Positions 1 through 64,000 of a DNA stretch of 64,000 nucleotides are shown here, piece after piece. Position 1 is the first letter of the stretch; each line of letters starts with the position of its first letter. This DNA is from Pseudorhodoferax sp. Leaf274 (GTDB taxonomy: Bacteria > Pseudomonadota > Gammaproteobacteria > Burkholderiales > Burkholderiaceae_C), in the NCBI RefSeq assembly GCF_001422445.1, contig NZ_LMNA01000023.1:62001-126000 (forward strand), read 5' to 3'. The notes beneath the pieces were generated by a model, which was not told where the DNA came from, did no database searches, and saw only the letters and a list, made by a program, of their open reading frames with translations. The position numbers and the translations under genes are program-made.

Positions 1-56
1 TGCTGTTCCCGCGCAACGCCCGCCTGTCGTTCGACCAGGCCTGCCAGGTGCTGTAG
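1..56 (+). CDS. 3' end of an unidentified gene
   Basis: An open frame runs from the window edge to a TAG stop at 54-56 and reads LFPRNARLSFDQACQVL. Only 17 residues are visible, so no family can be named. It converges on kefC, whose TGA stop is one base downstream, which makes a real gene end plausible. The other two forward frames stay open across this stretch, so coding status is inferred from position only. Confidence 0.35.
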   Translation, partial: LFPRNARLSFDQACQVL

Positions 57-57
57 C

Positions 58-1875
58 TCAGTCGCGCCAGCCGGGCGGGCGGCGTTGCGCGCGTTCCTCG
101 CGCTCGCGCGCCAGCTGCTCCTCCAGCTCGCGCCGGCCCTCTCGCGCCACCGCGATGCTGCGCGCGCGGTCCCGGTGGTGCGGGTGCATGCGCTCGAACA
201 GCGCAAGGTTGTGGTCGCGGAAACGCAGCACATCGTGGCGCGCCTCGTGCGGCGGCGCACCCAGCACCTCCAGCACGCTGCGCGCGCTGCGCAGGCTGGA
301 CTCGAACAGCTCGCGCTCCACGCGCTGCACGCCCAGGTCGCGCAGCGCGTTCCAGTGCGGTACGTCGCGCGCCCGCGCCACGATCTCCAGCTGCGGGAAG
401 TGCTCGCGCACGAGTTCTGCGATGCGCAGGCTCTGCGCCATGTCGTCCACCGCCAGCACCAGCACGCGGGCCTGCCCGGCGCCGGCCACGCGCAGCACGT
501 CCAGCCGCGTGGCGTCGCCGTAGAACACGCGGAAGCCGAGCGGGCGGATGGCCTCGATCATGTCGGCGTCGTGCTCGAGCACCGTGCAGTGCAGGCCCTG
601 GGCGAACAGCGCGCGGCCGACGATCTGGCCGTAGCGGCCGAAGCCCGCGATGATGATGGGCGCGGCCTGCGGCTCGGCGATGGTCTCGGCCTTGGCCGTG
701 CTGCCGCGGTTGAAGCGCGGCAGCCAGTAGCGGTCGGCACCCACCAGCAGCAGCGGGCTCAGCAGCATGGACAGCGCCACGGCGCCGGTCAGCAGCGAGG
801 CCGTGTCGGGCGCCAGCACACGCGCGCCCACGCCGGCCTGGAACACCACGAAGGCGAACTCGCCGCCCTGCGCCAGCAGCAGCGTGAACACGGGCCGCTC
901 GGGCACGGGCAGGCGCATGGCGGCCGACAGGGCGTAGATCACGATCAGCTTGATGGACAGGAAGCCCAGCACGATCAGTGCCATGGTGCCGGGCGCGCGC
1001 CACAGCACGCCGAAATCGATGCTCATGCCCACGGCGATGAAGAACAGGCCCAGCAGCAGGCCCTTGAACGGCTCGATGTCGGCTTCGAGCTCGCGCCGGT
1101 ACTCGCTCTCGGCCAGCAGCACGCCGGCCAGGAAGGCGCCCAGCGCCATCGACAGGCCCACGCTGTGCATCAGGTAGGCGATGCCGACCACCAGCAGCAG
1201 CGCCGCGGCGGTGAAGATCTCGGCCGTGCGGCTGCGCGCGATCCAGCGCAGCACGGGGCGCAGCAGCAGCCGGCCGCCGAGCACGATGCCGGCGATCACG
1301 GCCACGGTCTTGGCGGCCTGCAGGGCCGCGTGGCCGCTGTCGGCGTCGGCGGTGGCCGCGCCCAGCAGCGGCAGCAGGGCCAGGATGGGGATGGCGGCCA
1401 CGTCCTGGAACAGCAGGATGGAAAACCCGGCCTGGCCACTGCGCGTGCCGAGCAGGTTGCGCTCGCCCAGCACCTGCAGCGCAATCGCCGTGGACGACAG
1501 CGCCAGGCCCAGCGCGGCGACGAGCGCGGTCTTCCAGGCGATGCCGCAGGCCAGGGCCACGCCGTAGATCGCCAGTGCGCAGACCAGCACCTGGGCCGTG
1601 CCGCCGCCGAAGATCGGCCGGCGCAGGCTCCAGAGCCGGCGCGGCTCCAGTTCCAGCCCGACCAGGAACAGCATCAGCACCACGCCGAACTCGGCGAAGT
1701 GCAGCACGTCCTGCACGTTGGGCACCAGGGCCAGGCCCCAGGGGCCGATGGCCATGCCGGCCGCCAGGTAGCCCAGGATGGCGCCCAGGCCGAGCGCGCG
1801 CGAGATCGGCACGGCCAGCACGGCCGCGGCGAGGTAGATGAAGCTGTTGGACAGCCAGGCGGGTGCGTGGTCCAT
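58..1875 (-). CDS. kefC: Glutathione-regulated K+/H+ antiporter KefC/KefB type
   Basis: 605-residue inner-membrane K+ efflux antiporter of the CPA2 family. Residues about 10-380 are a chain of hydrophobic helices typical of the Na/H-exchanger domain. From about residue 400 a TrkA-N Rossmann domain follows, with the nucleotide-binding glycine motif IIAGFGRYGQIVGRAL. A charged tail rich in Arg and Glu ends the protein. Length matches E. coli KefB/KefC (about 600-620). The gene lies 7 bases behind the kefF-like gene, so the two are surely cotranscribed, as in the enteric kefFC pair. In the family, glutathione adducts open efflux and acidify the cytoplasm to protect against electrophiles. Whether this is functionally KefB or KefC cannot be told from sequence. 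Confidence 0.9.
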   Translation of the reverse strand: MDHAPAWLSNSFIYLAAAVLAVPISRALGLGAILGYLAAGMAIGPWGLALVPNVQDVLHFAEFGVVLMLFLVGLELEPRRLWSLRRPIFGGGTAQVLVCALAIYGVALACGIAWKTALVAALGLALSSTAIALQVLGERNLLGTRSGQAGFSILLFQDVAAIPILALLPLLGAATADADSGHAALQAAKTVAVIAGIVLGGRLLLRPVLRWIARSRTAEIFTAAALLLVVGIAYLMHSVGLSMALGAFLAGVLLAESEYRRELEADIEPFKGLLLGLFFIAVGMSIDFGVLWRAPGTMALIVLGFLSIKLIVIYALSAAMRLPVPERPVFTLLLAQGGEFAFVVFQAGVGARVLAPDTASLLTGAVALSMLLSPLLLVGADRYWLPRFNRGSTAKAETIAEPQAAPIIIAGFGRYGQIVGRALFAQGLHCTVLEHDADMIEAIRPLGFRVFYGDATRLDVLRVAGAGQARVLVLAVDDMAQSLRIAELVREHFPQLEIVARARDVPHWNALRDLGVQRVERELFESSLRSARSVLEVLGAPPHEARHDVLRFRDHNLALFERMHPHHRDRARSIAVAREGRRELEEQLAREREERAQRRPPGWRD

Positions 1876-1882
1876 GGCGGCC

Positions 1883-2485
1883 TCAGGCGGGCGTGTCGGC
1901 CCAGCGCGGGTAGTCGCGCAGGCGCTGGGCGAAGGTCTCGGCGTGGGCGTCGATGTCCTGCCGGCTCGCGCCGTGCGCGCCGTGCAGCACCAGCGGCGGC
2001 ACGAAGCGCATGCCGCACAGCGCGGCGGTCTGGCGGTAGGGCGGCAGGTAGGTTTCGAACGGATGGCCGTTGTAGCTCTCGGCGCTGTACGACTCGGCGG
2101 GGCCGCCCGTGGTGGCGACGAGCCAGAAGTCCTTGCCGCGCAGTGCCGTGCCGGGCGTGCCGGCGGGGGCCTGCTCGTGCGAGCCGGCTTCGGCCGAGGC
2201 CGGCCCGAAAGCCCAGCCGTAGGTCAGCACCTCGTCGAACCACAGCTTCTGCAGCGCCGGCATGCTGTACCAGTGGATCGGGTGCAGCAGCACCAACAGC
2301 CGTGCGCGGTCCACGCGGGCCTGTTCGGCCGCGACATCGATGTGGTAGTCGGGGTAGCTGCCGTACAGGTCCTGGATGTCCAGCGGCAGTGCGCCGACCA
2401 GGGACTGTGCGGTCTCCAGCAGGCGGCTGTTCACGCGCGATTCGCGCCAGGCCGGGTGGGCGGCGATCAGGTAGATGCCTTGCAT
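1883..2485 (-). CDS. kefF: NAD(P)H oxidoreductase, KefF-type ancillary protein
   Basis: 200-residue flavodoxin-fold quinone oxidoreductase. It begins MQGIYLIAAHPAWRESRVN, with the FMN-phosphate loop HPAWRESRVN near the N-terminus and the family motif HPIHWYSMPALQKLWFDEVL at about 90-110. The frame is open further upstream, but this ATG gives the normal family length and the right N-terminus. In enterobacteria KefF binds KefC, stimulates its activity and reduces quinones. The direct position before kefC supports the same partnership. The start faces the parA-like gene with 78 bases between the two start codons. Confidence 0.87.
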   Translation of the reverse strand: MQGIYLIAAHPAWRESRVNSRLLETAQSLVGALPLDIQDLYGSYPDYHIDVAAEQARVDRARLLVLLHPIHWYSMPALQKLWFDEVLTYGWAFGPASAEAGSHEQAPAGTPGTALRGKDFWLVATTGGPAESYSAESYNGHPFETYLPPYRQTAALCGMRFVPPLVLHGAHGASRQDIDAHAETFAQRLRDYPRWADTPA

Positions 2486-2563
2486 GTTGTGAAAGTCTTG
2501 CGCAAGTCGGGCCGCTAACATACCCGAGCGGAGACCCATCCGCGGACACAAGGAGGAGCGCGC

Positions 2564-3184
2564 ATGCCGGTCGTGGTCGTTGCCAATCCCAAGGGCGGCG
2601 TCGGGAAGTCGACGCTGGCCACCAACATCGCAGGCTATTTCGCATCGCAGGGCCATGCCGTGATGCTGGGCGACGCCGACCGCCAGCAGTCCTCGCGCCT
2701 GTGGCTGGGCCTGCGGCCCGAGGCGGCACGGCCCATCGGCACCTGGGAGATGACGTCCGACATGATCGTGCGGCCGCCCAAGGGCACGACGCACGTGGTG
2801 CTGGACACGCCGGGCGGCCTGCATGGCTGGCGCTTCAGCGACGTGATGAAGATGGCCGACAAGCTGGTCGTGCCGTTGCAGCCCAGCGTGTTCGACATCT
2901 TCGCCACGCGCGATTTCCTGGACAAGGTGGCCGAGAACCGGCATGCCGGCAAGCTGGCCATCGGCCTCGTGGGCATGCGCGTGGACGCGCGCACGCTGGC
3001 GGCCGACAAGCTGCGCGCGTACATCGCCAGCCTCAACATGCCGGTGCTGGGCGAATTGCGCAACACGCAGAATTACGTGCACCTGGCAGCGCGCGGGCTC
3101 ACCTTGTTCGACGTGGCGCCGCAGCGCGTCGAGAAGGACCTGGAGCAGTGGCAGGAACTGTGCCGCTGGCTGGACGCCCCCTGA
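2564..3184 (+). CDS. ParA/MinD-family ATPase (orphan)
   Basis: 206-residue deviant-Walker ATPase. Residues 8-17 read NPKGGVGKST with the signature lysine K10 ahead of the P-loop. A switch-I DAD-like segment (GDADRQQSS) lies near residue 38 and the switch-II DTPGG near 86. It is short for a chromosomal ParA (about 260) and close to the small ParA proteins that position protein cargo. No parB gene or parS-like site is nearby. An AAGGAGGA ribosome site lies 5 bases before the ATG. Neighbours give no partner, so the cargo is unknown. A role in plasmid partitioning is unlikely in this chromosomal setting. Confidence 0.85.
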   Translation: MPVVVVANPKGGVGKSTLATNIAGYFASQGHAVMLGDADRQQSSRLWLGLRPEAARPIGTWEMTSDMIVRPPKGTTHVVLDTPGGLHGWRFSDVMKMADKLVVPLQPSVFDIFATRDFLDKVAENRHAGKLAIGLVGMRVDARTLAADKLRAYIASLNMPVLGELRNTQNYVHLAARGLTLFDVAPQRVEKDLEQWQELCRWLDAP

Positions 3185-3213
3185 ATTTCAACCAAAGAGG
3201 AAGACAAGAGAGC

Positions 3214-3669
3214 ATGAAGACCTTCAGCACCCTGGACGAACTGACCGCCCTGGTCGGGCAGGACATCGCCACCAGCGAGTGGACCACCGTCACGCAAAAG
3301 CAGATCGACCTGTTCGCCGAGGCCACGGGCGACCACCAGTGGATCCACGTCGATCCGGAGCGGGCCAAGTCCGGCCCGTTCGGCGCACCCATCGCACACG
3401 GCTACCTGACGCTGTCGCTGCTGCCGCTGTTGTTTGCGAGTGCCGTGAAGGTGGAGGGCACGCGCATGGGCGTGAACTACGGGCTCAACAAGGTGCGTTT
3501 CATCACGCCGGTGCCGGCGGGCAGCCGCGTGCGTGGGCACCTGAAACTGGTCAGCAGCGAGCCGGTCTCGGGCGGCGGCGTGCAGCAGGTCTGGGAGGTG
3601 ACGGTGGAGCTCGAAGGCGCCAGCAAGCCGGCCTGCGTGGCCGAGTCCATCGTGCGCCGCTACGTCTGA
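3214..3669 (+). CDS. MaoC-family (R)-specific enoyl-CoA hydratase-like protein
   Basis: 151-residue hot-dog-fold protein. The hydratase-2 motif spans about residues 42-67 (FAEATGDHQWIHVDPERA, then FGAPIAHGYL), with the catalytic Asp and His of the overhanging segment present. The family hydrates 2-enoyl-CoA to (R)-3-hydroxyacyl-CoA and can feed polyhydroxyalkanoate synthesis. Length fits single-domain MaoC/NodN proteins. The gene is 29 bases behind the ParA-like gene, with AAAGAGGAAG ahead of the start. Its last 10 bases overlap the end of trmL on the other strand. The exact substrate cannot be predicted. Confidence 0.85.
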   Translation: MKTFSTLDELTALVGQDIATSEWTTVTQKQIDLFAEATGDHQWIHVDPERAKSGPFGAPIAHGYLTLSLLPLLFASAVKVEGTRMGVNYGLNKVRFITPVPAGSRVRGHLKLVSSEPVSGGGVQQVWEVTVELEGASKPACVAESIVRRYV

Positions 3670-4139
3670 TCGGCGGCGCCGGCGAAGCCGCACTGGCGCC
3701 AGGCCTCGAACACCGTCACCGCCACGGCGTTCGACAGGTTGAGACTGCGCTGGCCGGCGCGCATCGGCAGGCGCAGGCGCTGCTCGGGCGGAAAGCCGTC
3801 GCGCAGCGCAGGCGGCAGGCCGCTGGTCTCCGAACCGAACACGAACCAGTCGCCGCTGCGGAACGCCAGCGTGTGGGCACTGCGCGAGCCGCGCGTGGTC
3901 ATCGCGAACATGCGCTCAAGGGGCGGCTGCTCGCGCGCGAGCAGCGCGGCCCAGTCCGCGTGCACGCGCAGCTCGGCGTACTCGTGGTAGTCCAGCCCGG
4001 CGCGGCGCATGTGCTTGTCGTCCATCGAGAAGCCCAGCGGTTCCACCAGGTGCAGCGTGCATCCGGTGTTGGCCGCCAGCCGGATGACGTTGCCCGTGTT
4101 GGGCGGGATTTCGGGGGCGACCAGGACGATGTGGAACAT
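3660..4139 (-). CDS. trmL: tRNA (cytidine/uridine-34-2'-O)-methyltransferase
   Basis: 159-residue SPOUT-class methyltransferase that 2'-O-methylates the wobble base of tRNA-Leu isoacceptors. It starts MFHIVLVAPEIPPNTGNVIR, the hallmark N-terminus of TrmL with the NTGN motif. The C-terminal trefoil-knot SAM site carries VFGSETSGLPP (about 107-117) and LRLPMRAGQRSLNLSNAVAV (about 126-145). Length equals E. coli TrmL (157). It lies 16 bases downstream of comF on the same strand and overlaps the hydratase end by 10 bases. Confidence 0.93.
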   Translation of the reverse strand: MFHIVLVAPEIPPNTGNVIRLAANTGCTLHLVEPLGFSMDDKHMRRAGLDYHEYAELRVHADWAALLAREQPPLERMFAMTTRGSRSAHTLAFRSGDWFVFGSETSGLPPALRDGFPPEQRLRLPMRAGQRSLNLSNAVAVTVFEAWRQCGFAGAADQT

Positions 4140-4155
4140 GGGTGGATTGTCCCTG

Positions 4156-4860
4156 CTACGCAGGCGCGGGCGTGCGCGCCAGCACCAGGGCGCTGACGCG
4201 CGCCGCGCCGGCCGCGCGCAGCACCTCGGCCGCGGCGAACAGCGAGGCGCCGCTGGTCATCACGTCGTCCACGAGCACGGCATCGGTGCCGCGGATACGG
4301 TCTGCCCCCAGCGGCTCCAGCGCGAAAGCGCCGCGCACGTTGCGCCGGCGCTCGGCCGCGCTCAGCGCCACTTGCGGTGCCGTGTCGCGGATGCGCAGCA
4401 GCAGGCCGGCTTCGGTCTTGTGCGGGGCGAGCCGGCGCGCGAGCTCCAGCGCCTGGTTGAAGCCGCGCTGGCGCAACCGCGCGTTGGACAAGGGCATCGG
4501 CAGCACGACCGCGCAGCGCTCCAGCGCCGGTTCCACCCAGGGCGTGTGCCGCAGCAGGTCGGCCAGCGCCCCGGCCCAGCCCGGCTGCTGGCGGTATTTG
4601 AACTGGGCGATGCAGCCCGTCCACGGATAGACGTAGTCCACGGCGCAAAGGCAGGTGTCCAGCGGGGGCGGATGCTGCAGGCAGCTGCCGCACTGCGCAG
4701 CGCCGCCCGCCAAGGGCATGGCACAGGTGCGGCAGCGTGGCTGCGGCTGGGCGAAGCGCTGGATGCAGGACTCACACAGTGGCTGGTCCTGCCAGCTGCG
4801 GCACACCGCGCACTGGCTCGGCAGGCGTGCAAGCGTTGACACGAGCCAGCGGCGCAGCAT
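4156..4860 (-). CDS. comF: ComF family phosphoribosyltransferase-like protein
   Basis: 234-residue protein with an N-terminal zinc-finger region holding paired cysteines (CAVC, CESC, CRTC, CGSC). A PRPP-binding type I phosphoribosyltransferase domain follows, with the signature VLVDDVMTSGASL at about 190-202. The family acts in DNA uptake in competent bacteria and in DNA transactions more broadly. The frame extends to a TTG at 4872, but the ATG at 4860 is preferred. TTG would leave only 20 bases to the divergent bioC start. The segment between the genes contains AATATACT, usable as a -10 box in either direction. Confidence 0.85.
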   Translation of the reverse strand: MLRRWLVSTLARLPSQCAVCRSWQDQPLCESCIQRFAQPQPRCRTCAMPLAGGAAQCGSCLQHPPPLDTCLCAVDYVYPWTGCIAQFKYRQQPGWAGALADLLRHTPWVEPALERCAVVLPMPLSNARLRQRGFNQALELARRLAPHKTEAGLLLRIRDTAPQVALSAAERRRNVRGAFALEPLGADRIRGTDAVLVDDVMTSGASLFAAAEVLRAAGAARVSALVLARTPAPA

Positions 4861-4892
4861 GGTGCGGCTCAATATACTCGGCGCGCCTTCCC

Positions 4893-5798
4893 ATGAGCCA
4901 GCACCGCCCCCCCACCATCGCCCCCGTGGCTGCCGCGCGTTGGGCGCAGCAGCCGGTCCAGGCCGCGCCCTGGCTGCACGACGAAGTGGCGCGCCGCATG
5001 GCGGAGCGGCTGCAGTGGATCAAGCGCAGCCCCACGTCCTGGGCCAACTGGCAGCCGCTGCGCGGCGGCATGGACGCCCATGCCGAACTGCGCAAGCGCT
5101 ACCCCGGCGCCGAGACCTGGGTGGTGGAGTCGTCGCCTGCCCTGGAGCGGCAGGTGCTCGACGCCAGCACCGAGGCCTGGTGGAAGCCCGGCCGCTGGAG
5201 CGCCGCGGCCCAGCACGCCGGCATGCCGCCGCCTGGCGGCGTGCAGATGGTGTGGTCCAACATGCTGCTGCACCAGGTGGCCGACCCGCAGGCGCTAATC
5301 GCCGACTGGCACCGCGCGCTGGCCGTGGATGGCTTCCTGATGTTCTCGTGCCTGGGCCCCGACTCGTTGCTCGAGCTGCGCCGGGTCTACGCCGCGCTGG
5401 GCTGGCCGCCACCCGGCCATGCCTTCACCGACATGCACGACTGGGGCGACATGCTGGTGCAGGCCGGTTTCGCCGAACCCATCATGGACATGGAGCGCAT
5501 CCGCCTGACCTATGCGACGCCCGACAAGCTGCTGGAAGACCTGCGTGGCCTGGGGCGCAACCTGCACCCCGAACGCTTCGGCGCGCTGCGAGGGCGGCGC
5601 TGGCATGCACAGTTGCGTGCCGAGCTGGCGCAGCGCCTGGCCGACGTGGCCGAGCAAGGACGCCTGACGCTGACCTTCGAGATCGTCTACGGCCATGCGT
5701 TCCGGCCCGCAGCGCGGGTGCCGGTGGCGCCGCAGAGCGCGGTCTCGCTGCAGGACATGCGTGGCCTGTTGCGCCATGGCAAAGGTGAGGGCCGGTGA
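4893..5798 (+). CDS. bioC: BioC-like SAM-dependent methyltransferase (malonyl-ACP O-methyltransferase)
   Basis: 301-residue class I methyltransferase. The middle holds the post-I region (VWSNMLLHQVADPQALIADWHRAL) and GFLMFSCLGPDSLLEL, both typical of BioC. In the family the enzyme methylates malonyl-ACP to start pimeloyl synthesis for biotin. The glycine-rich motif I is not conserved in the usual GCGTG form, so catalytic competence is less certain than family membership. No ribosome site is visible. TATACT at 4873-4878 would put the transcript start about 8 bases before the ATG, so the mRNA could be almost leaderless. No other bio gene is in the window. Confidence 0.75.
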   Translation: MSQHRPPTIAPVAAARWAQQPVQAAPWLHDEVARRMAERLQWIKRSPTSWANWQPLRGGMDAHAELRKRYPGAETWVVESSPALERQVLDASTEAWWKPGRWSAAAQHAGMPPPGGVQMVWSNMLLHQVADPQALIADWHRALAVDGFLMFSCLGPDSLLELRRVYAALGWPPPGHAFTDMHDWGDMLVQAGFAEPIMDMERIRLTYATPDKLLEDLRGLGRNLHPERFGALRGRRWHAQLRAELAQRLADVAEQGRLTLTFEIVYGHAFRPAARVPVAPQSAVSLQDMRGLLRHGKGEGR

Positions 5799-5810
5799 AG
5801 GTTTTTGGGC

Positions 5811-5852
5811 TGTCCGACAACGGACATTCGTGCAATATTCACGGGCTACAAT
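5811..5852 (+). promoter_or_regulatory. Putative promoter with inverted repeat before the cytochrome oxidase operon
   Basis: A perfect inverted repeat TGTCCG-ACAA-CGGACA occupies 5811-5826. It is followed by a -10-like TACAAT at 5847-5852, with no clear -35 box at 15-18 bases upstream. The repeat would overlap the -35 region, where a repressor or activator could bind. It is the only sizeable non-coding space before DUF2244-coxB. I do not recognise the cognate regulator. Confidence 0.35.
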
Positions 5853-5907
5853 GAAGGGTTTTTAACGTATTTCGGGCTTCCCCACGAATGAACCAGGCGT
5901 TGTTCCG

Positions 5908-5926
5908 GCGGGTGTGAATCACCCGC
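5908..5926 (+). other. Hairpin in the leader of the DUF2244/cox transcript
   Basis: GCGGGTG, a 5-base loop TGAAT, and CACCCGC form a perfect 7-base stem, 26 bases before the start codon. No T-run follows, so it is not an intrinsic terminator. It could affect translation of the first gene or be neutral. Confidence 0.35.
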
Positions 5927-5952
5927 GGCGCGCGCCGCATTGATGTTGAACG

Positions 5953-6435
5953 TTGTCTGTGTCGAAACTGGTCTATCGCTTCGCCACCGTCTCGGGCCAA
6001 GGCATCCATTGGCTGCTGAAGCGCAACTGTTCCATCACGCCGGGCCAGTTGGGCGGCCTGTATGCGTCGATCTGCGTGGTGTCGCTCGGAATCGGGACAT
6101 TCTTCTGGTTGCAGGGTGCCAAGCTGGTCCTGCCGTTCGCATGGCTGGAGGTGGTTCTGGTGGGCGTGGCCTTCCTGGCGTACTCCCGCCACGCGACCGA
6201 CGGTGAGCGCATCTCCCTGCAGGACGGCCGGCTGGTCGTCGAGCTCGAGAACGCGGGCCGCCTGGAGCGGGCCGAGTTCCGCAGGGAATGGGTCCGTGTC
6301 GAACCCAAGACCAGCGACCACTCGCTGATCGAGGTGTCGGGGCAGGGGCGGTGCGTCGAGGTGGGGCGTTACGTTCGCCCGGATTTGCGGCCTGTGCTGG
6401 CGCGCGAGATCCGGATGGCGTTGCGCGGGGCCTGA
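5953..6435 (+). CDS. DUF2244 membrane protein
   Basis: 160-residue protein with two hydrophobic helices at about 36-55 and 60-76, followed by a soluble domain. In Burkholderiales a DUF2244 protein commonly precedes the cytochrome c oxidase subunit II gene, and here it lies 37 bases before coxB. A role in oxidase assembly is inferred from position only. No ATG fits: the TTG at 5953 gives the fullest protein, and a GTG two codons later (5959) is equally possible. Confidence 0.75.
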   Translation: MSVSKLVYRFATVSGQGIHWLLKRNCSITPGQLGGLYASICVVSLGIGTFFWLQGAKLVLPFAWLEVVLVGVAFLAYSRHATDGERISLQDGRLVVELENAGRLERAEFRREWVRVEPKTSDHSLIEVSGQGRCVEVGRYVRPDLRPVLAREIRMALRGA

Positions 6436-6472
6436 GCAGGGTGGTTCATACAAGGTTGAAGAAGTAGAGACG

Positions 6473-7660
6473 ATGAAAATGATCTGGAACAAGCTGACTT
6501 CCCTGCTATCTCGCACCGCGCTCTTCTCGGGGGCATGGCTCGCGACAGCGGCCCACGCCGTCAACGACCTTCCAGGCGGCCCGGCCGTGCGCCAGCTCAA
6601 CCTCGCTCCACCCGTCACCAAGATCGCCGAAGAGCAGCAATGGCTGCACTGGTTCATGCTGATCCTGTGCTCGGTGATCTTCATCGCCGTGTTCGCGGTG
6701 ATGTTCTATTCCATCTGGAAGCACCGCAAGTCGGTGGGCCACAAGGCCGCCAACTTCCATGAATCGGTGGTGGTCGAGGTCATCTGGACCATCGTGCCCT
6801 TCGTCATCGTGATCCTGATGGCGCTGCCGGCGACCAAGGTGGTGGTCGCGCTCAAGGACACCAGCAACGCCGACCTCACCATCAAGACCACCGGCATGCA
6901 GTGGAAGTGGGGCTACGACTACATCAAGGGCGAGGGCGAGGGCATCTCCTTCGTCTCCACGCTGGACAGCTCGCACCGCGCCATGTCCAACGCCGGCGGC
7001 CCGCCCAAGGGCCAGGCGGTGGACGACTACCTGCTCAAGGTCGACAACCCGCTGGTGGTGCCGGTCAACAAGAAGGTCCGCATCATCACCACGGCCAACG
7101 ACGTGATCCACGCCTTCATGGTGCCGGCCTTCGGCATCAAGCAGGACGCGATCCCCGGCTTCGTGCGCGACACCTGGTTCCGCGCCGAGAAGACCGGCGA
7201 CTTCTACGGCCAGTGCGCCGAGCTGTGCGGCAAGGAACACGCCTACATGCCCATCCACGTGAAGGTGGTGACGGCCGAGCAGTACACGGCCTGGGTCGAC
7301 GGCGAGCGCAAGAAGGCCGCCGCCAAGCTGGACGACCCGACCAAGGTCTGGACGCTGGAGGACATCGTCAAGCGCGGCGAGCGTGTCTATGCCGCCAATT
7401 GCGCGGCCTGCCACCAGGCCAACGGCAAGGGCGCCGGCCCGATCAAGCCGCTGGACGGCTCGGCCATCGTGCTCGACACCGACCACGCCAAGCAGCTGAC
7501 CATCCTGCTCAACGGCGCTGGGAACGGGGCCATGCCCTCGTGGAAGCAATTGAGCGACACCGACCTCGCGGCGGTGGCCAGCTACACCAAGAACAACTGG
7601 TCCAACAAGACCGGGCAGATCGTCCAGCCCTCCGAAGTCGTCGCGCTGCGCGCGAAGTAA
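6473..7660 (+). CDS. coxB: Cytochrome c oxidase subunit II with C-terminal cytochrome c domain
   Basis: 395-residue periplasm-facing subunit that receives electrons from cytochrome c. A signal peptide ends near ATAAHA (about 26). Two transmembrane helices lie at about 60-85 and 100-125. The cupredoxin domain carries the CuA ligands C248, C252, H256 and M259 within CAELCGKEHAYM. A fused class I cytochrome c domain follows, with CAACH at 310-314 and an axial Met in GAMPSWKQ. The fusion makes it longer than a plain subunit II (about 260-300) and is usual in this family of betaproteobacteria. First structural gene of the oxidase operon. Confidence 0.96.
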   Translation: MKMIWNKLTSLLSRTALFSGAWLATAAHAVNDLPGGPAVRQLNLAPPVTKIAEEQQWLHWFMLILCSVIFIAVFAVMFYSIWKHRKSVGHKAANFHESVVVEVIWTIVPFVIVILMALPATKVVVALKDTSNADLTIKTTGMQWKWGYDYIKGEGEGISFVSTLDSSHRAMSNAGGPPKGQAVDDYLLKVDNPLVVPVNKKVRIITTANDVIHAFMVPAFGIKQDAIPGFVRDTWFRAEKTGDFYGQCAELCGKEHAYMPIHVKVVTAEQYTAWVDGERKKAAAKLDDPTKVWTLEDIVKRGERVYAANCAACHQANGKGAGPIKPLDGSAIVLDTDHAKQLTILLNGAGNGAMPSWKQLSDTDLAAVASYTKNNWSNKTGQIVQPSEVVALRAK

Positions 7661-7699
7661 ACCGAACACCGGCGCATTCCCGCACAGAAGGAAACAGAG

Positions 7700-9325
7700 A
7701 TGAGCGCAGTACTGCATCCCCACGACGACCACGGCCACGCCCATGACGAACACCACCATGCCCCGCATGGCTGGCGCCGTTGGCTGTTCGCCACCAACCA
7801 CAAGGACATCGGCACGCTGTACCTGCTGTTCAGCTTCACGATGCTGATGGTGGGCGGCGTGCTGGCGCTGCTGATCCGCGCCGAGCTGTTCCAGCCCGGC
7901 CTGCAACTGGTCAACCCCGAGCTGTTCAACTCGCTGACCACCATGCACGGGCTGATCATGGTGTTCGGCGCGATCATGCCGGGCTTCGTGGGCTTCGCGA
8001 ACTGGATGATCCCGCTGCAGATCGGCGCGTCCGACATGGCGTTCGCGCGCATGAACAACTTCAGCTTCTGGCTGATGATCCCGGCCGCGCTGATGCTGGT
8101 CGGCTCGTTCTTCATGCCCGGTGGCGCGCCCGCCGCCGGCTGGACGCTGTACGCGCCGCTGACGCTGCAGATGGGCCCCTCCATGGACGCCGGCATCTTC
8201 GCGATGCACATCCTGGGCGCGTCGTCCATCATGGGCTCGATCAACATCATCGTGACCATCCTCAACATGCGCGCCCCCGGCATGACGCTCATGAAGATGC
8301 CGATGTTCTGCTGGACCTGGCTGATCACGGCCTACCTGCTGATCGCCGTGATGCCCGTGCTGGCCGGCGCCATCACGATGACGCTGACCGACCGCCATTT
8401 CGGCACCAGCTTCTTCAACCCGGCCGGCGGCGGCGACCCGGTGATGTACCAGCACATCTTCTGGTTCTTCGGCCACCCCGAGGTCTACATCATGATCTTG
8501 CCGGCCTTCGGCATCGTGAGCCAGATCGTGCCGGCGTTCGCGCGCAAGAAGCTGTTCGGCTATGCCTCCATGGTGTATGCCACCTCGTCGATCGCCATCC
8601 TGTCGTTCATCGTCTGGGCGCACCACATGTTCACGACCGGCATGCCGGTCACGGGCCAGCTGTTCTTCATGTACGCGACCATGCTGATCGCCGTGCCCAC
8701 GGCCGTGAAGATCTTCAACTGGATCGCCACGATGTGGCAGGGCTCGATGACCTTCGAGACGCCCATGCTGTTCGCCGTCGGCTTCATCTTCGTGTTCACG
8801 ATGGGGGGCTTCACCGGCCTGATCCTGGCCATGGCGCCGATCGACATCCAGCTGCAGGACACCTATTACGTGGTGGCCCACTTCCACTACGTGCTGGTCG
8901 CCGGTTCGCTGTACGCCATGTTCGCCGGCGTCTATTACTGGCTGCCCAAGTGGACGGGCGTCATGTACAACGAGACGCGCGGCAAGGTGCACTTCTGGTG
9001 GTCGCTGATCGCGTTCAACGTGACCTTCTTCCCGATGCACTTCCTGGGCCTGGCCGGCATGCCGCGCCGGTACGCCGACTACCCGATGCAGTTTGCCGAC
9101 TTCAACGCGATCGCCACCGTGGGCGCGTTCTTCTTCGGCGTTGCCCAGGTCTACTTCTTCCTCGCCGTCGTGCTGCCCTGCATGCTGGGCAAGGGCGAGA
9201 AGGCTCCGCAGAAGCCATGGGAAGCGGCCGAAGGGTTGGAGTGGGAAGTGCCTTCGCCGGCGCCGTTCCACACCTTCGAGAACCCGCCCAAGCTCGACGC
9301 CACCGCCACCCGCGTGGTCGGCTGA
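7700..9325 (+). CDS. coxA: Cytochrome c oxidase subunit I (aa3 type)
   Basis: 541-residue, twelve-helix catalytic subunit that holds heme a and the heme a3-CuB centre and pumps protons. Visible ligands include the cross-linked His-Tyr motif HPEVY starting at H259, the CuB histidine pair at about 308-309 (WAHHMF), and HFHYVL carrying the heme ligands. A histidine-rich N-terminus ([15 protein letters not shown]) precedes the first helix and could bind metal. Length and motifs fit the type A heme-copper oxidases. It lies 39 bases after coxB with a GGAAAC ribosome site. Confidence 0.97.
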
Positions 9326-9336
9326 GGATTGTGCCG

Positions 9337-9450
9337 ATGACGCCCGACAAGAAGAAGCAGAACCTGCGGACCGGCCTGATCCTGCTGTCCGTGGCGCTGG
9401 CCTTCTTCGTCGGCTTCATGGTCAAGATGGTCTATCTGGGCCGGTCGTGA
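9337..9450 (+). CDS. Small cytochrome oxidase assembly membrane protein
   Basis: 37-residue protein: a basic N-terminus (MTPDKKKQNLRTG), one hydrophobic helix at about 13-30, then MVKMVYLGRS. Short single-helix proteins of this kind occur between coxA and ctaG in many Burkholderiales and are annotated as oxidase small assembly proteins. Its TGA overlaps the GTG of ctaG by four bases (GTGA), which implies translational coupling. Function in assembly is inferred from this conserved position. Confidence 0.72.
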   Translation: MTPDKKKQNLRTGLILLSVALAFFVGFMVKMVYLGRS

Positions 9451-10052
9451 GCATCCGCCGCGCCAACATCCGCATGGTGGGCAAGCTGGCCGTGGTGGCG
9501 GCCGGCATGTTCGCGTTCGGCTATGCGCTGGTGCCGCTGTACAACGCCATCTGCGAGATGACGGGCATCAACATCCTGTCGGTGTCCGAGCGCCAGGTGC
9601 CCGGTGTGGTCTCCAAGGTCACGCCCGAGAACACGCAGGTCGACCGCAGCCGCACGATCACGGTGGAGTTCGATGCCAACTCGCGCGGCCCTTGGGAATT
9701 CAAGCCGGCGATGCGGTCGATGCAGGTGCATCCAGGCGAACTGGCCACCGTGGTGTACGAATTCCAGAACGTGCAGAACCGGCGCATGGCCGCCCAGGCC
9801 ATCCCGAGCTATGCGCCGCGGCAGGCCGCCGCGCATTTCAACAAGCTGGAGTGCTTCTGCTTCACGCAGTACACGCTGGACGCAGGCGAGAAGAAGGAAT
9901 GGCCGGTGGCCTTCATCATCGACCCCAAGCTGTCCAGGGATGTGACCACGATCACGCTGTCGTACACCTTCTTCGAGGTGGGCGGCAAGACGCCACCGGC
10001 ACCCGCCAGTGCCGACGCGGCCGAGAAGACGAATAAAGACATCAGGAGCTGA
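9447..10052 (+). CDS. ctaG: Cytochrome c oxidase assembly protein CtaG (Cox11)
   Basis: 201-residue copper chaperone that delivers copper to CuB of subunit I. One N-terminal membrane anchor (about 11-31) is followed by a periplasmic immunoglobulin-like domain. The copper-binding motif CFCF sits in FNKLECFCFTQYTL at about 130-143. Length fits bacterial Cox11 (about 190-200). The GTG start overlaps the stop of the preceding small gene, and coxC follows after one base, so all are one operon. Confidence 0.93.
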   Translation: MSIRRANIRMVGKLAVVAAGMFAFGYALVPLYNAICEMTGINILSVSERQVPGVVSKVTPENTQVDRSRTITVEFDANSRGPWEFKPAMRSMQVHPGELATVVYEFQNVQNRRMAAQAIPSYAPRQAAAHFNKLECFCFTQYTLDAGEKKEWPVAFIIDPKLSRDVTTITLSYTFFEVGGKTPPAPASADAAEKTNKDIRS

Positions 10053-10053
10053 G

Positions 10054-10935
10054 ATGAGTGCAACCACCCACGGATCCACGCCGTACTACTTCGTGCCCGG
10101 GCCCTCGCGGCATCCGATCATGGCCGCCATCGGCCTGTTCTTCGTGATCCTGGGCGCCGGCCAGTGGATCAACGGGCACGATTGGGGCAAGTGGTCGCTG
10201 GCCTTCGGCCTGCTGTTCTGGTGGGTGGTGCTGTACCAGTGGTTCCGCGACGCCGTGGCCGAGAGCGAAGGAGGCCTGTACGGGCGCAAGATCGACCTCT
10301 CGTACCGCTGGAGCATGAGCTGGTTCATCTTCTCCGAGGTGATGTTCTTCGGCGCGTTCTTCACGGCCCTGTGGTGGATGCGCGCGCACTCGGTGCCGAC
10401 CCTGGGCAGCCTGGACAACGCGCTGCTGTGGCCCGACTTCAAGGCCGTGTGGCCCAGCATGGCGGCCGGTGTGACGGGATCGCCCGCCAACATCGTCGAG
10501 CCGTTCCAGGCCATGACGCCGTTCTGGCTGCCGACCATCAACACCGCGCTGCTGCTGACCTCGGGCGTGACGCTGACCATCGCCCACCACGCGCTGCAGC
10601 ATGGCGAGCGGGCGAAAACCATCCTGTGGATGTGGGCCACCGTGGTCCTGGGCATCGTGTTCCTGTTCGTGCAGGGCTACGAGTACGTGCACGCCTACCG
10701 CGACCTGAACCTCAAGCTCAACTCCGGCCCGTACGGCTCCACCTTCTTCATGCTGACCGGCTTCCACGGCTTCCATGTGCTGGTGGGCATGCTGATGCTG
10801 CTGTTCATCACGCTGCGCCTCATGAAGGGCCACTTCACCAAGGAGCGCCACTTCGGCTTCGAAGGTGCGGCGTGGTACTGGCACTTCGTGGACGTGGTCT
10901 GGCTGGGCCTGTACGTGCTGGTGTATTGGCTTTGA
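10054..10935 (+). CDS. coxC: Cytochrome c oxidase subunit III
   Basis: 293-residue, seven-helix subunit III of the aa3 oxidase. The family pattern is clear: an N-terminal YYFVPGPSRHPIM, then WSMSWFIFSEVMFFGAFF with the conserved glutamate in a membrane helix, and GFHGFHVLVG near the end. Subunit III stabilises the oxidase against inactivation during turnover. It is the last gene of the transcript and a strong terminator follows 20 bases later. Confidence 0.95.
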   Translation: MSATTHGSTPYYFVPGPSRHPIMAAIGLFFVILGAGQWINGHDWGKWSLAFGLLFWWVVLYQWFRDAVAESEGGLYGRKIDLSYRWSMSWFIFSEVMFFGAFFTALWWMRAHSVPTLGSLDNALLWPDFKAVWPSMAAGVTGSPANIVEPFQAMTPFWLPTINTALLLTSGVTLTIAHHALQHGERAKTILWMWATVVLGIVFLFVQGYEYVHAYRDLNLKLNSGPYGSTFFMLTGFHGFHVLVGMLMLLFITLRLMKGHFTKERHFGFEGAAWYWHFVDVVWLGLYVLVYWL

Positions 10936-10955
10936 GGCGGCAAGGCCTCGTACCG

Positions 10956-10990
10956 AAAGGGCCGCGCAGCGGCCCTTTTCCTTTTTCTTC
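10956..10990 (+). terminator. Rho-independent terminator after coxC
   Basis: The stem GGGCCGC-GCA-GCGGCCC (10959-10975) is flanked by AAA and TTTT and followed by a long pyrimidine-rich tract. This is a textbook intrinsic terminator ending the coxBAC transcript. It may also serve the minus-strand DUF2909 gene, whose stop lies at 10996. Confidence 0.85.
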
Positions 10991-10995
10991 TTCTC

Positions 10996-11223
10996 TTACT
11001 TGCCGGCGGGAATGCCGGTCGGATGCAGATAGCCCAGCTTCCAGCCGATGAGGATGCACAGGAACAGCAGGATGGACAGTCCCACGCGCACGGCGAGCGC
11101 GCGCGCCATGTGGTTGGGCCGGGTTTTGCCCTCGGCATCCTGCCCGCCGCGCAGCATGAAGTACAGGGCTGCACCAAGGCTGCCGATGATGGCGATGAAG
11201 GCAACCAGTGCAAAGTAGCTCAT
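10996..11223 (-). CDS. Twin transmembrane protein, DUF2909 family
   Basis: 75-residue protein with two hydrophobic helices (about 4-24 and 48-67) joined by a charged linker (RGGQDAEGKTRPNHMAR). The family recurs next to cytochrome oxidase genes in betaproteobacteria and has no known function. It is transcribed against the oxidase genes. Its ATG region overlaps the GTG start of the divergent SURF1 gene by 16 bases, so the two promoters must lie inside the opposite gene. Confidence 0.72.
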   Translation of the reverse strand: MSYFALVAFIAIIGSLGAALYFMLRGGQDAEGKTRPNHMARALAVRVGLSILLFLCILIGWKLGYLHPTGIPAGK

Positions 11224-11972
11224 GGGCTGATTATCCGGCGCGCCGCTTCGGTCTGCGCTTCTGGCTGGTGACGCTGGCGGCACTGGTGGGCATCGCGGTC
11301 ACGGCTTCGCTGGGGCGTTGGCAGCTGTCGCGCGCGGCCGAGAAGGAATCCCTGCAGGCCGCCATCGACGCCCAGGGGCGCCTGCCTGCGCTCGATGCGC
11401 AGGCCCTGCTGGGCGCGGCCGACCCGGTCGCGCTGTTGCACCGGCCCGTGCATCTGCGCGGGCTGTGGCTGGCCGAGCGCACCGTGTTCCTGGACAACCG
11501 CCAGATGCGCGGCCAACCGGGCTTCTACGTGCTGACACCGCTGGCGCTGGAGAACAGCTCAACGGTGGTGATGGTGCAGCGCGGCTGGGTGCAGCGCAAT
11601 TTCGTCGACCGCACGGCGCTGCCCAGGATCCCCACGCCGGCCGGCCTCGTGGACATCCAGGGCCTGGTCGTCCCTGCGCCGTCCAGGCTTTACGAGTTCG
11701 CGGGCGAGGACAAAGGCACGATCCGGCAGAATCTCGACCTCGGCGCGTTCGCCCAGGAAACCGGCCTGCCCCTGTGGCAGCAGTCGGTGCAGCAGACCGG
11801 CGACGACGGGGCAGGGCTGTTGCGCGAATGGCCGGTGCCCAAGACCGGCGTCGAGAAGCACTACGGTTATGCGTTCCAGTGGTTCGGGCTCTGCGCCTTG
11901 CTGACAGGTCTTTATGTCTGGTTCCAATTTGTCCGACGTCCCGCCGTTCGGCGCTTCCCGCGCCATGGCTGA
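11208..11972 (+). CDS. SURF1 family cytochrome oxidase biogenesis protein
   Basis: 254-residue membrane protein with helices at about 17-37 and near the C-terminus (FQWFGLCALLTGLYVWFQF), enclosing a periplasmic domain. SURF1 motifs are seen in LGRWQLSRAAEKE, FLDNRQMRGQPGFYVLTPL and VMVQRGWV. The family assists insertion of heme a into subunit I. No ATG is usable. The GTG at 11208 is supported by AAGG nine bases upstream, although it lies inside the divergent DUF2909 gene. The end overlaps the next gene by eight bases. Confidence 0.88.
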   Translation: MQSSSWADYPARRFGLRFWLVTLAALVGIAVTASLGRWQLSRAAEKESLQAAIDAQGRLPALDAQALLGAADPVALLHRPVHLRGLWLAERTVFLDNRQMRGQPGFYVLTPLALENSSTVVMVQRGWVQRNFVDRTALPRIPTPAGLVDIQGLVVPAPSRLYEFAGEDKGTIRQNLDLGAFAQETGLPLWQQSVQQTGDDGAGLLREWPVPKTGVEKHYGYAFQWFGLCALLTGLYVWFQFVRRPAVRRFPRHG

Positions 11973-12642
11973 GGCCGACCAGCCGCTGGGCCTGACGGTC
12001 CACTCACTGCCGTCGCCGGCCGAGGCCGCAAGCGGCGCGGTGCAGCGAACACGCAGTGGCCGCCTGAAGATGCTGCTGGTGGTGCTGATCTGCGCCGCGC
12101 CGGTGGTCGCCTCGTACTTCACCTACTACGTGCTCCGGCCCGAGGGCCGCAGCGTGTTCGGCGAACTGATCGATCCGCAGCGTCCGCTGCCGGACCTGGT
12201 GGCGCAGGGCCTGGACGGCCAGCCTGTCCGCCTGCCCAGCCTGAAGGGCCAGTGGCTGCTCGTCAGTGTGGCCGGCGGCGAGTGCGACGCAGCCTGCGAA
12301 CGCAACCTGTACCTGCAGCGCCAGCTGCGCGAGAGCCTGGGCAAGGAGAAGGACCGCGTCGACTGGGTCTGGCTCGTCAACGACGGCGTGCCCGTGCGCG
12401 AGGCGCTGCGCCCGGCCCTGCAGAGCGCGGCCGTGCTGCGTGTCGATCCGGCCGGCCTGGCGCAATGGCTGGCCCCGGCTGCGGGCCAGCCGCTGTCGGC
12501 GCACCTGTACATCGTCGACCCCATGGGCAACTGGATGATGCGGCTGCCGCCTGCACTGGATGCGGCCGGCGCAGCCAAGGCCAAGCGCGACATCGAGCGC
12601 CTGTTGCGCGCTTCGAGCTCCTGGGACAACGCGGGCCGATGA
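11965..12642 (+). CDS. SCO-like thioredoxin-fold membrane protein of the oxidase locus
   Basis: 225-residue protein with one transmembrane helix (about 35-55) and a periplasmic thioredoxin-like domain. It keeps a Cys-x3-Cys pair, C107 and C111 in GGECDAACERN, and a downstream His in AHLYIVDPMGNW. That is the ligand pattern of SCO copper chaperones, without the CPxxCP prolines. It sits between SURF1 and ctaA with overlaps on both sides. A role in copper or thiol handling during oxidase assembly is inferred. The ATG at 11965 is chosen because it overlaps SURF1 by only eight bases. An in-frame ATG at 11914 would overlap by 59. Confidence 0.7.
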   Translation: MAEADQPLGLTVHSLPSPAEAASGAVQRTRSGRLKMLLVVLICAAPVVASYFTYYVLRPEGRSVFGELIDPQRPLPDLVAQGLDGQPVRLPSLKGQWLLVSVAGGECDAACERNLYLQRQLRESLGKEKDRVDWVWLVNDGVPVREALRPALQSAAVLRVDPAGLAQWLAPAAGQPLSAHLYIVDPMGNWMMRLPPALDAAGAAKAKRDIERLLRASSSWDNAGR

Positions 12643-13808
12643 CGATGGATGTGGCTTCGTACGACTGGTCGCCGATCGCCCGCATGATGCTGATGGGCGT
12701 GGTGCTTGCGCTGGGGCCGCTGGCCTGGGTGGCCTTGCGCAACCGGGGCGCCTCGCCCGCCAGGCGCCGCCGGGCGCTGACCTTGCTCACCTTGTTCCTG
12801 ACGTTCGACCTGGTGCTGTTCGGCGCGTTCACGCGCCTGACCGATTCCGGCCTGGGCTGCCCGGACTGGCCTGGCTGCTACGGCAAGGCCAGCCCCATCG
12901 GCGCGCATGCCGAGATCTCCGCGGCGCAGGCCGCGATGCCGACCGGCCCCGTGACCCACACCAAGGCCTGGATCGAGATGGTGCACCGCTACCTTGCCAC
13001 TGCCGTCGGCGTGCTGATCCTGGCGCTGGCCGCCGTCAGCTGGGCGGCGTGGCGGCAGCGCCCGCGCGACCCCCATGCCATCCATCCGGGCTGGCCCACG
13101 CTGACCTTGGTCTGGGTCTGCCTGCAGGGCGCCTTCGGGGCGTGGACGGTCACGCTCAAGCTGTTCCCGGCCATCGTCGTGCTGCACCTGCTGGGCGGCC
13201 TTGCGCTGCTGGCGCTGCTGTGCGCGCAGGTCGTGCGCGACGCGCGCCGAACCGGCGCCCTGCAGCCGGTGGTCCTGTCCCCCGGGCTGCGCCGCCTGCT
13301 CTGGACCACGGCCGCGCTGGTGCTGCTGCAGATCGCATTGGGCGGCTGGGTCAGCACGAACTATGCGGTGCTGGCCTGCAGCGATTTCCCGACCTGCCAG
13401 GGCAGCTGGTGGCCGCCGATGAACTTTGAGCAGGCCTTCCAGGTCTGGCGGCCGCTGGGCCGGCTGGCCGACGGCAGCCACATCGCGTTCCCCGCCCTCA
13501 CGGCCATCCACTACGTGCACCGCCTCGCGGCCTACGCCGTGCTCGCGGCGCTGGCCTGCCTGGCCTGGCGTATGTGGCGCATGCCGGGGCTGCATCGCCC
13601 GGCGCGCTGGCTGGCGGCGCTCGCCGCCTGGCAATTTGGGACCGGGCTGTCGAACGTGGTGCTGGACTGGCCTCTGGTGGCCGCCGTGTCGCACACCGGC
13701 GGTGCGGCAGGCCTGGTCGTGGCGCTGACCTGGCTGCTCTGCGCGACCGACCCGGCCCGGGCAACCGTGGCGTCGCCGCGGCGGGGCGGCCTGGAGGTGG
13801 CCCGATGA
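12639..13808 (+). CDS. ctaA: Heme A synthase
   Basis: 389-residue, eight-helix membrane enzyme that oxidises the C8 methyl of heme O to give heme A. The family motifs are present: [22 protein letters not shown] with the conserved cysteine pair, EMVHRYLAT with a heme-ligand His, [24 protein letters not shown], and IHYVHRL. Start and stop overlap both neighbours through ATGA, so ctaA is translationally coupled to the SCO-like gene and ctaB. Length fits proteobacterial CtaA/Cox15. Confidence 0.93.
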
Positions 13809-14716
13809 GCGCCCTCCATCCCCGCGCCGCCACGGCGGCCCCTGCCATGTCGCGCTTCCAGCAGTTCTACGTGCTGACCAAGCCGCGCGTGGTGCAACTC
13901 ATCGTGTTTTGCGCGCTGATCGGCATGGTGCTGGCCGTACCAGGCCTGCCGTCCTGGGCCGAACTGCGCCAGATGCTGCTGGCCTGCCTGGGCATCTGGC
14001 TGGTGGCCGGCGCGGCCGCGGCCTTCAACTGCCTGGTCGAGAAGGGCATCGACGCGCGCATGAAACGCACCGCCTGGCGCCCCACCGCCAAGAACGAGCT
14101 GGGCGACGGCCAGACGCTGCTGTTCTCCGCGCTGCTGTGCATCGCCGGTTCGGTGCTGCTTTATCTGAGCGTCAACGCGCTGACCATGTGGCTCACGCTG
14201 GCCACCTTCGTCGGCTATGCGGTGGTCTACACCGTCATCCTCAAGCCGCTGACGCCGCAGAACATCGTGATCGGCGGCGCCTCGGGCGCCATGCCGCCGG
14301 TGCTGGGCTGGGCGGCGATGACGGGCGATGTCGGCCCCGAGGCCATGATCCTGTTCCTGATCATCTTCCTGTGGACACCGCCGCATTTCTGGGCCCTGGC
14401 GCTGTACCGCGTGGAGGACTACCGCAAGTCGGGCCTGCCCATGCTGCCCGTGACGCACGGCAACGAATTCACGCGCCTGCAGGTGTGGCTCTACACGCTG
14501 ATCCTGTTCGCGGCCTGCCTGCTGCCCTTCGTCTACGGCATGAGCTCCTGGCTCTATCTGGCCGTGGCGGTGGTGCTCAGCATCGGCTTTTGCGCGTACG
14601 GCTTCCGGCTGTGGCGCTCCTACTCCGATGCGCTGGCGCGCAAGACTTTCCGCTTCTCGCTGATCCACCTGAGTGCCTTGTTCGCGGCGCTGCTGCTGGA
14701 CCATTACCTGCTGTGA
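13805..14716 (+). CDS. ctaB: Protoheme IX farnesyltransferase (heme O synthase)
   Basis: 303-residue UbiA-superfamily prenyltransferase with about nine helices, which adds a farnesyl group to protoheme. The prenyl-diphosphate motif [19 protein letters not shown] is at about 76-94 with its Asn/Asp/Arg pattern. The second conserved region runs [16 protein letters not shown] at about 192-207. It supplies heme O to CtaA encoded just upstream. Start overlaps the ctaA stop (ATGA). Confidence 0.95.
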
Positions 14717-14718
14717 AC

Positions 14719-15309
14719 ATGCTCCAAAGACGCACCTTGATGGCCCTGGCCGCCGGCATCGCCCTGGCCGCCTGCACCGACACCAAGCCCAGCTTCACGG
14801 CGGTGGACATCACGGGCGCCGACTATGCCAAGGACTTTCGCCTGACCGACCACAACGGCAAGGAACGCAGCCTGCAGGACTTCCGCGGCAAGGTGGTCGT
14901 GGTGTTCTTCGGCTTCGCCCAGTGCCCCGACGTCTGCCCGACTTCCATGGCCGAGTTGGCGCAGGTCAAGCAGTCGCTGGGGGCGGACGGCGACAAGCTG
15001 CAGGGCCTGTTCGTGACGGTGGACCCGGAGCGCGACACGCCCGAGGTGCTCAAGGCCTACATGGAGAACTTCGACCCGAGCTTCCTGGCCCTGCGCACCT
15101 CTCCAGAAGGCCTGGCCGCGCTGGCCAAGGACTTCAAGGTGTACTACAAGAAGGTCGAAGGCAAGACACCCACCAGCTACACCATGGACCATTCGGCCGG
15201 CAGCTACGTGTACGACCCGCAGGGGCGCTTGCGCCTTTACGTGCGCTACGGCTCGGGCGCCGAGGCGCTGCTGGCCGATGTGCGGCTGCTGTTGAAGCAG
15301 GCTGGCTGA
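14719..15309 (+). CDS. SCO1/SenC-type copper chaperone lipoprotein
   Basis: 196-residue lipoprotein. The signal peptide ends in a lipobox (ALAAC, Cys at about 19), so it is anchored in a membrane facing the periplasm. The thioredoxin fold carries the copper ligands C69 and C73 in FGFAQCPDVCPTSM and the conserved His in YTMDHSAGSYV. SCO proteins deliver copper to, or reduce the thiols of, the CuA site of subunit II. ATG 14719 is preferred; a GTG at 14713 overlapping the ctaB stop would add two residues. Confidence 0.92.
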   Translation: MLQRRTLMALAAGIALAACTDTKPSFTAVDITGADYAKDFRLTDHNGKERSLQDFRGKVVVVFFGFAQCPDVCPTSMAELAQVKQSLGADGDKLQGLFVTVDPERDTPEVLKAYMENFDPSFLALRTSPEGLAALAKDFKVYYKKVEGKTPTSYTMDHSAGSYVYDPQGRLRLYVRYGSGAEALLADVRLLLKQAG

Positions 15310-15318
15310 GTTCGCCCC

Positions 15319-16746
15319 ATGCGTGCGCGGTCCGGCTCCAAACCCAGGGCGGCGCGGCGCGGCCGTCGCTGGTTGCGCGTGCTCGGCCTGCTGCTGCTGT
15401 TCGGTGCCGTCGCTGGGATGGCCGGCGCGTGGTGGGCGTACGACCGCATCGGCCGTACGCCGGGCGAACTCATGGATTACGCGCAGCGTCGCCTGTATGG
15501 CCACAACAAGCTTGAAGCCGTGGCCCTCCCGGTCATGGACTTGCTGCGTGACTGGCTGGATGCGCCGTCCATTGCTGAGCGCAGCCGCATCCCGTTCACC
15601 ATCCCGCCGGCCCCTGAGGGCACGCCTGTCGCATCCAGTGCGGCCACGTCGTTGCCCATGGCCAAGGTGTGGCGCGTCGGCCCCCGGGAGTCGCTGCCCA
15701 CGATCGCCGATGCGGCAAGGCTGGCGCAGAGCGGCGACATCGTGGAAGTGCAGGCCGGTACCTACCGCGGCGACGTCGCGGTGTGGCACCAGAAGACGCT
15801 CACGATCCGCAGCGTGGGGGGGCGGGCGCGGTTGATCGCCGATGGGCGCAGCGCGGAAGGCAAGGCGATCTGGGTCATCCGCAGCGGCGACTTCGACATC
15901 TCCGGGTTCGATTTCATCGGTGCGCGCGTCGATGACCGCAACGGTGCGGGCATCCGCTTCGAAGGGGGGCGGCTGCGGGTTGCGCACTGCCTGTTCTGGG
16001 GCAACGAAAACGGCATCCTGACGATTGGCGATGAGATGTCGTCCGAACTGGAGGTCGTCTCCAGTGAGTTCGGCTACAACGGCGCGGACGACGGGCGCAG
16101 CCACAACATCTACGTCGGCCAGATCGGCAAATTCAGCATCAGCGGCAGCTACCTCCACCATGCCGACACGGGCCATCTGCTCAAGAGCCGGGCGGCGGTG
16201 AACGAGGTCGCCTACAACCGGCTGACGGACGAAGAGGGGGGGCGCGCCAGTTACGAAATGGACTTCCCCAATGGCGGAGAAGTGCGGGTGGTCGGCAACG
16301 TGGTCCAGCAAGGCAGACGCACGGAGAACTCCGTCATGGTCAGCTATGGTGCCGAGGGCCTGAAGCACCAGCACAATACCCTGCAGTTCGCCAGCAACAC
16401 CGTCGTGAACGACCATCCCCACGGGGGCACCTTTGTGCGCGTGGCGGCTGGCACCCAATCTGTGGTGCTGGCCAACAACTTGCTGGTTGGCCGCGGCGGA
16501 CTGCAGATTCCGGTCGCACACACGGCCATCAACAATCCGCGTGTCGACTGGAGCGTCTTCGTGCAGCCGGCACGTTACGACTACCGGCTGAACGACCGAA
16601 GCGCATCGCTGCCCTACCAGGCGGCATTGGCGGACGTTGCCGTGCCGTCGAACCAGTATGTGCACCCACTGCAGGTGCTGCGCTTGAGTGGCCCCCCGAT
16701 GGTCGCGGGCGCGCTCCAGCCGGAGTCGCTGCTCACTCGGCCTTGA
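15319..16746 (+). CDS. Membrane-anchored right-handed beta-helix protein of unknown function
   Basis: 475-residue protein. A basic N-terminus (RARSGSKPRAARRGRRW) precedes one hydrophobic helix at about 20-42. A linker of about 80 residues leads to a parallel beta-helix from about 115 to 420, with repeated short strands and Asn/Gly turns (GDFDISGFDFIGARV, GGRLRVAHCLFWGNENGI, GEVRVVGNVVQQG). Such folds belong to polysaccharide lyases, hydrolases and epimerases, or to plain repeat scaffolds. I see no diagnostic catalytic triad. It lies 9 bases after the SCO gene, and its end overlaps the opposing Bug-type gene by 14 bases. Orientation is N-in, with the helix in the periplasm. Confidence 0.72.
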   Translation: MRARSGSKPRAARRGRRWLRVLGLLLLFGAVAGMAGAWWAYDRIGRTPGELMDYAQRRLYGHNKLEAVALPVMDLLRDWLDAPSIAERSRIPFTIPPAPEGTPVASSAATSLPMAKVWRVGPRESLPTIADAARLAQSGDIVEVQAGTYRGDVAVWHQKTLTIRSVGGRARLIADGRSAEGKAIWVIRSGDFDISGFDFIGARVDDRNGAGIRFEGGRLRVAHCLFWGNENGILTIGDEMSSELEVVSSEFGYNGADDGRSHNIYVGQIGKFSISGSYLHHADTGHLLKSRAAVNEVAYNRLTDEEGGRASYEMDFPNGGEVRVVGNVVQQGRRTENSVMVSYGAEGLKHQHNTLQFASNTVVNDHPHGGTFVRVAAGTQSVVLANNLLVGRGGLQIPVAHTAINNPRVDWSVFVQPARYDYRLNDRSASLPYQAALADVAVPSNQYVHPLQVLRLSGPPMVAGALQPESLLTRP

Positions 16747-17713
16747 TGCCCTGCGCCTGGATCACGCCGCCGAGCAGCGCCGTGTCCAAGCGCATGCGGT
16801 TGGCCAGGCCTTCGGGCGCGGTGCCGGCCACCTGCCAGCCTTGTTGGAACAGGCGCTCGCGCATCTCCGGCGCGCGCACGATGTCGCTGACCAGCGCCGA
16901 CAGCCGGGCCACGATGGGGCGCGGCATCGAGGCGGGGGCGGCCACGGCATTCCAGATCTCCAGCTGGAAACCGGGCACGCCGGCTTCGGCGAGGCTGGGC
17001 AGTTCGGGCACCAGCGGGCTGCGGCCGGTCGAGGTCACGCCGACAGCCTGCAGCTTGCCCGCGCGCACCTGGGCCATGGCCAGCGCCGGCGGCAGCAGCG
17101 CCATCTGCACCTGTCCGCTGATCATGGCCGTGATGACCTGGGGGTTGCCGGGGTAGGGCACGTGCACCGGTGCGATGCCGCTCCTGGACTTGAGCAGTTC
17201 GGTGCCGATGTGCGCGACGGTGCCCACGCCGGGCGTGCCGTAGTTCCACTGGCTGCCGCCGGCTCGCGCCGCAGTGAGAAATTCGGTGACGGAGCGGGCC
17301 GGCACATCCGGCGCGGCGGCCAGTACCAGCGGTGCCGTGCCCAACAGGCTGACCGGCGCCAGGTCGCGCGCGGGGTCGTACGGCGTCTTCGGATTCAGCA
17401 GCCTGGCAATGGTCAGGTTGCCGTTGATCATGAGGCCGATGGTGTGTTCGTCCGTGGCCTTGGCCACGAGGTCGGCCGCGATGTTGCCGCCTGCGCCTGC
17501 GCGGTTGTCGACGATGACCGGCTGACCCAGTGCCCGCGACAGCGGCTCCGCCAGCGCACGCGCGGTCAGGTCGGGCGATGAGCCACCCGGAAAGCCCACC
17601 AGGATGCGCACGGGCCTGGTTGGCCAGGTGTTGCCCTGGGCGCTGGCCCAGATCGGCGTCAGGCTGGCCACCGCGCTGGCGAGCACGGTGCGGCGGGGCA
17701 GGCGGTGGGGCAT
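16733..17713 (-). CDS. Bug-family tripartite tricarboxylate transporter substrate-binding protein
   Basis: 326-residue periplasmic binding protein. A Tat/Sec-like signal (PHRLPRRTVLASAVASLTPIWASAQG) is followed by the family hallmarks WPTRPVRILVGFPGGSSPDLTARALAEPLS and VIVDNRAGAGGNIAADLVA. GTPGVGTVAHIGTELL and AGKLQAVGVTSTGRSPLVPELPSLAEAGVPGF complete the pattern, the two lists covering residues from about 28 to 240. These receptors bind small carboxylates. They are hugely expanded in Burkholderiales, often without linked TctAB membrane subunits, as here. The ligand cannot be predicted. Confidence 0.9.
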   Translation of the reverse strand: MPHRLPRRTVLASAVASLTPIWASAQGNTWPTRPVRILVGFPGGSSPDLTARALAEPLSRALGQPVIVDNRAGAGGNIAADLVAKATDEHTIGLMINGNLTIARLLNPKTPYDPARDLAPVSLLGTAPLVLAAAPDVPARSVTEFLTAARAGGSQWNYGTPGVGTVAHIGTELLKSRSGIAPVHVPYPGNPQVITAMISGQVQMALLPPALAMAQVRAGKLQAVGVTSTGRSPLVPELPSLAEAGVPGFQLEIWNAVAAPASMPRPIVARLSALVSDIVRAPEMRERLFQQGWQVAGTAPEGLANRMRLDTALLGGVIQAQGIKAE

Positions 17714-17757
17714 GTCGTCCTCTTCACGTCGTCTTCTTCACGGTTGCCCCGCACAGC

Positions 17758-17785
17758 AAAACGCCAGCGCGTGCGCTGGCGTTTT
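17758..17785 (-). terminator. Rho-independent terminator after rpoH
   Basis: AAAACGCCAGCGC, two bases, then GCGCTGGCGTTTT form a perfect 13-base inverted repeat with an A-run on one side and a T-run on the other. Read on the minus strand it begins 19 bases after the rpoH stop and ends rpoH transcription before the Bug-type gene. Its symmetry means it would also stop transcription on the plus strand. Confidence 0.88.
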
Positions 17786-17804
17786 GCGGGAGAAGGGCGG
17801 GGGG

Positions 17805-18740
17805 TCAGGCGTAGTATGCCAGCGCCTTCTTCATCTTCTTCATGGCGGACGATTCGATCTGGCGGATGCGCTCGGCGCTCACCCCGTAGTCGGCCGCCAG
17901 CTCATGCAGCGTCATGCCGCCCGAACCGTCGTCGTTGACCTTGAGCCAACGCTCCTCGACGATGCGCCGGCTGCGCGGGTCCAGTTCGGCCAAGGCCGTG
18001 CTGATGCCGTCGCTGGCCAGCCGGTCGCGCTGGCGCGACTCGATCAGGGCCGTCGGCTCCTGCTTGGCGTCGGCCAGGTAGGCGATCGGGCCGTAGCTGT
18101 CCTCGCCGTCGTCGGACGGGCCAGGATCGAGCATCACGTCACCGCCAGACAGGCGGGCCTCCATCTCGATCACTTCCTCGCGCTTCACGTTGAGCTGCTC
18201 GGCCATGGACGAAATCTCGCCCTCGCTGAGCGTGTCGCGGTGGGTGGAGCCGTCGGCCGCGTCGGCCTTGAAGCCCTGCTTCATCGAGCGCAGGTTGAAG
18301 AACAGCTTGCGCTGGGCCTTGGTGGTCGCCACCTTGACCATGCGCCAGTTCTTCAGGATGTACTCGTGCATCTCGGCCTTGATCCAGTGCAGCGCGTAGC
18401 TGACCAGGCGCACACCCTGGTCGGGGTCGAAGCGCTTGACGGCCTTCATGAGTCCCACGTTGCCTTCCTGGATCAGGTCGCCATGCGGCAGGCCATAGCC
18501 CAGGTACTGGCGGGCCACGGACACCACCAGGCGCAGATGCGACAGCACCAGCTTTCCTGCGGCTTCCAAATCGTTGTCATTCTTGAGCTTGCGCGCGTAC
18601 TCCTGCTCCTGCTCGACCGTGAGCATGGGCATGCGGTTGACCGCGGAGATGTACGCGTCCAGGTTGCCCAGCGGGGGGACCAGCGACCATGGGTTCGCCG
18701 TGGCAAGCGCAACGGACGTGGTTCCAGTTTGAAAACTCAT
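17805..18740 (-). CDS. rpoH: RNA polymerase sigma-32 factor (heat shock)
   Basis: 311-residue sigma factor. Region 2 holds LVLSHLRLVVSVARQYLGYGLPHGDLIQEGNVGLMKAVKRFDP in pieces typical of sigma-70 family core binding. The RpoH box QRKLFFNLRSMK at about 143-154 is the signature separating sigma-32 from other sigmas. Region 4.2 ends the protein with the helix-turn-helix TLHELAADYGVSAERIRQIE. The ribosome site AAGGAAAGGA lies 9 bases before the ATG. A perfect CIRCE element overlaps the promoter, so HrcA should repress this gene directly. A terminator follows. Confidence 0.97.
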   Translation of the reverse strand: MSFQTGTTSVALATANPWSLVPPLGNLDAYISAVNRMPMLTVEQEQEYARKLKNDNDLEAAGKLVLSHLRLVVSVARQYLGYGLPHGDLIQEGNVGLMKAVKRFDPDQGVRLVSYALHWIKAEMHEYILKNWRMVKVATTKAQRKLFFNLRSMKQGFKADAADGSTHRDTLSEGEISSMAEQLNVKREEVIEMEARLSGGDVMLDPGPSDDGEDSYGPIAYLADAKQEPTALIESRQRDRLASDGISTALAELDPRSRRIVEERWLKVNDDGSGGMTLHELAADYGVSAERIRQIESSAMKKMKKALAYYA

Positions 18741-18764
18741 ACCAGATTCCTTTCCTTCGGGGAA

Positions 18765-18794
18765 ATATTAGCACTCTCCGGTGGTGAGTGCTAA
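18765..18794 (-). promoter_or_regulatory. Likely rpoH promoter overlapped by CIRCE
   Basis: Read on the minus strand, TTAGCA (18794-18789) and TAATAT (18770-18765) are spaced by 18 bases. They match the -35 (4 of 6) and -10 (5 of 6) boxes. The start would fall about 25 bases ahead of the rpoH ATG. The CIRCE element covers the -35 box and the whole spacer and abuts the -10 box, the arrangement expected for repression by HrcA. Confidence 0.5.
18768..18794 (-). promoter_or_regulatory. CIRCE element (HrcA operator) upstream of rpoH
   Basis: TTAGCACTC, nine bases, GAGTGCTAA: both arms match the CIRCE consensus at all nine positions, and the 9-base spacer is exact. CIRCE is the operator of HrcA, the repressor of groESL and sometimes dnaK. 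Here it lies 28 bases ahead of the rpoH start codon, so HrcA would control the heat-shock sigma factor itself. No hrcA or groE gene is in the window. Confidence 0.95.
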
Positions 18795-18814
18795 AGGGCG
18801 CCTTCTGCGCCCTT
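18794..18814 (-). terminator. Hairpin terminator after the metallo-hydrolase gene
   Basis: AAGGGCGC-loop of five-GCGCCCTT forms a perfect 8-base stem 81 bases downstream of the stop of the minus-strand hydrolase. On that strand it is followed by only a short T-stretch that runs into the CIRCE element. It probably separates the hydrolase transcript from rpoH, though the weak T-tail makes termination incomplete. Confidence 0.55.
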
Positions 18815-18895
18815 GGTGGGGGTGTGGATACCCCGTTTCACATCCCATTGGATGCATGCAGGGGCCCCAAGGTTCCCGCTGGGCTGCAGGGGCGA

Positions 18896-19954
18896 CTAAG
18901 CCGGCGCGAACCGGTAGACGCCGTCGTCTCCGCGCTGGCGCTGCAGCTTTCCGTCGAACCACAGCTTGTGCAGATGCGCCACGGCCTCGCCCATCGCGAA
19001 CGTCGTCTGGTGCAGGTCCAGCTTGCGCGTGAACAAAACGGGCAGGAGGTCGGCGCCGGTGCGCGGGCCCAGCGTGCTGCAGGCTTCCATGACGCGCTCC
19101 AGGTGCTGGCGGTGGTGTCCGTGCAACTGCTCGATGCGGGTGTGCAGGCCCCGGAACGGCTTGCCGTGCGCCGGCAGCGTCAAGGTGTCCGGCGCCAGCG
19201 CCCGGAACTTGTCGATGGAGTCCAGGAACAGCTGCAGCGCGTTGGCCTCGGGCTCGTTGTCGTAGACGCTGACGTTGGTCGAGATGCGCGGCAGCATCAT
19301 GTCGCCGCCGACCAGCACGGCGGCCTGCTCGCAGTACAGCGCGATGTGTTCCGGTGCGTGGCCATACCCGCTGATGCAGCGCCATTCGCGCCCGCCGATG
19401 CGCAGCCGCATGCCGTCCAGCAGGCGGATGTACTGGCGCGGCACGTCGGGCACCATGCTGGCGTAGTAGTTCGTGCGGCCGCGCACCTGTTGCAGCGCTT
19501 CCGGGTCGGCCAGGCCATGGCTGCGGAAGAAGTCAGCGGCCGCTTCGCCTCCGTTGCCGCTGGTGCCTTGGGTGTTGAGCCGGGCCACGTGGTAGTCGGT
19601 GGCGCTGATCCACAGCGGGGCGTTCCAGCGCGTGCAGAGCCAGTGCGCCAAGCCAATGTGGTCCGGGTGCATGTGCGTGACGACCACGCGCAGGATCGGC
19701 AGGCCTTCCAGCTGCGTGGCAAAAACCTCTTCCCACTGGGCCTTGGCCTCGTCGCGCGCGATGCAGCAATCCACCACCGTCCAGCCGGCACGGCCGTCGA
19801 TCTCGTCGCGCAGCAGCCACAGGTTGATGTGGTCCAGCGCGAACGGCAAAGCCATGCGGATCCAGCGGATGCCGGGCGCCACCTCCAGCGTCCCGCCCGG
19901 CTCCGGCATCTGGTCGCCGAACGGGTAGTGCAGCTGGCTTTCGAGTGCGTTCAT
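18896..19954 (-). CDS. Metallo-beta-lactamase-fold hydrolase
   Basis: 352-residue protein. The metal site motif THMHPDHIGLAHW (HxHxDH) lies at about 118-130. Further ligands are expected in GYGHAPEHIALY and in the C-terminal PAHGKPF. A winged-helix-like C-terminal region follows, as in LACTB2/glyoxalase II-like proteins. The frame is open further upstream, but MNALESQLHYPFGDQ is the natural start. The gene is divergent from a MerR regulator and shares its operator region, so it probably belongs to the same acyl-CoA regulon. The thioester or lactone substrate is not known. Confidence 0.85.
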   Translation of the reverse strand: MNALESQLHYPFGDQMPEPGGTLEVAPGIRWIRMALPFALDHINLWLLRDEIDGRAGWTVVDCCIARDEAKAQWEEVFATQLEGLPILRVVVTHMHPDHIGLAHWLCTRWNAPLWISATDYHVARLNTQGTSGNGGEAAADFFRSHGLADPEALQQVRGRTNYYASMVPDVPRQYIRLLDGMRLRIGGREWRCISGYGHAPEHIALYCEQAAVLVGGDMMLPRISTNVSVYDNEPEANALQLFLDSIDKFRALAPDTLTLPAHGKPFRGLHTRIEQLHGHHRQHLERVMEACSTLGPRTGADLLPVLFTRKLDLHQTTFAMGEAVAHLHKLWFDGKLQRQRGDDGVYRFAPA

Positions 19955-19973
19955 GGGGTGTCTGCCGGTTGGG

Positions 19974-20002
19974 TTGACGTTGACGTAAACGTCATCTGTA
20001 AT
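19974..20002 (+). promoter_or_regulatory. MerR-type promoter/operator between the metallo-hydrolase and regulator genes
   Basis: TTGACG (19974-19979) and TGTAAT (19997-20002) are good -35 and -10 boxes exactly 17 bases apart. A near-palindrome of TTGACG, TTGACGTAAACG and TCAT at 19974-19995 fills the -35 and spacer region. It matches the second operator at 20508-20529 in 20 of 22 positions. Placement inside the spacer is characteristic of MerR-family control. It sits ahead of the regulator gene, implying autoregulation, and could also control the divergent hydrolase. Confidence 0.75.
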
Positions 20003-20061
20003 CCGGCGGCATTCTAGGAATGCGCCCGCCATTTCGCCTGTCACCTCCGTATTGCCTGCCG

Positions 20062-20496
20062 ATGACCACCGCTGCCCCTTGCTCCCCGCCGTCCGACGAG
20101 ATGGCCGCCGACGCCGGCACCTACAGCATCGGCGATCTCGCGCGCGAGTTCGACCTGACGACCCGTGCCATCCGTTTCTACGAAGACATGGGACTGCTGC
20201 AGCCGCAGCGCAGCGGACCGGGCGGCCGCGTCCGGGTTTACGGCGCGCGCGACCGCACCCGCCTGAAGCTGACCCTGCGCGCCAAACGCCTGGGCCTGTC
20301 GCTCAACGAGGCCCGCGAGATCCTGGACATGTACGACAGCCCGCGCGACACCGGCCCCCAGTTGCGCAAGTTCCTCGACGTGCTGGCCGCGCACCGCCAG
20401 GCCCTCGAAGCCCAGTTGACCGAACTGCACGCCAACCTCGAAGAGGTCAAGGCGCATGAGCGCGAAGCGCGCGCGCTGCTGGCACGCAGCCGCTGA
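20062..20496 (+). CDS. MerR-family transcriptional regulator, LiuR-like
   Basis: 144-residue regulator. The winged helix-turn-helix is at about 18-85: YSIGDLAREFDLTTRAIRFYEDMGLL, then RVRVYGARDRTRLKLTLRAKRLGLSL. A coiled-coil dimer helix follows (LRKFLDVLAAHRQALEAQLTEL). It lacks the cysteines of metal-sensing MerR proteins. N-terminal sequence and gene neighbourhood resemble LiuR, which governs leucine and isovalerate or short acyl-CoA catabolism in proteobacteria. Two palindromic sites, one before this gene and one before the thioesterase, are its likely operators. The ATG at 20101 is an alternative start 13 codons later. Confidence 0.85.
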   Translation: MTTAAPCSPPSDEMAADAGTYSIGDLAREFDLTTRAIRFYEDMGLLQPQRSGPGGRVRVYGARDRTRLKLTLRAKRLGLSLNEAREILDMYDSPRDTGPQLRKFLDVLAAHRQALEAQLTELHANLEEVKAHEREARALLARSR

Positions 20497-20531
20497 CCTG
20501 GCTATGATTGACGTTTACGTAAACGTCAATC
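20479..20531 (+). promoter_or_regulatory. Promoter and 26-bp palindromic operator before the thioesterase
   Basis: CTGGCA (20479-20484) and TATGAT (20503-20508) are 18 bases apart and form a plausible promoter. A perfect 26-base palindrome at 20506-20531, arms GATTGACGTTTAC and GTAAACGTCAATC, overlaps the -10 end and start site. Its inner 22 bases match the site at 19974 except at two positions. Downstream placement suggests simple repression by the MerR regulator encoded just upstream. Confidence 0.8.
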
Positions 20532-20556
20532 GAAAAAACCTGTCTGGAGCGCCGCG

Positions 20557-21018
20557 ATGAGCACCCCCGTCTTCGAACCCCAGGTGGCCGACTGGTCTGC
20601 GCGCGTGCACGACAGCTTTGCCCGCCAGGGCGCGATGCAGACGCTCGGTGCGCGGCTGGTGCAGGTCGAGCCAGGCTTGGTGGCCATCGAGCTCGACTGG
20701 GCGCAGGCGCTGACGCAGCAGCACGGCTTCTTGCACGCCGGCATGGTCGCCACGGCCCTGGATTCCGCTTGCGGCTATGCCGGCTTCACGCTGATGGCGG
20801 CGGACGCGGCGGTGCTGACGATCGAATTCAAGATCAACCTGCTGGCACCCGCCAAGGGCCAGCGGTTCCGCATGGTGGGCCAGGTGCTCAAGCCCGGGCG
20901 CACCATCAGCGTGGTCGAGGGACGGGCGCTGGCCTTCGACGAGGACCGCGAAAAACTCTTCGCGACCATGCAATGCACGCTGATGGCCGTGGTCGGCCGG
21001 GAGGGCATTCGCCACTGA
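20557..21018 (+). CDS. PaaI-family hot-dog thioesterase
   Basis: 153-residue single hot-dog domain. The signature HGFLHAGMVATALDSACGYAGF at about 50-71 contains the HGG-like turn and catalytic Asp of the PaaI/HGG group. These enzymes hydrolyse acyl-CoA thioesters and often relieve CoA sequestration during catabolism. It is the first gene behind the palindromic operator, so it is the best candidate for a direct regulatory target. Length fits the family. Confidence 0.87.
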   Translation: MSTPVFEPQVADWSARVHDSFARQGAMQTLGARLVQVEPGLVAIELDWAQALTQQHGFLHAGMVATALDSACGYAGFTLMAADAAVLTIEFKINLLAPAKGQRFRMVGQVLKPGRTISVVEGRALAFDEDREKLFATMQCTLMAVVGREGIRH

Positions 21019-21112
21019 CCGCCGGGGCGCGCGCGAACCGCGGAAAATGCGCGGGTTTGCTGCGGCGCAGCAGATGCATTCCAGATTCCAAGCATTGCAA
21101 GGGAACGACCAG

Positions 21113-21805
21113 ATGAGCACCTCTCTCGAACACCTCCTCGCCAACAACCGCGCCTGGGCCGCCCGGGTCGAAAAGGAGCGTCCCGGCTTCTTCACCGATC
21201 TCATGGCGCAACAAAAGCCGCGCTACATGTGGATCGGCTGCGCCGACAGCCGCGTGCCGGCCAACGAGATCACGGGCCTGGATCCGGGCGAGGTGTTCGT
21301 CCACCGCAACGTGGCCAACGTGGTCGTGCATTCGGACCTCAATGCGCTGTCGACCATCCAATTCGCCGTGGACCACCTGCGCGTGGAGCACATCATGGTC
21401 ACCGGCCACTACGGCTGTGCCGGCGTGCGCGCCGCATTGCTCGGCCAGCGCGTGGGCCTGGCCGACAACTGGCTGGCCCACATCGCCGACCTGCGCCTGC
21501 GCCACCGCAAGCGCATCGACCACCTGCCGACCGAGCAGCAGCGGCACGATGTGCTGTGCGAGATCAACGTGATCGAGCAGGTCGGCAACGTGGCCCTGTC
21601 CACCGTCGTGCAGGACGCCTGGGCGCGCGGCCAGCCGCTGACCATCCATGGCTGGTGCTACGGGCTGAAGGACGGCCTGGTCAACGACCTCAAGGTCAGC
21701 ATCAGCCACCCCGACACGGTGCTCGACACCTTCCGTGCGGCGATCAAGCGCTATCCCCGGCACGACGGCGGCCAGCCGCTGCAGCCCGAGGAAGACGACG
21801 AGTAA
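21113..21805 (+). CDS. can: Beta-class carbonic anhydrase
   Basis: 230-residue zinc enzyme that interconverts CO2 and bicarbonate. The zinc ligands lie in CADSRVPAN (Cys, Asp of the Asp-Arg dyad) at about 43-51 and in TGHYGCAGV (His, Cys) at about 99-107. Family region HRNVANVV is present. Size equals E. coli Can (220). It stands 94 bases after the thioesterase and 46 before the thiolase. It may supply bicarbonate to carboxylases of acyl-CoA catabolism, which is an inference from context only. Confidence 0.94.
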   Translation: MSTSLEHLLANNRAWAARVEKERPGFFTDLMAQQKPRYMWIGCADSRVPANEITGLDPGEVFVHRNVANVVVHSDLNALSTIQFAVDHLRVEHIMVTGHYGCAGVRAALLGQRVGLADNWLAHIADLRLRHRKRIDHLPTEQQRHDVLCEINVIEQVGNVALSTVVQDAWARGQPLTIHGWCYGLKDGLVNDLKVSISHPDTVLDTFRAAIKRYPRHDGGQPLQPEEDDE

Positions 21806-21851
21806 GCCGCTTCCATTCCCTAGACCCCAACCCCCTTTGCAGGAGACACAC

Positions 21852-23045
21852 ATGCCCGACGCACAAGAAGATCCCATCGTCATCCTCGGCGCCGCGCGCA
21901 CGCCCATGGGCGGCTTCCAGGGCGACTTCGTGTCGCTGGCGGCCCACGACCTGGGCGGCGTGGCCATCCAGGCCGCTGTCGAGCGCGCCGGCATCTCGCC
22001 CGACGTGGTCGGCGAGGTGCTGTTCGGCAACTGCCTGATGGCCGGCCAGGGCCAGGCCCCGGCCCGCCAGGCCGCGTTCAAGGGCGGCCTGCCCAAGAGC
22101 GCGGGGGCCGTGACGCTGTCCAAGATGTGCGGCTCGGGCATGAAGGCCGCCATGATGGCCCACGACATGCTGCTGGCCGGCACGCACGAGGTCATGGTCG
22201 CCGGCGGCATGGAGAGCATGACCAACGCCCCGCACCTGCTGCCCAAGGGCCGCAGCGGCATCCGCATCGGCCACGACCGCGTGATGGACCACATGATGCT
22301 CGACGGACTGGAAGACGCCTACGAGGCGGGCCGCTCCATGGGCACCTTCGGCGAGGACTGCGCCGCCAAGTACGGGTTCACACGCGAGGAGCAGGACCGG
22401 TTCGCCGTCGCCAGCGTGCGGCGGGCGCAGGAGGCCACCGCCAGCGGCGCGTTCCAGGCCGAGATCGCGCCCGTCACGGTCAAGAGCCGCGCCGGTGAGA
22501 CGGTCGTGGCCGTGGACGAAGGCCCGGGCAAGATCAAGCTCGACAAGATCCCCACGCTCAAGCCTGCATTCAAGAAGGACGGCACCATCACCGCCGCCTC
22601 CAGCTCGTCCATCAACGACGGCGCTGCCGCGCTGGTGCTCGCACGCGCCTCCACCGCGCAACGCCTGGGCGCCAAACCCATCGCGCGCATCGTGGCCCAC
22701 ACCACGCACGCGCAGGAACCCAACTGGTTTGCCACGGCGCCCGTGGGCGCCACGCAGAAGCTGCTGGCCAAGACCGGCTGGAGCGTGGCCGACGTCGACC
22801 TGTGGGAGATCAACGAGGCCTTCGCCGTCGTGCCCATGGCGCTGATGACCGAGCTCTCCTTGTCGCACGACATCGTCAACGTCAACGGCGGCGCCTGCGC
22901 GCTGGGCCACCCCATTGGCGCCAGCGGCGCGCGCATCATGGTGACGCTGATCCATGCGCTGCAGGCGCGTGGCAAGAAGCGTGGCGTGGCCACGCTGTGC
23001 ATCGGCGGCGGCGAGGCCACGGCCCTGGCGCTCGAACTGCTCTGA
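21852..23045 (+). CDS. Acetyl-CoA C-acetyltransferase (thiolase)
   Basis: 397-residue thiolase. The acyl-enzyme cysteine is C93 in SKMCGSGMKAAM. The other active-site elements are WEINEAFAV (Asn-Glu), NVNGGACALGHPIGASGARI (His) and the C-terminal CIGGGEATAL (Cys-x-Gly). It condenses two acetyl-CoA, or cleaves acetoacetyl-CoA, and could act in ketogenic amino-acid breakdown or polyhydroxybutyrate formation. An AGGAGA ribosome site precedes the ATG. The stop overlaps the next start (TGATG). Confidence 0.93.
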   Translation: MPDAQEDPIVILGAARTPMGGFQGDFVSLAAHDLGGVAIQAAVERAGISPDVVGEVLFGNCLMAGQGQAPARQAAFKGGLPKSAGAVTLSKMCGSGMKAAMMAHDMLLAGTHEVMVAGGMESMTNAPHLLPKGRSGIRIGHDRVMDHMMLDGLEDAYEAGRSMGTFGEDCAAKYGFTREEQDRFAVASVRRAQEATASGAFQAEIAPVTVKSRAGETVVAVDEGPGKIKLDKIPTLKPAFKKDGTITAASSSSINDGAAALVLARASTAQRLGAKPIARIVAHTTHAQEPNWFATAPVGATQKLLAKTGWSVADVDLWEINEAFAVVPMALMTELSLSHDIVNVNGGACALGHPIGASGARIMVTLIHALQARGKKRGVATLCIGGGEATALALELL

Positions 23046-23716
23046 TGCCCACGGTCCTCGTGATCGGCGCCTCGCGCGGCATCGGCCTGGAGTTCGTGCG
23101 CCAATACCGCGAGGCGGGCGACCGCGTCATTGCCACCGCGCGCGACGACGCGGGCCTGGCCCGCCTGAAGGACTTGGGTGCCACGCCCTTGCGCGTGGAC
23201 GTGGCGAACCCGGCCAGCGTGAGCGGCCTGGCCTGGCAGCTCGACGGCGAGAAGATCGACACCGCGCTCTACGTGGCCGGCGCCTGGGTCACGGCCGATG
23301 CGCGCACGCCGCCCACGCGCGAGGACTTCGACCGGCTCATGCACACCAATGTGCTGGGTGCCATGCAGGCCATCCCGCAGGTGTCGCCGCTCGTCGAGGC
23401 CGCGCCGCGCGGGTGCTTCGCCTTCATCACGAGCGCGATGGCGCGCATCCAGGGCGTGGACTCCAGCCATGCCTGGATCTACCGCGCCAGCAAGGCCGCG
23501 CTGAACATGGCCGTCGCTTCGGCCCAGCACGACTATCCGAAGGCCATCCTGGTCGCACTGTCGCCCGGCTGGGTGCAGACCGACATGGGTGGCGCGGCCG
23601 CCCCGCTGACGGTGGGCCAGAGCGTGGCCGGCATGCGTGCCGCGCTGCACGCGCTCACGCCGCAGCACCGGGGTGCGTTCCTCGACCACGACGGCAGACC
23701 TTTCGAAGGGTGGTGA
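23045..23716 (+). CDS. Short-chain dehydrogenase/reductase
   Basis: 223-residue classical SDR. The NAD(P) motif GASRGIG is at 8-14, LYVAGAW replaces the usual NAG motif region, the catalytic pair Tyr-x3-Lys is in WIYRASKAALN, and LSPGWVQTDMG closes the nucleotide site. Translationally coupled to the thiolase and to the flavoprotein gene (TGATG on both sides), so likely part of the same catabolic unit. Its substrate is not predictable. Confidence 0.88.
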   Translation: MPTVLVIGASRGIGLEFVRQYREAGDRVIATARDDAGLARLKDLGATPLRVDVANPASVSGLAWQLDGEKIDTALYVAGAWVTADARTPPTREDFDRLMHTNVLGAMQAIPQVSPLVEAAPRGCFAFITSAMARIQGVDSSHAWIYRASKAALNMAVASAQHDYPKAILVALSPGWVQTDMGGAAAPLTVGQSVAGMRAALHALTPQHRGAFLDHDGRPFEGW

Positions 23717-24345
23717 TGATTCAGAACTTGGCACAACTGCGCGGCCTGTACGCCGCCCCCGGCGAACGCGCGCTGCGCAAGCAGCTGGACCACATCGATT
23801 CGCACGCGGCGCGCTTCATCGCGCTGGCGCCGTTCTGCGTGGTGGCCACCGGCGGCGTGCACGGCAGCCTGCTCGACGCCTCGCCGCGCGGGGGCGCGCC
23901 CGGCTTCGCCAAGCTGGCCGGCGCGCGCACGCTGCTGCTGCCCGACTCGGGCGGCAACAACCGGCTGGACACGCTGGAGAACCTGCTGGCCGACCCGCGC
24001 CTGGCGCTGCTTTTTCTGATCCCCAACGTGGACGAGACCCTGCGCGTGAACGGCCGCGCGCGGCTGCGCGACGAAGCCGAATTCACGGGGCGCTTTGCCG
24101 AGGAGCGCCAGCGCCCCAAGCTCGTGATCGAGGTGCAGGTCGAGGAGGTCTACCTGCACTGCGCCAAGGCGTTCATGCGCTCGCAGCTCTGGAAGCCCGA
24201 GACCTGGCCCGAGCGGGCCGCGCTGCCCAGCATGAACCAGATGATCCACGACCAGATCGGCGCCGGCGCGCCGACCGAGACCCAGGAGCAGATGCTGGCG
24301 CGCTACCGCGACCAGCTCGCCCAGGAAACCCAAACCTCCGCTTGA
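23716..24345 (+). CDS. FMN-dependent PPOX-class flavoprotein (MSMEG_1061-like)
   Basis: 209-residue split-barrel flavoprotein of the pyridoxamine 5'-phosphate oxidase superfamily. The features are FIALAPFCVVATGG at about 35-48, LPDSGGNNRLDTLENLLADPRLALLFLIP at about 74-102 and LRVNGRARL. These match the MSMEG_1061 subgroup, which includes F420- or FMN-dependent reductases of unknown substrate. The TGA stop coincides with the first base of the palindromic element that follows, so insertion of that element may have reset the protein end. Confidence 0.83.
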   Translation: MIQNLAQLRGLYAAPGERALRKQLDHIDSHAARFIALAPFCVVATGGVHGSLLDASPRGGAPGFAKLAGARTLLLPDSGGNNRLDTLENLLADPRLALLFLIPNVDETLRVNGRARLRDEAEFTGRFAEERQRPKLVIEVQVEEVYLHCAKAFMRSQLWKPETWPERAALPSMNQMIHDQIGAGAPTETQEQMLARYRDQLAQETQTSA

Positions 24346-24566
24346 GAGCTTGCGAAGAAATCGCTTGAACTCACGCAAGACCCCGATGGACCTCGTTTCA
24401 GTATCCAGTGGCCGTTTGCGGGGTCTTGCCCTGCGGGCCGGGGCGCCCGCAGGCGCCGGGCGGCATTGCGCCGCTGGTCCGTATCTCGATACGGACTGCG
24501 CGACGCGCCTTGCCCGGCACCTGTGGACGCCCCGTCGTGAGTCCAACTAATTCCTTCACAAGCTCT
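24345..24566. repeat. 222-bp imperfect palindromic element (MITE-like or structured leader)
   Basis: Terminal inverted repeats of 31 bases (24345-24375 and 24536-24566) match at 25 positions, with the outermost 8 identical (AGAGCTTG / CAAGCTCT). Inside are a perfect 11-base inverted repeat, GCAAGACCCCG (24375-24385) and CGGGGTCTTGC (24419-24429), and a perfect hairpin GTCCGTATC-TC-GATACGGAC (24477-24496). No target-site duplication is evident. It fills almost all of the 239 bases between the flavoprotein and acyl-CoA dehydrogenase genes. A non-autonomous mobile repeat or a folded RNA leader are the two readings. Confidence 0.7.
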
Positions 24567-24584
24567 GAGACAACGGAACCGACC

Positions 24585-25715
24585 ATGCTGCTGACCCCCG
24601 ACCAGGAAGCCATCCGCGACGCCGTGCGCGCCTTTGCCCAAGCCGAGCTGTGGCCCCACGCTGCGCAATGGGACCGCGAGCACCATTTCCCCAAGGTAGC
24701 CCACCAGGGCCTGGCCGCGCTCGGCGCCTACGGCATCTGCGTGCCCGAGGAGCACGGCGGCGCGGGCCTGGACTACCTCACGCTGGCCCTCGTGCTGGAA
24801 GAGATCGCCGCCGGCGACGGCGGCACCAGCACGGCCATCAGCGTGACCAACTGCCCCGTCAACGCCATCCTGATGCGCTATGGCAACGCGGCGCAGAAGA
24901 AGCGCTGGCTCGAACCCCTGGCCCAGGGCCGGATGCTGGGCGCCTTCTGCCTGACCGAGCCGCACGTGGGCAGCGATGCATCCGCGCTGCGCACCACGGC
25001 ACGGCGCGATGGCGACGGCTACGTGATCGACGGCGTCAAGCAGTTCATCACCAGCGGCAAGAACGGGCATGTGGCCATCGTCATCGCCGTGACCGACAAG
25101 GGCGCGGGCAAGAAAGGCATGAGTGCGTTCCTCGTGCCCACCGACACGCCCGGCTACCAGGTGGCGCGGCTCGAGGACAAGCTGGGCCAGCACAGCAGCG
25201 ACACCGCGCAGATCAACTTCGAGGGCTGCCGCATCCCGGCCGACCACCTGATCGGCGCCGAGGGCGAGGGCTACAAGATCGCGCTGGGCGCGCTCGAAGG
25301 CGGGCGCATCGGCATCGCCGCGCAGAGCGTGGGCATGGCGCGCAGCGCCTTCGAGGCCGCGCTGGCCTATGCCAAGGAGCGCGAGAGCTTCGGCGTCCCG
25401 ATCCTGCAGCACCAGGCCGTGGGCTTCCGGCTGGCCGACTGTGCGACGCAGATCGAGGCCGCACGCCAGCTGATCTGGCACGCCGCCAGTTTGCGCGACG
25501 CTGGCCGGCCCTGCCTCAAGGAAGCCGCCATGGCCAAGCTGTTCGCCAGCGAGATGGCCGAGCGCGTGTGCAGCGCCGCGATCCAGACGCTGGGCGGCTA
25601 CGGCATCGTCAACGACTTCCCGGTCGAGCGCATCTACCGCGACGTGCGCGTGTGCCAGATCTACGAAGGCACGAGTGACGTGCAGAAGATCCTCATCACC
25701 CGCGCATTGGCATGA
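24585..25715 (+). CDS. Acyl-CoA dehydrogenase
   Basis: 376-residue FAD enzyme. The signature GAFCLTEPHVGSDASALRTTA at about 125-145 binds FAD, and the catalytic glutamate is E361 in QIYEGTSDVQKILITRAL. Length fits the short-chain acyl-CoA dehydrogenase group. It oxidises acyl-CoA to 2-enoyl-CoA and passes electrons to ETF. With the thiolase, thioesterase and SDR it suggests a short or branched acyl-CoA pathway. The palindromic element occupies most of its upstream region, leaving only 18 bases after it. Confidence 0.93.
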   Translation: MLLTPDQEAIRDAVRAFAQAELWPHAAQWDREHHFPKVAHQGLAALGAYGICVPEEHGGAGLDYLTLALVLEEIAAGDGGTSTAISVTNCPVNAILMRYGNAAQKKRWLEPLAQGRMLGAFCLTEPHVGSDASALRTTARRDGDGYVIDGVKQFITSGKNGHVAIVIAVTDKGAGKKGMSAFLVPTDTPGYQVARLEDKLGQHSSDTAQINFEGCRIPADHLIGAEGEGYKIALGALEGGRIGIAAQSVGMARSAFEAALAYAKERESFGVPILQHQAVGFRLADCATQIEAARQLIWHAASLRDAGRPCLKEAAMAKLFASEMAERVCSAAIQTLGGYGIVNDFPVERIYRDVRVCQIYEGTSDVQKILITRALA

Positions 25716-26110
25716 CCGCATGCCCGTGCGGCCGGCTGGACGCGCGCCAGCGCGCTCTGGCCTATGCCGACTGCTGCGGCCGCTACCTCGACAACTTCGA
25801 CGCCACGCCCGCGCCCGATGCCGAGTCGCTCATGCGTTCGCGCTACACGGCCTTCGTGCGCGAGCGCGCCGACTACCTGCTGGCCACCTGGCACGCCGGC
25901 CGCCGGCCCGCGCGACTGGACTTCGACACCGGCACGCGCTGGCTGGGCCTGGAGGTGAAGGACCGCCGGCTGCGCGATGCCGACCATGCCGAGGTCGAGT
26001 TCGTCGCCCGCCAGCGCGATGCCGCGGGCCGCGCCCACCGGCTGCACGAGCGCAGCCACTTCGTGCGCGAGGACGGGCGCTGGTACTACGTGGAAGGCAC
26101 GCTCCGCTGA
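25712..26110 (+). CDS. YchJ family protein
   Basis: 132-residue protein with a zinc-type N-terminus (MTACPCGRLD, then YADCCGRYL, giving the CxC and CC pairs) and the UPF0225/YchJ core LMRSRYTAFVRERADYLLATWH. The family has an NTF2-like fold and no defined function; zinc binding is suggested by the cysteines. ATGA overlap with the acyl-CoA dehydrogenase implies coupled translation. Confidence 0.82.
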   Translation: MTACPCGRLDARQRALAYADCCGRYLDNFDATPAPDAESLMRSRYTAFVRERADYLLATWHAGRRPARLDFDTGTRWLGLEVKDRRLRDADHAEVEFVARQRDAAGRAHRLHERSHFVREDGRWYYVEGTLR

Positions 26111-26127
26111 CGTGCTCCAATCGGGCC

Positions 26128-26799
26128 ATGCGATTCGATGCCATCCTTTTCGACTGCGACGGCGTGCTCGTCGATTCCGAGCCCATCACCCACCGTGTGC
26201 TGGTCCAGGTGCTGGGCGAGCGCGGCTGGCACATCACGCAGCAGGAGTGCATGCGCCTGTTCGTCGGCAAGGCCGTCAAGGACGAGGCCGCACTGATCGA
26301 GCAGCGCACGGGCCAGCCCGTCACGCAGGAGTGGCTGCAAGCCTTCTGGGCCCGGCGCAACGCGGCGCTGGAAAGCGACCTCGAGGTCATCGCCGGCGCC
26401 GAGACGGCCGTGCCGGCATTGCACGCGGCAACCGGCGGGCGCATCGCCTGCGCCTCGGGCGCCGACCGCGCCAAGGTCGAGCTGCAGCTGCGCAAGGTCG
26501 GCCTGTACGCATGCTTCGAGGGCCGCATCTTCAGCGGCCACGAGATGCCGAAGTCCAAGCCCGCGCCGGACGTCTACCTGGCCGCAGCCGCTGCCTTGGG
26601 CGCCGACCCGCGGCGCTGCGCCGTGGTGGAGGACACCGTCACGGGGGTCACGTCCGGCGTCGCCGCCGGCGCCACGGTCTTCGGCTACAGCCCGGGCGGG
26701 CCGGGCCACAGCCCGGCCGAAAGCCTGCGCGCGGCCGGCGCCGTCCACGTGTTCACCGACATGGTGGCGCTGCCAGGCCTGCTGGCCGACTGGGCCTGA
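26128..26799 (+). CDS. HAD-superfamily phosphatase (phosphoglycolate/beta-phosphoglucomutase-like)
   Basis: 223-residue HAD hydrolase. The nucleophile motif is FDCDGVLVDSEP (D9, D11), the helical cap follows, motif II is CASGAD near 111, the lysine is in KSKPAPDVYL, and the acidic motif is VVEDTVTG. This resembles the YieH/GPH subgroup acting on sugar phosphates or 6-phosphogluconate. It lies 17 bases after ychJ. Substrate unknown. Confidence 0.87.
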   Translation: MRFDAILFDCDGVLVDSEPITHRVLVQVLGERGWHITQQECMRLFVGKAVKDEAALIEQRTGQPVTQEWLQAFWARRNAALESDLEVIAGAETAVPALHAATGGRIACASGADRAKVELQLRKVGLYACFEGRIFSGHEMPKSKPAPDVYLAAAAALGADPRRCAVVEDTVTGVTSGVAAGATVFGYSPGGPGHSPAESLRAAGAVHVFTDMVALPGLLADWA

Positions 26800-26836
26800 G
26801 GCAGGGCTGGCGCGGGGCTTGCATCCGGTGGTCGCC

Positions 26837-27595
26837 ATGCGCCGCTTCCTCGTCCTGACCAGCCGGCACCGCGCGCCCTCGACCAACCGGGCGCTGGGCC
26901 TGCTGCTGGCCTTCAACGCTGGCGCCATCAACGCCGGCGGCTTCCTCGTGCTGCACCAGTACACCTCGCACATGACGGGCTTCACCTCGCAGCTGGCCGA
27001 CGGCCTGGCGCTGGGCCAGGTCGGGCTGGTGCTCACGGCGCTCGGCGCGCTGCTGGCCTTCATCGCGGGCGCGGCGGCCACCGCCGTGCTGGTCAACTGG
27101 GGCCGCCAGCACCGGCTGGACAGCATCTACGCGCTGCCGCTGCTGTGCGAGGCGCTGCTGATGTTCCCGTTCGGCCTGATGGGCGCCATCACGCTGGGCT
27201 GGGAGACGCCGTTCACCGTGCCGCTCACGGTGCTGCTGCTGTCCTTCATCATGGGCCTGCAGAACGCCGTCAGCTCCAAGGCCTCGGGCGGCCGCGTGCG
27301 CACCACGCACATGACGGGCAATGTGACCGACCTGGGCATGGAGCTGGGCAAGATGCTGTATGTCAACCGTGCGCCGTCCGCGCACCGCCCGGTGCGCCAC
27401 GACCGTGCCAAGCTGCGGCTCACGGGGGGCCTGCTGGCCGGCTTCGTGCTTGGCGGCATGGCCGGCGCGCTGGGCTTCACGCACCTGGGCTTCGTCTGCG
27501 TGGTGCCGCTGGCCGCGCTGCTGCTCACGATCTCGCTGCCGCCGCTGTGGCGCGACCTGCACAAGCTGCGGCCGCTGCTCATGCGGCCGCGCTGA
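26837..27595 (+). CDS. YoaK-family (DUF1275) membrane protein
   Basis: 252-residue integral membrane protein with about six helices. The family pattern is NAGAINAGGFLVLHQYTSHMTGF near the start and LQNAVSSKASGGRVRTTHMTGNVTDLG in the middle, the repeated HMTG motifs being typical of DUF1275. Transport is suspected for the family but not shown. ATG 26837 is preferred over the TTG at 26819. The stop codon lies in a hairpin shared with the serA stop. Confidence 0.8.
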   Translation: MRRFLVLTSRHRAPSTNRALGLLLAFNAGAINAGGFLVLHQYTSHMTGFTSQLADGLALGQVGLVLTALGALLAFIAGAAATAVLVNWGRQHRLDSIYALPLLCEALLMFPFGLMGAITLGWETPFTVPLTVLLLSFIMGLQNAVSSKASGGRVRTTHMTGNVTDLGMELGKMLYVNRAPSAHRPVRHDRAKLRLTGGLLAGFVLGGMAGALGFTHLGFVCVVPLAALLLTISLPPLWRDLHKLRPLLMRPR

Positions 27596-27612
27596 AGCGC
27601 AGCGACGCTTCA
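27593..27612. terminator. Hairpin joining two convergent stop codons
   Basis: TGAAGCG-CAGCGA-CGCTTCA is a perfect 7-base inverted repeat. The left arm starts with the TGA of the DUF1275 gene and the right arm ends with the serA stop on the other strand. No T-run follows on either side, so it is at best a weak bidirectional terminator. Confidence 0.4.
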
Positions 27613-28842
27613 GAACAGCAGGCGCGAGCGGATCGTGCCCGGCACCTGGGCCAGCTTCTCGAGCGCGCGTTCGGACGAGCCGGCATCCAGGTCGATCACC
27701 ACATAGCCGATCTTCTCGTTGGTCTGCAGGTACTGCGCCGAGATGTTGATCTGGTTGTCGGAAAAGATGCGGTTGATGTCCGACAGGACGCCCGGCCGGT
27801 TCTGGTGCACGTGCAGCAGCCGGTGCTTGCCCGGGTGCGAAGGCAGCGAAACCTCGGGGAAGTTCACCGACGACGTGGTGGCGCCCGTGTCGCTGTAGCG
27901 CACCAGCTTCTCCGCCACCTCGATGCCGATGTTGGCCTGGGCCTCCATGGTCGAGCCGCCGATGTGCGGCGTCAGGATCACGTTGTCCAGCCCGCGCAGC
28001 GGCGACAGGAACTCGTCCTTGTTGCCGCGCGGCTCCACCGGGAACACGTCGATGGCCGCGCCCAGCAGCTTGCCGGCCTTCACGGCCTCGGCCAGCGGCT
28101 CGATCTCCACCACAGTGCCGCGCGATGCGTTGATCAGGATGGCGCCCGGCTTCATGGCCGCGATCTGGGCCGCGCCCATCATCCACTGCGTGGACGCCGT
28201 CTCGGGCACGTGCAGGCTGACGATGTCGCTGGTCGCCAGCAGCTCGCTCAGGCCCACCTGGCGCGCATTGCCCAGCGGCAGCTTGGCCACGATGTCGTGG
28301 AACACGACGTGCATGCCCAGGCCCTCGGCCAGCACCGACAGCTGCGTGCCGATGGCGCCGTAGCCCACCACGCCCAGCGTCTTGCTGCGGATCTCGTAGG
28401 AGTTCTCGGCCGTCTTGAGCCAGCCGCCGCGGTGTGCGGACGCGTTCTTGGCCGGCACGCCGCGCAGCAGCAGGATGGCCTCGGCGATCACGAGCTCGGC
28501 CACCGAGCGCGTGTTGGAGTAGGGCGCGTTGAACACCGCGATGCCACGCTCGCGCGCGGCCGCCAGGTCGACCTGGTTGGTGCCGATGCAAAAGCACCCC
28601 ACGGCGGCGAGCTTGTGGGCGTGCTGGAGCACCGCTTCGGTCAGCTGCGTGCGCGAGCGGATGCCCAGGAAATGCACGTCGGCGATCTTGCGCTGGAGTT
28701 CCTCGTCCGGCAGTGCCGAGGGCAGCGCTTCGATCTGGCTGTAGCCGGCGGCGCGCAGCAGTTCGATGGCGGAGGGGTGGATGCCCTCCAGCAGCAGGAA
28801 CTTGATCTTGGCTTTGTCCAGGGAGGTCGTCGGAAGCGTCAT
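27610..28842 (-). CDS. serA: D-3-phosphoglycerate dehydrogenase
   Basis: 410-residue enzyme, the same length as E. coli SerA, catalysing the first step of serine synthesis (3-phosphoglycerate to 3-phosphohydroxypyruvate). The Rossmann motif GYGAIGTQLS lies at about 158-167, the catalytic Arg in NASRGTVVE, the His in LTPHIGGSTMEAQ, and a C-terminal ACT domain (HQNRPGVLSDINRIFSDNQINI) gives serine feedback. The frame continues upstream, but MTLPTTSLDKAKIKFLLLEG is the family N-terminus. Confidence 0.95.
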   Translation of the reverse strand: MTLPTTSLDKAKIKFLLLEGIHPSAIELLRAAGYSQIEALPSALPDEELQRKIADVHFLGIRSRTQLTEAVLQHAHKLAAVGCFCIGTNQVDLAAARERGIAVFNAPYSNTRSVAELVIAEAILLLRGVPAKNASAHRGGWLKTAENSYEIRSKTLGVVGYGAIGTQLSVLAEGLGMHVVFHDIVAKLPLGNARQVGLSELLATSDIVSLHVPETASTQWMMGAAQIAAMKPGAILINASRGTVVEIEPLAEAVKAGKLLGAAIDVFPVEPRGNKDEFLSPLRGLDNVILTPHIGGSTMEAQANIGIEVAEKLVRYSDTGATTSSVNFPEVSLPSHPGKHRLLHVHQNRPGVLSDINRIFSDNQINISAQYLQTNEKIGYVVIDLDAGSSERALEKLAQVPGTIRSRLLF

Positions 28843-29098
28843 GGATTGCAGGTGCGCCGGGCGGCTGGGACGGGAAAAAAGGAGCGCGATCCTACTATGG
28901 GGTCCTGCGCAGGCCGGCCGCATGGCGGGCTTTGGCATTGCTGCCGACGCGGGCAAGCCGGGGCAGGGAATTTGCGCAGCCGCCCTGGCATGCGGCCCGG
29001 TTTCTGAAAAAATAAGCCAGATGAGAAATTCTTCTTACGCCCGCTTTGGCGGTAGGGCAGGGGCCTGCGGCGCTGCAGTGCCCGGGGCGCGCTGACCC
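28843..29098. other. Intergenic region between serA and the Ni/Co transporter operon
   Basis: 256 bases separate two divergent genes and must hold both promoters. I find no NikR-type repeat, no cobalamin riboswitch box and no convincing -35/-10 pair. A locally A/T-rich stretch around 29007-29035 is the most likely promoter zone for the transporter operon. Confidence 0.4.
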
Positions 29099-29545
29099 AT
29101 GCACGGCTGGCGAGCCTGCATCCTTGCCCTGGCGGTCTGGGCGCTGGCGGGCGGGGCATCTGCGCATGCGTTGCGGCACGAGGTCCGCGTGGGCGAGGCG
29201 GTGGTGGTGTCGCTGCATTTCACCGATGGCGAGCCGTTCGCATTCGAGCGCTACGAGTTGTTCCGCGGCAAGGGCACCGAGCCCGTGCAGTCCGGCCTCA
29301 CCGATGCGCAGGGCCGTCTGGTGCTCCTGCCGGGTGCCGCGGGCGCCGCCGAGGGCTGGCGGCTGCGGGCGTTCTCGGTCGACGGCCACGGCATCGACAC
29401 GGCGCTCGCGTTCGCGCTGCACGACAACGCGGCGCCTGCCCCGCCACCGGCCGAGCCGGGCTGGGCGCGCGTGGCGCTCGGTGCGGGCCTGATCCTCGGG
29501 CTGGGCGCGCTGGCGAAGCGGCTGCTGCGCAGCAGGCGGGCCTGA
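29099..29545 (+). CDS. CbiL/NikN-like periplasmic protein of the Ni/Co uptake system
   Basis: 148-residue protein. A signal peptide ends at GGASAHA, a beta-rich domain follows (VRVGEAVVVSLHFTDGEPFAFERYELF), and one C-terminal helix at about 120-138 anchors it. This is the architecture of NikN/CbiL-type accessory proteins that work with CbiM/NikM. The exposed N-terminal histidines after cleavage (HALRHE) could bind metal. Its stop overlaps the cbiM start (TGATG). Confidence 0.72.
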   Translation: MHGWRACILALAVWALAGGASAHALRHEVRVGEAVVVSLHFTDGEPFAFERYELFRGKGTEPVQSGLTDAQGRLVLLPGAAGAAEGWRLRAFSVDGHGIDTALAFALHDNAAPAPPPAEPGWARVALGAGLILGLGALAKRLLRSRRA

Positions 29546-30189
29546 TGCACATTCCCGACGGCTTCCTGTCGCCGCAAACCTACCTGCCGGCCTATGCCGT
29601 TGCGGCCGTGGCCTGGTGGGCCGCCGGCCGCGGCCTGCGCGAGCGGCTGGACGAGGCACTGGTGCCCCGCCTGGCTGCCGTCACCGCGCTGGTCTACGCC
29701 ATGGGCCTGGTGATGCTGCCACTGCCTGGCGGCACCTCGGTCCATGCCGTGGGCGTGGCCCTGCTGGCGCTGCTGTTCGGCGCGCGGCTGGCCTTCCTGG
29801 CCTACAGCCTGGTGCTGCTGCTGCAGTCGCTGCTGTTCGGTGCCGGCGGCATCACGGCGCTGCCCGTCAATGCGTTGGCCATCGGCGGTGCCGGTGCGCT
29901 GGTGGCGCTGGCCGTGTTCCGCGCGCTGCGCGGCTGGCACGAGGATGCGGCCGTGCTGCTGGCGGCCTGGTGCGCAGTCATGGTTTCGGCGGCCCTGGTG
30001 GCCCTGGTGCTGGGCCTGCAGCCCTGGCTGGCCCGGCGCGCCGACGGCACGCCGCTGTTCTTTCCGTTCGGCCCGTCGGTGGTGCTGCCGGCCGTGCTGG
30101 TGCCGCACGCGCTGCTGGGCCTGGCCGAGGCTGCGCTGACGCTGCTGGTCTGGCGTGCCGCCAAGGCGCGGCGCTGGCGCTTCGCATGA
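29545..30189 (+). CDS. Energy-coupling-factor transporter substrate-specific component CbiM/NikM
   Basis: 214-residue membrane protein with about six helices. It begins MHIPDGFLSP, the universal CbiM/NikM start whose N-terminal Met-His chelates Ni2+ or Co2+. Family length is 200-350. Coupled to the genes on both sides. Nickel or cobalt cannot be distinguished from sequence, and no metal enzyme gene is nearby to decide it. Confidence 0.87.
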   Translation: MHIPDGFLSPQTYLPAYAVAAVAWWAAGRGLRERLDEALVPRLAAVTALVYAMGLVMLPLPGGTSVHAVGVALLALLFGARLAFLAYSLVLLLQSLLFGAGGITALPVNALAIGGAGALVALAVFRALRGWHEDAAVLLAAWCAVMVSAALVALVLGLQPWLARRADGTPLFFPFGPSVVLPAVLVPHALLGLAEAALTLLVWRAAKARRWRFA

Positions 30190-30746
30190 CGTCGGCGCGC
30201 TGGCTCGGTGCCTACCTGCTGGCGGTGCTGGGCGTGGGCCTGGTGCACGACGCGCGCGCACTGGCCATCGGCCTGGTGCTGGCGCTAGGGCTGGCCGGCC
30301 CGCAGCGCTGGCGGCTGTTGCGCCGCTGCGTTGTGGCGGTGCTGGCCTTCAACCTGGCCGTCAGCGGCGGCTGGCTGTTGCAGGTGTGGCTGCAGGGGCG
30401 GCCGCTGGCGCCACTGGCCGAACCGCTGCTGGTGATGAACCTGCGCGTGCTGCTGCTGGTGCTGCTGGGCCTGGGGCTGGTGGCGCGCGTCAACGTGCTG
30501 CAGGCCTTGGCCTTTGCGCCCACGCTGCAGTTCCTGGCCACGCTGGCGGCCGGGCAGGCCCTGGTGTTCGCGCGCCTGGTGCGTGCGCACGGCCTGGCCT
30601 TTCGCAGCCGCACGGCCGGCGCCGGCGGCCTGCGTGCGCGTGCGCGGCATGGTGCGGCCACGGCCAGCCACCTGCTGGACCACGCCGTGGCCGGTGCCCA
30701 GGCTTCGGCCATGGCCGTGCGGGCGCGCGGCGGCTTCGATGATTGA
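30186..30746 (+). CDS. ECF transporter transmembrane component CbiQ-like
   Basis: 186-residue membrane protein of the EcfT/CbiQ family, which couples the substrate-binding subunit to the ATPase. Several hydrophobic helices occupy the first 125 residues. The cytosolic C-terminal part holds the coupling helix (ASAMAVRARGGFDD), matching the A-R-G motif typical of EcfT. It is short for the family (about 220-260). Start overlaps cbiM by four bases, end overlaps the ATPase gene by eight. Confidence 0.8.
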   Translation: MTSARWLGAYLLAVLGVGLVHDARALAIGLVLALGLAGPQRWRLLRRCVVAVLAFNLAVSGGWLLQVWLQGRPLAPLAEPLLVMNLRVLLLVLLGLGLVARVNVLQALAFAPTLQFLATLAAGQALVFARLVRAHGLAFRSRTAGAGGLRARARHGAATASHLLDHAVAGAQASAMAVRARGGFDD

Positions 30747-31449
30747 GCTGGAGCGGGCGGCGTTCGGCTGGCCGGATGCCGCACCGGTCTGGGCCGGCCT
30801 CTCGCTGTGCGTGCAGCCCGGCGAGAAGCTGGTGCTGCTGGGTGCCAACGGCGGCGGCAAGTCCACGCTGCTGCAGCTGCTCGACGCACTGGTGTATGCC
30901 ACGGCGGGCCAGTACCGCTACGACGGCGACGTGGTGACGGCCGCGCGGGCCCGGCGCACCGACTGGGCACGGCGCTTTCGGCGCGAGGTGGGCCTCTTGT
31001 TCCAGCATCCCGAGACCATGCTGTTCAACCCCACCGTGCGCGACGAGATCGGCTACGGCCCGCGCCGCCTGGGCCTGCCTGACGCCGAGGCCCGCATCGC
31101 CGACTGGGCGGCGCGCCTGCGCATCGCCCATCTGCTGGACCGGCCGCCCTTCCTGCTCTCGGGCGGCGAGAAGCAGCGGCTGGCGCTGGCCTGCGTGCTG
31201 GTCATGGAGCCGAAACTGCTGTTGCTGGACGAGCCGCTGGCCCATCTGGACCCACGCACCGCGCGCTGGCTGCTGGACTGGCTGGCGCAGAGCCCGGCCA
31301 CGGTCATCACCAGCACCCACCAACTGGCCAGCGCGCCGCAACTGGGCGCGCGGGCGCTGGTGCTGGCCGATGGGAGCCTGGCCTACGACGGACCGCTGGG
31401 CCAGGCGCTGGCCGACGCCGATCTGCTGGCCCGCGCCGACCTGGCCTAA
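30739..31449 (+). CDS. ECF/ABC transporter ATP-binding protein CbiO-like
   Basis: 236-residue ATPase. Walker A is GANGGGKST at about 35-43, the Q-loop FQHPETMLFNPTVRDEIGYGP near 92 is typical of CbiO/EcfA, the signature is LSGGEKQRLALA, Walker B LLLLDEPLAHLD, and the switch His is in TSTHQ. It powers the CbiMQ metal transporter encoded upstream. Its TAA overlaps the dciA stop by four bases. Confidence 0.92.
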   Translation: MIELERAAFGWPDAAPVWAGLSLCVQPGEKLVLLGANGGGKSTLLQLLDALVYATAGQYRYDGDVVTAARARRTDWARRFRREVGLLFQHPETMLFNPTVRDEIGYGPRRLGLPDAEARIADWAARLRIAHLLDRPPFLLSGGEKQRLALACVLVMEPKLLLLDEPLAHLDPRTARWLLDWLAQSPATVITSTHQLASAPQLGARALVLADGSLAYDGPLGQALADADLLARADLA

Positions 31450-31751
31450 AGACGCTTCTGGATCTTCACGCGGATCGCCACCACGTCCCAGCCGCGGGTG
31501 CGCAGCGCGGACTGCAGAAGCGGCGCCAGGTGCCGCAGCTTGGCCGCCGCGGCGCTGTTGTCCACCAGCAGGCACCAGCCGTTCTCGTCGATGGGGCCGG
31601 GGCGGATGGCGGCGCGCATGGGCGCCGGGATCAGTTGCTGCACGGCTGCCAGGCGGTCGGCCGACTCGCGCACCAGGGCCGACAGCCGCGCCAGCGGCTG
31701 TGAATCGGCAACGGCTTGCTGCAAGGTGAACGAACGGCGTGGGGCATGCAT
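31446..31751 (-). CDS. dciA: DciA/DUF721-like replication factor
   Basis: 101-residue protein with a DUF721 core (about 30-90: [44 protein letters not shown] in pieces). DciA is the ancestral loader or activator of the replicative helicase DnaB in bacteria without DnaC. Location next to secA, facing away from it, is common for this family. It is transcribed toward cbiO and overlaps its stop by four bases. Confidence 0.78.
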
Positions 31752-31933
31752 GGCCGGGAGATTATCGGGGTCACCAGCGCCGCAGGACGCCCGGCATAAA
31801 ATCGCCGGTTTGGCACGCGCCAGGCCCCGGGCCAACCGCGCCCTGCCGCCATTTCCGGATTCCACCGATTTCAAGGGATTTCGGTCGCCATGCCACCGCG
31901 CCAAGCTGGGCGGAGGCGGGCGATCTCGTATTC

Positions 31934-34696
<2,763 letters not shown>

Positions 34697-34717
34697 GACG
34701 CCGATAGAAGGAATTCC

Positions 34718-35947
34718 ATGCCCGTCCATCTCTCCCCCCCGAACCCCGCAGACCTGCACGCCGTCGCCGGCGTGCGCATCGGCGTCGCCGAAGCCGGCGT
34801 GCGCAAGGCCCACCGCAAGGACCTGACGGTCGTGCTGCTCGACGAAGGCGCGGCCGTGGCCGGCGTGTTCACGCAGAACCGCTTCTGCGCCGCGCCGGTG
34901 CAGATCTGCCGCAAGCACCTCGCGGCCGGCCATGGCATCCGCGCGATCCTGGTCAACACCGGCAACGCCAATGCCGGCACCGGCGACGACGGCCTGGCGC
35001 GCGCCCAGGCCACCTGCGTGGCGCTGGCCCAGGAGCTGGAGGTGGCGCCCGAGCAGATCCTGCCCTTCTCCACCGGCGTGATCATGGAGCCGCTGCCCAG
35101 CGAGCGCATCATCGCGGGCCTGCCCGCTGCGCTGGCCGATGCGAAGGCCGACCACTGGGCGCGCGCCGCCGAAGGCATCATGACCACGGACACCGTGCCC
35201 AAGGCCTTCAGCACGCAGGTGACACTCTCGGGCGTCCAGGTGGCCATCACCGGCATCAGCAAGGGCGCGGGCATGATCCGCCCCAACATGGCGACCATGC
35301 TGGGCTACCTGGCGACCGACGCGAAGATCGCGCCGGCGCTGATGCAGGCACTGGCCAAGGACCTGGCCGATGCGTCGTTCAACCGCGTCACCATCGACGG
35401 CGACACCTCCACCAACGATTCCTTCGTCGTGATCGCGACGCAGAAGGCCGCGCATCCGGTCATCGAGTCCTGGGACACGCCGGACGGACGCGCATTGCGC
35501 GCAGGCCTGCTGGACGTGGCGCAGAAGCTCGCCCAGGCCATCGTGCGCGACGGCGAGGGCGCGACCAAGTTCATCACCATCCGTGTCGAAGGCGGCAAGA
35601 CGGCCGAGGAGTGCCGCCTCGCCGCATATGCCATCGCGCATTCGCCGCTGGTCAAGACGGCCTTCTTCGCGAGCGACCCGAACCTGGGCCGCATCCTGGC
35701 GGCGGTGGGCTACGCCGGCATCCATGACCTGGACCAGACGCTGATCGAGCTGCACCTGGACGACGTGCACGTGGTCACGCGCGGCGGCCGCCGGGCCGAA
35801 TACCGCGAGGAGGACGGCCAGCGCGTGATGAAGCAGAGCGAGATCACGATCCGCGTCGGCCTGGGCCGCGGCGAGGCCGTCGACACGGTCTGGACCTGCG
35901 ACCTGAGCCACGACTACGTGAGCATCAACGCCGACTACCGTTCCTGA
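34718..35947 (+). CDS. argJ: Bifunctional glutamate N-acetyltransferase / N-acetylglutamate synthase
   Basis: 409-residue N-terminal-nucleophile enzyme of arginine synthesis, transferring acetyl from N-acetylornithine to glutamate. The autocleavage site is the Ala-Thr bond in IRPNMATML, so T193 becomes the nucleophile of the beta chain. Other family signatures are [12 protein letters not shown] and [11 protein letters not shown]. The C-terminus ends on the typical NADYRS. A GAAGGAA ribosome site precedes the ATG. Confidence 0.95.
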
Positions 35948-35951
35948 CCGC

Positions 35952-36827
35952 ATGAACGAACAGTTCGAACGCATGCTCGCGCGGGCCGAGCAGCTCATGG
36001 CCCGCATCGAGCGGGTGCTGCCGGCGCCGCTGTCCGAGCCCGACTGGTCTGCCTCCATCGCCTACCGCTACCGCAAGCGCAGCTCCGGCCATGCGCTGCT
36101 GGAGCCGGTGCGCCACATCGGCCGCATGGCGTTGGCGGACCTGCAGGAGATCGACGGGCAGAAGGAAAAGATCCAGCGCAACACGCTGCAGTTCGTCGAG
36201 GGCAAGCCCGCCAACAACGTGCTGCTGACCGGTGCGCGGGGAACGGGCAAGTCCTCGCTGATCCGTGCCTGCCTCAACGAGTACGCGCCGCGCGGCCTGC
36301 GCCTGATCGAGGTCGACAAGGCCGACCTCGTGGACCTGCCCGACATCGTCGAGGTCGTGGCCCAGCGGCCCGAGAAGTTCATCATCTTCTGCGACGACCT
36401 GTCCTTCGAGGACGGCGAGCCGGGCTACAAGGCGCTGAAGTCCATCCTGGACGGTTCGGTGGCCGCGTCCACGCCCAACGTGCTGATCTATTCCACCAGC
36501 AACCGCCGCCACCTGCTGCCCGAGTACATGAAGGAAAACCTCACGTACAAGCACACGGACGACGGCGAGCTGCATCCGGGCGAGGTGGTCGAGGAAAAGA
36601 TCTCGCTGTCCGAACGCTTCGGCCTGTGGGTCAGCTTCTATCCTTTCACGCAGGACGAGTACCTCGTCATCGTTGCGCAGTGGTTGCGCTCGTTCGGCCT
36701 GTCGGATGCGGCGGTCGAGGCGGCGCGGCCCGAGGCCCTGGTCTGGGCGCTCGAACGCGCTTCGCGCAGCGGCCGCGTGGCCTACCAGTTCGCGCGCGAC
36801 TACGCGGGCCGGCGCGCCACGGCATGA
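35952..36827 (+). CDS. DUF815 AAA-type ATPase
   Basis: 291-residue P-loop ATPase. Walker A is GARGTGKSS at about 94-102, Walker B FIIFCDDLSFE at about 137-147, then a sensor-like STSNRRHLLPE. DUF815 proteins are widespread next to argJ and nudix genes in betaproteobacteria and their role is unknown. The helical C-terminus is of AAA type. Only 4 bases separate it from argJ, and its stop overlaps the mutT start (ATGA). Confidence 0.82.
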   Translation: MNEQFERMLARAEQLMARIERVLPAPLSEPDWSASIAYRYRKRSSGHALLEPVRHIGRMALADLQEIDGQKEKIQRNTLQFVEGKPANNVLLTGARGTGKSSLIRACLNEYAPRGLRLIEVDKADLVDLPDIVEVVAQRPEKFIIFCDDLSFEDGEPGYKALKSILDGSVAASTPNVLIYSTSNRRHLLPEYMKENLTYKHTDDGELHPGEVVEEKISLSERFGLWVSFYPFTQDEYLVIVAQWLRSFGLSDAAVEAARPEALVWALERASRSGRVAYQFARDYAGRRATA

Positions 36828-37291
36828 GCAGGACCTTGGTGGCGGACGGCGACCGGCCGCGCGAGGGCGGGCCTGACCGCAAGGCCGTCGACGTGGCCGT
36901 GGGCGTGCTGCTCGATGCGCAGGGCCGCTTCCTGCTGACCTCGCGCCCCGAGGGCAAGGTCTATGCCGGCTACTGGGAGTTTCCAGGCGGCAAGCTGGAG
37001 GCCGGCGAGACCGTGGAGCAGGCGTTGCGGCGCGAACTGCAGGAAGAGATCGGCATCGTGACCGGCGCGGCCGAGCCCTGGCGCGTGGAGCTCGTGGACT
37101 ATCCGCACGCGCTGGTGCGCCTGAACTTCTGCAAGGTGCGTGAATGGGGCGGGCAGTTGGACATGCGCGAGGGCCAGCGCTTCGCCTGGGCCGATCTGCC
37201 GGTGCGCGTGACCCCCGTGCTGCCAGGCGCCCTGCCGGTGCTCGACTGGCTTGCGGCAGAACGCGGTTTCAACGGCGCAACCTGCGCCTAG
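36824..37291 (+). CDS. mutT: NUDIX hydrolase, MutT-type 8-oxo-dGTP diphosphatase
   Basis: 155-residue NUDIX protein. The nudix box GGKLEAGETVEQALRRELQE with EEIG lies at about 53-75, preceded by WEFPGGK as in MutT. MutT hydrolyses 8-oxo-dGTP and prevents A:T to C:G transversions. Length is near that of E. coli MutT (129) with a longer N-terminus. Converges on yacG with 2 bases between the stops. Confidence 0.87.
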   Translation: MSRTLVADGDRPREGGPDRKAVDVAVGVLLDAQGRFLLTSRPEGKVYAGYWEFPGGKLEAGETVEQALRRELQEEIGIVTGAAEPWRVELVDYPHALVRLNFCKVREWGGQLDMREGQRFAWADLPVRVTPVLPGALPVLDWLAAERGFNGATCA

Positions 37292-37293
37292 GC

Positions 37294-37497
37294 TCACTGC
37301 AGCCGCGGATCGCCGAAGGGCTGGTCGTCCGGCGGCGTGGGGTCGGGTACCGCGAAGCTCTCGCTGGCCCAGGCGCCGAAGTCCAGGTTCTTGCAGCGCT
37401 CGCTGCAGAACGGCCGGAATGCATTGCTGGGCGCGTACAGGCTCTTGCCCTTGCAGGTCGGGCAGGTCACCCAGCGTGCCGATGCTTCTGCCGCCAT
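37294..37497 (-). CDS. yacG: DNA gyrase inhibitor / zinc protein YacG
   Basis: 67-residue zinc protein. Four cysteines in CPTCKGK and FCSERCKNLDFGAWASE match the YacG Cys4 zinc finger. In E. coli YacG binds GyrB and inhibits gyrase. The frame is open upstream, but MAAEASARWVTCPTC gives family length. It follows zapD by 4 bases and joins the usual coaE-zapD-yacG block. Confidence 0.9.
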   Translation of the reverse strand: MAAEASARWVTCPTCKGKSLYAPSNAFRPFCSERCKNLDFGAWASESFAVPDPTPPDDQPFGDPRLQ

Positions 37498-37501
37498 GGT
37501 G

Positions 37502-38257
37502 TCAGGCGCACAGAGCGACTTCGAAGGCCGCATCGTCGCTGACTTGGTGCAGCTTGGAGTCTTCACCCTGGCGCATCAGCCGCACCGAGACCATGAGCCG
37601 GTTGCCGCTGATCTCGGGCACCAGGTCCAGGGCCGGATCGATGCGCAGGCGCATCAGGTTGTAGGTGCGGCCCTGGGGCAGGTTCTGCTGGAACTGGCCC
37701 GCCAGCGCCATGACCTTCTGCGGCGCACCGGAGTCGCGCAGCATCTTGAGCAGGTGCTGGATGGACTCGGCCAGCGGCGCCAGCGTGGTGCTCCATTCGC
37801 CGATGGCCTGGCGGCGCACGTTGGCATCCTTGTGCTGCCAGGCGTAGTAGGCCGGCAGGTCGAAGCCGCAGGTGCCCCCGGGGATGCTCACGCGGCTGCG
37901 CAGGCTCATGAGCCAGTCGTTCTCGGTCAGCGGCTGGCCTGCCTTGCCGGGCTGCTCGTGCAGGGCGGTGAAGCATTGCTCCAGTTGCCCGATCACGTCT
38001 TCCAGCACGCGCTGGTCGATGGCGGGGTTCTCGCGGTAGCCGGCCAACTGGCTCTTGTGGCGCTCCAGGTCCTTGAGCACATCGGACTTGAGGTCGGCGC
38101 GGGCCGCCACGTCCATGATCTCGAACAGCGTGACGAGCGCGAAATGGTGGTCGACCGGGTGTTCGCGCGGCATCAGTTCGACCAGCCGGCGAAACAGATG
38201 CTCCAGGCGCAGATACGTGCGGACGCGTTCGTTGAAGGGGTACTCGTAAAGGATCAC
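37502..38257 (-). CDS. zapD: Cell division protein ZapD
   Basis: 251-residue protein that bundles FtsZ filaments at mid-cell. It starts ILYEYPFNERVRTYLRLE, a signature of ZapD/YacF, followed by LRSRVSIPGGTCGFDLPAYYAW at about 128-149. The GTG at 38257 is chosen since it gives exactly that N-terminus and length; the frame extends 21 codons further. Flanked by coaE and yacG as in other proteobacteria. Confidence 0.9.
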   Translation of the reverse strand: MILYEYPFNERVRTYLRLEHLFRRLVELMPREHPVDHHFALVTLFEIMDVAARADLKSDVLKDLERHKSQLAGYRENPAIDQRVLEDVIGQLEQCFTALHEQPGKAGQPLTENDWLMSLRSRVSIPGGTCGFDLPAYYAWQHKDANVRRQAIGEWSTTLAPLAESIQHLLKMLRDSGAPQKVMALAGQFQQNLPQGRTYNLMRLRIDPALDLVPEISGNRLMVSVRLMRQGEDSKLHQVSDDAAFEVALCA

Positions 38258-38282
38258 GCTCTGGACTTCCGTTCGCGGCCGA

Positions 38283-38882
38283 TCATAGCCCGAAGGCCAG
38301 CGCGAACCGATGGACGGCAATCCGCAGCGCGTCCAGGGAAATGCCGTCGTTGTAAATGACCGTGTCCGCCGCGGCCAGCCGCAGCACGCGCGGCGCCTGC
38401 GCGGCGATGATGGCGCGCACGGCCTCCTCGGTCAGGCCGCTGCGGGCCATCACCCGTGCGACTTGCGTCTCGGGCCGGCAATCGACCACGAGCACCGCAT
38501 CGAGCAGGGCGCGCCAGCGGCCGGATTCGACCAGCAGCGGAATGTCGTACACCACGCAGCCGTGGCCGGCACGGCGGGCCACCTCCAGCTGCTGGCGGCC
38601 CAGCTCGCCCACGAGGGGATGGACGATGGCCTCGAGCCGGCGTTTGGCCGCCGGATCGCGGAACGCGAGTTCGCGCATGCGGGCGCGGTCGAGCGCACCA
38701 TCGGGTGCGATCAGTGCGTCGCCGAACTGTGCGCGGATGGCTTCGATCGCCGCTCCGCCGGGCGCCGTGACGCTGCGGGCATTGGCATCGGCATCGATCA
38801 GCGCGGCCCCGCGTTCGACCAGCATGGCGGAGACCGTGCTCTTGCCACTGCCGATGCCGCCGGTCAGCCCCAGGGTCTTCAT
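38283..38882 (-). CDS. coaE: Dephospho-CoA kinase
   Basis: 199-residue kinase doing the last step of coenzyme A synthesis. The P-loop GLTGGIGSGKST is at 5-16, followed by DADANARSVTAPGG (substrate Asp) and VVYDIPLLVESG at about 114-125. Length fits CoaE (about 200-206). It overlaps nothing but lies one base behind pilD, so it is cotranscribed with pilBCD. Confidence 0.95.
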   Translation of the reverse strand: MKTLGLTGGIGSGKSTVSAMLVERGAALIDADANARSVTAPGGAAIEAIRAQFGDALIAPDGALDRARMRELAFRDPAAKRRLEAIVHPLVGELGRQQLEVARRAGHGCVVYDIPLLVESGRWRALLDAVLVVDCRPETQVARVMARSGLTEEAVRAIIAAQAPRVLRLAAADTVIYNDGISLDALRIAVHRFALAFGL

Positions 38883-38883
38883 G

Positions 38884-39846
38884 TCATCCCCAGGGAAAGG
38901 CGAACGGCGCGAGGTGCCGCACCTGGTCCGGCCCCAGCACCAGGCACAGCAGGCCGGCGCCGGCCAGGAAGGGGCCGAACGCGATGGGCACGTCCTTGTG
39001 CGCCAGCCGCCCGCGCAACAGCAGCGCCCCGCCCAGCAGTGCGCCGACGATGGACGACAGCAGCAGAATGGCCAGCAGGTGGTCGGCGCCCAGCCACGCG
39101 CCCAGTGCGGCGAGCAGCTTGAAGTCGCCATAGCCCATCCCTTCCTTGCCCGTGAGCAGGCGATAGGCATGGAAGAAGCCCCAAAGCACCAAGTAGCCGG
39201 CGGCCGCGCCCCAGACCGCGGCCGACAGCGGGATGGTCCAGCCCAGGACGCTGGCCAGCAGGCCGGCCCACAGCAGCATGTAGTTGAGGGAATCGGGCAG
39301 CAGCTGCGTGTCCAGGTCGATCAGGAACTGGCACAGCAGCAGGGCGGCGAAGAGGGCCCAGGCCGCGGCCACCGGGCCCAGCCCCCAGCGCCAGGCGCAC
39401 AGCGCGAAGAGGGCACCGGTCGCCAGCTCGACCAGCGGATAGCGCCACCCGATGCGCGTGCCGCAGCTGGAGCAGGCGCCGCGCAAGGCGAGCCAGCTCA
39501 GCACGGGCAGGTTTTCGTACCAGCGCACGGCATGGCCGCAGGCACGGCAGCGCGAGCGCGGGCGCACCAGGTCCAGCGGCGCCAGTTGGTCGAGCGCCTT
39601 GCCGGCCGCCTCGGCGCTGGCGTACAGGTGTGCGGGCGGCGCGGCCTTGCCGCCGAACACCAGGTCCCACAGCGAGGTGGGCACGCCCATCGTGGGGTCG
39701 GCCGCCATCAGGTTGTCGGCCGACTCGCGCAGCCAGCCGCGGTACATCATGGCCGGCACCCGGTAGACCACGACATTCAGGAAGCTGCCGATGAGCAATC
39801 CCAGGACGCCGCCGACCGCGGCGTCCAGCCAGGCGAGACCCGGCAT
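38884..39846 (-). CDS. pilD: Prepilin leader peptidase / N-methyltransferase PilD
   Basis: 320-residue, eight-helix aspartic protease. Two CxxC pairs (CRACGH and CSSCGT) form the zinc-type domain typical of type IV pilus peptidases. The catalytic aspartates lie in FLIDLDTQLLPD and GMGYGDFKLLA, the latter the conserved GxGD motif. It cleaves and methylates prepilins. ATG overlaps the pilC stop by one base. The cytoplasmic insert at about 40-85 is longer than usual. Confidence 0.95.
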   Translation of the reverse strand: MPGLAWLDAAVGGVLGLLIGSFLNVVVYRVPAMMYRGWLRESADNLMAADPTMGVPTSLWDLVFGGKAAPPAHLYASAEAAGKALDQLAPLDLVRPRSRCRACGHAVRWYENLPVLSWLALRGACSSCGTRIGWRYPLVELATGALFALCAWRWGLGPVAAAWALFAALLLCQFLIDLDTQLLPDSLNYMLLWAGLLASVLGWTIPLSAAVWGAAAGYLVLWGFFHAYRLLTGKEGMGYGDFKLLAALGAWLGADHLLAILLLSSIVGALLGGALLLRGRLAHKDVPIAFGPFLAGAGLLCLVLGPDQVRHLAPFAFPWG

Positions 39847-41063
39847 CAGACGACTTGGCCGAGCTTGAAGATCGGCAAATACATCGCGATCACGATGCCG
39901 CCGATCAGCCCGCCCAGGAACACGATGATGATGGGCTCCATGAGGCTGGACAGGCCGGCCACCATGTCGTCCACCTCTTCTTCGTAGAAGTCGGCGGCCT
40001 TGCCGAGCATGTGGTCGATGGAGCCCGATTCCTCGCCGATGGCGCACATCTGCAGCACCATGCTGGGGAACACCTTGGCGTTGGTCATGGCCGCGGTCAG
40101 GCTGGTGCCGACCGAGACTTCCTGCTGGATCTTCTCGGTGGCCACGGCGTAGACCGAGTTGCCCGAGGCGCCGCCGACGGAATCCAGTGCCTCCACCAGC
40201 GGCACGCCGGCCGCGAACATCGTGGCCAGCGTGCGCGTCCAGCGCGCGATGCACGATTTCTCGATCAGCACGCCGAAGACGGGCGCCTTCAGCAGCAGCC
40301 GGTCCATGACCTGCTGCACGCGCTCGTTGCGCCTCCAGGCCTGCATGAAGAAGTACAGGCCACCGCCGATGCCGCCGAAGATCAGCCACCAGTACGAGAC
40401 GAAGAACTCGCTGATGGCGATCACCAGCAGCGTGGGCGCCGGCAGGTCGGCGCCGAAGGAGCTGAACACCTCCTTGAACGCCGGGATCACGAAGATCATG
40501 ATGACGGAGACGACGATGAAGGCGACCACCACCACCGAGATCGGGTACATCAACGCCGACTTGATCTTCGACTTGATCGCCTCGGTCTTCTCCATGTAGG
40601 TCGCCAGCCGGTCCAGCAGCGCCTCCAGGATGCCGGCGGCCTCACCGGCTTCCACGAGGTTGCAGTACAGGCTGTCGAAGTACAGCGGGAACTTGCGGAA
40701 CGCCCCGCTGAGCGAACTGCCGGTTTCCACGTCCATGCGCACGTCGTTCAGCAGCTTGGTCACGTTGGCGTTGGCGTTGCCGCGGCCGACGATGTCAAAA
40801 GCCTGCAGCAGCGGTACGCCGGCCTTCATCATGGTGGCGAGCTGGCGGGTGAAGATCGCGATGTCCTTGGGCTTGATGGACTTGCCGCCGCGCATGCGGC
40901 GCTTCTTGATCTTGGTAGGGAACACGCCCTGGCGGCGCAGCGAGGCCTGCACCTGGTTCTCGCCGGCAGCGCGGGTCTCGCCGCGAACCTGCTTGCCATT
41001 GCGGTCCTTGCCTTCCCACTCGAAGACAAACTCCTTGACGTCCCTGGAAGCAGCGGTGGCCAT
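39846..41063 (-). CDS. pilC: Type IV pilus inner-membrane platform protein PilC
   Basis: 405-residue type II secretion F-family protein. It shows two copies of the T2SSF cytoplasmic helical domain, each followed by membrane helices (regions at about 70-195 and 275-400). Motifs KPKDIAIFTRQLATMMKAGVPLLQ and ARWTRTLATMFAAGVPLVEALD are the typical repeats. It anchors the PilB motor. An operon partner of pilB and pilD. Confidence 0.95.
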   Translation of the reverse strand: MATAASRDVKEFVFEWEGKDRNGKQVRGETRAAGENQVQASLRRQGVFPTKIKKRRMRGGKSIKPKDIAIFTRQLATMMKAGVPLLQAFDIVGRGNANANVTKLLNDVRMDVETGSSLSGAFRKFPLYFDSLYCNLVEAGEAAGILEALLDRLATYMEKTEAIKSKIKSALMYPISVVVVAFIVVSVIMIFVIPAFKEVFSSFGADLPAPTLLVIAISEFFVSYWWLIFGGIGGGLYFFMQAWRRNERVQQVMDRLLLKAPVFGVLIEKSCIARWTRTLATMFAAGVPLVEALDSVGGASGNSVYAVATEKIQQEVSVGTSLTAAMTNAKVFPSMVLQMCAIGEESGSIDHMLGKAADFYEEEVDDMVAGLSSLMEPIIIVFLGGLIGGIVIAMYLPIFKLGQVV

Positions 41064-41087
41064 AGATCCTCTCGGCGGTGGACGTGC

Positions 41088-42821
41088 TTATTCGTTGCTC
41101 ACGGCGAGCACTTCCTCGAGCGAGGTGATGCCTTGCCTGACCTTGTGCAGGCCCGATTGCCGCAACGAACGCACGCCCTCGCGCTTGGCCTGCCGGTCGA
41201 TGTCCAGCGCACTGCCGTCGGACAGGATGATCTGCTGGATCTCCTCGCTGATCGGCATGACCTGGTAGATGCCGACGCGACCCTTGTAGCCGTTGTTGCA
41301 CTGGCTGCAGCCCACCGGGTGGTAGGGCTTCCAGCTGCCGTCCAGGTCCTTTTCCTCGAAGCCCGACTGCAGCAGCGTCTCGCGCGGGATGTCGATGGGC
41401 TGCCTGCAGTTGTTGCACAGGCGGCGTGCCAGCCGCTGGGCGGTGATCAGGATCACGCTGGAGGCGATGTTGAACGGTGCGATGCCCATGTTGCGCATGC
41501 GCGTGAGCGTGGTGGGCGCATCGTTGGTGTGCAGCGTGGACAGCACCAGATGGCCGGTCTGCGCGGCCTTGATCGCGATGTCGGCCGTTTCCAGGTCGCG
41601 GATTTCGCCGACCATGATGATGTCGGGGTCCTGCCGCAGAAAGGACTTCAGCGCAGCCGCGAAGGTGAGCCCGGCTTTCTCGTTGACGTTGACCTGGTTG
41701 ACGCCCGGAAGGTTGATTTCCGACGGGTCTTCCGCCGTGGCGATGTTGACGCCGGGCTTGTTCAGCAGGTTCAGGCAGGTGTACAGCGACACGGTCTTGC
41801 CCGAGCCCGTGGGGCCGGTGACCAGGATCATGCCGTAGGGGCGGCCGATGGCATGCATCAGCCGCGCCTTCTCCTCCGGGTCGTAGCCCAGTGCATCGAT
41901 GCCCAGCTTGGCGCTGCTGGGGTCCAGGATCCGGATGACGATCTTCTCGCCGAACAGCGTGGGCAGCGTGCTCACGCGGAAATCGATCACGCGGTCCGGC
42001 CCGATCTTGAGCTTCATGCGGCCGTCCTGCGGCACGCGCTTCTCGGAGATGTCCAGCCGCGAGATGACCTTGATGCGCGAGGCCAGCTTGTCCTTGATGG
42101 CCACCGGCGGCGAGGCGATCTCGCGCAGTTCGCCGTCGATGCGAAAGCGCACGCGGTAGTTGTGCTCGTAGGGTTCGAAATGCAGGTCGGATGCGCGCAT
42201 GCCGAACGCGTCGAGCAGCATCTTGTGCAGGAACTTGACGACCGGGGCGTCCTCGACCTCGGACTGCGGCGCGGTGTCGGTGGTCTCGGTGGCGGCCGCA
42301 ACGCTGGCTTCGTCGAACTCGAAGTCGCTGCCGATCAGGTTCTGCATCGTCGTGTCGACGCGGCCCACGCCGGACTCCAGCATGCGCGAGAGCTTGTCGT
42401 ACTCGGCGATCACCCAATCGACCACCAGCTGGGTGGCGAACTTGATCTTCTCGGCCGCCTCCTGGTCGGACGGATCGGCCGTGGCCACGGCCAGGCGGTT
42501 GCCGCGCTTGGACAGCGGCACCACCCGGTAGGCGTGGCAGATCTTCGCGTCCACCAGATCCTTGGGCAGGCGCTGCTGGTCCAGCGCGTCGAGGTCGAGC
42601 ACCGGTGCGCCGAATGCCGACGACATCGTGTGGGCCAGGTCGAACGGCGACACGGCACCCGAGCCGGTCAGCTCGGCAATGAAGCTGGTCCGGCTGCTCT
42701 GCGCCTTGCGGTAGATGTCCTCGGCCGCTTTCTGGCCCAGCTTTCCCGCGGCGATCAGCGCCCTGCCAAGTCCGGGCAGGGCCACAGTGGGAGGGTTCTT
42801 TGCCGAGTCGACTGCAGCCAT
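41088..42821 (-). CDS. pilB: Type IV-A pilus assembly ATPase PilB
   Basis: 577-residue secretion ATPase driving pilus extension. An N-terminal MshEN domain precedes the motor, which has Walker A GPTGSGKTV, an Asp box IRILDPSSAK, the His box LRQDPDIIMVGEIRD and LSTLHTNDAPTTLTRM. A tetracysteine zinc site is seen in CNNCRQ and CSQCNNGYKGR. MAAVDSAKN is the start that gives typical length; the frame runs far upstream without support. Promoter expected in the 195-base gap before the XrtA locus. Confidence 0.95.
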   Translation of the reverse strand: MAAVDSAKNPPTVALPGLGRALIAAGKLGQKAAEDIYRKAQSSRTSFIAELTGSGAVSPFDLAHTMSSAFGAPVLDLDALDQQRLPKDLVDAKICHAYRVVPLSKRGNRLAVATADPSDQEAAEKIKFATQLVVDWVIAEYDKLSRMLESGVGRVDTTMQNLIGSDFEFDEASVAAATETTDTAPQSEVEDAPVVKFLHKMLLDAFGMRASDLHFEPYEHNYRVRFRIDGELREIASPPVAIKDKLASRIKVISRLDISEKRVPQDGRMKLKIGPDRVIDFRVSTLPTLFGEKIVIRILDPSSAKLGIDALGYDPEEKARLMHAIGRPYGMILVTGPTGSGKTVSLYTCLNLLNKPGVNIATAEDPSEINLPGVNQVNVNEKAGLTFAAALKSFLRQDPDIIMVGEIRDLETADIAIKAAQTGHLVLSTLHTNDAPTTLTRMRNMGIAPFNIASSVILITAQRLARRLCNNCRQPIDIPRETLLQSGFEEKDLDGSWKPYHPVGCSQCNNGYKGRVGIYQVMPISEEIQQIILSDGSALDIDRQAKREGVRSLRQSGLHKVRQGITSLEEVLAVSNE

Positions 42822-43016
42822 AGCCTCAAAATGTAGCAAATGCCCGAAGGGCAGGACCATCATCGCCGATCGAATTGGTGCTGTAAACGAGCACTGTTGT
42901 CGTTGAACCTCATCATTTTGCGAGCGAGTTGGTCGTTTTGGCCGTGGCCACGGTGCGCGTGCACGGGGCGGTCGGTATGCTCGGCGTCTGCCGCCGCCAG
43001 CACCACGGAGCCTCCG

Positions 43017-43763
43017 ATGTCCAGACTCAACCTTGCCGACAACTTCAACCGCTTCTTCTCCGTTGCGCCAGCGCTGAAGGAGAAAGAAAAGAACGACGTC
43101 TTCTTCATCCGCCATGACGTCTATGCGCGCGAACTGGGGTTCGAGCCGGTGCGGCCGGACCAGCGCGAAACCGATGCCTATGACGTCCGGTCGATGCACT
43201 GCCTGATGCGCACGGCGGAGGCTTCGCCGCGCCTGGTGGGCTGCGCGCGCGTCATCCTGACCGACCCGAATGCGTCCGACTCCTTGCTGCCGTTCGAGAA
43301 ATCGTGCAGCCAATCCCTGTTCCGGGACCAGATCGACCCTTCGCGCCTGCCGCGGGACCGGATCGCCGAGGTGTCGCGGCTGGCGGTGCTGTCGGACTTC
43401 CGGCGCCGGCGCGGCGAGGAGCACAGGGAGGTGGCCCTGGATGTGAGCGACTTCGGCGATGCGCAGCAGCCCCGCTTTCCTTACATCCCGGTCGGCCTGT
43501 ACATGGCGTCGGTGCTGATTGCCCAGCGCCACAACATCGAATACCTCTTCACGCTGACGGAGCCACGGCTGGCCGAACACTTTGCCAAGCTGGGCGTGAA
43601 GATCGTGCCGATCGGCGCTCCGATCGAGCACCGGGGGATGCGGGTTCCATCCGTGATCCACGCTGCTTCCGTGGAATCAGGGCTGCGCCTGATGATCCGG
43701 CCCCTGTGGAAGGCCATCGAGGCGCAGTTGGAAAGCGCCTACGCGCTGGAGGGCAAGGAGTGA
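43017..43763 (+). CDS. PEP-CTERM/exosortase system-associated acyltransferase (LuxI-like GNAT)
   Basis: 248-residue protein with a GNAT/autoinducer-synthase-like fold. The pattern FIRHDVYARELGFEP near 30 and EVSRLAVLSDFRRRRG near 117 resembles LuxI-type synthases, and the family occurs only in exosortase genomes. The usual product is unknown; an acyl-homoserine-lactone-like signal or acylation of a polymer are both possible. It opens the XrtA locus, and its stop overlaps the epimerase GTG. The ATG follows a 195-base gap. Confidence 0.85.
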   Translation: MSRLNLADNFNRFFSVAPALKEKEKNDVFFIRHDVYARELGFEPVRPDQRETDAYDVRSMHCLMRTAEASPRLVGCARVILTDPNASDSLLPFEKSCSQSLFRDQIDPSRLPRDRIAEVSRLAVLSDFRRRRGEEHREVALDVSDFGDAQQPRFPYIPVGLYMASVLIAQRHNIEYLFTLTEPRLAEHFAKLGVKIVPIGAPIEHRGMRVPSVIHAASVESGLRLMIRPLWKAIEAQLESAYALEGKE

Positions 43764-44767
43764 AGATTCTGGTGACAGGGGCGGCGGGCTTCATCGGCAT
43801 GAGCGTGGCGCAACGCCTGCTGGGGCGCGGCGACGAGGTGGTCGGGTTGGACAACCTCAACGATTACTACGATGTGTCGCTCAAGGAAAGTCGCCTGGGG
43901 CTGCTGGAGGGGCAGGCCGGGTTCCAGTTCGTGCGCATGGATGTGGCCGACCGCGACGGCATCGCGGCTCTGTTCGCGCAGCACGGTTTTGAGGGTGTCG
44001 TGCATCTGGCGGCGCAGGCCGGCGTGCGTTACTCGCTGCGCAACCCGCACGCCTACGTGGACAGCAACCTTGTCGGCTTCGTCAACGTGCTGGAAGGCTG
44101 CCGCCACCACAAGGTGCGGCATCTGGTCTATGCGTCGAGCTCCAGCGTCTACGGCGGCAACACCAAGATGCCGTTTGCCGAGACCGATGCGGTGGACCAT
44201 CCCGTGAGCCTGTACGCTGCCACCAAGAAGGCCAACGAGTTGATGGCCCACACCTACAGCCACCTCTATGGGCTGCCCACCACCGGCCTGCGGTTCTTCA
44301 CCGTCTACGGGCCTTGGGGCCGGCCCGACATGGCGTTGTTCCTGTTCACCAAAGCCATCCTGGAGCAACGACCCATCGAGGTCTACAACTTTGGCCAGAT
44401 GCAGCGCGACTTCACCTACGTCGACGACGTGGCGGATGGCGTGGTGCGGGTGCTCGACCGTCCGGCCAGTCCAGATGCCGCATTCGACGCAGCGGATCCC
44501 AACCCAGCCACCAGCCATGCGCCCTACCGCGTGTTCAACATCGGCAACCGCAATCCGGTGCCTCTGCTGGACTTCATCGGTTGCATCGAGCAGGCACTGG
44601 GCCGCAAGGCCGAGAAGCGGCTGCTCCCGCTGCAGGATGGTGATGTGTTGGCCACCTATGCCGACGTGCAGGCGTTGGGCGACTGGGTGGGGGTTGTTCC
44701 AGCCACTCCGCTCGCGCAGGGCGTCTCCCAGTTCGTGGACTGGTACCGCGGGTACTACCGCGTTTGA
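43760..44767 (+). CDS. NAD-dependent sugar-nucleotide epimerase (UDP-glucuronate 4-epimerase type)
   Basis: 335-residue extended SDR. The NAD motif is GAAGFIG at 7-13, the active-site Tyr-Lys is Y152 and K156 in LYAATKKANE, and the serine is in YASSSSVYGG. Sequence features (FFTVYGPWGRPDMALFLFTKAI) match the CapI/LspL group that makes UDP-galacturonate. It should provide a sugar precursor for the exopolysaccharide. The start is a GTG overlapping the acyltransferase stop. Confidence 0.88.
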   Translation: MKILVTGAAGFIGMSVAQRLLGRGDEVVGLDNLNDYYDVSLKESRLGLLEGQAGFQFVRMDVADRDGIAALFAQHGFEGVVHLAAQAGVRYSLRNPHAYVDSNLVGFVNVLEGCRHHKVRHLVYASSSSVYGGNTKMPFAETDAVDHPVSLYAATKKANELMAHTYSHLYGLPTTGLRFFTVYGPWGRPDMALFLFTKAILEQRPIEVYNFGQMQRDFTYVDDVADGVVRVLDRPASPDAAFDAADPNPATSHAPYRVFNIGNRNPVPLLDFIGCIEQALGRKAEKRLLPLQDGDVLATYADVQALGDWVGVVPATPLAQGVSQFVDWYRGYYRV

Positions 44768-44773
44768 GCCTGT

Positions 44774-44807
44774 GCATCGTTGCGCAACCGAAACGGGCGC
44801 AACATGC
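44774..44807. promoter_or_regulatory. Inverted repeat upstream of the export genes
   Basis: GCATCGTTGCGC (44774-44785) and GCGCAACATGC (44797-44807) are inverted repeats with one bulged base. A perfect palindrome GTTGCGCAAC lies within. It sits about 90-125 bases upstream of the candidate sigma-54 box, the distance typical for enhancer sites. It could also be a weak terminator for the epimerase gene, as no T-run follows. Confidence 0.4.
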
Positions 44808-44897
44808 AGGCCACTTTATGTGCATTTGTCGCGCGAATCGCCCGCGTTGTGGGTAGAGAATCGACGACTTTGCCGCTGGTCATGGCCCTCGGGCCGC

Positions 44898-44913
44898 TGG
44901 CCGGAACGTCGCA
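44898..44913 (+). promoter_or_regulatory. Candidate sigma-54 promoter of the polysaccharide export genes
   Basis: TGGCCGG-AACG-TCGCA matches the -24/-12 consensus TGGCACG-N4-TTGCA at 9 of 12 positions, with the invariant GG and GC exactly ten bases apart. The start would be near 44925, about 58 bases ahead of the export gene. XrtA loci in other betaproteobacteria are described as controlled by the PrsK/PrsR system with sigma-54. GG-N10-GC is common in GC-rich DNA, so this is tentative. Confidence 0.42.
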
Positions 44914-44934
44914 ATCGTGCTGGGGGAAGTGCGC

Positions 44935-44940
44935 TATAGT
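44935..44940 (+). promoter_or_regulatory. Possible -10 box TATAGT
   Basis: TATAGT lies 43 bases before the export-gene start, but no good -35 hexamer is found at 16-18 bases. It is an alternative sigma-70 start for the same transcript. Confidence 0.25.
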
Positions 44941-44982
44941 GCCCCGCTCGATGAACTGTTGCCGAATACTAGGGGATTTGCC

Positions 44983-45612
44983 TTGAAAATTCATCATTCT
45001 GCGATTCGAGGCTTGATCAGCAAGCTTGGATTTTTTCTTGCGGCGATCGTTTTGGCAGGCTGTGCCTCCAACAAATATCCCCCGGCTCCAGTATTGGCGG
45101 CATCGGGCGACTATAACTACATCATCGGCCCCGGTGATTCGCTCAATATCATCGTCTGGCGAAACCCTGAATTGTCTCTGACTGTTCCGGTGCGGCCCGA
45201 TGGCAAGGTTTCCACGCCATTGGTGGATGAATTGGTCGCCCAAGGTAAAAATTCGACGGAGGTCGCGCGCGAAATCGAGCAATTGCTGGGCAAGTTCGTG
45301 CGCGATCCGGTAGTCACCGTGATCGTGACGGCATTTGTCGGGCCTTACAGCGAGCAGATTCGCGTGGTCGGCGAAGCCGCACGCCCACAGTTCCTGCCAT
45401 ACAAGCAGAAAATGACTTTGCTGGACGTCATGATCGCCGTCGGTGGCCTCACGGATTTTGCCGATGGCAATGGCGCTTCGATTTTGCGCACAGCTGAAGG
45501 CGGCAAGCAGTATTCGGTGCGCTTGCGTGATCTGATCAAGCGTGGCGACATCTCGCACAACGTCGAAATGAAGCCAGGCGATATTCTTGTCATTCCACAA
45601 AGCTGGTTCTGA
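44983..45612 (+). CDS. XrtA system polysaccharide export lipoprotein (Wza/EpsA-like)
   Basis: 209-residue lipoprotein of the outer-membrane polysaccharide export family. The signal peptide ends in a lipobox (VLAGC, Cys at about 26). The export motif IIGPGDSLNIIVWRNPELS at about 47-65 and one SLBB-like domain follow; it is shorter than Wza, as usual for XrtA loci. The TTG at 44983 is chosen as start because AGGGGA lies seven bases upstream; a GTG at 44917 would lie before the predicted transcript start. Base composition here falls below that of the neighbours. Confidence 0.85.
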   Translation: MKIHHSAIRGLISKLGFFLAAIVLAGCASNKYPPAPVLAASGDYNYIIGPGDSLNIIVWRNPELSLTVPVRPDGKVSTPLVDELVAQGKNSTEVAREIEQLLGKFVRDPVVTVIVTAFVGPYSEQIRVVGEAARPQFLPYKQKMTLLDVMIAVGGLTDFADGNGASILRTAEGGKQYSVRLRDLIKRGDISHNVEMKPGDILVIPQSWF

Positions 45613-45615
45613 TCA

Positions 45616-47181
45616 ATGAACGAGTTGATCAATCAGCTCTCCACGTTTGCCAAGGGGGCTTGGAAGCATCGTTGGTGGGGGCTATTGGCGGCATGGATCG
45701 TTGCCATCATCGGCGCCGCCGTGGTGCTGCGAATCCCCGACCGATACGAAGCATCCGCGCGGATTTTCGTCGACACGCAGTCGATTCTCAAACCCTTGAT
45801 GTCGGGTCTTGCAATCCAACCGAACGTCAACCAGCAGGTCACGATGCTGAGCCGCACGCTCATCAACCGCCCCAATGTGGAAAAGCTGGTTCGGATGGCG
45901 GACCTTGATCTCAATATCGAATCGCCGGCCGCCCGCGAGCGCCTGATCGATACGCTCATGCGCACGTTGGAGATCCAAAGCGTAGGCCGCGACAACCTAT
46001 ACACCATCACGTACCAGGATCCTGTGCCGGCCCGTGCGCAAAAGGTGGTCCAGTCGCTGGTTTCGATTTTTGTGGAGTCCAGCCTGGGTGATTCCCGCAA
46101 GGACACGGCCGCGGCGCAGAAGTTCATTGCGGAACAGATCCGCATGTACGAGGGCCGTCTCGAAGAAGCCGAAGCGCGGCTCAAGGATTTTCGCCTGCGC
46201 AACATTGAAATGCAGTCGTCGGCAGGGCCGGATGTTGCTTCACGCATTGGCGAACTCGGATCGCAGTACAACCAGGCCAAGCTCGATCTGGTCGAGGCCG
46301 AACGGGCGCGCGATTCGGCCAAGCGTCAACTTGAAAGCGAGCGTGCCGCCATGGTCAAGACGGCGAAGATCGGGGATGCCGATCGTCTGTTCCCGACGCC
46401 TGAGATCGATTCCAGGCTGACAGAGCAGAAGCGCAACCTGGACACACTTCTGCAGCGCTTCACGGAGCAGCACCCCGACGTCGCTGCAACACGCCGCGCG
46501 ATCAAGGAACTGGAAGACCAGAAACGCAAGGATGTCGAGGAACTGCGGAAGGTGGCCATGACCGACCCCGTTGGTGGTTCGGCCAGCAATCCCGTGGTCC
46601 AGGAACTGGGACGCTTGCTCGCTGCAGCCGAGGTCAAGGTGGCTTCTTTGAGTGCCCGTGTCGCCGAGTTCTCCGCGCGCTACGAGCGGGCCCAGGCCCA
46701 GGCCAAGACGGCGCCCCAGATCGAAGCGGAGTTTGCGCAGCTGAATCGCGACTACGCGATCAACAAGAAGAACTACGAGGATCTGGTCGCACGGCGTGAA
46801 TCGGCATCCATGACTGGAAACCTGGACTCCGTGGCAGGCGTGGCTGATTTCCGATTGATCGATCCGCCGCGGGTGTCGCAGCGGCCAGTCGCGCCGAACC
46901 GGTCGCTGTTGCTGATCGGTGCGTTGGTTGCGGCTTTGGGCGCGGGTGTGGCAACGGCCTTGGGCCTGAGCCAGTTGCGGCCCGTGTTCCACAACGCGCA
47001 TGCGTTGCGCAACGAAGTGGCCTTGCCATTGCTGGGGGTGGTCACCCTGGTCATCAGCGACGAGGCCAAGCGCAAGGAGCGTCGGGATCTTTTCAAGTTT
47101 GCAGCAGCGTCTGCCGGTTTGATCGCGTGTTTCGCATTGGGCGTCGGCCTGATGGTCGTCGTGGCCGGCAGGGCTGCTTGA
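45616..47181 (+). CDS. XrtA system chain-length determinant protein (Wzc-like, no kinase domain)
   Basis: 521-residue inner-membrane polysaccharide co-polymerase. An N-terminal helix at about 20-38 is followed by a Wzz domain, a long coiled coil at about 160-345 (repeated EEAEARLKDFRLRN, ERARDSAKRQLESERA) and a membrane helix at about 425-446. Another helix lies at about 495-518. The kinase function is on the separate gene that follows. It should set polymer length together with that kinase. Confidence 0.88.
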   Translation: MNELINQLSTFAKGAWKHRWWGLLAAWIVAIIGAAVVLRIPDRYEASARIFVDTQSILKPLMSGLAIQPNVNQQVTMLSRTLINRPNVEKLVRMADLDLNIESPAARERLIDTLMRTLEIQSVGRDNLYTITYQDPVPARAQKVVQSLVSIFVESSLGDSRKDTAAAQKFIAEQIRMYEGRLEEAEARLKDFRLRNIEMQSSAGPDVASRIGELGSQYNQAKLDLVEAERARDSAKRQLESERAAMVKTAKIGDADRLFPTPEIDSRLTEQKRNLDTLLQRFTEQHPDVAATRRAIKELEDQKRKDVEELRKVAMTDPVGGSASNPVVQELGRLLAAAEVKVASLSARVAEFSARYERAQAQAKTAPQIEAEFAQLNRDYAINKKNYEDLVARRESASMTGNLDSVAGVADFRLIDPPRVSQRPVAPNRSLLLIGALVAALGAGVATALGLSQLRPVFHNAHALRNEVALPLLGVVTLVISDEAKRKERRDLFKFAAASAGLIACFALGVGLMVVVAGRAA

Positions 47182-47188
47182 GGTTGGC

Positions 47189-48121
47189 ATGAGCAGTCTG
47201 ATTGAACAAGCATCGCGACGGCTGGAACAGTTGCGGCAAGCAGGGGTGGCGGTGCCTGATGTTGTGTCGCCGAATCCTGCGTCTGCGTCTGCGTCTGCGT
47301 CTGCGCCTGCGCAGGTCGCCGCAGCCTCAGTTCCCACATCACCTGCGCCGCCGGCGCGGCCTGCCGTGGTGTCGCGGCAAGTCCATCTCGATCTGGACGC
47401 GCTCTCGGCGGCTGGCTTCGTGAGCCCCAACGCTCCCCGGTCCCAGATTGCCGACCAGTACCGCGTCATCAAACGCCCGCTCATTGCCAATGCGATGGGC
47501 AAGGGTGCTGTGGCTGTGACAAACGGCAACCTCATCATGGTGACGAGCGCGGTCGCAGGAGAGGGGAAGAGTTTCAATGCCTTGAACTTGGCGATGAGCA
47601 TTGCCACCGAGTTGAACAACACTGTCATGCTGGTCGATGCCGACGTGGCCCGGCCATCGATCCTGCGGATGCTCGGGCTGCCTGCAAGCCGCGGGTTGCT
47701 CGATCTGCTCGTGGATGACCAGGCTGATCTTTCTCAGGTCATGCTGAAGACGAACATCGACAAACTGACGTTGCTGCCGAGTGGAACGCCCCATCCGCGG
47801 GCAACGGAACTGTTGGCGAGCGACGCCATGACAAGGCTGATCGGCGACATCGCCAGGCGGTATTCGGACCGTGTGATCATTTTTGATTCCCCGCCGTTGC
47901 TGTTGACGACGGAGTCGCGTGTTCTCGCGACGCACATGGGCCAGATCGTCATCGTGGTTCATGCAGAGAAGACGCTGAGAAACGACGTGCAACAAGCACT
48001 CGCGACCATCGAGTCGTGTCCGGTGAAGATGATGGTCCTCAACCAGGCCAAGGCTGGCGCTGGTGAAGGCTACGGCTACGGTGGCTATGGCCAGGGCTAT
48101 GGCTATGGCTACGGCAGCTAG
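47189..48121 (+). CDS. XrtA-associated tyrosine autokinase (BY-kinase)
   Basis: 310-residue cytoplasmic kinase. Walker A SAVAGEGKSFNAL has K127, the A' motif is VMLVDADVARP, and the B motif is VIIFDSPPLL. A Tyr-rich tail (GEGYGYGGYGQGYGYGYGS) carries the autophosphorylation sites. Residues 28-44 form an Ala-Ser repeat tied to a hexanucleotide tandem repeat. It should act with the chain-length protein encoded upstream to control export. Confidence 0.88.
   Translation: MSSLIEQASRRLEQLRQAGVAVPDVVSPNPASASASASAPAQVAAASVPTSPAPPARPAVVSRQVHLDLDALSAAGFVSPNAPRSQIADQYRVIKRPLIANAMGKGAVAVTNGNLIMVTSAVAGEGKSFNALNLAMSIATELNNTVMLVDADVARPSILRMLGLPASRGLLDLLVDDQADLSQVMLKTNIDKLTLLPSGTPHPRATELLASDAMTRLIGDIARRYSDRVIIFDSPPLLLTTESRVLATHMGQIVIVVHAEKTLRNDVQQALATIESCPVKMMVLNQAKAGAGEGYGYGGYGQGYGYGYGS
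47277..47310 (+). repeat. Hexanucleotide tandem repeat in the kinase gene
   Basis: Four perfect copies of GTCTGC (47281-47304), with a partial copy before and a degenerate copy after, encode Ala-Ser repeats in the linker. The period of six keeps the frame, so slippage would change linker length without switching the gene off. Confidence 0.8.
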
Positions 48122-48131
48122 GGTCGACCGC

Positions 48132-49763
48132 ATGCTGCTGTGGATGCGGTCTCTTGTCGTGGATGGCGTGCAGACGCGCCGGCCGGTGGGCGCGCTGTTC
48201 TTTGCAGGTCTGTGCAGTGCAGCGGCGGCGCAGGGGCAGAGCAATCCCGATGAACTGACATCGGCACCGTCGCAGTCGCAGATGGCGGGCGAATCGACGT
48301 CGGCGCAGGGCGTCCAAGGCAACCGGCGATTGATGTCCTTTGTTCCCAGTCTCGCGCTCGAAAGTACGTGGACCGACAACGTCCAGGCGGGGGGCGGGAC
48401 TGGCAGGGCCTCGGATATCGTGACGACGGTGCGGCCTGGCCTGCGTTTCACGGCCGAGGGAGACCGCCTGAAGGCGAATGTCGACTATTCGTTGACACGT
48501 CTTGTGTACGCCCGCAATTCCTCGCTCGACCAAAACCAGAATGCCCTGCAGGCCACGGGCAGTTTGGAGATGGCGGAGAACTTCGCCTTTCTCGACTTCA
48601 ACGGGAACATCTCGCAGCAGACGATTTCGGCATTCGGCACCCGTTCCGGCAGTGATCTCACCGACAACGCGAACCGCACCGAAGCCGCCATGTACCGGCT
48701 CTCGCCTTATGTCCGTGGGCAATTGGGAGACTGGGCGCAGTACCAGGCGCGCTACGCGCGGAGCATCTTTCGCGCGAAGTCTTCCGTGGTCGCGGCCGAC
48801 TACGACATGGACGATGTGTCGGTGCAGTTGACGGGCTCCAACCAGCAGCGTGTGATTGCCTGGAGCCTTGACGTCAACCACCAGCGCCAGGACTATGCCT
48901 CCGGTCGTTCCTACGCGTCCGACCGGGTGCGGGCCTTTCTGACCCATCCGTTCACCCCGCAACTGTCCTTCTCCTTGATTCCCGGGTGGGAGTCGAACAA
49001 CTACGTCTCGCAGGAAAAGGAAGGGCACACCACGTTCGGTGGACAAGTCCAGTGGGCGATTTCCGATCGCACGAATCTGTCGGCATTGCTGGAGAGGCGA
49101 TTCTTCGGCCAGGCCCATTCCGTCAGTTTCGAGCACCGCACGCCGCGGACGGCCTGGCGGTTCTCGGACTCGCGCGACACCACAACGATGAATCAGAACG
49201 GTACGGTGGGCCTTGGCTCGCTGTATGACCTGTATTTCTTTCAGTTCGCCTCGATCGAGCCCGATGCAACGCGACGGGCGCAGCTGGTCAATGCCTTCCT
49301 CTTGGCCAATGGCCTGAACGGCAGCACGCGCGTCGATCTCGGTTTCCTGACTTCGGCCGTGTCCCTGTCCCGGCGCCAGGATGCCTCCTTCACGTTGATC
49401 GGAGTGCGCGATACGCTGAGTTTTCTGGCATCGCAATCGGAAACGAGTGGGTTGTCGCAGATCAATACGGGCAACGACGACCTGAGCAGTTCCAGCTACG
49501 TGCGCCAGCACGGATTCAGCATCACGTACTCGCGTCGGCTCACGCCCCTGTCCACGCTCAACATCCTCGCATCGACGACGCGTGCGCGCGGGCAGAACGC
49601 CACGGCACAAAGCAGCGAACTCCGCTCGCTTGGTATCAACATGTCGACCCGCCTGGGGCAATACACCACGGGCTCGGTGGGCGTGCGTCGCTCGGTGTCG
49701 AGCAACTCTGCGTTCTCTTACTCCGAATCCGCGCTGCACGGCGGGCTCAGCTTCCAGTTCTAA
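48132..49763 (+). CDS. TIGR03016-type PEP-CTERM system-associated outer-membrane protein
   Basis: 543-residue protein. A signal peptide (ALFFAGLCSAAAAQG) is followed by alternating strands rich in aromatic residues and a final Phe (LHGGLSFQF), the usual last strand of an outer-membrane barrel. It matches the family found next to XrtA ATPases and is probably a pore or partner in polymer export. The frame is open upstream of the ATG at 48132; a second ATG at 48144 is possible. Confidence 0.82.
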   Translation: MLLWMRSLVVDGVQTRRPVGALFFAGLCSAAAAQGQSNPDELTSAPSQSQMAGESTSAQGVQGNRRLMSFVPSLALESTWTDNVQAGGGTGRASDIVTTVRPGLRFTAEGDRLKANVDYSLTRLVYARNSSLDQNQNALQATGSLEMAENFAFLDFNGNISQQTISAFGTRSGSDLTDNANRTEAAMYRLSPYVRGQLGDWAQYQARYARSIFRAKSSVVAADYDMDDVSVQLTGSNQQRVIAWSLDVNHQRQDYASGRSYASDRVRAFLTHPFTPQLSFSLIPGWESNNYVSQEKEGHTTFGGQVQWAISDRTNLSALLERRFFGQAHSVSFEHRTPRTAWRFSDSRDTTTMNQNGTVGLGSLYDLYFFQFASIEPDATRRAQLVNAFLLANGLNGSTRVDLGFLTSAVSLSRRQDASFTLIGVRDTLSFLASQSETSGLSQINTGNDDLSSSSYVRQHGFSITYSRRLTPLSTLNILASTTRARGQNATAQSSELRSLGINMSTRLGQYTTGSVGVRRSVSSNSAFSYSESALHGGLSFQF

Positions 49764-49766
49764 CTG

Positions 49767-50846
49767 ATGTATGAAGCCTATTACGGCTTGAGCGGCAAAC
49801 CATTCCAGCTCAATCCCGATCCCAGTTTTTACTTCGCCAGCAAGCAGCACCGGCGTGCCAAGGCCTACTTGGACTACGGTGTGCTGCGCAACGAGGGGTT
49901 CATCGTCATCACCGGCGAGATCGGCGCCGGGAAAACCACCATCGTGCGTGGCCTGCTGGACAGTCTCGACCCGGGCAAGGTCGTCGCCGGCAACGTGGTC
50001 AGCACCCAGCTGGAGGCCGAAGACACCTTGCGCATGGTGGCCGCTGCATTCGGCGTGCGCACCAAGGACGCGACCAAGGCCGACCTGCTGATGGCCCTCG
50101 AGGCCTTCCTGGTCGGTCAGACGGTGCAGGGCAAGCGCTGCCTGTTGATCGTGGACGAGGCGCAGAACCTGACGCAGTCGGCGGTGGAGGAGCTGCGCAT
50201 GCTGTCGAACTTCCAGTTCGGCAACCAAGCGCTGCTGCAGAGCTTCCTGGTCGGCCAGCCGGAGTTCCGCGACATCCTGCAGCATCCGCAGATGCAGCAA
50301 CTGCGCCAGCGCGTGATTGCCGCCTGCCACATCGGGCCGCTCGACCAGGAAGAAACGCAGGGCTACATCGAGCACCGGCTCAAGTGCGCGGGTGGCACGG
50401 GGCGGCCACAGTTCGAGTCCGAGGCCTTCGTCGAGATCTTCGGCGCCAGCGGCGGGATCCCCCGGCGCATCAACGCGATCTGCGACCGGCTGCTGCTGTT
50501 GGGCTTCTTGAATGAAAAGGACACACTGACCGCCGAAGATGTGAGCGCTGTCGCGCAGGAGATCCGCGAGGAATCGGGGCTGACCCGGGTGGTCGTGGCG
50601 CCATCGGAAGGCGCTTGGTCGACAGCGCCAACCGGCGACGACCTGGGGAGCCTGCAGTTCGACCCGGAAGCGCTGGATGGAATGGAGGCGCAGATCTCCC
50701 ACTTGGACCGGGAGCAGCATGGCGACCGCCTGCAGCGCCTGGAACGCAGCTTGCTCCGGTTGGAGCGCATCAACCTGGAGGTGCTTGCGATGCTGAAGAA
50801 ACTTGCCGCGGCCGCGCGCCGCGGGGGAGAGGACAAGACGCCATGA
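49767..50846 (+). CDS. XrtA-associated ExeA/GspA-like ATPase
   Basis: 359-residue AAA-type ATPase. Walker A GEIGAGKTT is at 50-58, Walker B LLIVDEAQNL at about 127-136, and GGIPRRINAICDRLLLLG is the sensor region. The N-terminus MYEAYYGLSGKPFQLNPDP is the typical start of this family, related to ExeA of type II secretion. The C-terminal 80 residues form a coiled coil (SHLDREQHGDRLQRLERSL). Role in assembly of the export machine is inferred. Confidence 0.88.
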   Translation: MYEAYYGLSGKPFQLNPDPSFYFASKQHRRAKAYLDYGVLRNEGFIVITGEIGAGKTTIVRGLLDSLDPGKVVAGNVVSTQLEAEDTLRMVAAAFGVRTKDATKADLLMALEAFLVGQTVQGKRCLLIVDEAQNLTQSAVEELRMLSNFQFGNQALLQSFLVGQPEFRDILQHPQMQQLRQRVIAACHIGPLDQEETQGYIEHRLKCAGGTGRPQFESEAFVEIFGASGGIPRRINAICDRLLLLGFLNEKDTLTAEDVSAVAQEIREESGLTRVVVAPSEGAWSTAPTGDDLGSLQFDPEALDGMEAQISHLDREQHGDRLQRLERSLLRLERINLEVLAMLKKLAAAARRGGEDKTP

Positions 50847-51700
50847 CCACTGCTGCGCCCATCACCAATGCGCTGACCATCGACGTCGAGGACTACTTCC
50901 AGGTTTCGGCGTTCGCGCCGTACATCCGCCGAGACGAGTGGGAGACGCGCGAATGCCGCGTCGAACGCAATGTGCACCGCATCCTGGACATGCTGTCCGC
51001 CCACGGCGCGAAGGCGACGTTCTTCACGCTGGGCTGGATCGCCGAGCGCTATCCGCAGCTGGTGCACCGCATCGTGGCCGAAGGCCACGAGCTGGCCAGC
51101 CATGGCTACGGCCACGAGCGCGCCAGCGACCAGAGCGAGCAGGTGTTCCTGGCCGACATCCGGCGCGCCAAGCAACTGCTGGAAGACCTGGGTGGCGTGG
51201 CGGTGCAGGGCTACCGTGCGCCCAGCTTCTCGATCGGCACGCGCAACCTTTGGGCGTTCGACTGCCTGCAGACTGCCGGCTACCAGTACAGCTCAAGCAT
51301 CTACCCGATCCAGCACGACCACTACGGCATGCCGGATGCACCGCGCTTTGCGCATTCGGTGCGCGAAGGCCTGCTGGAGATTCCGGTGACCACGCTGCGC
51401 ATGCTGCAGCGCAACCTGCCGTCCAGCGGTGGCGGCTACTTCCGCCTGCTCCCCTACGGGCTGTCGCGCTGGATGCTGCGCCGTGTGAACGCGCAGGACC
51501 GCGAGGCTGCGATCTTCTACTTCCACCCCTGGGAGATCGACACGGAGCAGCCGCGCGTGGAGGGCATCGATGCCAAGGCGCGGTTCCGCCACTACGTGAA
51601 CATCGACCGGATGGAGGCGCGGCTGGATCGCCTGATGGGCGACTTCAAGTGGGGGCGCATGGACGAGATCTTCCTCCGTCCCGCGGCCACGCCCGCCTGA
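50843..51700 (+). CDS. XrtA system polysaccharide deacetylase
   Basis: 285-residue NodB-type (CE4) deacetylase. The metal site is built from D14 in TIDVEDYF, then H87 and H91 in SHGYGHE. Catalytic residues lie in YRAPSFSIG and FYFHPWEID. It should remove acetyl groups from the exopolysaccharide. Start overlaps the ATPase stop (ATGA). A DUF3473 region at the C-terminus is typical of this family. Confidence 0.9.
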   Translation: MTTAAPITNALTIDVEDYFQVSAFAPYIRRDEWETRECRVERNVHRILDMLSAHGAKATFFTLGWIAERYPQLVHRIVAEGHELASHGYGHERASDQSEQVFLADIRRAKQLLEDLGGVAVQGYRAPSFSIGTRNLWAFDCLQTAGYQYSSSIYPIQHDHYGMPDAPRFAHSVREGLLEIPVTTLRMLQRNLPSSGGGYFRLLPYGLSRWMLRRVNAQDREAAIFYFHPWEIDTEQPRVEGIDAKARFRHYVNIDRMEARLDRLMGDFKWGRMDEIFLRPAATPA

Positions 51701-51707
51701 GTCGCCG

Positions 51708-52745
51708 ATGCTGACCATCAAGCGACTGCTGCCCGGTGATGCGGAGGGCGCCCGGCATTGGGATGCCTTCGTGCACCAATGCCCAGAGGCCAGCTTCTTC
51801 CACCGTGCCGGTTGGCAGACCCTGCTGCGCGACATCTTCCGGCACGACAGCCATTTCCTTTACGCCGAGGACAACGGTGCCATCCAGGGCGTGCTGCCGC
51901 TGGGCCACGTCAAGAGCCGCTTGTTCGGCAATGCGCTGGTGAGCCTGCCCTTCGGTGTCTACGGTGGCGTGGCGGCCAGCCAGCCCATGGCGGCGCAACT
52001 GCTGGAGCAGGAGGCGCAGAGCCTGGCGCGCCGGCTGGATGTCGACCACCTCGAGCTGCGCAACGTGCAGCGCCGGCATGCCGATTGGCCCTTGCAGGAC
52101 CTGTACGTCACGTTCCGCAAGAGCATCGTCGCCGACGACGAGGCCAACATGCTCGCCATCCCGCGCAAGCAGCGCGCCATGGTGCGCAAGGGCATCAAGA
52201 ACGGGTTGCTGAGCACGGTCGATCCCAACGTCGACCGCTTCTTCGCGCTCTACGCCGACAATGTGCACCGCCATGGCACGCCGGCCATGTCCAGGCGCTA
52301 CTTCCAGGCGTTGCTGACGACCTTCGGCAAGGACTGCGAGGTGCTGACCGTCACCTCGCCGGAAGGCCGCCCGCTCAGCAGCGTGCTGAGCTTCTACTTC
52401 CGCGACGAGGTGCTGCCTTACTATGCCGGCGACGACGAGGCCGCGCGCGACCTGGCCGCCAACGACTTCAAGTACTGGGAACTGATGCGCCATGCGGCGG
52501 CCCGCGGCGCGCGCGTGTTCGACTACGGGCGCAGCAAGCAGGGCACGGGCTCCTTCGCGTTCAAGAAGAACTGGGGATTCGAGCCGCAGCCGCTGCACTA
52601 CGAGTACCAGTTGTACAAGCGCGATGCGGTGCCGCAGAACAATCCATCGAACGCCAAGTACCAGTTCGTCATCCGCACCTGGCGGCGCCTGCCGCGTGCG
52701 TTGGTCAACTTCGTCGGCCCGCACATCGTGCGCAACCTGGGCTGA
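51708..52745 (+). CDS. FemAB family XrtA/PEP-CTERM system-associated protein
   Basis: 345-residue GNAT/FemAB-like protein with two acyltransferase folds. Motifs include CPEASFFHRAGWQTLL at about 25-40 and LPYYAGDDEAARDLAANDFKYWELM at about 231-255, then RSKQGTGSFAFKKNWGFEP. The family is specific to XrtA loci and its substrate is unknown; aminoacyl transfer to a polymer or peptide is one idea. Seven bases behind the deacetylase. Confidence 0.87.
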   Translation: MLTIKRLLPGDAEGARHWDAFVHQCPEASFFHRAGWQTLLRDIFRHDSHFLYAEDNGAIQGVLPLGHVKSRLFGNALVSLPFGVYGGVAASQPMAAQLLEQEAQSLARRLDVDHLELRNVQRRHADWPLQDLYVTFRKSIVADDEANMLAIPRKQRAMVRKGIKNGLLSTVDPNVDRFFALYADNVHRHGTPAMSRRYFQALLTTFGKDCEVLTVTSPEGRPLSSVLSFYFRDEVLPYYAGDDEAARDLAANDFKYWELMRHAAARGARVFDYGRSKQGTGSFAFKKNWGFEPQPLHYEYQLYKRDAVPQNNPSNAKYQFVIRTWRRLPRALVNFVGPHIVRNLG

Positions 52746-52751
52746 CACTGC

Positions 52752-53969
52752 ATGGCCACGCTGCTGTACCTGGTGCACCGCATGCCTTACCCGCCCAACA
52801 AGGGCGACAAGGTGCGGTCGTACCACCTGCTGCGGCACCTGCAGCGCTCGCACCGCGTGCTGCTGGCCACTTTCATCGACGATCCGCAGGACGCAGTGCA
52901 CCTGCCGGCGCTGCGCGCGATCTGCCCCGATCTGCATGTGGCGCCGCTGCATCCGCGCCGTGCCAGGTTGCGCAGCCTTTCCGGGCTGCTGCGCGGCGAG
53001 GCTTTGACGCTGGCGTACTACCGCGACGCTGGCCTTGCGCGCTGGGTGCGCGAGACGCTGGCCGCCGAGACCGTCGATGCCTCCGTCGTGTTCTCCTCGG
53101 CCATGGCGCAGTACGCACCGCCCGATCTGCCGATGCTGGTGGACTTCGTGGATCTGGATTCGGCCAAGTGGACCCAGTACGCCGCAGCGCGGCCATGGCC
53201 GATGTCGTGGCTCTACCGGCGCGAGGGTGAGCGTCTGCTGGCGTTCGAGCGCGCCGTCGCGCGGCGTGCACGGCGTTCGTTCTTCGTCACGCCGCAGGAG
53301 ACGGAACTGTTCCGGGCCCAGGCACAGGACAGTGCGGCGAACGTCGAGCCTCTGTGCAACGGCGTGGACGCGCAGTTCTTCGCGGCCGACCCGCAGCGCG
53401 CCTCGCCGTACGCGCCGGACGAATTGGTGCTGGCGTTCACCGGAGCCATGGACTACTGGCCCAACATCGATGCCGTCAGCTGGTTCTGCGCCGACATGTT
53501 GCCGGCGCTGCGCCAGCGCTGGCCGCGCCTGCGCTTCTACATCGTCGGGCGCAATCCGGTGCCTGCCGTGGCTGCGCTGGCGTCCGAGGCCGTGACCGTG
53601 ACCGGCACCGTGGACGACGTGCGCCCCTACCTGCAGCATGCGGCGCTGGTCGTTGCGCCCTTGCGTGTGGCGCGCGGCATCCAGAACAAGATCCTCGAAG
53701 CCATGGCCATGGCCAAGGCCGTGGTGGCGACCACCGAGTGCGCCCACGCCATCGGTGCCCGCGATGGCATCGAGATGTTCCCCGCCGCCGACGCCGCCGC
53801 CTTCATCGCGCAGGTGCAGGCGCTGCTGGACGATGCGCCGCTTGCGGCTGCCGCGGGCACCGCGGCACGCGCCAAGGTTCTTGCCAGCTTCAGCTGGGAC
53901 GCCCACCTGTCCGGCATCGACCGACATCTCCCCTTGGCACCGGCCGCGCCGGCGCTCGCCCCGACATGA
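52752..53969 (+). CDS. TIGR03087-type PEP-CTERM/XrtA glycosyltransferase
   Basis: 405-residue GT-B glycosyltransferase. The start is MATLLYLVHRMPYPPNKGDKVR, the hallmark of the family; LAFTGAMDYWPNIDAVSWF at about 222-240 and APLRVARGIQNKILEAMAMAKAVV at about 303-326 hold the nucleotide-sugar site. It should build part of the XrtA exopolysaccharide. Its stop overlaps the exosortase ATG. Confidence 0.9.
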   Translation: MATLLYLVHRMPYPPNKGDKVRSYHLLRHLQRSHRVLLATFIDDPQDAVHLPALRAICPDLHVAPLHPRRARLRSLSGLLRGEALTLAYYRDAGLARWVRETLAAETVDASVVFSSAMAQYAPPDLPMLVDFVDLDSAKWTQYAAARPWPMSWLYRREGERLLAFERAVARRARRSFFVTPQETELFRAQAQDSAANVEPLCNGVDAQFFAADPQRASPYAPDELVLAFTGAMDYWPNIDAVSWFCADMLPALRQRWPRLRFYIVGRNPVPAVAALASEAVTVTGTVDDVRPYLQHAALVVAPLRVARGIQNKILEAMAMAKAVVATTECAHAIGARDGIEMFPAADAAAFIAQVQALLDDAPLAAAAGTAARAKVLASFSWDAHLSGIDRHLPLAPAAPALAPT

Positions 53970-55525
53970 CCGCCAGCATCGCTCCATCCCCATCCACGTC
54001 GGGCCTGCCCGTCCATTGGCGCCGGCCCCTCGCGCTGCTGGTCGTGACGCTGGCGGCCGTGCTGCTGCTGTACCGTGACACGGCCCAGGCCATGGTCTCG
54101 ATCTGGCTGCGCTCGGACACCTACGCCCACGGCCTGCTCGTGCCCCCCATCGTGCTGTGGCTGGTGTGGCGGCAGCGGCACCGGCTGGCCGAACTCGTGC
54201 CGGAGCCCAGCTTCGTGGCCGTCGTGCTGATGTGCGGTGCTGCGCTGCTGTGGTTGCTGGGCGATCTGGTGGCTGTCAACGCCGCCACGCAACTGGCCTT
54301 GACCATGCTGCTGGTGCTGGCCGTGCCGGCGGTGCTGGGTTGGCAGGTGGCCTGGACGCTGCTGTTTCCGCTGAGCTTCATGTTCTTCGCCGTGCCCATC
54401 GGCGACTTCATGATGCCGCGCCTGATGGAGTGGACGGCCGATTTCACGGTCCTGGCGGTGCGCCTGACCGGCATTCCGGTGTACCGCGAAGGCCAGCAGT
54501 TCGTCATTCCCTCGGGCCATTGGTCGGTGGTGGAGGCCTGCAGCGGCATCCGCTACCTGATCGCCTCGGTCACCGTCGGTGCGCTGTTCGCCTACCTGAA
54601 CTACCAATCGGCACGCCGGCGCGCGCTGTTCGTGCTGGTGTCCATCCTCGTCCCGGTCATTGCCAACTGGCTGCGCGCCTACATCATCGTGATGCTGGGC
54701 CACTACTCCGGCAACACCATCGCCACCGGCGTCGACCACCTCATTTATGGCTGGTTGTTCTTCGGCATCGTCATCATGCTGATGTTCGCCATCGGCGCCC
54801 GCTGGTCCGAACCGACCCCCGATCTGCAGGCCTCGCCGGTTGCCGTGGGCGGCGCGGTGGCCCGCGTCCGTCCGGTCGTGCTGGTGGCGCTGGCGTTGGT
54901 GGCTTGGGCGCCCCACGGGGTCGTGTGGGCGCTCGAACGCGCGCAGAACCACACCATGCCGCAGCTGGCCCTGGCCACCGGCCTACAGGACGGCTGGCAG
55001 GCCACGGAGCGGCCCTCGCCGGGGTGGAAACCTGCATTCCAGAACCCCTCCGCCGAACTGTTCCAGGGCGCAACCAAGGACGCCCAGCCGGTCGGGCTGT
55101 ACATCGGCTACTACCGCAGCCAGAACGCCGAGCGCAAGCTGGTGTCTTCGACAAACCTGCTGGTGCCGTACTCCGACAAGGACTGGGCCGAAGTCGGCGC
55201 AGGCACGGCCAGTGCGCCCTGGCCCGGTGGCGCCGTGCCGGTGCGGCAGGCCGAGCTGCGGGCCTCGCTCGTCGGCAGCGCGGACGCGGTGCGCCTGCTG
55301 GCCTGGCAGGTGTACTGGGTCAATGACCGCCTGATCGCCAGCGATGCGCTGGCCAAGGTGCATGGCGCGCTGTCGCGCCTGCTGGGGCGGGGCGACGATT
55401 CGGCCGTGGTCGTGGTGTACACGCCGATCCGGGCTGGCGCCAACGCGCAGGAGACGCTGGCGTCTTTCGTCCAGGCCAATGGCCGGACCATCGAGGCCGG
55501 CCTGCAGCAGGCGCGGCAGCGCTGA
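53966..55525 (+). CDS. xrtA: Exosortase A fused to an EpsI domain
   Basis: 519-residue membrane protease-transpeptidase that cleaves the PEP-CTERM sorting signal of exported proteins. The first 290 residues are an eight-helix exosortase with the catalytic Cys C192 in EACSGIRYL, Arg R237 in NWLRAY and His H258 in VDHLIYGW. After a further helix at about 305-325, an EpsI/DUF3485 domain extends to the end (WKPAFQNPSAEL, VGLYIGYYRSQNAERKLVSSTN in pieces). This fusion is usual for XrtA. No PEP-CTERM substrate is in the window. Confidence 0.95.
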   Translation: MTASIAPSPSTSGLPVHWRRPLALLVVTLAAVLLLYRDTAQAMVSIWLRSDTYAHGLLVPPIVLWLVWRQRHRLAELVPEPSFVAVVLMCGAALLWLLGDLVAVNAATQLALTMLLVLAVPAVLGWQVAWTLLFPLSFMFFAVPIGDFMMPRLMEWTADFTVLAVRLTGIPVYREGQQFVIPSGHWSVVEACSGIRYLIASVTVGALFAYLNYQSARRRALFVLVSILVPVIANWLRAYIIVMLGHYSGNTIATGVDHLIYGWLFFGIVIMLMFAIGARWSEPTPDLQASPVAVGGAVARVRPVVLVALALVAWAPHGVVWALERAQNHTMPQLALATGLQDGWQATERPSPGWKPAFQNPSAELFQGATKDAQPVGLYIGYYRSQNAERKLVSSTNLLVPYSDKDWAEVGAGTASAPWPGGAVPVRQAELRASLVGSADAVRLLAWQVYWVNDRLIASDALAKVHGALSRLLGRGDDSAVVVVYTPIRAGANAQETLASFVQANGRTIEAGLQQARQR

Positions 55526-55540
55526 GCAAGGAGCGGCAGC

Positions 55541-57469
55541 ATGTGTGGCATCTCCGGCCTGTTCGACCTGCGCGGCAGGCGCGCGTACTCCCCAGCGCTG
55601 ATGTCGGCCATCAACGACATCCAGGCCCATCGCGGGCCCGACGAGGCCGACCTGCATCTGGAGCCGGGCCTGGCCATGGGCCACCGTCGCCTGTCGGTGA
55701 TCGACCTGGCCACGGGCATCCAGCCGCAGTTCAACGAAGACGGTTCGGTCGTCATCGTCTTCAATGGCGAGATCTACAACTACCGCGAGCTGACGGTCGA
55801 ACTCAAGGCGCTGGGCCACGTGTTCAAGACGCGCAGCGACACCGAGGTCATCGTCCATGCCTGGGAGGCCTGGGGCGAGGACTGCCTGCACCGCCTGCGC
55901 GGCATGTTCGCGTTCGCGATCTGGGACCGCAACCAGCAGGTGCTGTTCCTGGCGCGCGACCGCATGGGCGTCAAGCCCATGCACTACGCGCTGCTGCCCG
56001 ACGGCAGCTTCGTGTTCGGCTCCGAGCTCAAGGTCATCACCGCCCATCCCGCGTTCGCGCGGCAGATCGATCCGCTCGCGGTCGAAGAGTATTTCGCGCT
56101 GGGCTATGTGGCCGATCCGCGTTGCATCTACCGGGGCGCGTTCAAGCTGCCCCCCGGCCACAAATTGCTGGTGCGCCGTGGCATGGAGCGCCTGCCCGAG
56201 CCCCAGCCCTACTGGGATGTGCGCTTCACGCTGGACAACCCGATCAGCCTGCGCGACGCGCAGGCCGAACTGCTGCAGCGCGTCGACGAGTCGGTGCGTT
56301 TGCGGCTGGTGGCGGACGTGCCGCTGGGCGCGTTCCTGTCGGGCGGTGTGGATTCCAGCGCCGTGGTGGCGTCCATGGCGCAGGTGGATGGCAGCCGCAT
56401 CAAGACCTGCGCCATCGGCTTCGACGATCCGCGCTTCAACGAATCGCAGTTCGCGCAGATGGTGGCCGACCGCTACCGGACCGACCACAGCCTGGACATC
56501 GTCGGCAGCAACGACTTCGACCTCATCGACACGCTGGCCTGGCTCTACGACGAACCCTTCGCCGACAGTTCGGCCGTGCCGACCTACCGCGTCTGCCAGA
56601 TGGCGCGCAAGCATGTGACGGTCGCGCTGTCGGGCGACGGCGGCGATGAGAGCTTCGGGGGCTACCGGCGCTACCGCCTGCACCTGGCCGAAGAGCGGGC
56701 GCGTCGCGCCTTGCCGCTGGGCCTGCGCCGGCCCCTGTTCGGCGCGCTGGGCCAGCTCTACCCGAAGGCCGACTGGGCGCCGCGCGTGTTGCGGGCCAAG
56801 ACCACGTTCCAGGCGCTGGCCTTTGATTCGGCCCAGGCCTACCTGCACAGCGTGTCGGTGCTGCGTGCGGACGAGCGCGAACGCCTGTATTCGGCCGGGT
56901 TCAAGCGCCAGCTTGGCGGCTACAGCGCGCTGGACATGTTCCGCACGCATGCCGAGCGGGCCGGCACCGACGACCCGCTGGCCCTGGTGCAGTACCTTGA
57001 CTACAAAACCTGGCTGGTCGGCGACATCAACACCAAGGTCGACCGTGCCGGCATGGCGCACTCGCTGGAAGTGCGCGAGCCCCTGATGGATCACCAATTG
57101 ATCGAATGGCTGGCGACCTTGCCAAGCGCGCTCAAGATACAGGGCCAGGAGGGCAAGTATCTGCTCAAGAAGGCATTCGAGCCGCGGCTGCCGAGCGACG
57201 TGCTGTACCGCCCGAAGATGGGGTTTTCGGTGCCGCTGGCCAGCTGGCTGCGCGGCCCCCTGGCCGAGCGCACCCGCGAGGCGCTGTTGGGCCCCCGCAT
57301 GGCCGATGCCGGCTACTTCGACCCCGATACGCTGCGCAGCATGGTGCGACAGCACCAGAGCGGCCAGCGTGACTTTTCGGCGCCGCTGTGGACGTTGTTG
57401 ATGTTCGAGGCGTTCTTGCGGCAGACCGAGTCCCCCTGCGTGGCCCCGGCGGCTACGCTCGCTGCATGA
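55541..57469 (+). CDS. XrtA/PEP-CTERM system amidotransferase (asparagine-synthase-like)
   Basis: 642-residue two-domain enzyme. The N-terminal glutaminase has the nucleophile C2 (MCGISG), then RGPDEADLHLEPGLAMGHRRLSVID. The synthase domain holds the PP-motif SGGVDSSAVVAS at about 267-278 and ALSGDGGDESFGGYRRY. It resembles AsnB, but in XrtA loci it probably amidates a sugar acid or peptide. Its last four bases overlap the next glycosyltransferase start. Confidence 0.9.
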   Translation: MCGISGLFDLRGRRAYSPALMSAINDIQAHRGPDEADLHLEPGLAMGHRRLSVIDLATGIQPQFNEDGSVVIVFNGEIYNYRELTVELKALGHVFKTRSDTEVIVHAWEAWGEDCLHRLRGMFAFAIWDRNQQVLFLARDRMGVKPMHYALLPDGSFVFGSELKVITAHPAFARQIDPLAVEEYFALGYVADPRCIYRGAFKLPPGHKLLVRRGMERLPEPQPYWDVRFTLDNPISLRDAQAELLQRVDESVRLRLVADVPLGAFLSGGVDSSAVVASMAQVDGSRIKTCAIGFDDPRFNESQFAQMVADRYRTDHSLDIVGSNDFDLIDTLAWLYDEPFADSSAVPTYRVCQMARKHVTVALSGDGGDESFGGYRRYRLHLAEERARRALPLGLRRPLFGALGQLYPKADWAPRVLRAKTTFQALAFDSAQAYLHSVSVLRADERERLYSAGFKRQLGGYSALDMFRTHAERAGTDDPLALVQYLDYKTWLVGDINTKVDRAGMAHSLEVREPLMDHQLIEWLATLPSALKIQGQEGKYLLKKAFEPRLPSDVLYRPKMGFSVPLASWLRGPLAERTREALLGPRMADAGYFDPDTLRSMVRQHQSGQRDFSAPLWTLLMFEAFLRQTESPCVAPAATLAA

Positions 57470-58632
57470 AGATCCTGTACCACCACCGCACGGCGTCCAA
57501 GGATGGCCAGGCTGTCCACATCGAAGAGCTGATTGCAGCGCTGCGGGCCCAAGGCCACGAGGTGCATGTCGTGGCACCCGGCGAGGTTGGCGAGGACGCC
57601 GGGACCATGGGGCAGGACATGGACTGGGTGCACCGCCTGAAGGCGCGGCTGCCAAAGGCAGCCTACGAGCTGATGGAGCTTTCCTACTCCTGGCTCGCCT
57701 ACCGCAAGCTGATGGCCGCGGCACGCATCTTTCAACCCGACGTCATCTACGAGCGCTACAACTTGTTCCTGCTGGCCGGTTTGATGGCCAGTCGGCGGCT
57801 GAAGGTGCCGCTGCTGCTGGAAGTCAATGCGCCGCTCGTGCAAGAGCGTTCGAAGCACAGCGGGGGCTTGGCGCTGCAGTCTCTGGCGCGCTGGGCCGAG
57901 GGGCATGCCTGGCGCGGGGCTTCCTGGGTGCTGCCTGTTACCCAGGTGCTGGCCGACCACGTGCGCGCATACGGGGTGCCTGATGCCCGCATCGCCGTCA
58001 TCCCCAACGGGATCAATGAAGCGCATTTCCAGGCTGCACCCGCGTCTGACGAGGCAAAGGCCCGCCTTGGTCTGCAGGGACGGTTGGTGCTGGGTTTCAC
58101 GGGCTTTGTGCGCGACTGGCATGGCGTGGACCGCGTCATCGCCTGGATGGCCGGCACCACGGCGCCGCGCAACAGCCACCTGCTGGTCGTGGGAGACGGA
58201 CCGGTGCGCGAGGAACTGCAGGACCAGGCCCGCCAACTCGGCATCGCCGACCGCGTGACTTTCACCGGCGTGGTGCACCGCGACCAGGTGCCCGCCCATG
58301 TCAGTGCATTCGATGTGGCTTTGCAACCTGCTGTCGTCGCGTACGCCTCGCCGCTCAAGCTCATGGAATACCTCGTTCTGGGCAAGGCGATCGTGGCGCC
58401 GCGAGTGCCCAACCTGCTGGAGGTGCTGACCGAAGGACAGAACGCCCATCTGTTCGAGCAGGACGTGCCTGGCGCCTTCGAAGCTGCCTTGGCCTGCGTT
58501 TGTGGCGACGCGGCGCTGCGCCTGCGACTGGAGCGGGGGGCCCGCGACACCATCGGCCGCCTGCGCCTGACCTGGGATGGCAACGCGCAGCGCGTCGTGT
58601 CCCTGGCCCAGGAGGCCGTGCGCAGCCTGTGA
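57466..58632 (+). CDS. Glycosyltransferase family 4 protein (XrtA locus)
   Basis: 388-residue GT-B enzyme. The nucleotide-sugar region LLVVGDGPVREELQDQARQLGIADRVTFTGVVHRDQVPAH lies at about 244-283 in pieces; ASPLKLMEYLVLGKAIVAPRVPNLLEV carries the EX7E-type motif. It should add a sugar to the XrtA polymer. Start overlaps the amidotransferase stop (ATGA). A 64-base gap follows. Confidence 0.88.
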   Translation: MKILYHHRTASKDGQAVHIEELIAALRAQGHEVHVVAPGEVGEDAGTMGQDMDWVHRLKARLPKAAYELMELSYSWLAYRKLMAAARIFQPDVIYERYNLFLLAGLMASRRLKVPLLLEVNAPLVQERSKHSGGLALQSLARWAEGHAWRGASWVLPVTQVLADHVRAYGVPDARIAVIPNGINEAHFQAAPASDEAKARLGLQGRLVLGFTGFVRDWHGVDRVIAWMAGTTAPRNSHLLVVGDGPVREELQDQARQLGIADRVTFTGVVHRDQVPAHVSAFDVALQPAVVAYASPLKLMEYLVLGKAIVAPRVPNLLEVLTEGQNAHLFEQDVPGAFEAALACVCGDAALRLRLERGARDTIGRLRLTWDGNAQRVVSLAQEAVRSL

Positions 58633-58642
58633 GTGGTGCTGC

Positions 58643-58665
58643 ATCTGCGTATTAAGACCGCAGAT
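58643..58665. promoter_or_regulatory. Inverted repeat in the gap between two glycosyltransferase genes
   Basis: ATCTGCG, nine bases (TATTAAGAC), CGCAGAT: perfect 7-base arms. It occupies most of a 64-base gap, the second largest non-coding space in the XrtA operon. A GG-N10-GC pattern (58635-58648) could be a weak sigma-54 box and CATAAT (58683-58688) a -10 box. A new promoter here is possible but not secure. Confidence 0.3.
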
Positions 58666-58696
58666 CGGCCAGGGCACACGCTCATAATTCAGACCT

Positions 58697-59911
58697 ATGC
58701 CGTCTCCACTCCGTTTGCTGCTGTTCTCCAGCCTGTATCCGAGCAGCCAGCGGCCCATCCATGGCATCTTCGTCGAGACCCGTCTGCGGGAACTGATCAA
58801 GACCGGCCAGGTTCAGGCACAGGTCGTGGCGCCGGTGCCTTGGTTCCCGTTCACCGGCGAGCGTTGGGGCGAGTACGGCCAGTTCGCCGCCACGCCGCGC
58901 CGCGAAGTGCGCAATGGTCTGCCTGTGCACCATCCGCGCTACCTGCTGGTGCCCAAGGTCGGCATGAATCTCGCGCCCTACGCAATGGCCGTGGGCGCGT
59001 TGCGAACGGTGCGCCGGCTGCAGCGCGAGGGCTTCGACTTCGACCTGATCGATGCCCACTACTACTACCCGGACGGCGTGGCCGCTTCGCTGCTGGCGCG
59101 CTGGCTTGGAAAGCCTTTCGTCGTGACCGCCCGCGGCACAGACTTGAACCTGATTCCGCGGTACCCGTTCCCGCGCAAGCTGATCCTGGAGACGGCACGC
59201 CGCGCAGACGCCTCGATCGGCGTGTGCCAGGCCTTGATGGACAGCCTGCGCGATCTGGGTGCCGATGCGGCCAAGCTGCACACCTTGCGCAACGGCGTGG
59301 ACTTGGAGCGCTTCGTTCCGGAGCCGCGCGATCAGGCGCGCCGCAGGCTGGGGCTGCCCGACGAGGCTCCGATCCTGTTGTCCGTGGGGCATTTGATTGA
59401 GCGCAAGGGACACCACATCGCCATCGAAGCACTGCCGCAGCTGGCACCCGACACACTGTTGGTCATCGCTGGTGGCGGCTCGGAGCGCGCGGCCCTGGAG
59501 CGGCGTGCAGCCGATTTGGGCGTGGCCGGGCGCGTGCGCTTCGCTGGCGTGGTGCCGCAGTCCGACCTGAAGTGGTGGTACAGCGCGGCCGACGTGCTGG
59601 CGCTGTGCTCCAGCCGCGAGGGCTGGGCCAATGTCTTGCTGGAAGCGATGGCATGTGGCACGCCTGTGCTGGCGACCGACATCTGGGGTACGCCGGAAGT
59701 GGTCAGCACGCCGGCTGCCGGCGTGCTGATGCCTGAGCGCTCGGCAGCTGGCTTCGTGCAGGCCTTGCAGCGCTTGCTGAGCAGCCTGCCCGAGCGTGCG
59801 GCGACGCGTCGGCATGCCGAAACCTTCTCATGGGACGCCACCACGCAAGGGCAACTGCACCTGTTTCGCCGTGTCCTTGCGCGCAAGCTAGTCGAGCAGT
59901 CTGGTGACTGA
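58697..59911 (+). CDS. Glycosyltransferase family 4 protein (XrtA locus)
   Basis: 404-residue GT-B enzyme. It begins LRLLLFSSLYPSSQRPIHGIFVE, with ARGTDLNLIPRYPFPRKLIL at about 151-170 and GVPQ... following in the second Rossmann half (SREGWANVLLEAMACGTPVLA, the EX7E motif). Related to the exosortase-associated glycosyltransferases of the TIGR04063 group. Eight bases overlap with the next gene, so translation is coupled. Confidence 0.88.
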   Translation: MPSPLRLLLFSSLYPSSQRPIHGIFVETRLRELIKTGQVQAQVVAPVPWFPFTGERWGEYGQFAATPRREVRNGLPVHHPRYLLVPKVGMNLAPYAMAVGALRTVRRLQREGFDFDLIDAHYYYPDGVAASLLARWLGKPFVVTARGTDLNLIPRYPFPRKLILETARRADASIGVCQALMDSLRDLGADAAKLHTLRNGVDLERFVPEPRDQARRRLGLPDEAPILLSVGHLIERKGHHIAIEALPQLAPDTLLVIAGGGSERAALERRAADLGVAGRVRFAGVVPQSDLKWWYSAADVLALCSSREGWANVLLEAMACGTPVLATDIWGTPEVVSTPAAGVLMPERSAAGFVQALQRLLSSLPERAATRRHAETFSWDATTQGQLHLFRRVLARKLVEQSGD

Positions 59912-61043
59912 AGCCCGGCCGCTGCACATCGTCCATTTCGTCTACCGGTTTTCGATTGGCGGGCTGGAGAACGTGATCGTCCAGTTGATCAACCGCCTGC
60001 CTGTGGAGCGCTACCGGCACACCGTGGTGTCGTTGACCACCGTCGACGATTTCCGCCACCGGGTGACGCGGCGCGACGTTGAATTCATCGCCCTCGACAA
60101 ACCCGAAGGCCATGCCGTGCCGCTGTACGGGCGCATCTACGCCCTGCTCAGGCGTCTGCGTCCGGATGTTCTGCACAGCTGCAACCTGGCGGCACTGGAA
60201 GTGACTCCACTGGGTTGGCTGGCACGGGTGCCCCGCCGGATCCACGCCGAGCACGGCTGGGATACGCACGACCTCGGCGGGCACAACCCGCGGTACCGCG
60301 CGCTGCGCAAGCTGTACCGCCCCTTCGTTTCGCACTATGTCGGCGTATCGAAGGACATCGACGACTACCTGGGCCAGGCCATCGGCGTGCCGTCGACGCG
60401 CCGCTCGCTGATCGCCAATGGGGTGGACACGGAATGGTTCGCGCCCGCCGGCGAACCGCGCAGCGCCGTGCCCGGTTGTCCGTTCAGGCCTGGCGAGCAC
60501 TGGTTGATCGGCACGGTCGGGCGCCTGCAAAGCGTGAAGAACCAGCCCGCGTTGGCACGGGCCTTCGTCGAACTGCTGCGCCTGCACCCTCGCGCCGCCG
60601 AGCGCGCGCGCCTGGTGTTCGTGGGCGAAGGACCGCTGGCCATCGAGATCGATGAAATCCTGCGCCAGGCCGGGCTGCGCGATCTGGCCTGGCTGGCCGG
60701 TGCGCGCAGCGACGTGCCCGACGTGCTGCGCATGCTTGACTGCTTCGTGCTGCCTTCGTTGATCGAAGGCACATCCTGCACACTGCAGGAGGCCATGGCG
60801 TGCGGCTTGCCCATCGTGGCCACTGCGGTCGGCGGAACACCGGAAGTCATCAGGGACGGCACGAACGGCATGCTGGTGCCCGCGCAGGACGATGCCGCCA
60901 TGGCCAAGGCACTGGCCGCCTACTTCGACGATGAGATGCTGGCGCGGCACCATGGGTCGGCGGCCCGGGCCGAGGCCGAACAGCACCATGCGCTGTCGGC
61001 GATGGTGCGCCGTTACGATGCGCTCTTCGCACAGCCTTCCTGA
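59904..61043 (+). CDS. TIGR03088-type PEP-CTERM/XrtA glycosyltransferase
   Basis: 379-residue GT-B glycosyltransferase. Start is the GTG at 59904 (TEARPLHIVHFVYRFSIGGLEN), the N-terminus typical of the family; VPRRIHAEHGWDTHDLGGHN near 110 and LIEGTSCTLQEAMACGLPIVA near 285 hold the active site. It should complete the repeat unit of the polymer. An AT-leaning gap with a small ORF follows. Confidence 0.9.
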   Translation: MTEARPLHIVHFVYRFSIGGLENVIVQLINRLPVERYRHTVVSLTTVDDFRHRVTRRDVEFIALDKPEGHAVPLYGRIYALLRRLRPDVLHSCNLAALEVTPLGWLARVPRRIHAEHGWDTHDLGGHNPRYRALRKLYRPFVSHYVGVSKDIDDYLGQAIGVPSTRRSLIANGVDTEWFAPAGEPRSAVPGCPFRPGEHWLIGTVGRLQSVKNQPALARAFVELLRLHPRAAERARLVFVGEGPLAIEIDEILRQAGLRDLAWLAGARSDVPDVLRMLDCFVLPSLIEGTSCTLQEAMACGLPIVATAVGGTPEVIRDGTNGMLVPAQDDAAMAKALAAYFDDEMLARHHGSAARAEAEQHHALSAMVRRYDALFAQPS

Positions 61044-61067
61044 AGCTGAACCTCGAGAACAACGGAC

Positions 61068-61247
61068 ATGGAAGCTGCACTGTTCACATTGGATGTGGTC
61101 CTTCTGCTTGTGTTGATCGTGGCCATCCGCACGTCGGACCGGCGGCCGCGCGAGGAGCGCGATCTGGGATTTCTCTCGTTCCTCAACGCCAAGACGGACC
61201 CGGTGCAAAAGAGCCTGAGGGCCGCAGAGGGACGGCACGATGCGTGA
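61068..61247 (+). CDS. Small single-helix membrane protein in the XrtA operon
   Basis: 59-residue ORF in the apparent gap between a glycosyltransferase and the O-glycosylation ligase. An ATG at 61068 starts MEAALFTLDVVLLLVLIVA, a single hydrophobic helix (about 4-20), then a charged tail IRTSDRRPREERDLGFLSF. The tail ends in TDPVQKSLRAAEGRHDA. The stop overlaps the ligase start by eight bases, as real coupled genes here do. It sits 24 bases after the preceding stop, with ACGGA as a weak ribosome site. I do not recognise a family. N-terminus likely outside or within the membrane, tail cytosolic by the positive-inside rule. Confidence 0.7.
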   Translation: MEAALFTLDVVLLLVLIVAIRTSDRRPREERDLGFLSFLNAKTDPVQKSLRAAEGRHDA

Positions 61248-62556
61248 CCTGATGATGTTGGGGATGATGTTGCTCATCGTCCCGGTAACCCTGTCGAACG
61301 CGTTTGCTGCCTACATCGTGTGGGGATGGACCGCGGTGATCGCCGTGCCGTCCTACATGTACGGGTTCATGGGCTCGCTGCGCTACAACTTCTTCTTCGC
61401 GCTCGTCACACTGGTGCTGGTGGCGATGGGCCGCGCCACCGACAAGAGCGGGTTCAAGCTCAACCGCACAAGCGCACTCATCCTGCTGTTCGTCGCGCAC
61501 ACCACCGTCAGTGCGGTGCTGGCAGAGCCCAGTGCCACCCGCAATGTGGAGATCTATACCGACTTGCTGAAGTCGGTGACCTACTGCCTGGTGATGTTCC
61601 TGTTCGTCAATTCCCGGCTGCGGCTGCACGCAATGTTCATTGCCATCGCGCTGGGCCTGGGGTTCCATGGATTGGTCGAAGGCATGAAGACGCTCGCGAG
61701 TGCGGGCGGGCACAAGATCGTCGGGCTGCCGGGCACCAAGATGTCCGACAACAACCACTTTGGCGTTGCACTGGTCATGGTCCTGCCCGTGCTGCTGTAT
61801 CTCTACCAGTATTCCAAGATCCGGCTCGTTCGCTGGGGGTTTCTGGGGGTGCTGCTCATGACGGTCATGGCCATCATCGGCTCCCAATCGCGCGGCGCCT
61901 TCCTGGCCATGGCGTTGATGGCCATGGCGCTGCTGATGACGACCCGACGCAAGGTGCTGGCATCGTTCATGGTCGTTGTCGGCGCTGTACTGGTGCTCGC
62001 GCTCAGTCCTGCAGAGTGGTTCGAGCGCGTCGAATCGATCGGGAGTGCGGGAGAGGACTCGTCCTTCATGGGCCGTGTGGAGGCCTGGAATGTGGCCACT
62101 GCGCTGGCGTTGCAGAACCCTGTCTTCGGCACCGGTTTCCATGCCATGCAATCGCCGGAGGTCTGGTTCCGCATCCGGCCGCGGGATGGCCTGCTGTCCG
62201 GCGCTCTGTCCGGCAATGTCGTACTGGCCGACTTTGCCAAGGCCGCGCACAGCATCTATTTCGAGGTGCTGGGCGACCACGGCTTCGTTGGGCTGCTGAT
62301 CTTTCTGGCTCTGCTGGTGAACGTCTTCTTCACAGTCGGGCAGATCCGCAGGATGACGGCCAAACGCCAGGACCTGCTATGGGCGCGGGACATGGCCGAC
62401 GCGCTCGGCCTTGCGTGCTTCGGCTTCGCAGTGGGCGGGGCGGGGGTCAGCCTCGCGTACTTTGAAGTGTTCTATGTCGTCGCGTGCCTGACCGAGGCGC
62501 TGCGGCAATATCTGTTGCGCCAGCCGGCGATCGGTCCACCGGCCAGGGCGGGCTGA
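61240..62556 (+). CDS. Putative O-glycosylation ligase, exosortase A-associated (Wzy/WaaL-like)
   Basis: 438-residue membrane protein with ten or more helices and a large periplasmic loop at about 245-330. SQSRGAFLAMALMAM at about 211-225 is the O-antigen ligase/polymerase motif. In XrtA loci it is thought to attach or polymerise a glycan on exported PEP-CTERM proteins or lipid carrier. A long basic C-terminal region ends the protein. Start coupled to the small ORF upstream. Confidence 0.85.
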   Translation: MRDLMMLGMMLLIVPVTLSNAFAAYIVWGWTAVIAVPSYMYGFMGSLRYNFFFALVTLVLVAMGRATDKSGFKLNRTSALILLFVAHTTVSAVLAEPSATRNVEIYTDLLKSVTYCLVMFLFVNSRLRLHAMFIAIALGLGFHGLVEGMKTLASAGGHKIVGLPGTKMSDNNHFGVALVMVLPVLLYLYQYSKIRLVRWGFLGVLLMTVMAIIGSQSRGAFLAMALMAMALLMTTRRKVLASFMVVVGAVLVLALSPAEWFERVESIGSAGEDSSFMGRVEAWNVATALALQNPVFGTGFHAMQSPEVWFRIRPRDGLLSGALSGNVVLADFAKAAHSIYFEVLGDHGFVGLLIFLALLVNVFFTVGQIRRMTAKRQDLLWARDMADALGLACFGFAVGGAGVSLAYFEVFYVVACLTEALRQYLLRQPAIGPPARAG

Positions 62557-62578
62557 GGCGCGCAGCGGCCCGAGCACC

Positions 62579-63682
62579 ATGCCGCCGATGGTTTCCGATA
62601 CCGCTTCGACCACTCCATCCGATGACGTGGCGATGCGCCTTGCCGGCCTGCAGGCACATCTGCAGCAGTACGGCGTGGGGGATTGGAGCCGGTCTGCCGA
62701 TCTGTTCCTGACGCCGGCATGGTGCACGCAGCTTGCCGCCCATGGTTTCGTGGAGCGGCCGCGGCCGTGGCTGCCGATGCTGGTCGACGAGGCGGCGCGC
62801 GCGGCCTTGATGCTGCCGCTTGCGGAAACCGGAGATGGCCTGCGCAGCCTCAGCAACTACTACTGCAGCCTGTACGGTGCGGTTGGCCACGGCATGCCGG
62901 GGCCGGACTGCTGGGTGGCGCTGGCGCGCCAGTTGTGGCGGCATCCGCACGGCGCCATCCTGGATTTGCAGCCGCTGGCGGACGATGCGGGCTGGCGTCT
63001 GGCGCTGGAGCGGGCTTTGCGGCAGGCCGGGTACTGGGTCGATGGGTACTTCTGCTTCGGGAACTGGTACCTGCCGGTGGCCGGGGTCGGTTTCGATGCC
63101 TACCTGGCTGCACGGCCGTCGGCTTTGCGGCACAGCATCGAGCGCGGCCGGCGTCGGTTGCAACGCCATGGCGGCGACAGGCTGACGATCCACACCGCAG
63201 CCGGGGCGCCACTGGATGCCGCGATGGCGGCATTCGACGACGTCTATGGGCGCAGCTGGAAGGAGCCTGAGCCCAGTCCGCGGTTCATGCCGGAACTGAT
63301 GCTGCTGGCCGCTCGCGAGGGCTGGCTGCGGCTGGGCGTTCTGGAACTGGATGGGCGGCCGATCGCTGCGCAGGTCTGGTTGGTACAGGCCGGCAAAGCC
63401 AACATCTACAAGCTGGCCTACGTGCAGGGCTTCGAGCGCTTCTCGCCAGGGTCGGTTCTGACCGCGGCGCTGATGGCCCACGTGATGGACGTGGACCGCG
63501 TGCGCGAGGTCGACTACCTCACGGGAGACGATGCCTACAAGCGCGACTGGATGACCCATCGCCGTGAGCGCACCGGGTTGATCGCCTTCCATCCCTTGCG
63601 GCTGCGCGGCCTGCTCGCGGCGGCGCGCCACTACGGTGGAAAGCTCCGGCGTCGCCACCGGGAAGGTGTGGCGCCGCCCTAG
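62579..63682 (+). CDS. GNAT/CelD-like acyltransferase of the XrtA locus
   Basis: 367-residue GNAT-superfamily protein. The second half holds a FemAB/BcsL-like acyltransferase domain (RPSALRHSIERGRRRLQRHG, then RLGVLELDGRPIAAQVWLVQAGKANIYKLAYVQGFERFSPGSVL in pieces), ending DYLTGDDAYKRDWMTHRRERTGL. Related to enzymes acylating polysaccharides or peptides. It is the second FemAB-like protein here and the last plus-strand gene. Its stop faces a hydrolase gene 15 bases away. Confidence 0.8.
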   Translation: MPPMVSDTASTTPSDDVAMRLAGLQAHLQQYGVGDWSRSADLFLTPAWCTQLAAHGFVERPRPWLPMLVDEAARAALMLPLAETGDGLRSLSNYYCSLYGAVGHGMPGPDCWVALARQLWRHPHGAILDLQPLADDAGWRLALERALRQAGYWVDGYFCFGNWYLPVAGVGFDAYLAARPSALRHSIERGRRRLQRHGGDRLTIHTAAGAPLDAAMAAFDDVYGRSWKEPEPSPRFMPELMLLAAREGWLRLGVLELDGRPIAAQVWLVQAGKANIYKLAYVQGFERFSPGSVLTAALMAHVMDVDRVREVDYLTGDDAYKRDWMTHRRERTGLIAFHPLRLRGLLAAARHYGGKLRRRHREGVAPP

Positions 63683-63697
63683 CACGGGCAGGCTCAA

Positions 63698-64000
63698 TCA
63701 GGGCAGGCGCTGGAGCCAGGCCAAGGTCGCTTCCTCGGCGGTCTGGCGCGCCGCAGGCGAGGCCAGTGTGTGGTCTGCGCCTGTCAGACGGTGCCATTGG
63801 ACTCCCGGTCGGTTTCGGGCGGCGGTCCAGTCGCGGTCCTGGCGGAATTGCTCCTCGAACTCCCGGGCGGTCCAATCTTCGGTGCTCAGCAGCACCAGCA
63901 GGTGGCCGCGCACCGCGCACCATCCGGCAGCCATGCGCTGCTGGAAGCTGGCCGCGCTCGTGCTCCGATGGCGCCGCGCCAGCCGCAGCAAATTGCCCAA
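63698..64000 (-). CDS. Exosortase A system-associated hydrolase (C-terminal part)
   Basis: The last 100 residues of an alpha/beta hydrolase run off the right edge of the window. A short strand (GHLLVLLSTEDWTAREFEEQF) carries the acid residue region, and LTGADHTLASPAARQTAEEATLAWL carries the catalytic His. Position and pattern fit the exosortase A-associated hydrolase subtype 1 family, of unknown substrate. The start codon is outside the window. Confidence 0.75.
   Translation of the reverse strand: MGNLLRLARRHRSTSAASFQQRMAAGWCAVRGHLLVLLSTEDWTAREFEEQFRQDRDWTAARNRPGVQWHRLTGADHTLASPAARQTAEEATLAWLQRLP

Follow-up and report, generated by a model that had tools for sequence, protein, structure and literature searches.

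The HrcA/CIRCE and sigma-32 heat-shock systems have mostly been described as separate or parallel, and the locus analysed here raises the question of whether HrcA controls the gene for sigma-32 itself. In the 64,000-nucleotide stretch of DNA that was analysed (the window), the initial annotation had placed a perfect CIRCE element over the rpoH promoter and proposed that HrcA would repress the sigma factor gene, wiring the two systems in series. The gene was identified as rpoH by a score above the cut-off of the equivalog model TIGR02392 together with sigma-70 regions 2 and 4; the product has sigma-70 regions 1.2, 2 and 4 and matched both PF04542 and PF04545. RpoH of Pseudorhodoferax sp. Leaf265 was the closest named relative of this protein (96%), which places the host near Pseudorhodoferax (Comamonadaceae). 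The upstream neighbour on the same strand encodes a metallo-beta-lactamase-fold hydrolase (18896-20044), and the 155-base gap from rpoH to the hydrolase gene contains the CIRCE and all promoter candidates (Table 1).

A scan of the whole window with the consensus TTAGCACTC-N9-GAGTGCTAA, as printed in PMC545781, gave a single match at up to 3 mismatches (18768-18794), and at the same threshold a CIRCE was found in 0/100 dinucleotide shuffles of the window. The perfect element claimed ahead of rpoH was therefore borne out, with 0 mismatches against 0/100 shuffles. The interval first given for it, 18765-18794, does contain the CIRCE, which itself covers only the 27 bases 18768-18794; the three extra bases (ATA on the plus strand, TAT in the direction of rpoH) are part of a conserved unit. 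Likewise, the close spacing to rpoH stood, with the distance of 28 bases now counted as 27 between the CIRCE and the start codon (ATG 18738-18740, minus strand). The site agrees with the consensus, lies near a heat-shock gene in a genome with hrcA and is kept in relatives, the marks by which we call it a CIRCE.

Table 1. Features at the rpoH locus of the window
Feature	Coordinates	Strand	Details
rpoH, sigma-32, 311 aa	17805..18740	-	TIGR02392, 393 bits, cut-off 323.1
Shine-Dalgarno-like stretch GAAGGAAAGGAA before the rpoH ATG	18747..18758	-	read by eye
Candidate extended -10 TGCTAATAT (TGC + TAATAT)	18765..18773	-	CIRCE right arm + TAT
CIRCE (HrcA operator)	18768..18794	.	perfect TTAGCACTC-N9-GAGTGCTAA, 0 mismatches
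Candidate -35 TTAGCA in the CIRCE left arm	18789..18794	-	inferred; 4/6 to TTGACA, 18-bp spacer to TAATAT
Inverted repeat AAGGGCGC/GCGCCCTT, abutting the CIRCE	18794..18814	.	perfect, 8 bp, loop 5
Sigma-E-like promoter GGAACCT-N17-TCCAA	18848..18876	-	10/12

The genome was then checked for hrcA, the absence of which would have counted against this reading, and for further CIRCE copies. One hrcA was present in the 6.74-Mb genome (PF01628, 217.4 bits, cut-off 22.2); by eye, the gene beside it looks like nadK. Scanning the genome at up to 3 mismatches gave two perfect CIRCEs, at rpoH and at G000:C2:105842, and one site with 3 mismatches, and at up to 2 mismatches the two CIRCEs at groESL and rpoH. 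The second perfect copy was found where expected, before groESL. Because these two are the only CIRCEs within 2 mismatches, the remaining genes, among them hrcA, have none at this threshold. The candidate third CIRCE was rejected, being just a palindrome with 3 mismatches ahead of a gene that resembles a regulator, and was taken as the site of another protein. It lies at L003 1501-1527 (G000:C27:271494-271520), directly before a gene that is MarR-type-like by eye, and is probably the operator of that regulator itself. CIRCE copies were also counted in 54 genomes, with places known among the matches listed. Two copies within 2 mismatches were found in 20/20 of the family genomes counted. The search for groES covered 30 family genomes, including those 20, and in 30/30 the gene was preceded by a CIRCE at this threshold.

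To determine how widespread the CIRCE at rpoH is, the rpoH upstream regions of related genera were compared, and it was found that these carry the element as well. Among 80 named rpoH loci, 79 had a CIRCE with 0-2 mismatches (70 perfect, 8 with one mismatch and 1 with two), the other locus (L046) having six. The family sample of 100 genomes gave 102 rows, of which 101 were examined, a fragment beginning at residue 140 (G097:C108) being left out. A CIRCE was present in 100/101 (75 perfect, 22 with one mismatch and 3 with two), and the miss (L117, 63 bases long) is due to the end of the contig. The order sample of 60 genomes gave 58 rows beside the host's own genome, all examined: 50 had 0-2 mismatches, 2 had four and 6 had five or more. 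Two of the 60 genomes gave no rpoH match, and both have hrcA. Loci L204-L231 (28) were counted in a further sample, from which rows without a locus were left out.

The presence of hrcA was sought in the host's own genome and 80 others, among them part of the family sample. In the order sample, a CIRCE with 0-2 mismatches stood at rpoH in 49/51 genomes with hrcA, the other two having four mismatches, and in 0/6 genomes lacking hrcA (Fisher 8e-7); because the rows share ancestry, this and the other p-values overstate the case and are only a guide. The same six genomes had no CIRCE within 2 mismatches anywhere in the genome. In 13 genomes from other orders of the class, a CIRCE was found at rpoH in 3/3 with hrcA and 0/10 without it, whereas in other classes of the phylum it was found at 0/15 rpoH loci, though hrcA was present in 8/8 such genomes checked (the class names of part of the sampled genomes being inferred from kinship labels). 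The contrast of 49/51 and 0/6 within the order, set against 0/15 in other classes, indicates that the predicted CIRCE-rpoH link is widespread in the order and goes with HrcA, but that hrcA alone does not bring it everywhere.

Several individual loci stood out in this comparison. The two order-sample genomes with hrcA and a four-mismatch CIRCE at rpoH, G107 (L179) and G124 (L261), are perhaps cases of decaying sites, which would make them good natural tests of the link. One order genome, G145, has two rpoH genes with a CIRCE at both (L258 and L263, 2 and 1 mismatches). L015, a MAG contig labelled Hyphomicrobiaceae, carries a Comamonadaceae-type rpoH (84% identity) with a perfect CIRCE and is possibly misbinned. 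In L046, a 3.2-kb MAG contig and the sole named locus without a full CIRCE, the left arm TTGGCACTC is kept and the right arm is gone.

The initial annotation had also noted -35/-10-like boxes overlapping the CIRCE. A generic sigma-70 scan of 18500-19000 at 9/12 gave no promoter, whereas comparison across relatives did favour such boxes; as they are weak alone, the case for them is comparative. When columns were anchored on the CIRCE, the flanks were nearly flat, the 18 arm positions were strongly kept and the loop was rather free. Just past the right arm, T30 was found at rpoH in 100/100 family and 50/50 order sites (CIRCEs with 0-2 mismatches), compared to 1/30 CIRCEs at groESL. A29 was common at both (96/100 family and 42/50 order sites at rpoH; 25/30 at groESL). 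Positions 22-30 at rpoH read TGC-TAAnAT, which has the form of an extended -10. The presence of T30 in 150/150 sites at rpoH versus 1/30 at groESL suggests that the operator and the extended -10 are one piece.

The distribution of mismatches was also compared between the two arms. At rpoH, left- and right-arm mismatches numbered 23:5 in the family, 33:8 in the order and 7:3 in the named set, and this preponderance in the left arm suggests that some constraint beyond HrcA acts on the right arm. The ratio at groESL was 9:9, with almost every mismatch at position 1 or 27; the left-arm bias of the family at rpoH differed from groESL with a Fisher value of only 0.047. The commonest mismatch at rpoH was A3 to G (13/28 family, 20/41 order), which turns TTAGCA into TTGGCA, nearer to TTGACA. 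The candidate -35 itself is poor by sequence. Overall, the CIRCE at rpoH appears from these comparisons to be the promoter itself, unlike that at groESL.

A possible sigma-E input was predicted based on the sigma-E promoter motif GGAACTT-N15..17-TCnnA, scored as GGAACTT-N15..17-TC(A/T)(A/G)A with a maximum of 12. Two patterns overlapping the CIRCE were observed. In the order, GGAACTT lies at -15 to -9 and is followed 16 bases on by TCTCA, formed by the end of the left arm and the first loop bases; in the family, GAACTT ends at -5 and TCYAA occupies positions 12-16 within the loop. A score of at least 10/12 was reached in 44/100 family and 26/50 order sites, compared to 0.8% and 0.9% in shuffles of the loop and the bases upstream, and a score of at least 9/12 in 51 of 100 and 39 of 50 (shuffles 7% and 9%). 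None of the groESL CIRCEs (0/30) reached 9/12. In the named set, from which L046 and L047 were dropped as lacking the site or upstream DNA, 58/78 loci reached 10/12, the shuffle comparison covering the family and order samples. Among the 70 family and order sites scoring at least 10/12, the -10 began at CIRCE position 12 (36 sites), 8 (23) or 10 (7) in 66/70.

The rpoE gene was sought in 80 genomes, of which 72 were tabulated, 3 from other orders being unused and 5 having no CIRCE. Genomes with a best E above 1e-60 were classed as without a good rpoE match, and 4 just below the model cut-off (224-235 bits) were counted as having rpoE. The nested motif at 9/12 or more was present in 40/65 genomes with rpoE versus 0/7 without a good match (Fisher 0.002, to be read with caution given kinship), and was missing at this threshold in 25/65 genomes with rpoE. 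The motif in relatives stands at a fixed offset, occurs beyond chance and is tied to rpoE, and about half of the relatives have a predicted sigma-E-type promoter with its -10 inside the CIRCE.

For the window's own CIRCE, a nested sigma-E promoter was rejected at a score of 6/12, and the nested motif was also missing in a genome of the same genus (G062) and in Leaf265. The sigma-E-like site found instead lies 53 bases ahead of the CIRCE, and a like box pair occurs at the matching place in G062 (10/12), Pseudorhodoferax sp. Leaf265 (9/12) and Rhodoferax sp. OV413 (10/12, with a perfect GGAACTT), so that the site is seen in four sequences of one clade, with unlike spacers. Sites scoring at least 10/12 elsewhere within 200 bases before the CIRCE were found in 7/49 family members without the nested motif (shuffles 1.8%) and 3/51 with it (shuffles 4.5%). 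The host genome has rpoE (251.8 bits, cut-off 236.15). A sigma-E-like input is likely kept in the window's genus, judging by these matches, and displaced 53 bases upstream of the CIRCE.

Two further features were observed in the same region. The inverted repeat AAGGGCGC/GCGCCCTT occupies the place of the nested sigma-E -35 in relatives, and by eye similar repeats with G-U pairs are present in L086 and L005. A block around TCCACACCCCC and CAAGGGCGCAG (18805-18831, minus strand), between the sigma-E-like site and the CIRCE, is kept in the genus (alignment; L005, L086) and resembles a DnaA box; such boxes are without enrichment elsewhere. A DnaA box before the CIRCE, considered for the TTATCCACA-like stretch in the genus, was rejected for want of a clear excess over shuffles: DnaA-box-like sequences at up to 1 mismatch occurred in 14/100 family (shuffles 9%), 10/50 order (14%) and 14/78 named loci (13%).

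These observations could also be read as HrcA acting mainly on sigma-E-driven transcription of rpoH, by occlusion where the two sites overlap and by a block to elongation here, with the TAT as an rpoH-specific contact rather than a -10. The nested motif in about half of the relatives and the displaced one in the window are in keeping with such a role, as is in vitro transcription of the region just before rpoH (fam) by SigE of Bordetella bronchiseptica (PMC3490749). However, only 1/30 groESL CIRCEs have the T that follows the right arm at rpoH, which argues against a contact made by HrcA in general. This T is moreover kept in 7/7 genomes where a CIRCE-like site (0-4 mismatches) occurs without a good rpoE match. 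We therefore regard this reading as unlikely.

The palindrome might instead work as RNA, a CIRCE hairpin in the leader altering the life or translation of the mRNA, and the upstream sigma-E-like site would indeed place the CIRCE within the leader. What is conserved, however, is the letters at 18 positions around a free 9-base loop, and the CIRCE is gone where hrcA is gone. Folding of the leader end and first codons (18640-18762, CIRCE excluded) was no better than for shuffles (z +0.9), and Rfam at its gathering score gave no family in 17700-20100; an RNA thermometer in the leader end and first codons was rejected on the same two results. An action as RNA is thus highly improbable. That the palindrome is a functionless relic or a product of chance can practically be dismissed, given 0/100 shuffles and conservation across the order between near-random flanks.

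In our preferred reading, which we hold to be very probable from the sequence comparisons, HrcA represses rpoH through an operator that is also the promoter core, and sigma-E adds a second signal. The interpretation given in the initial annotation is supported; the analysis adds to it the candidate extended -10 in the right arm, the predicted sigma-E-type promoter over the CIRCE in many relatives and upstream of it here, and the generality of the link in the order. What is observed here is the CIRCE sequence, how it is conserved, its association with hrcA and the constant positions of the promoter-like motifs; we infer HrcA binding at this site, both promoters with their start sites and the order of events. 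The CIRCE would be a working HrcA operator and the core of the rpoH promoter, a housekeeping promoter with its extended -10 in the right arm plus TAT and a weak -35 in the left arm; HrcA bound to the CIRCE would thus cover both boxes and exclude RNA polymerase. The activity of HrcA would depend on the GroE chaperonin, HrcA binding being enhanced by GroESL in Campylobacter (PMC8533110). Upon heat or misfolding, GroE would fill with unfolded protein and HrcA would be released, freeing groESL and rpoH together. The sigma-E-type promoter would provide a second input, for envelope stress; where nested, as in many relatives, it would be occluded by HrcA, and in the window's genus, with its upstream site, HrcA would act as a roadblock to the transcript.

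A broader proposal, for and against which we see the chances as evenly balanced, is that rpoH control in Burkholderiales is often a single compact element of about 45 bases. The same letters would there serve the HrcA operator, a housekeeping extended -10 and a sigma-E promoter, whose own -10 lies at the inner edge of the CIRCE or within its 9-base loop. Misfolding in the cytoplasm, acting by way of GroE and HrcA, would then gate envelope stress (through sigma-E) at rpoH, which encodes the master heat-shock factor, and the sigma-E part would shift register (-10 at CIRCE position 8, 10 or 12), be lost or move upstream while the CIRCE stays.

Across an order whose members come from soil, water, plants and clinical settings, the two heat-shock systems appear to be connected in series, often with sigma-E acting at that site as a third input, which offers a testable case of one operator and two promoters sharing letters. 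If this is true, an hrcA mutation in these bacteria should raise the sigma-32 set as a whole, beyond groESL. A CIRCE-rpoH link in this group may also be recorded in a 2003 study of regulons in beta-, gamma- and epsilon-proteobacteria, and in RegPrecise. Among the passages on rpoH or CIRCE in the literature searched that names HrcA, CIRCE and rpoH together, a CIRCE before rpoH was mentioned only in PMC545781, where it is predicted for Geobacter sulfurreducens (Rodionov et al. 2004, Table 8). As this prediction is already in print, the HrcA-rpoH link as such is not new. The fusion of the right arm with an extended -10, the sigma-E promoter nested in the CIRCE, its registers and the tie to hrcA were not found in the portions of the literature that the search returned.

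Compared with known systems, Geobacter sulfurreducens is similar in having a perfect predicted CIRCE before rpoH (there at -51), a CIRCE at groESL and hrcA in the genome, but differs in that its hrcA-grpE-dnaKJ also has a CIRCE, while the host has only those at groESL and rpoH within 2 mismatches (PMC545781). It is given there as a delta-proteobacterium, and the available text mentions no sigma-E promoter at its rpoH site (PMC545781). Escherichia coli rpoHP3 and Bordetella bronchiseptica fam share a sigma-E-type promoter directly before rpoH, in an account whose available part is without mention of HrcA or CIRCE (PMC3490749). E. coli further differs in not being among the control genomes that matched the HrcA profile. 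In Burkholderia pseudomallei, of the same order, rpoE likewise feeds rpoH through a heat-inducible promoter under its control, in a review whose available part differs in giving neither HrcA nor a place relative to a CIRCE (PMC5994319). Within the same genomes, the groESL CIRCE is the same operator for what is presumably the same repressor. It differs in that no TAT comes after it and that in many of the 30 rows it follows a sigma-32-like promoter, CTTGAAA ... CCCTTAT.
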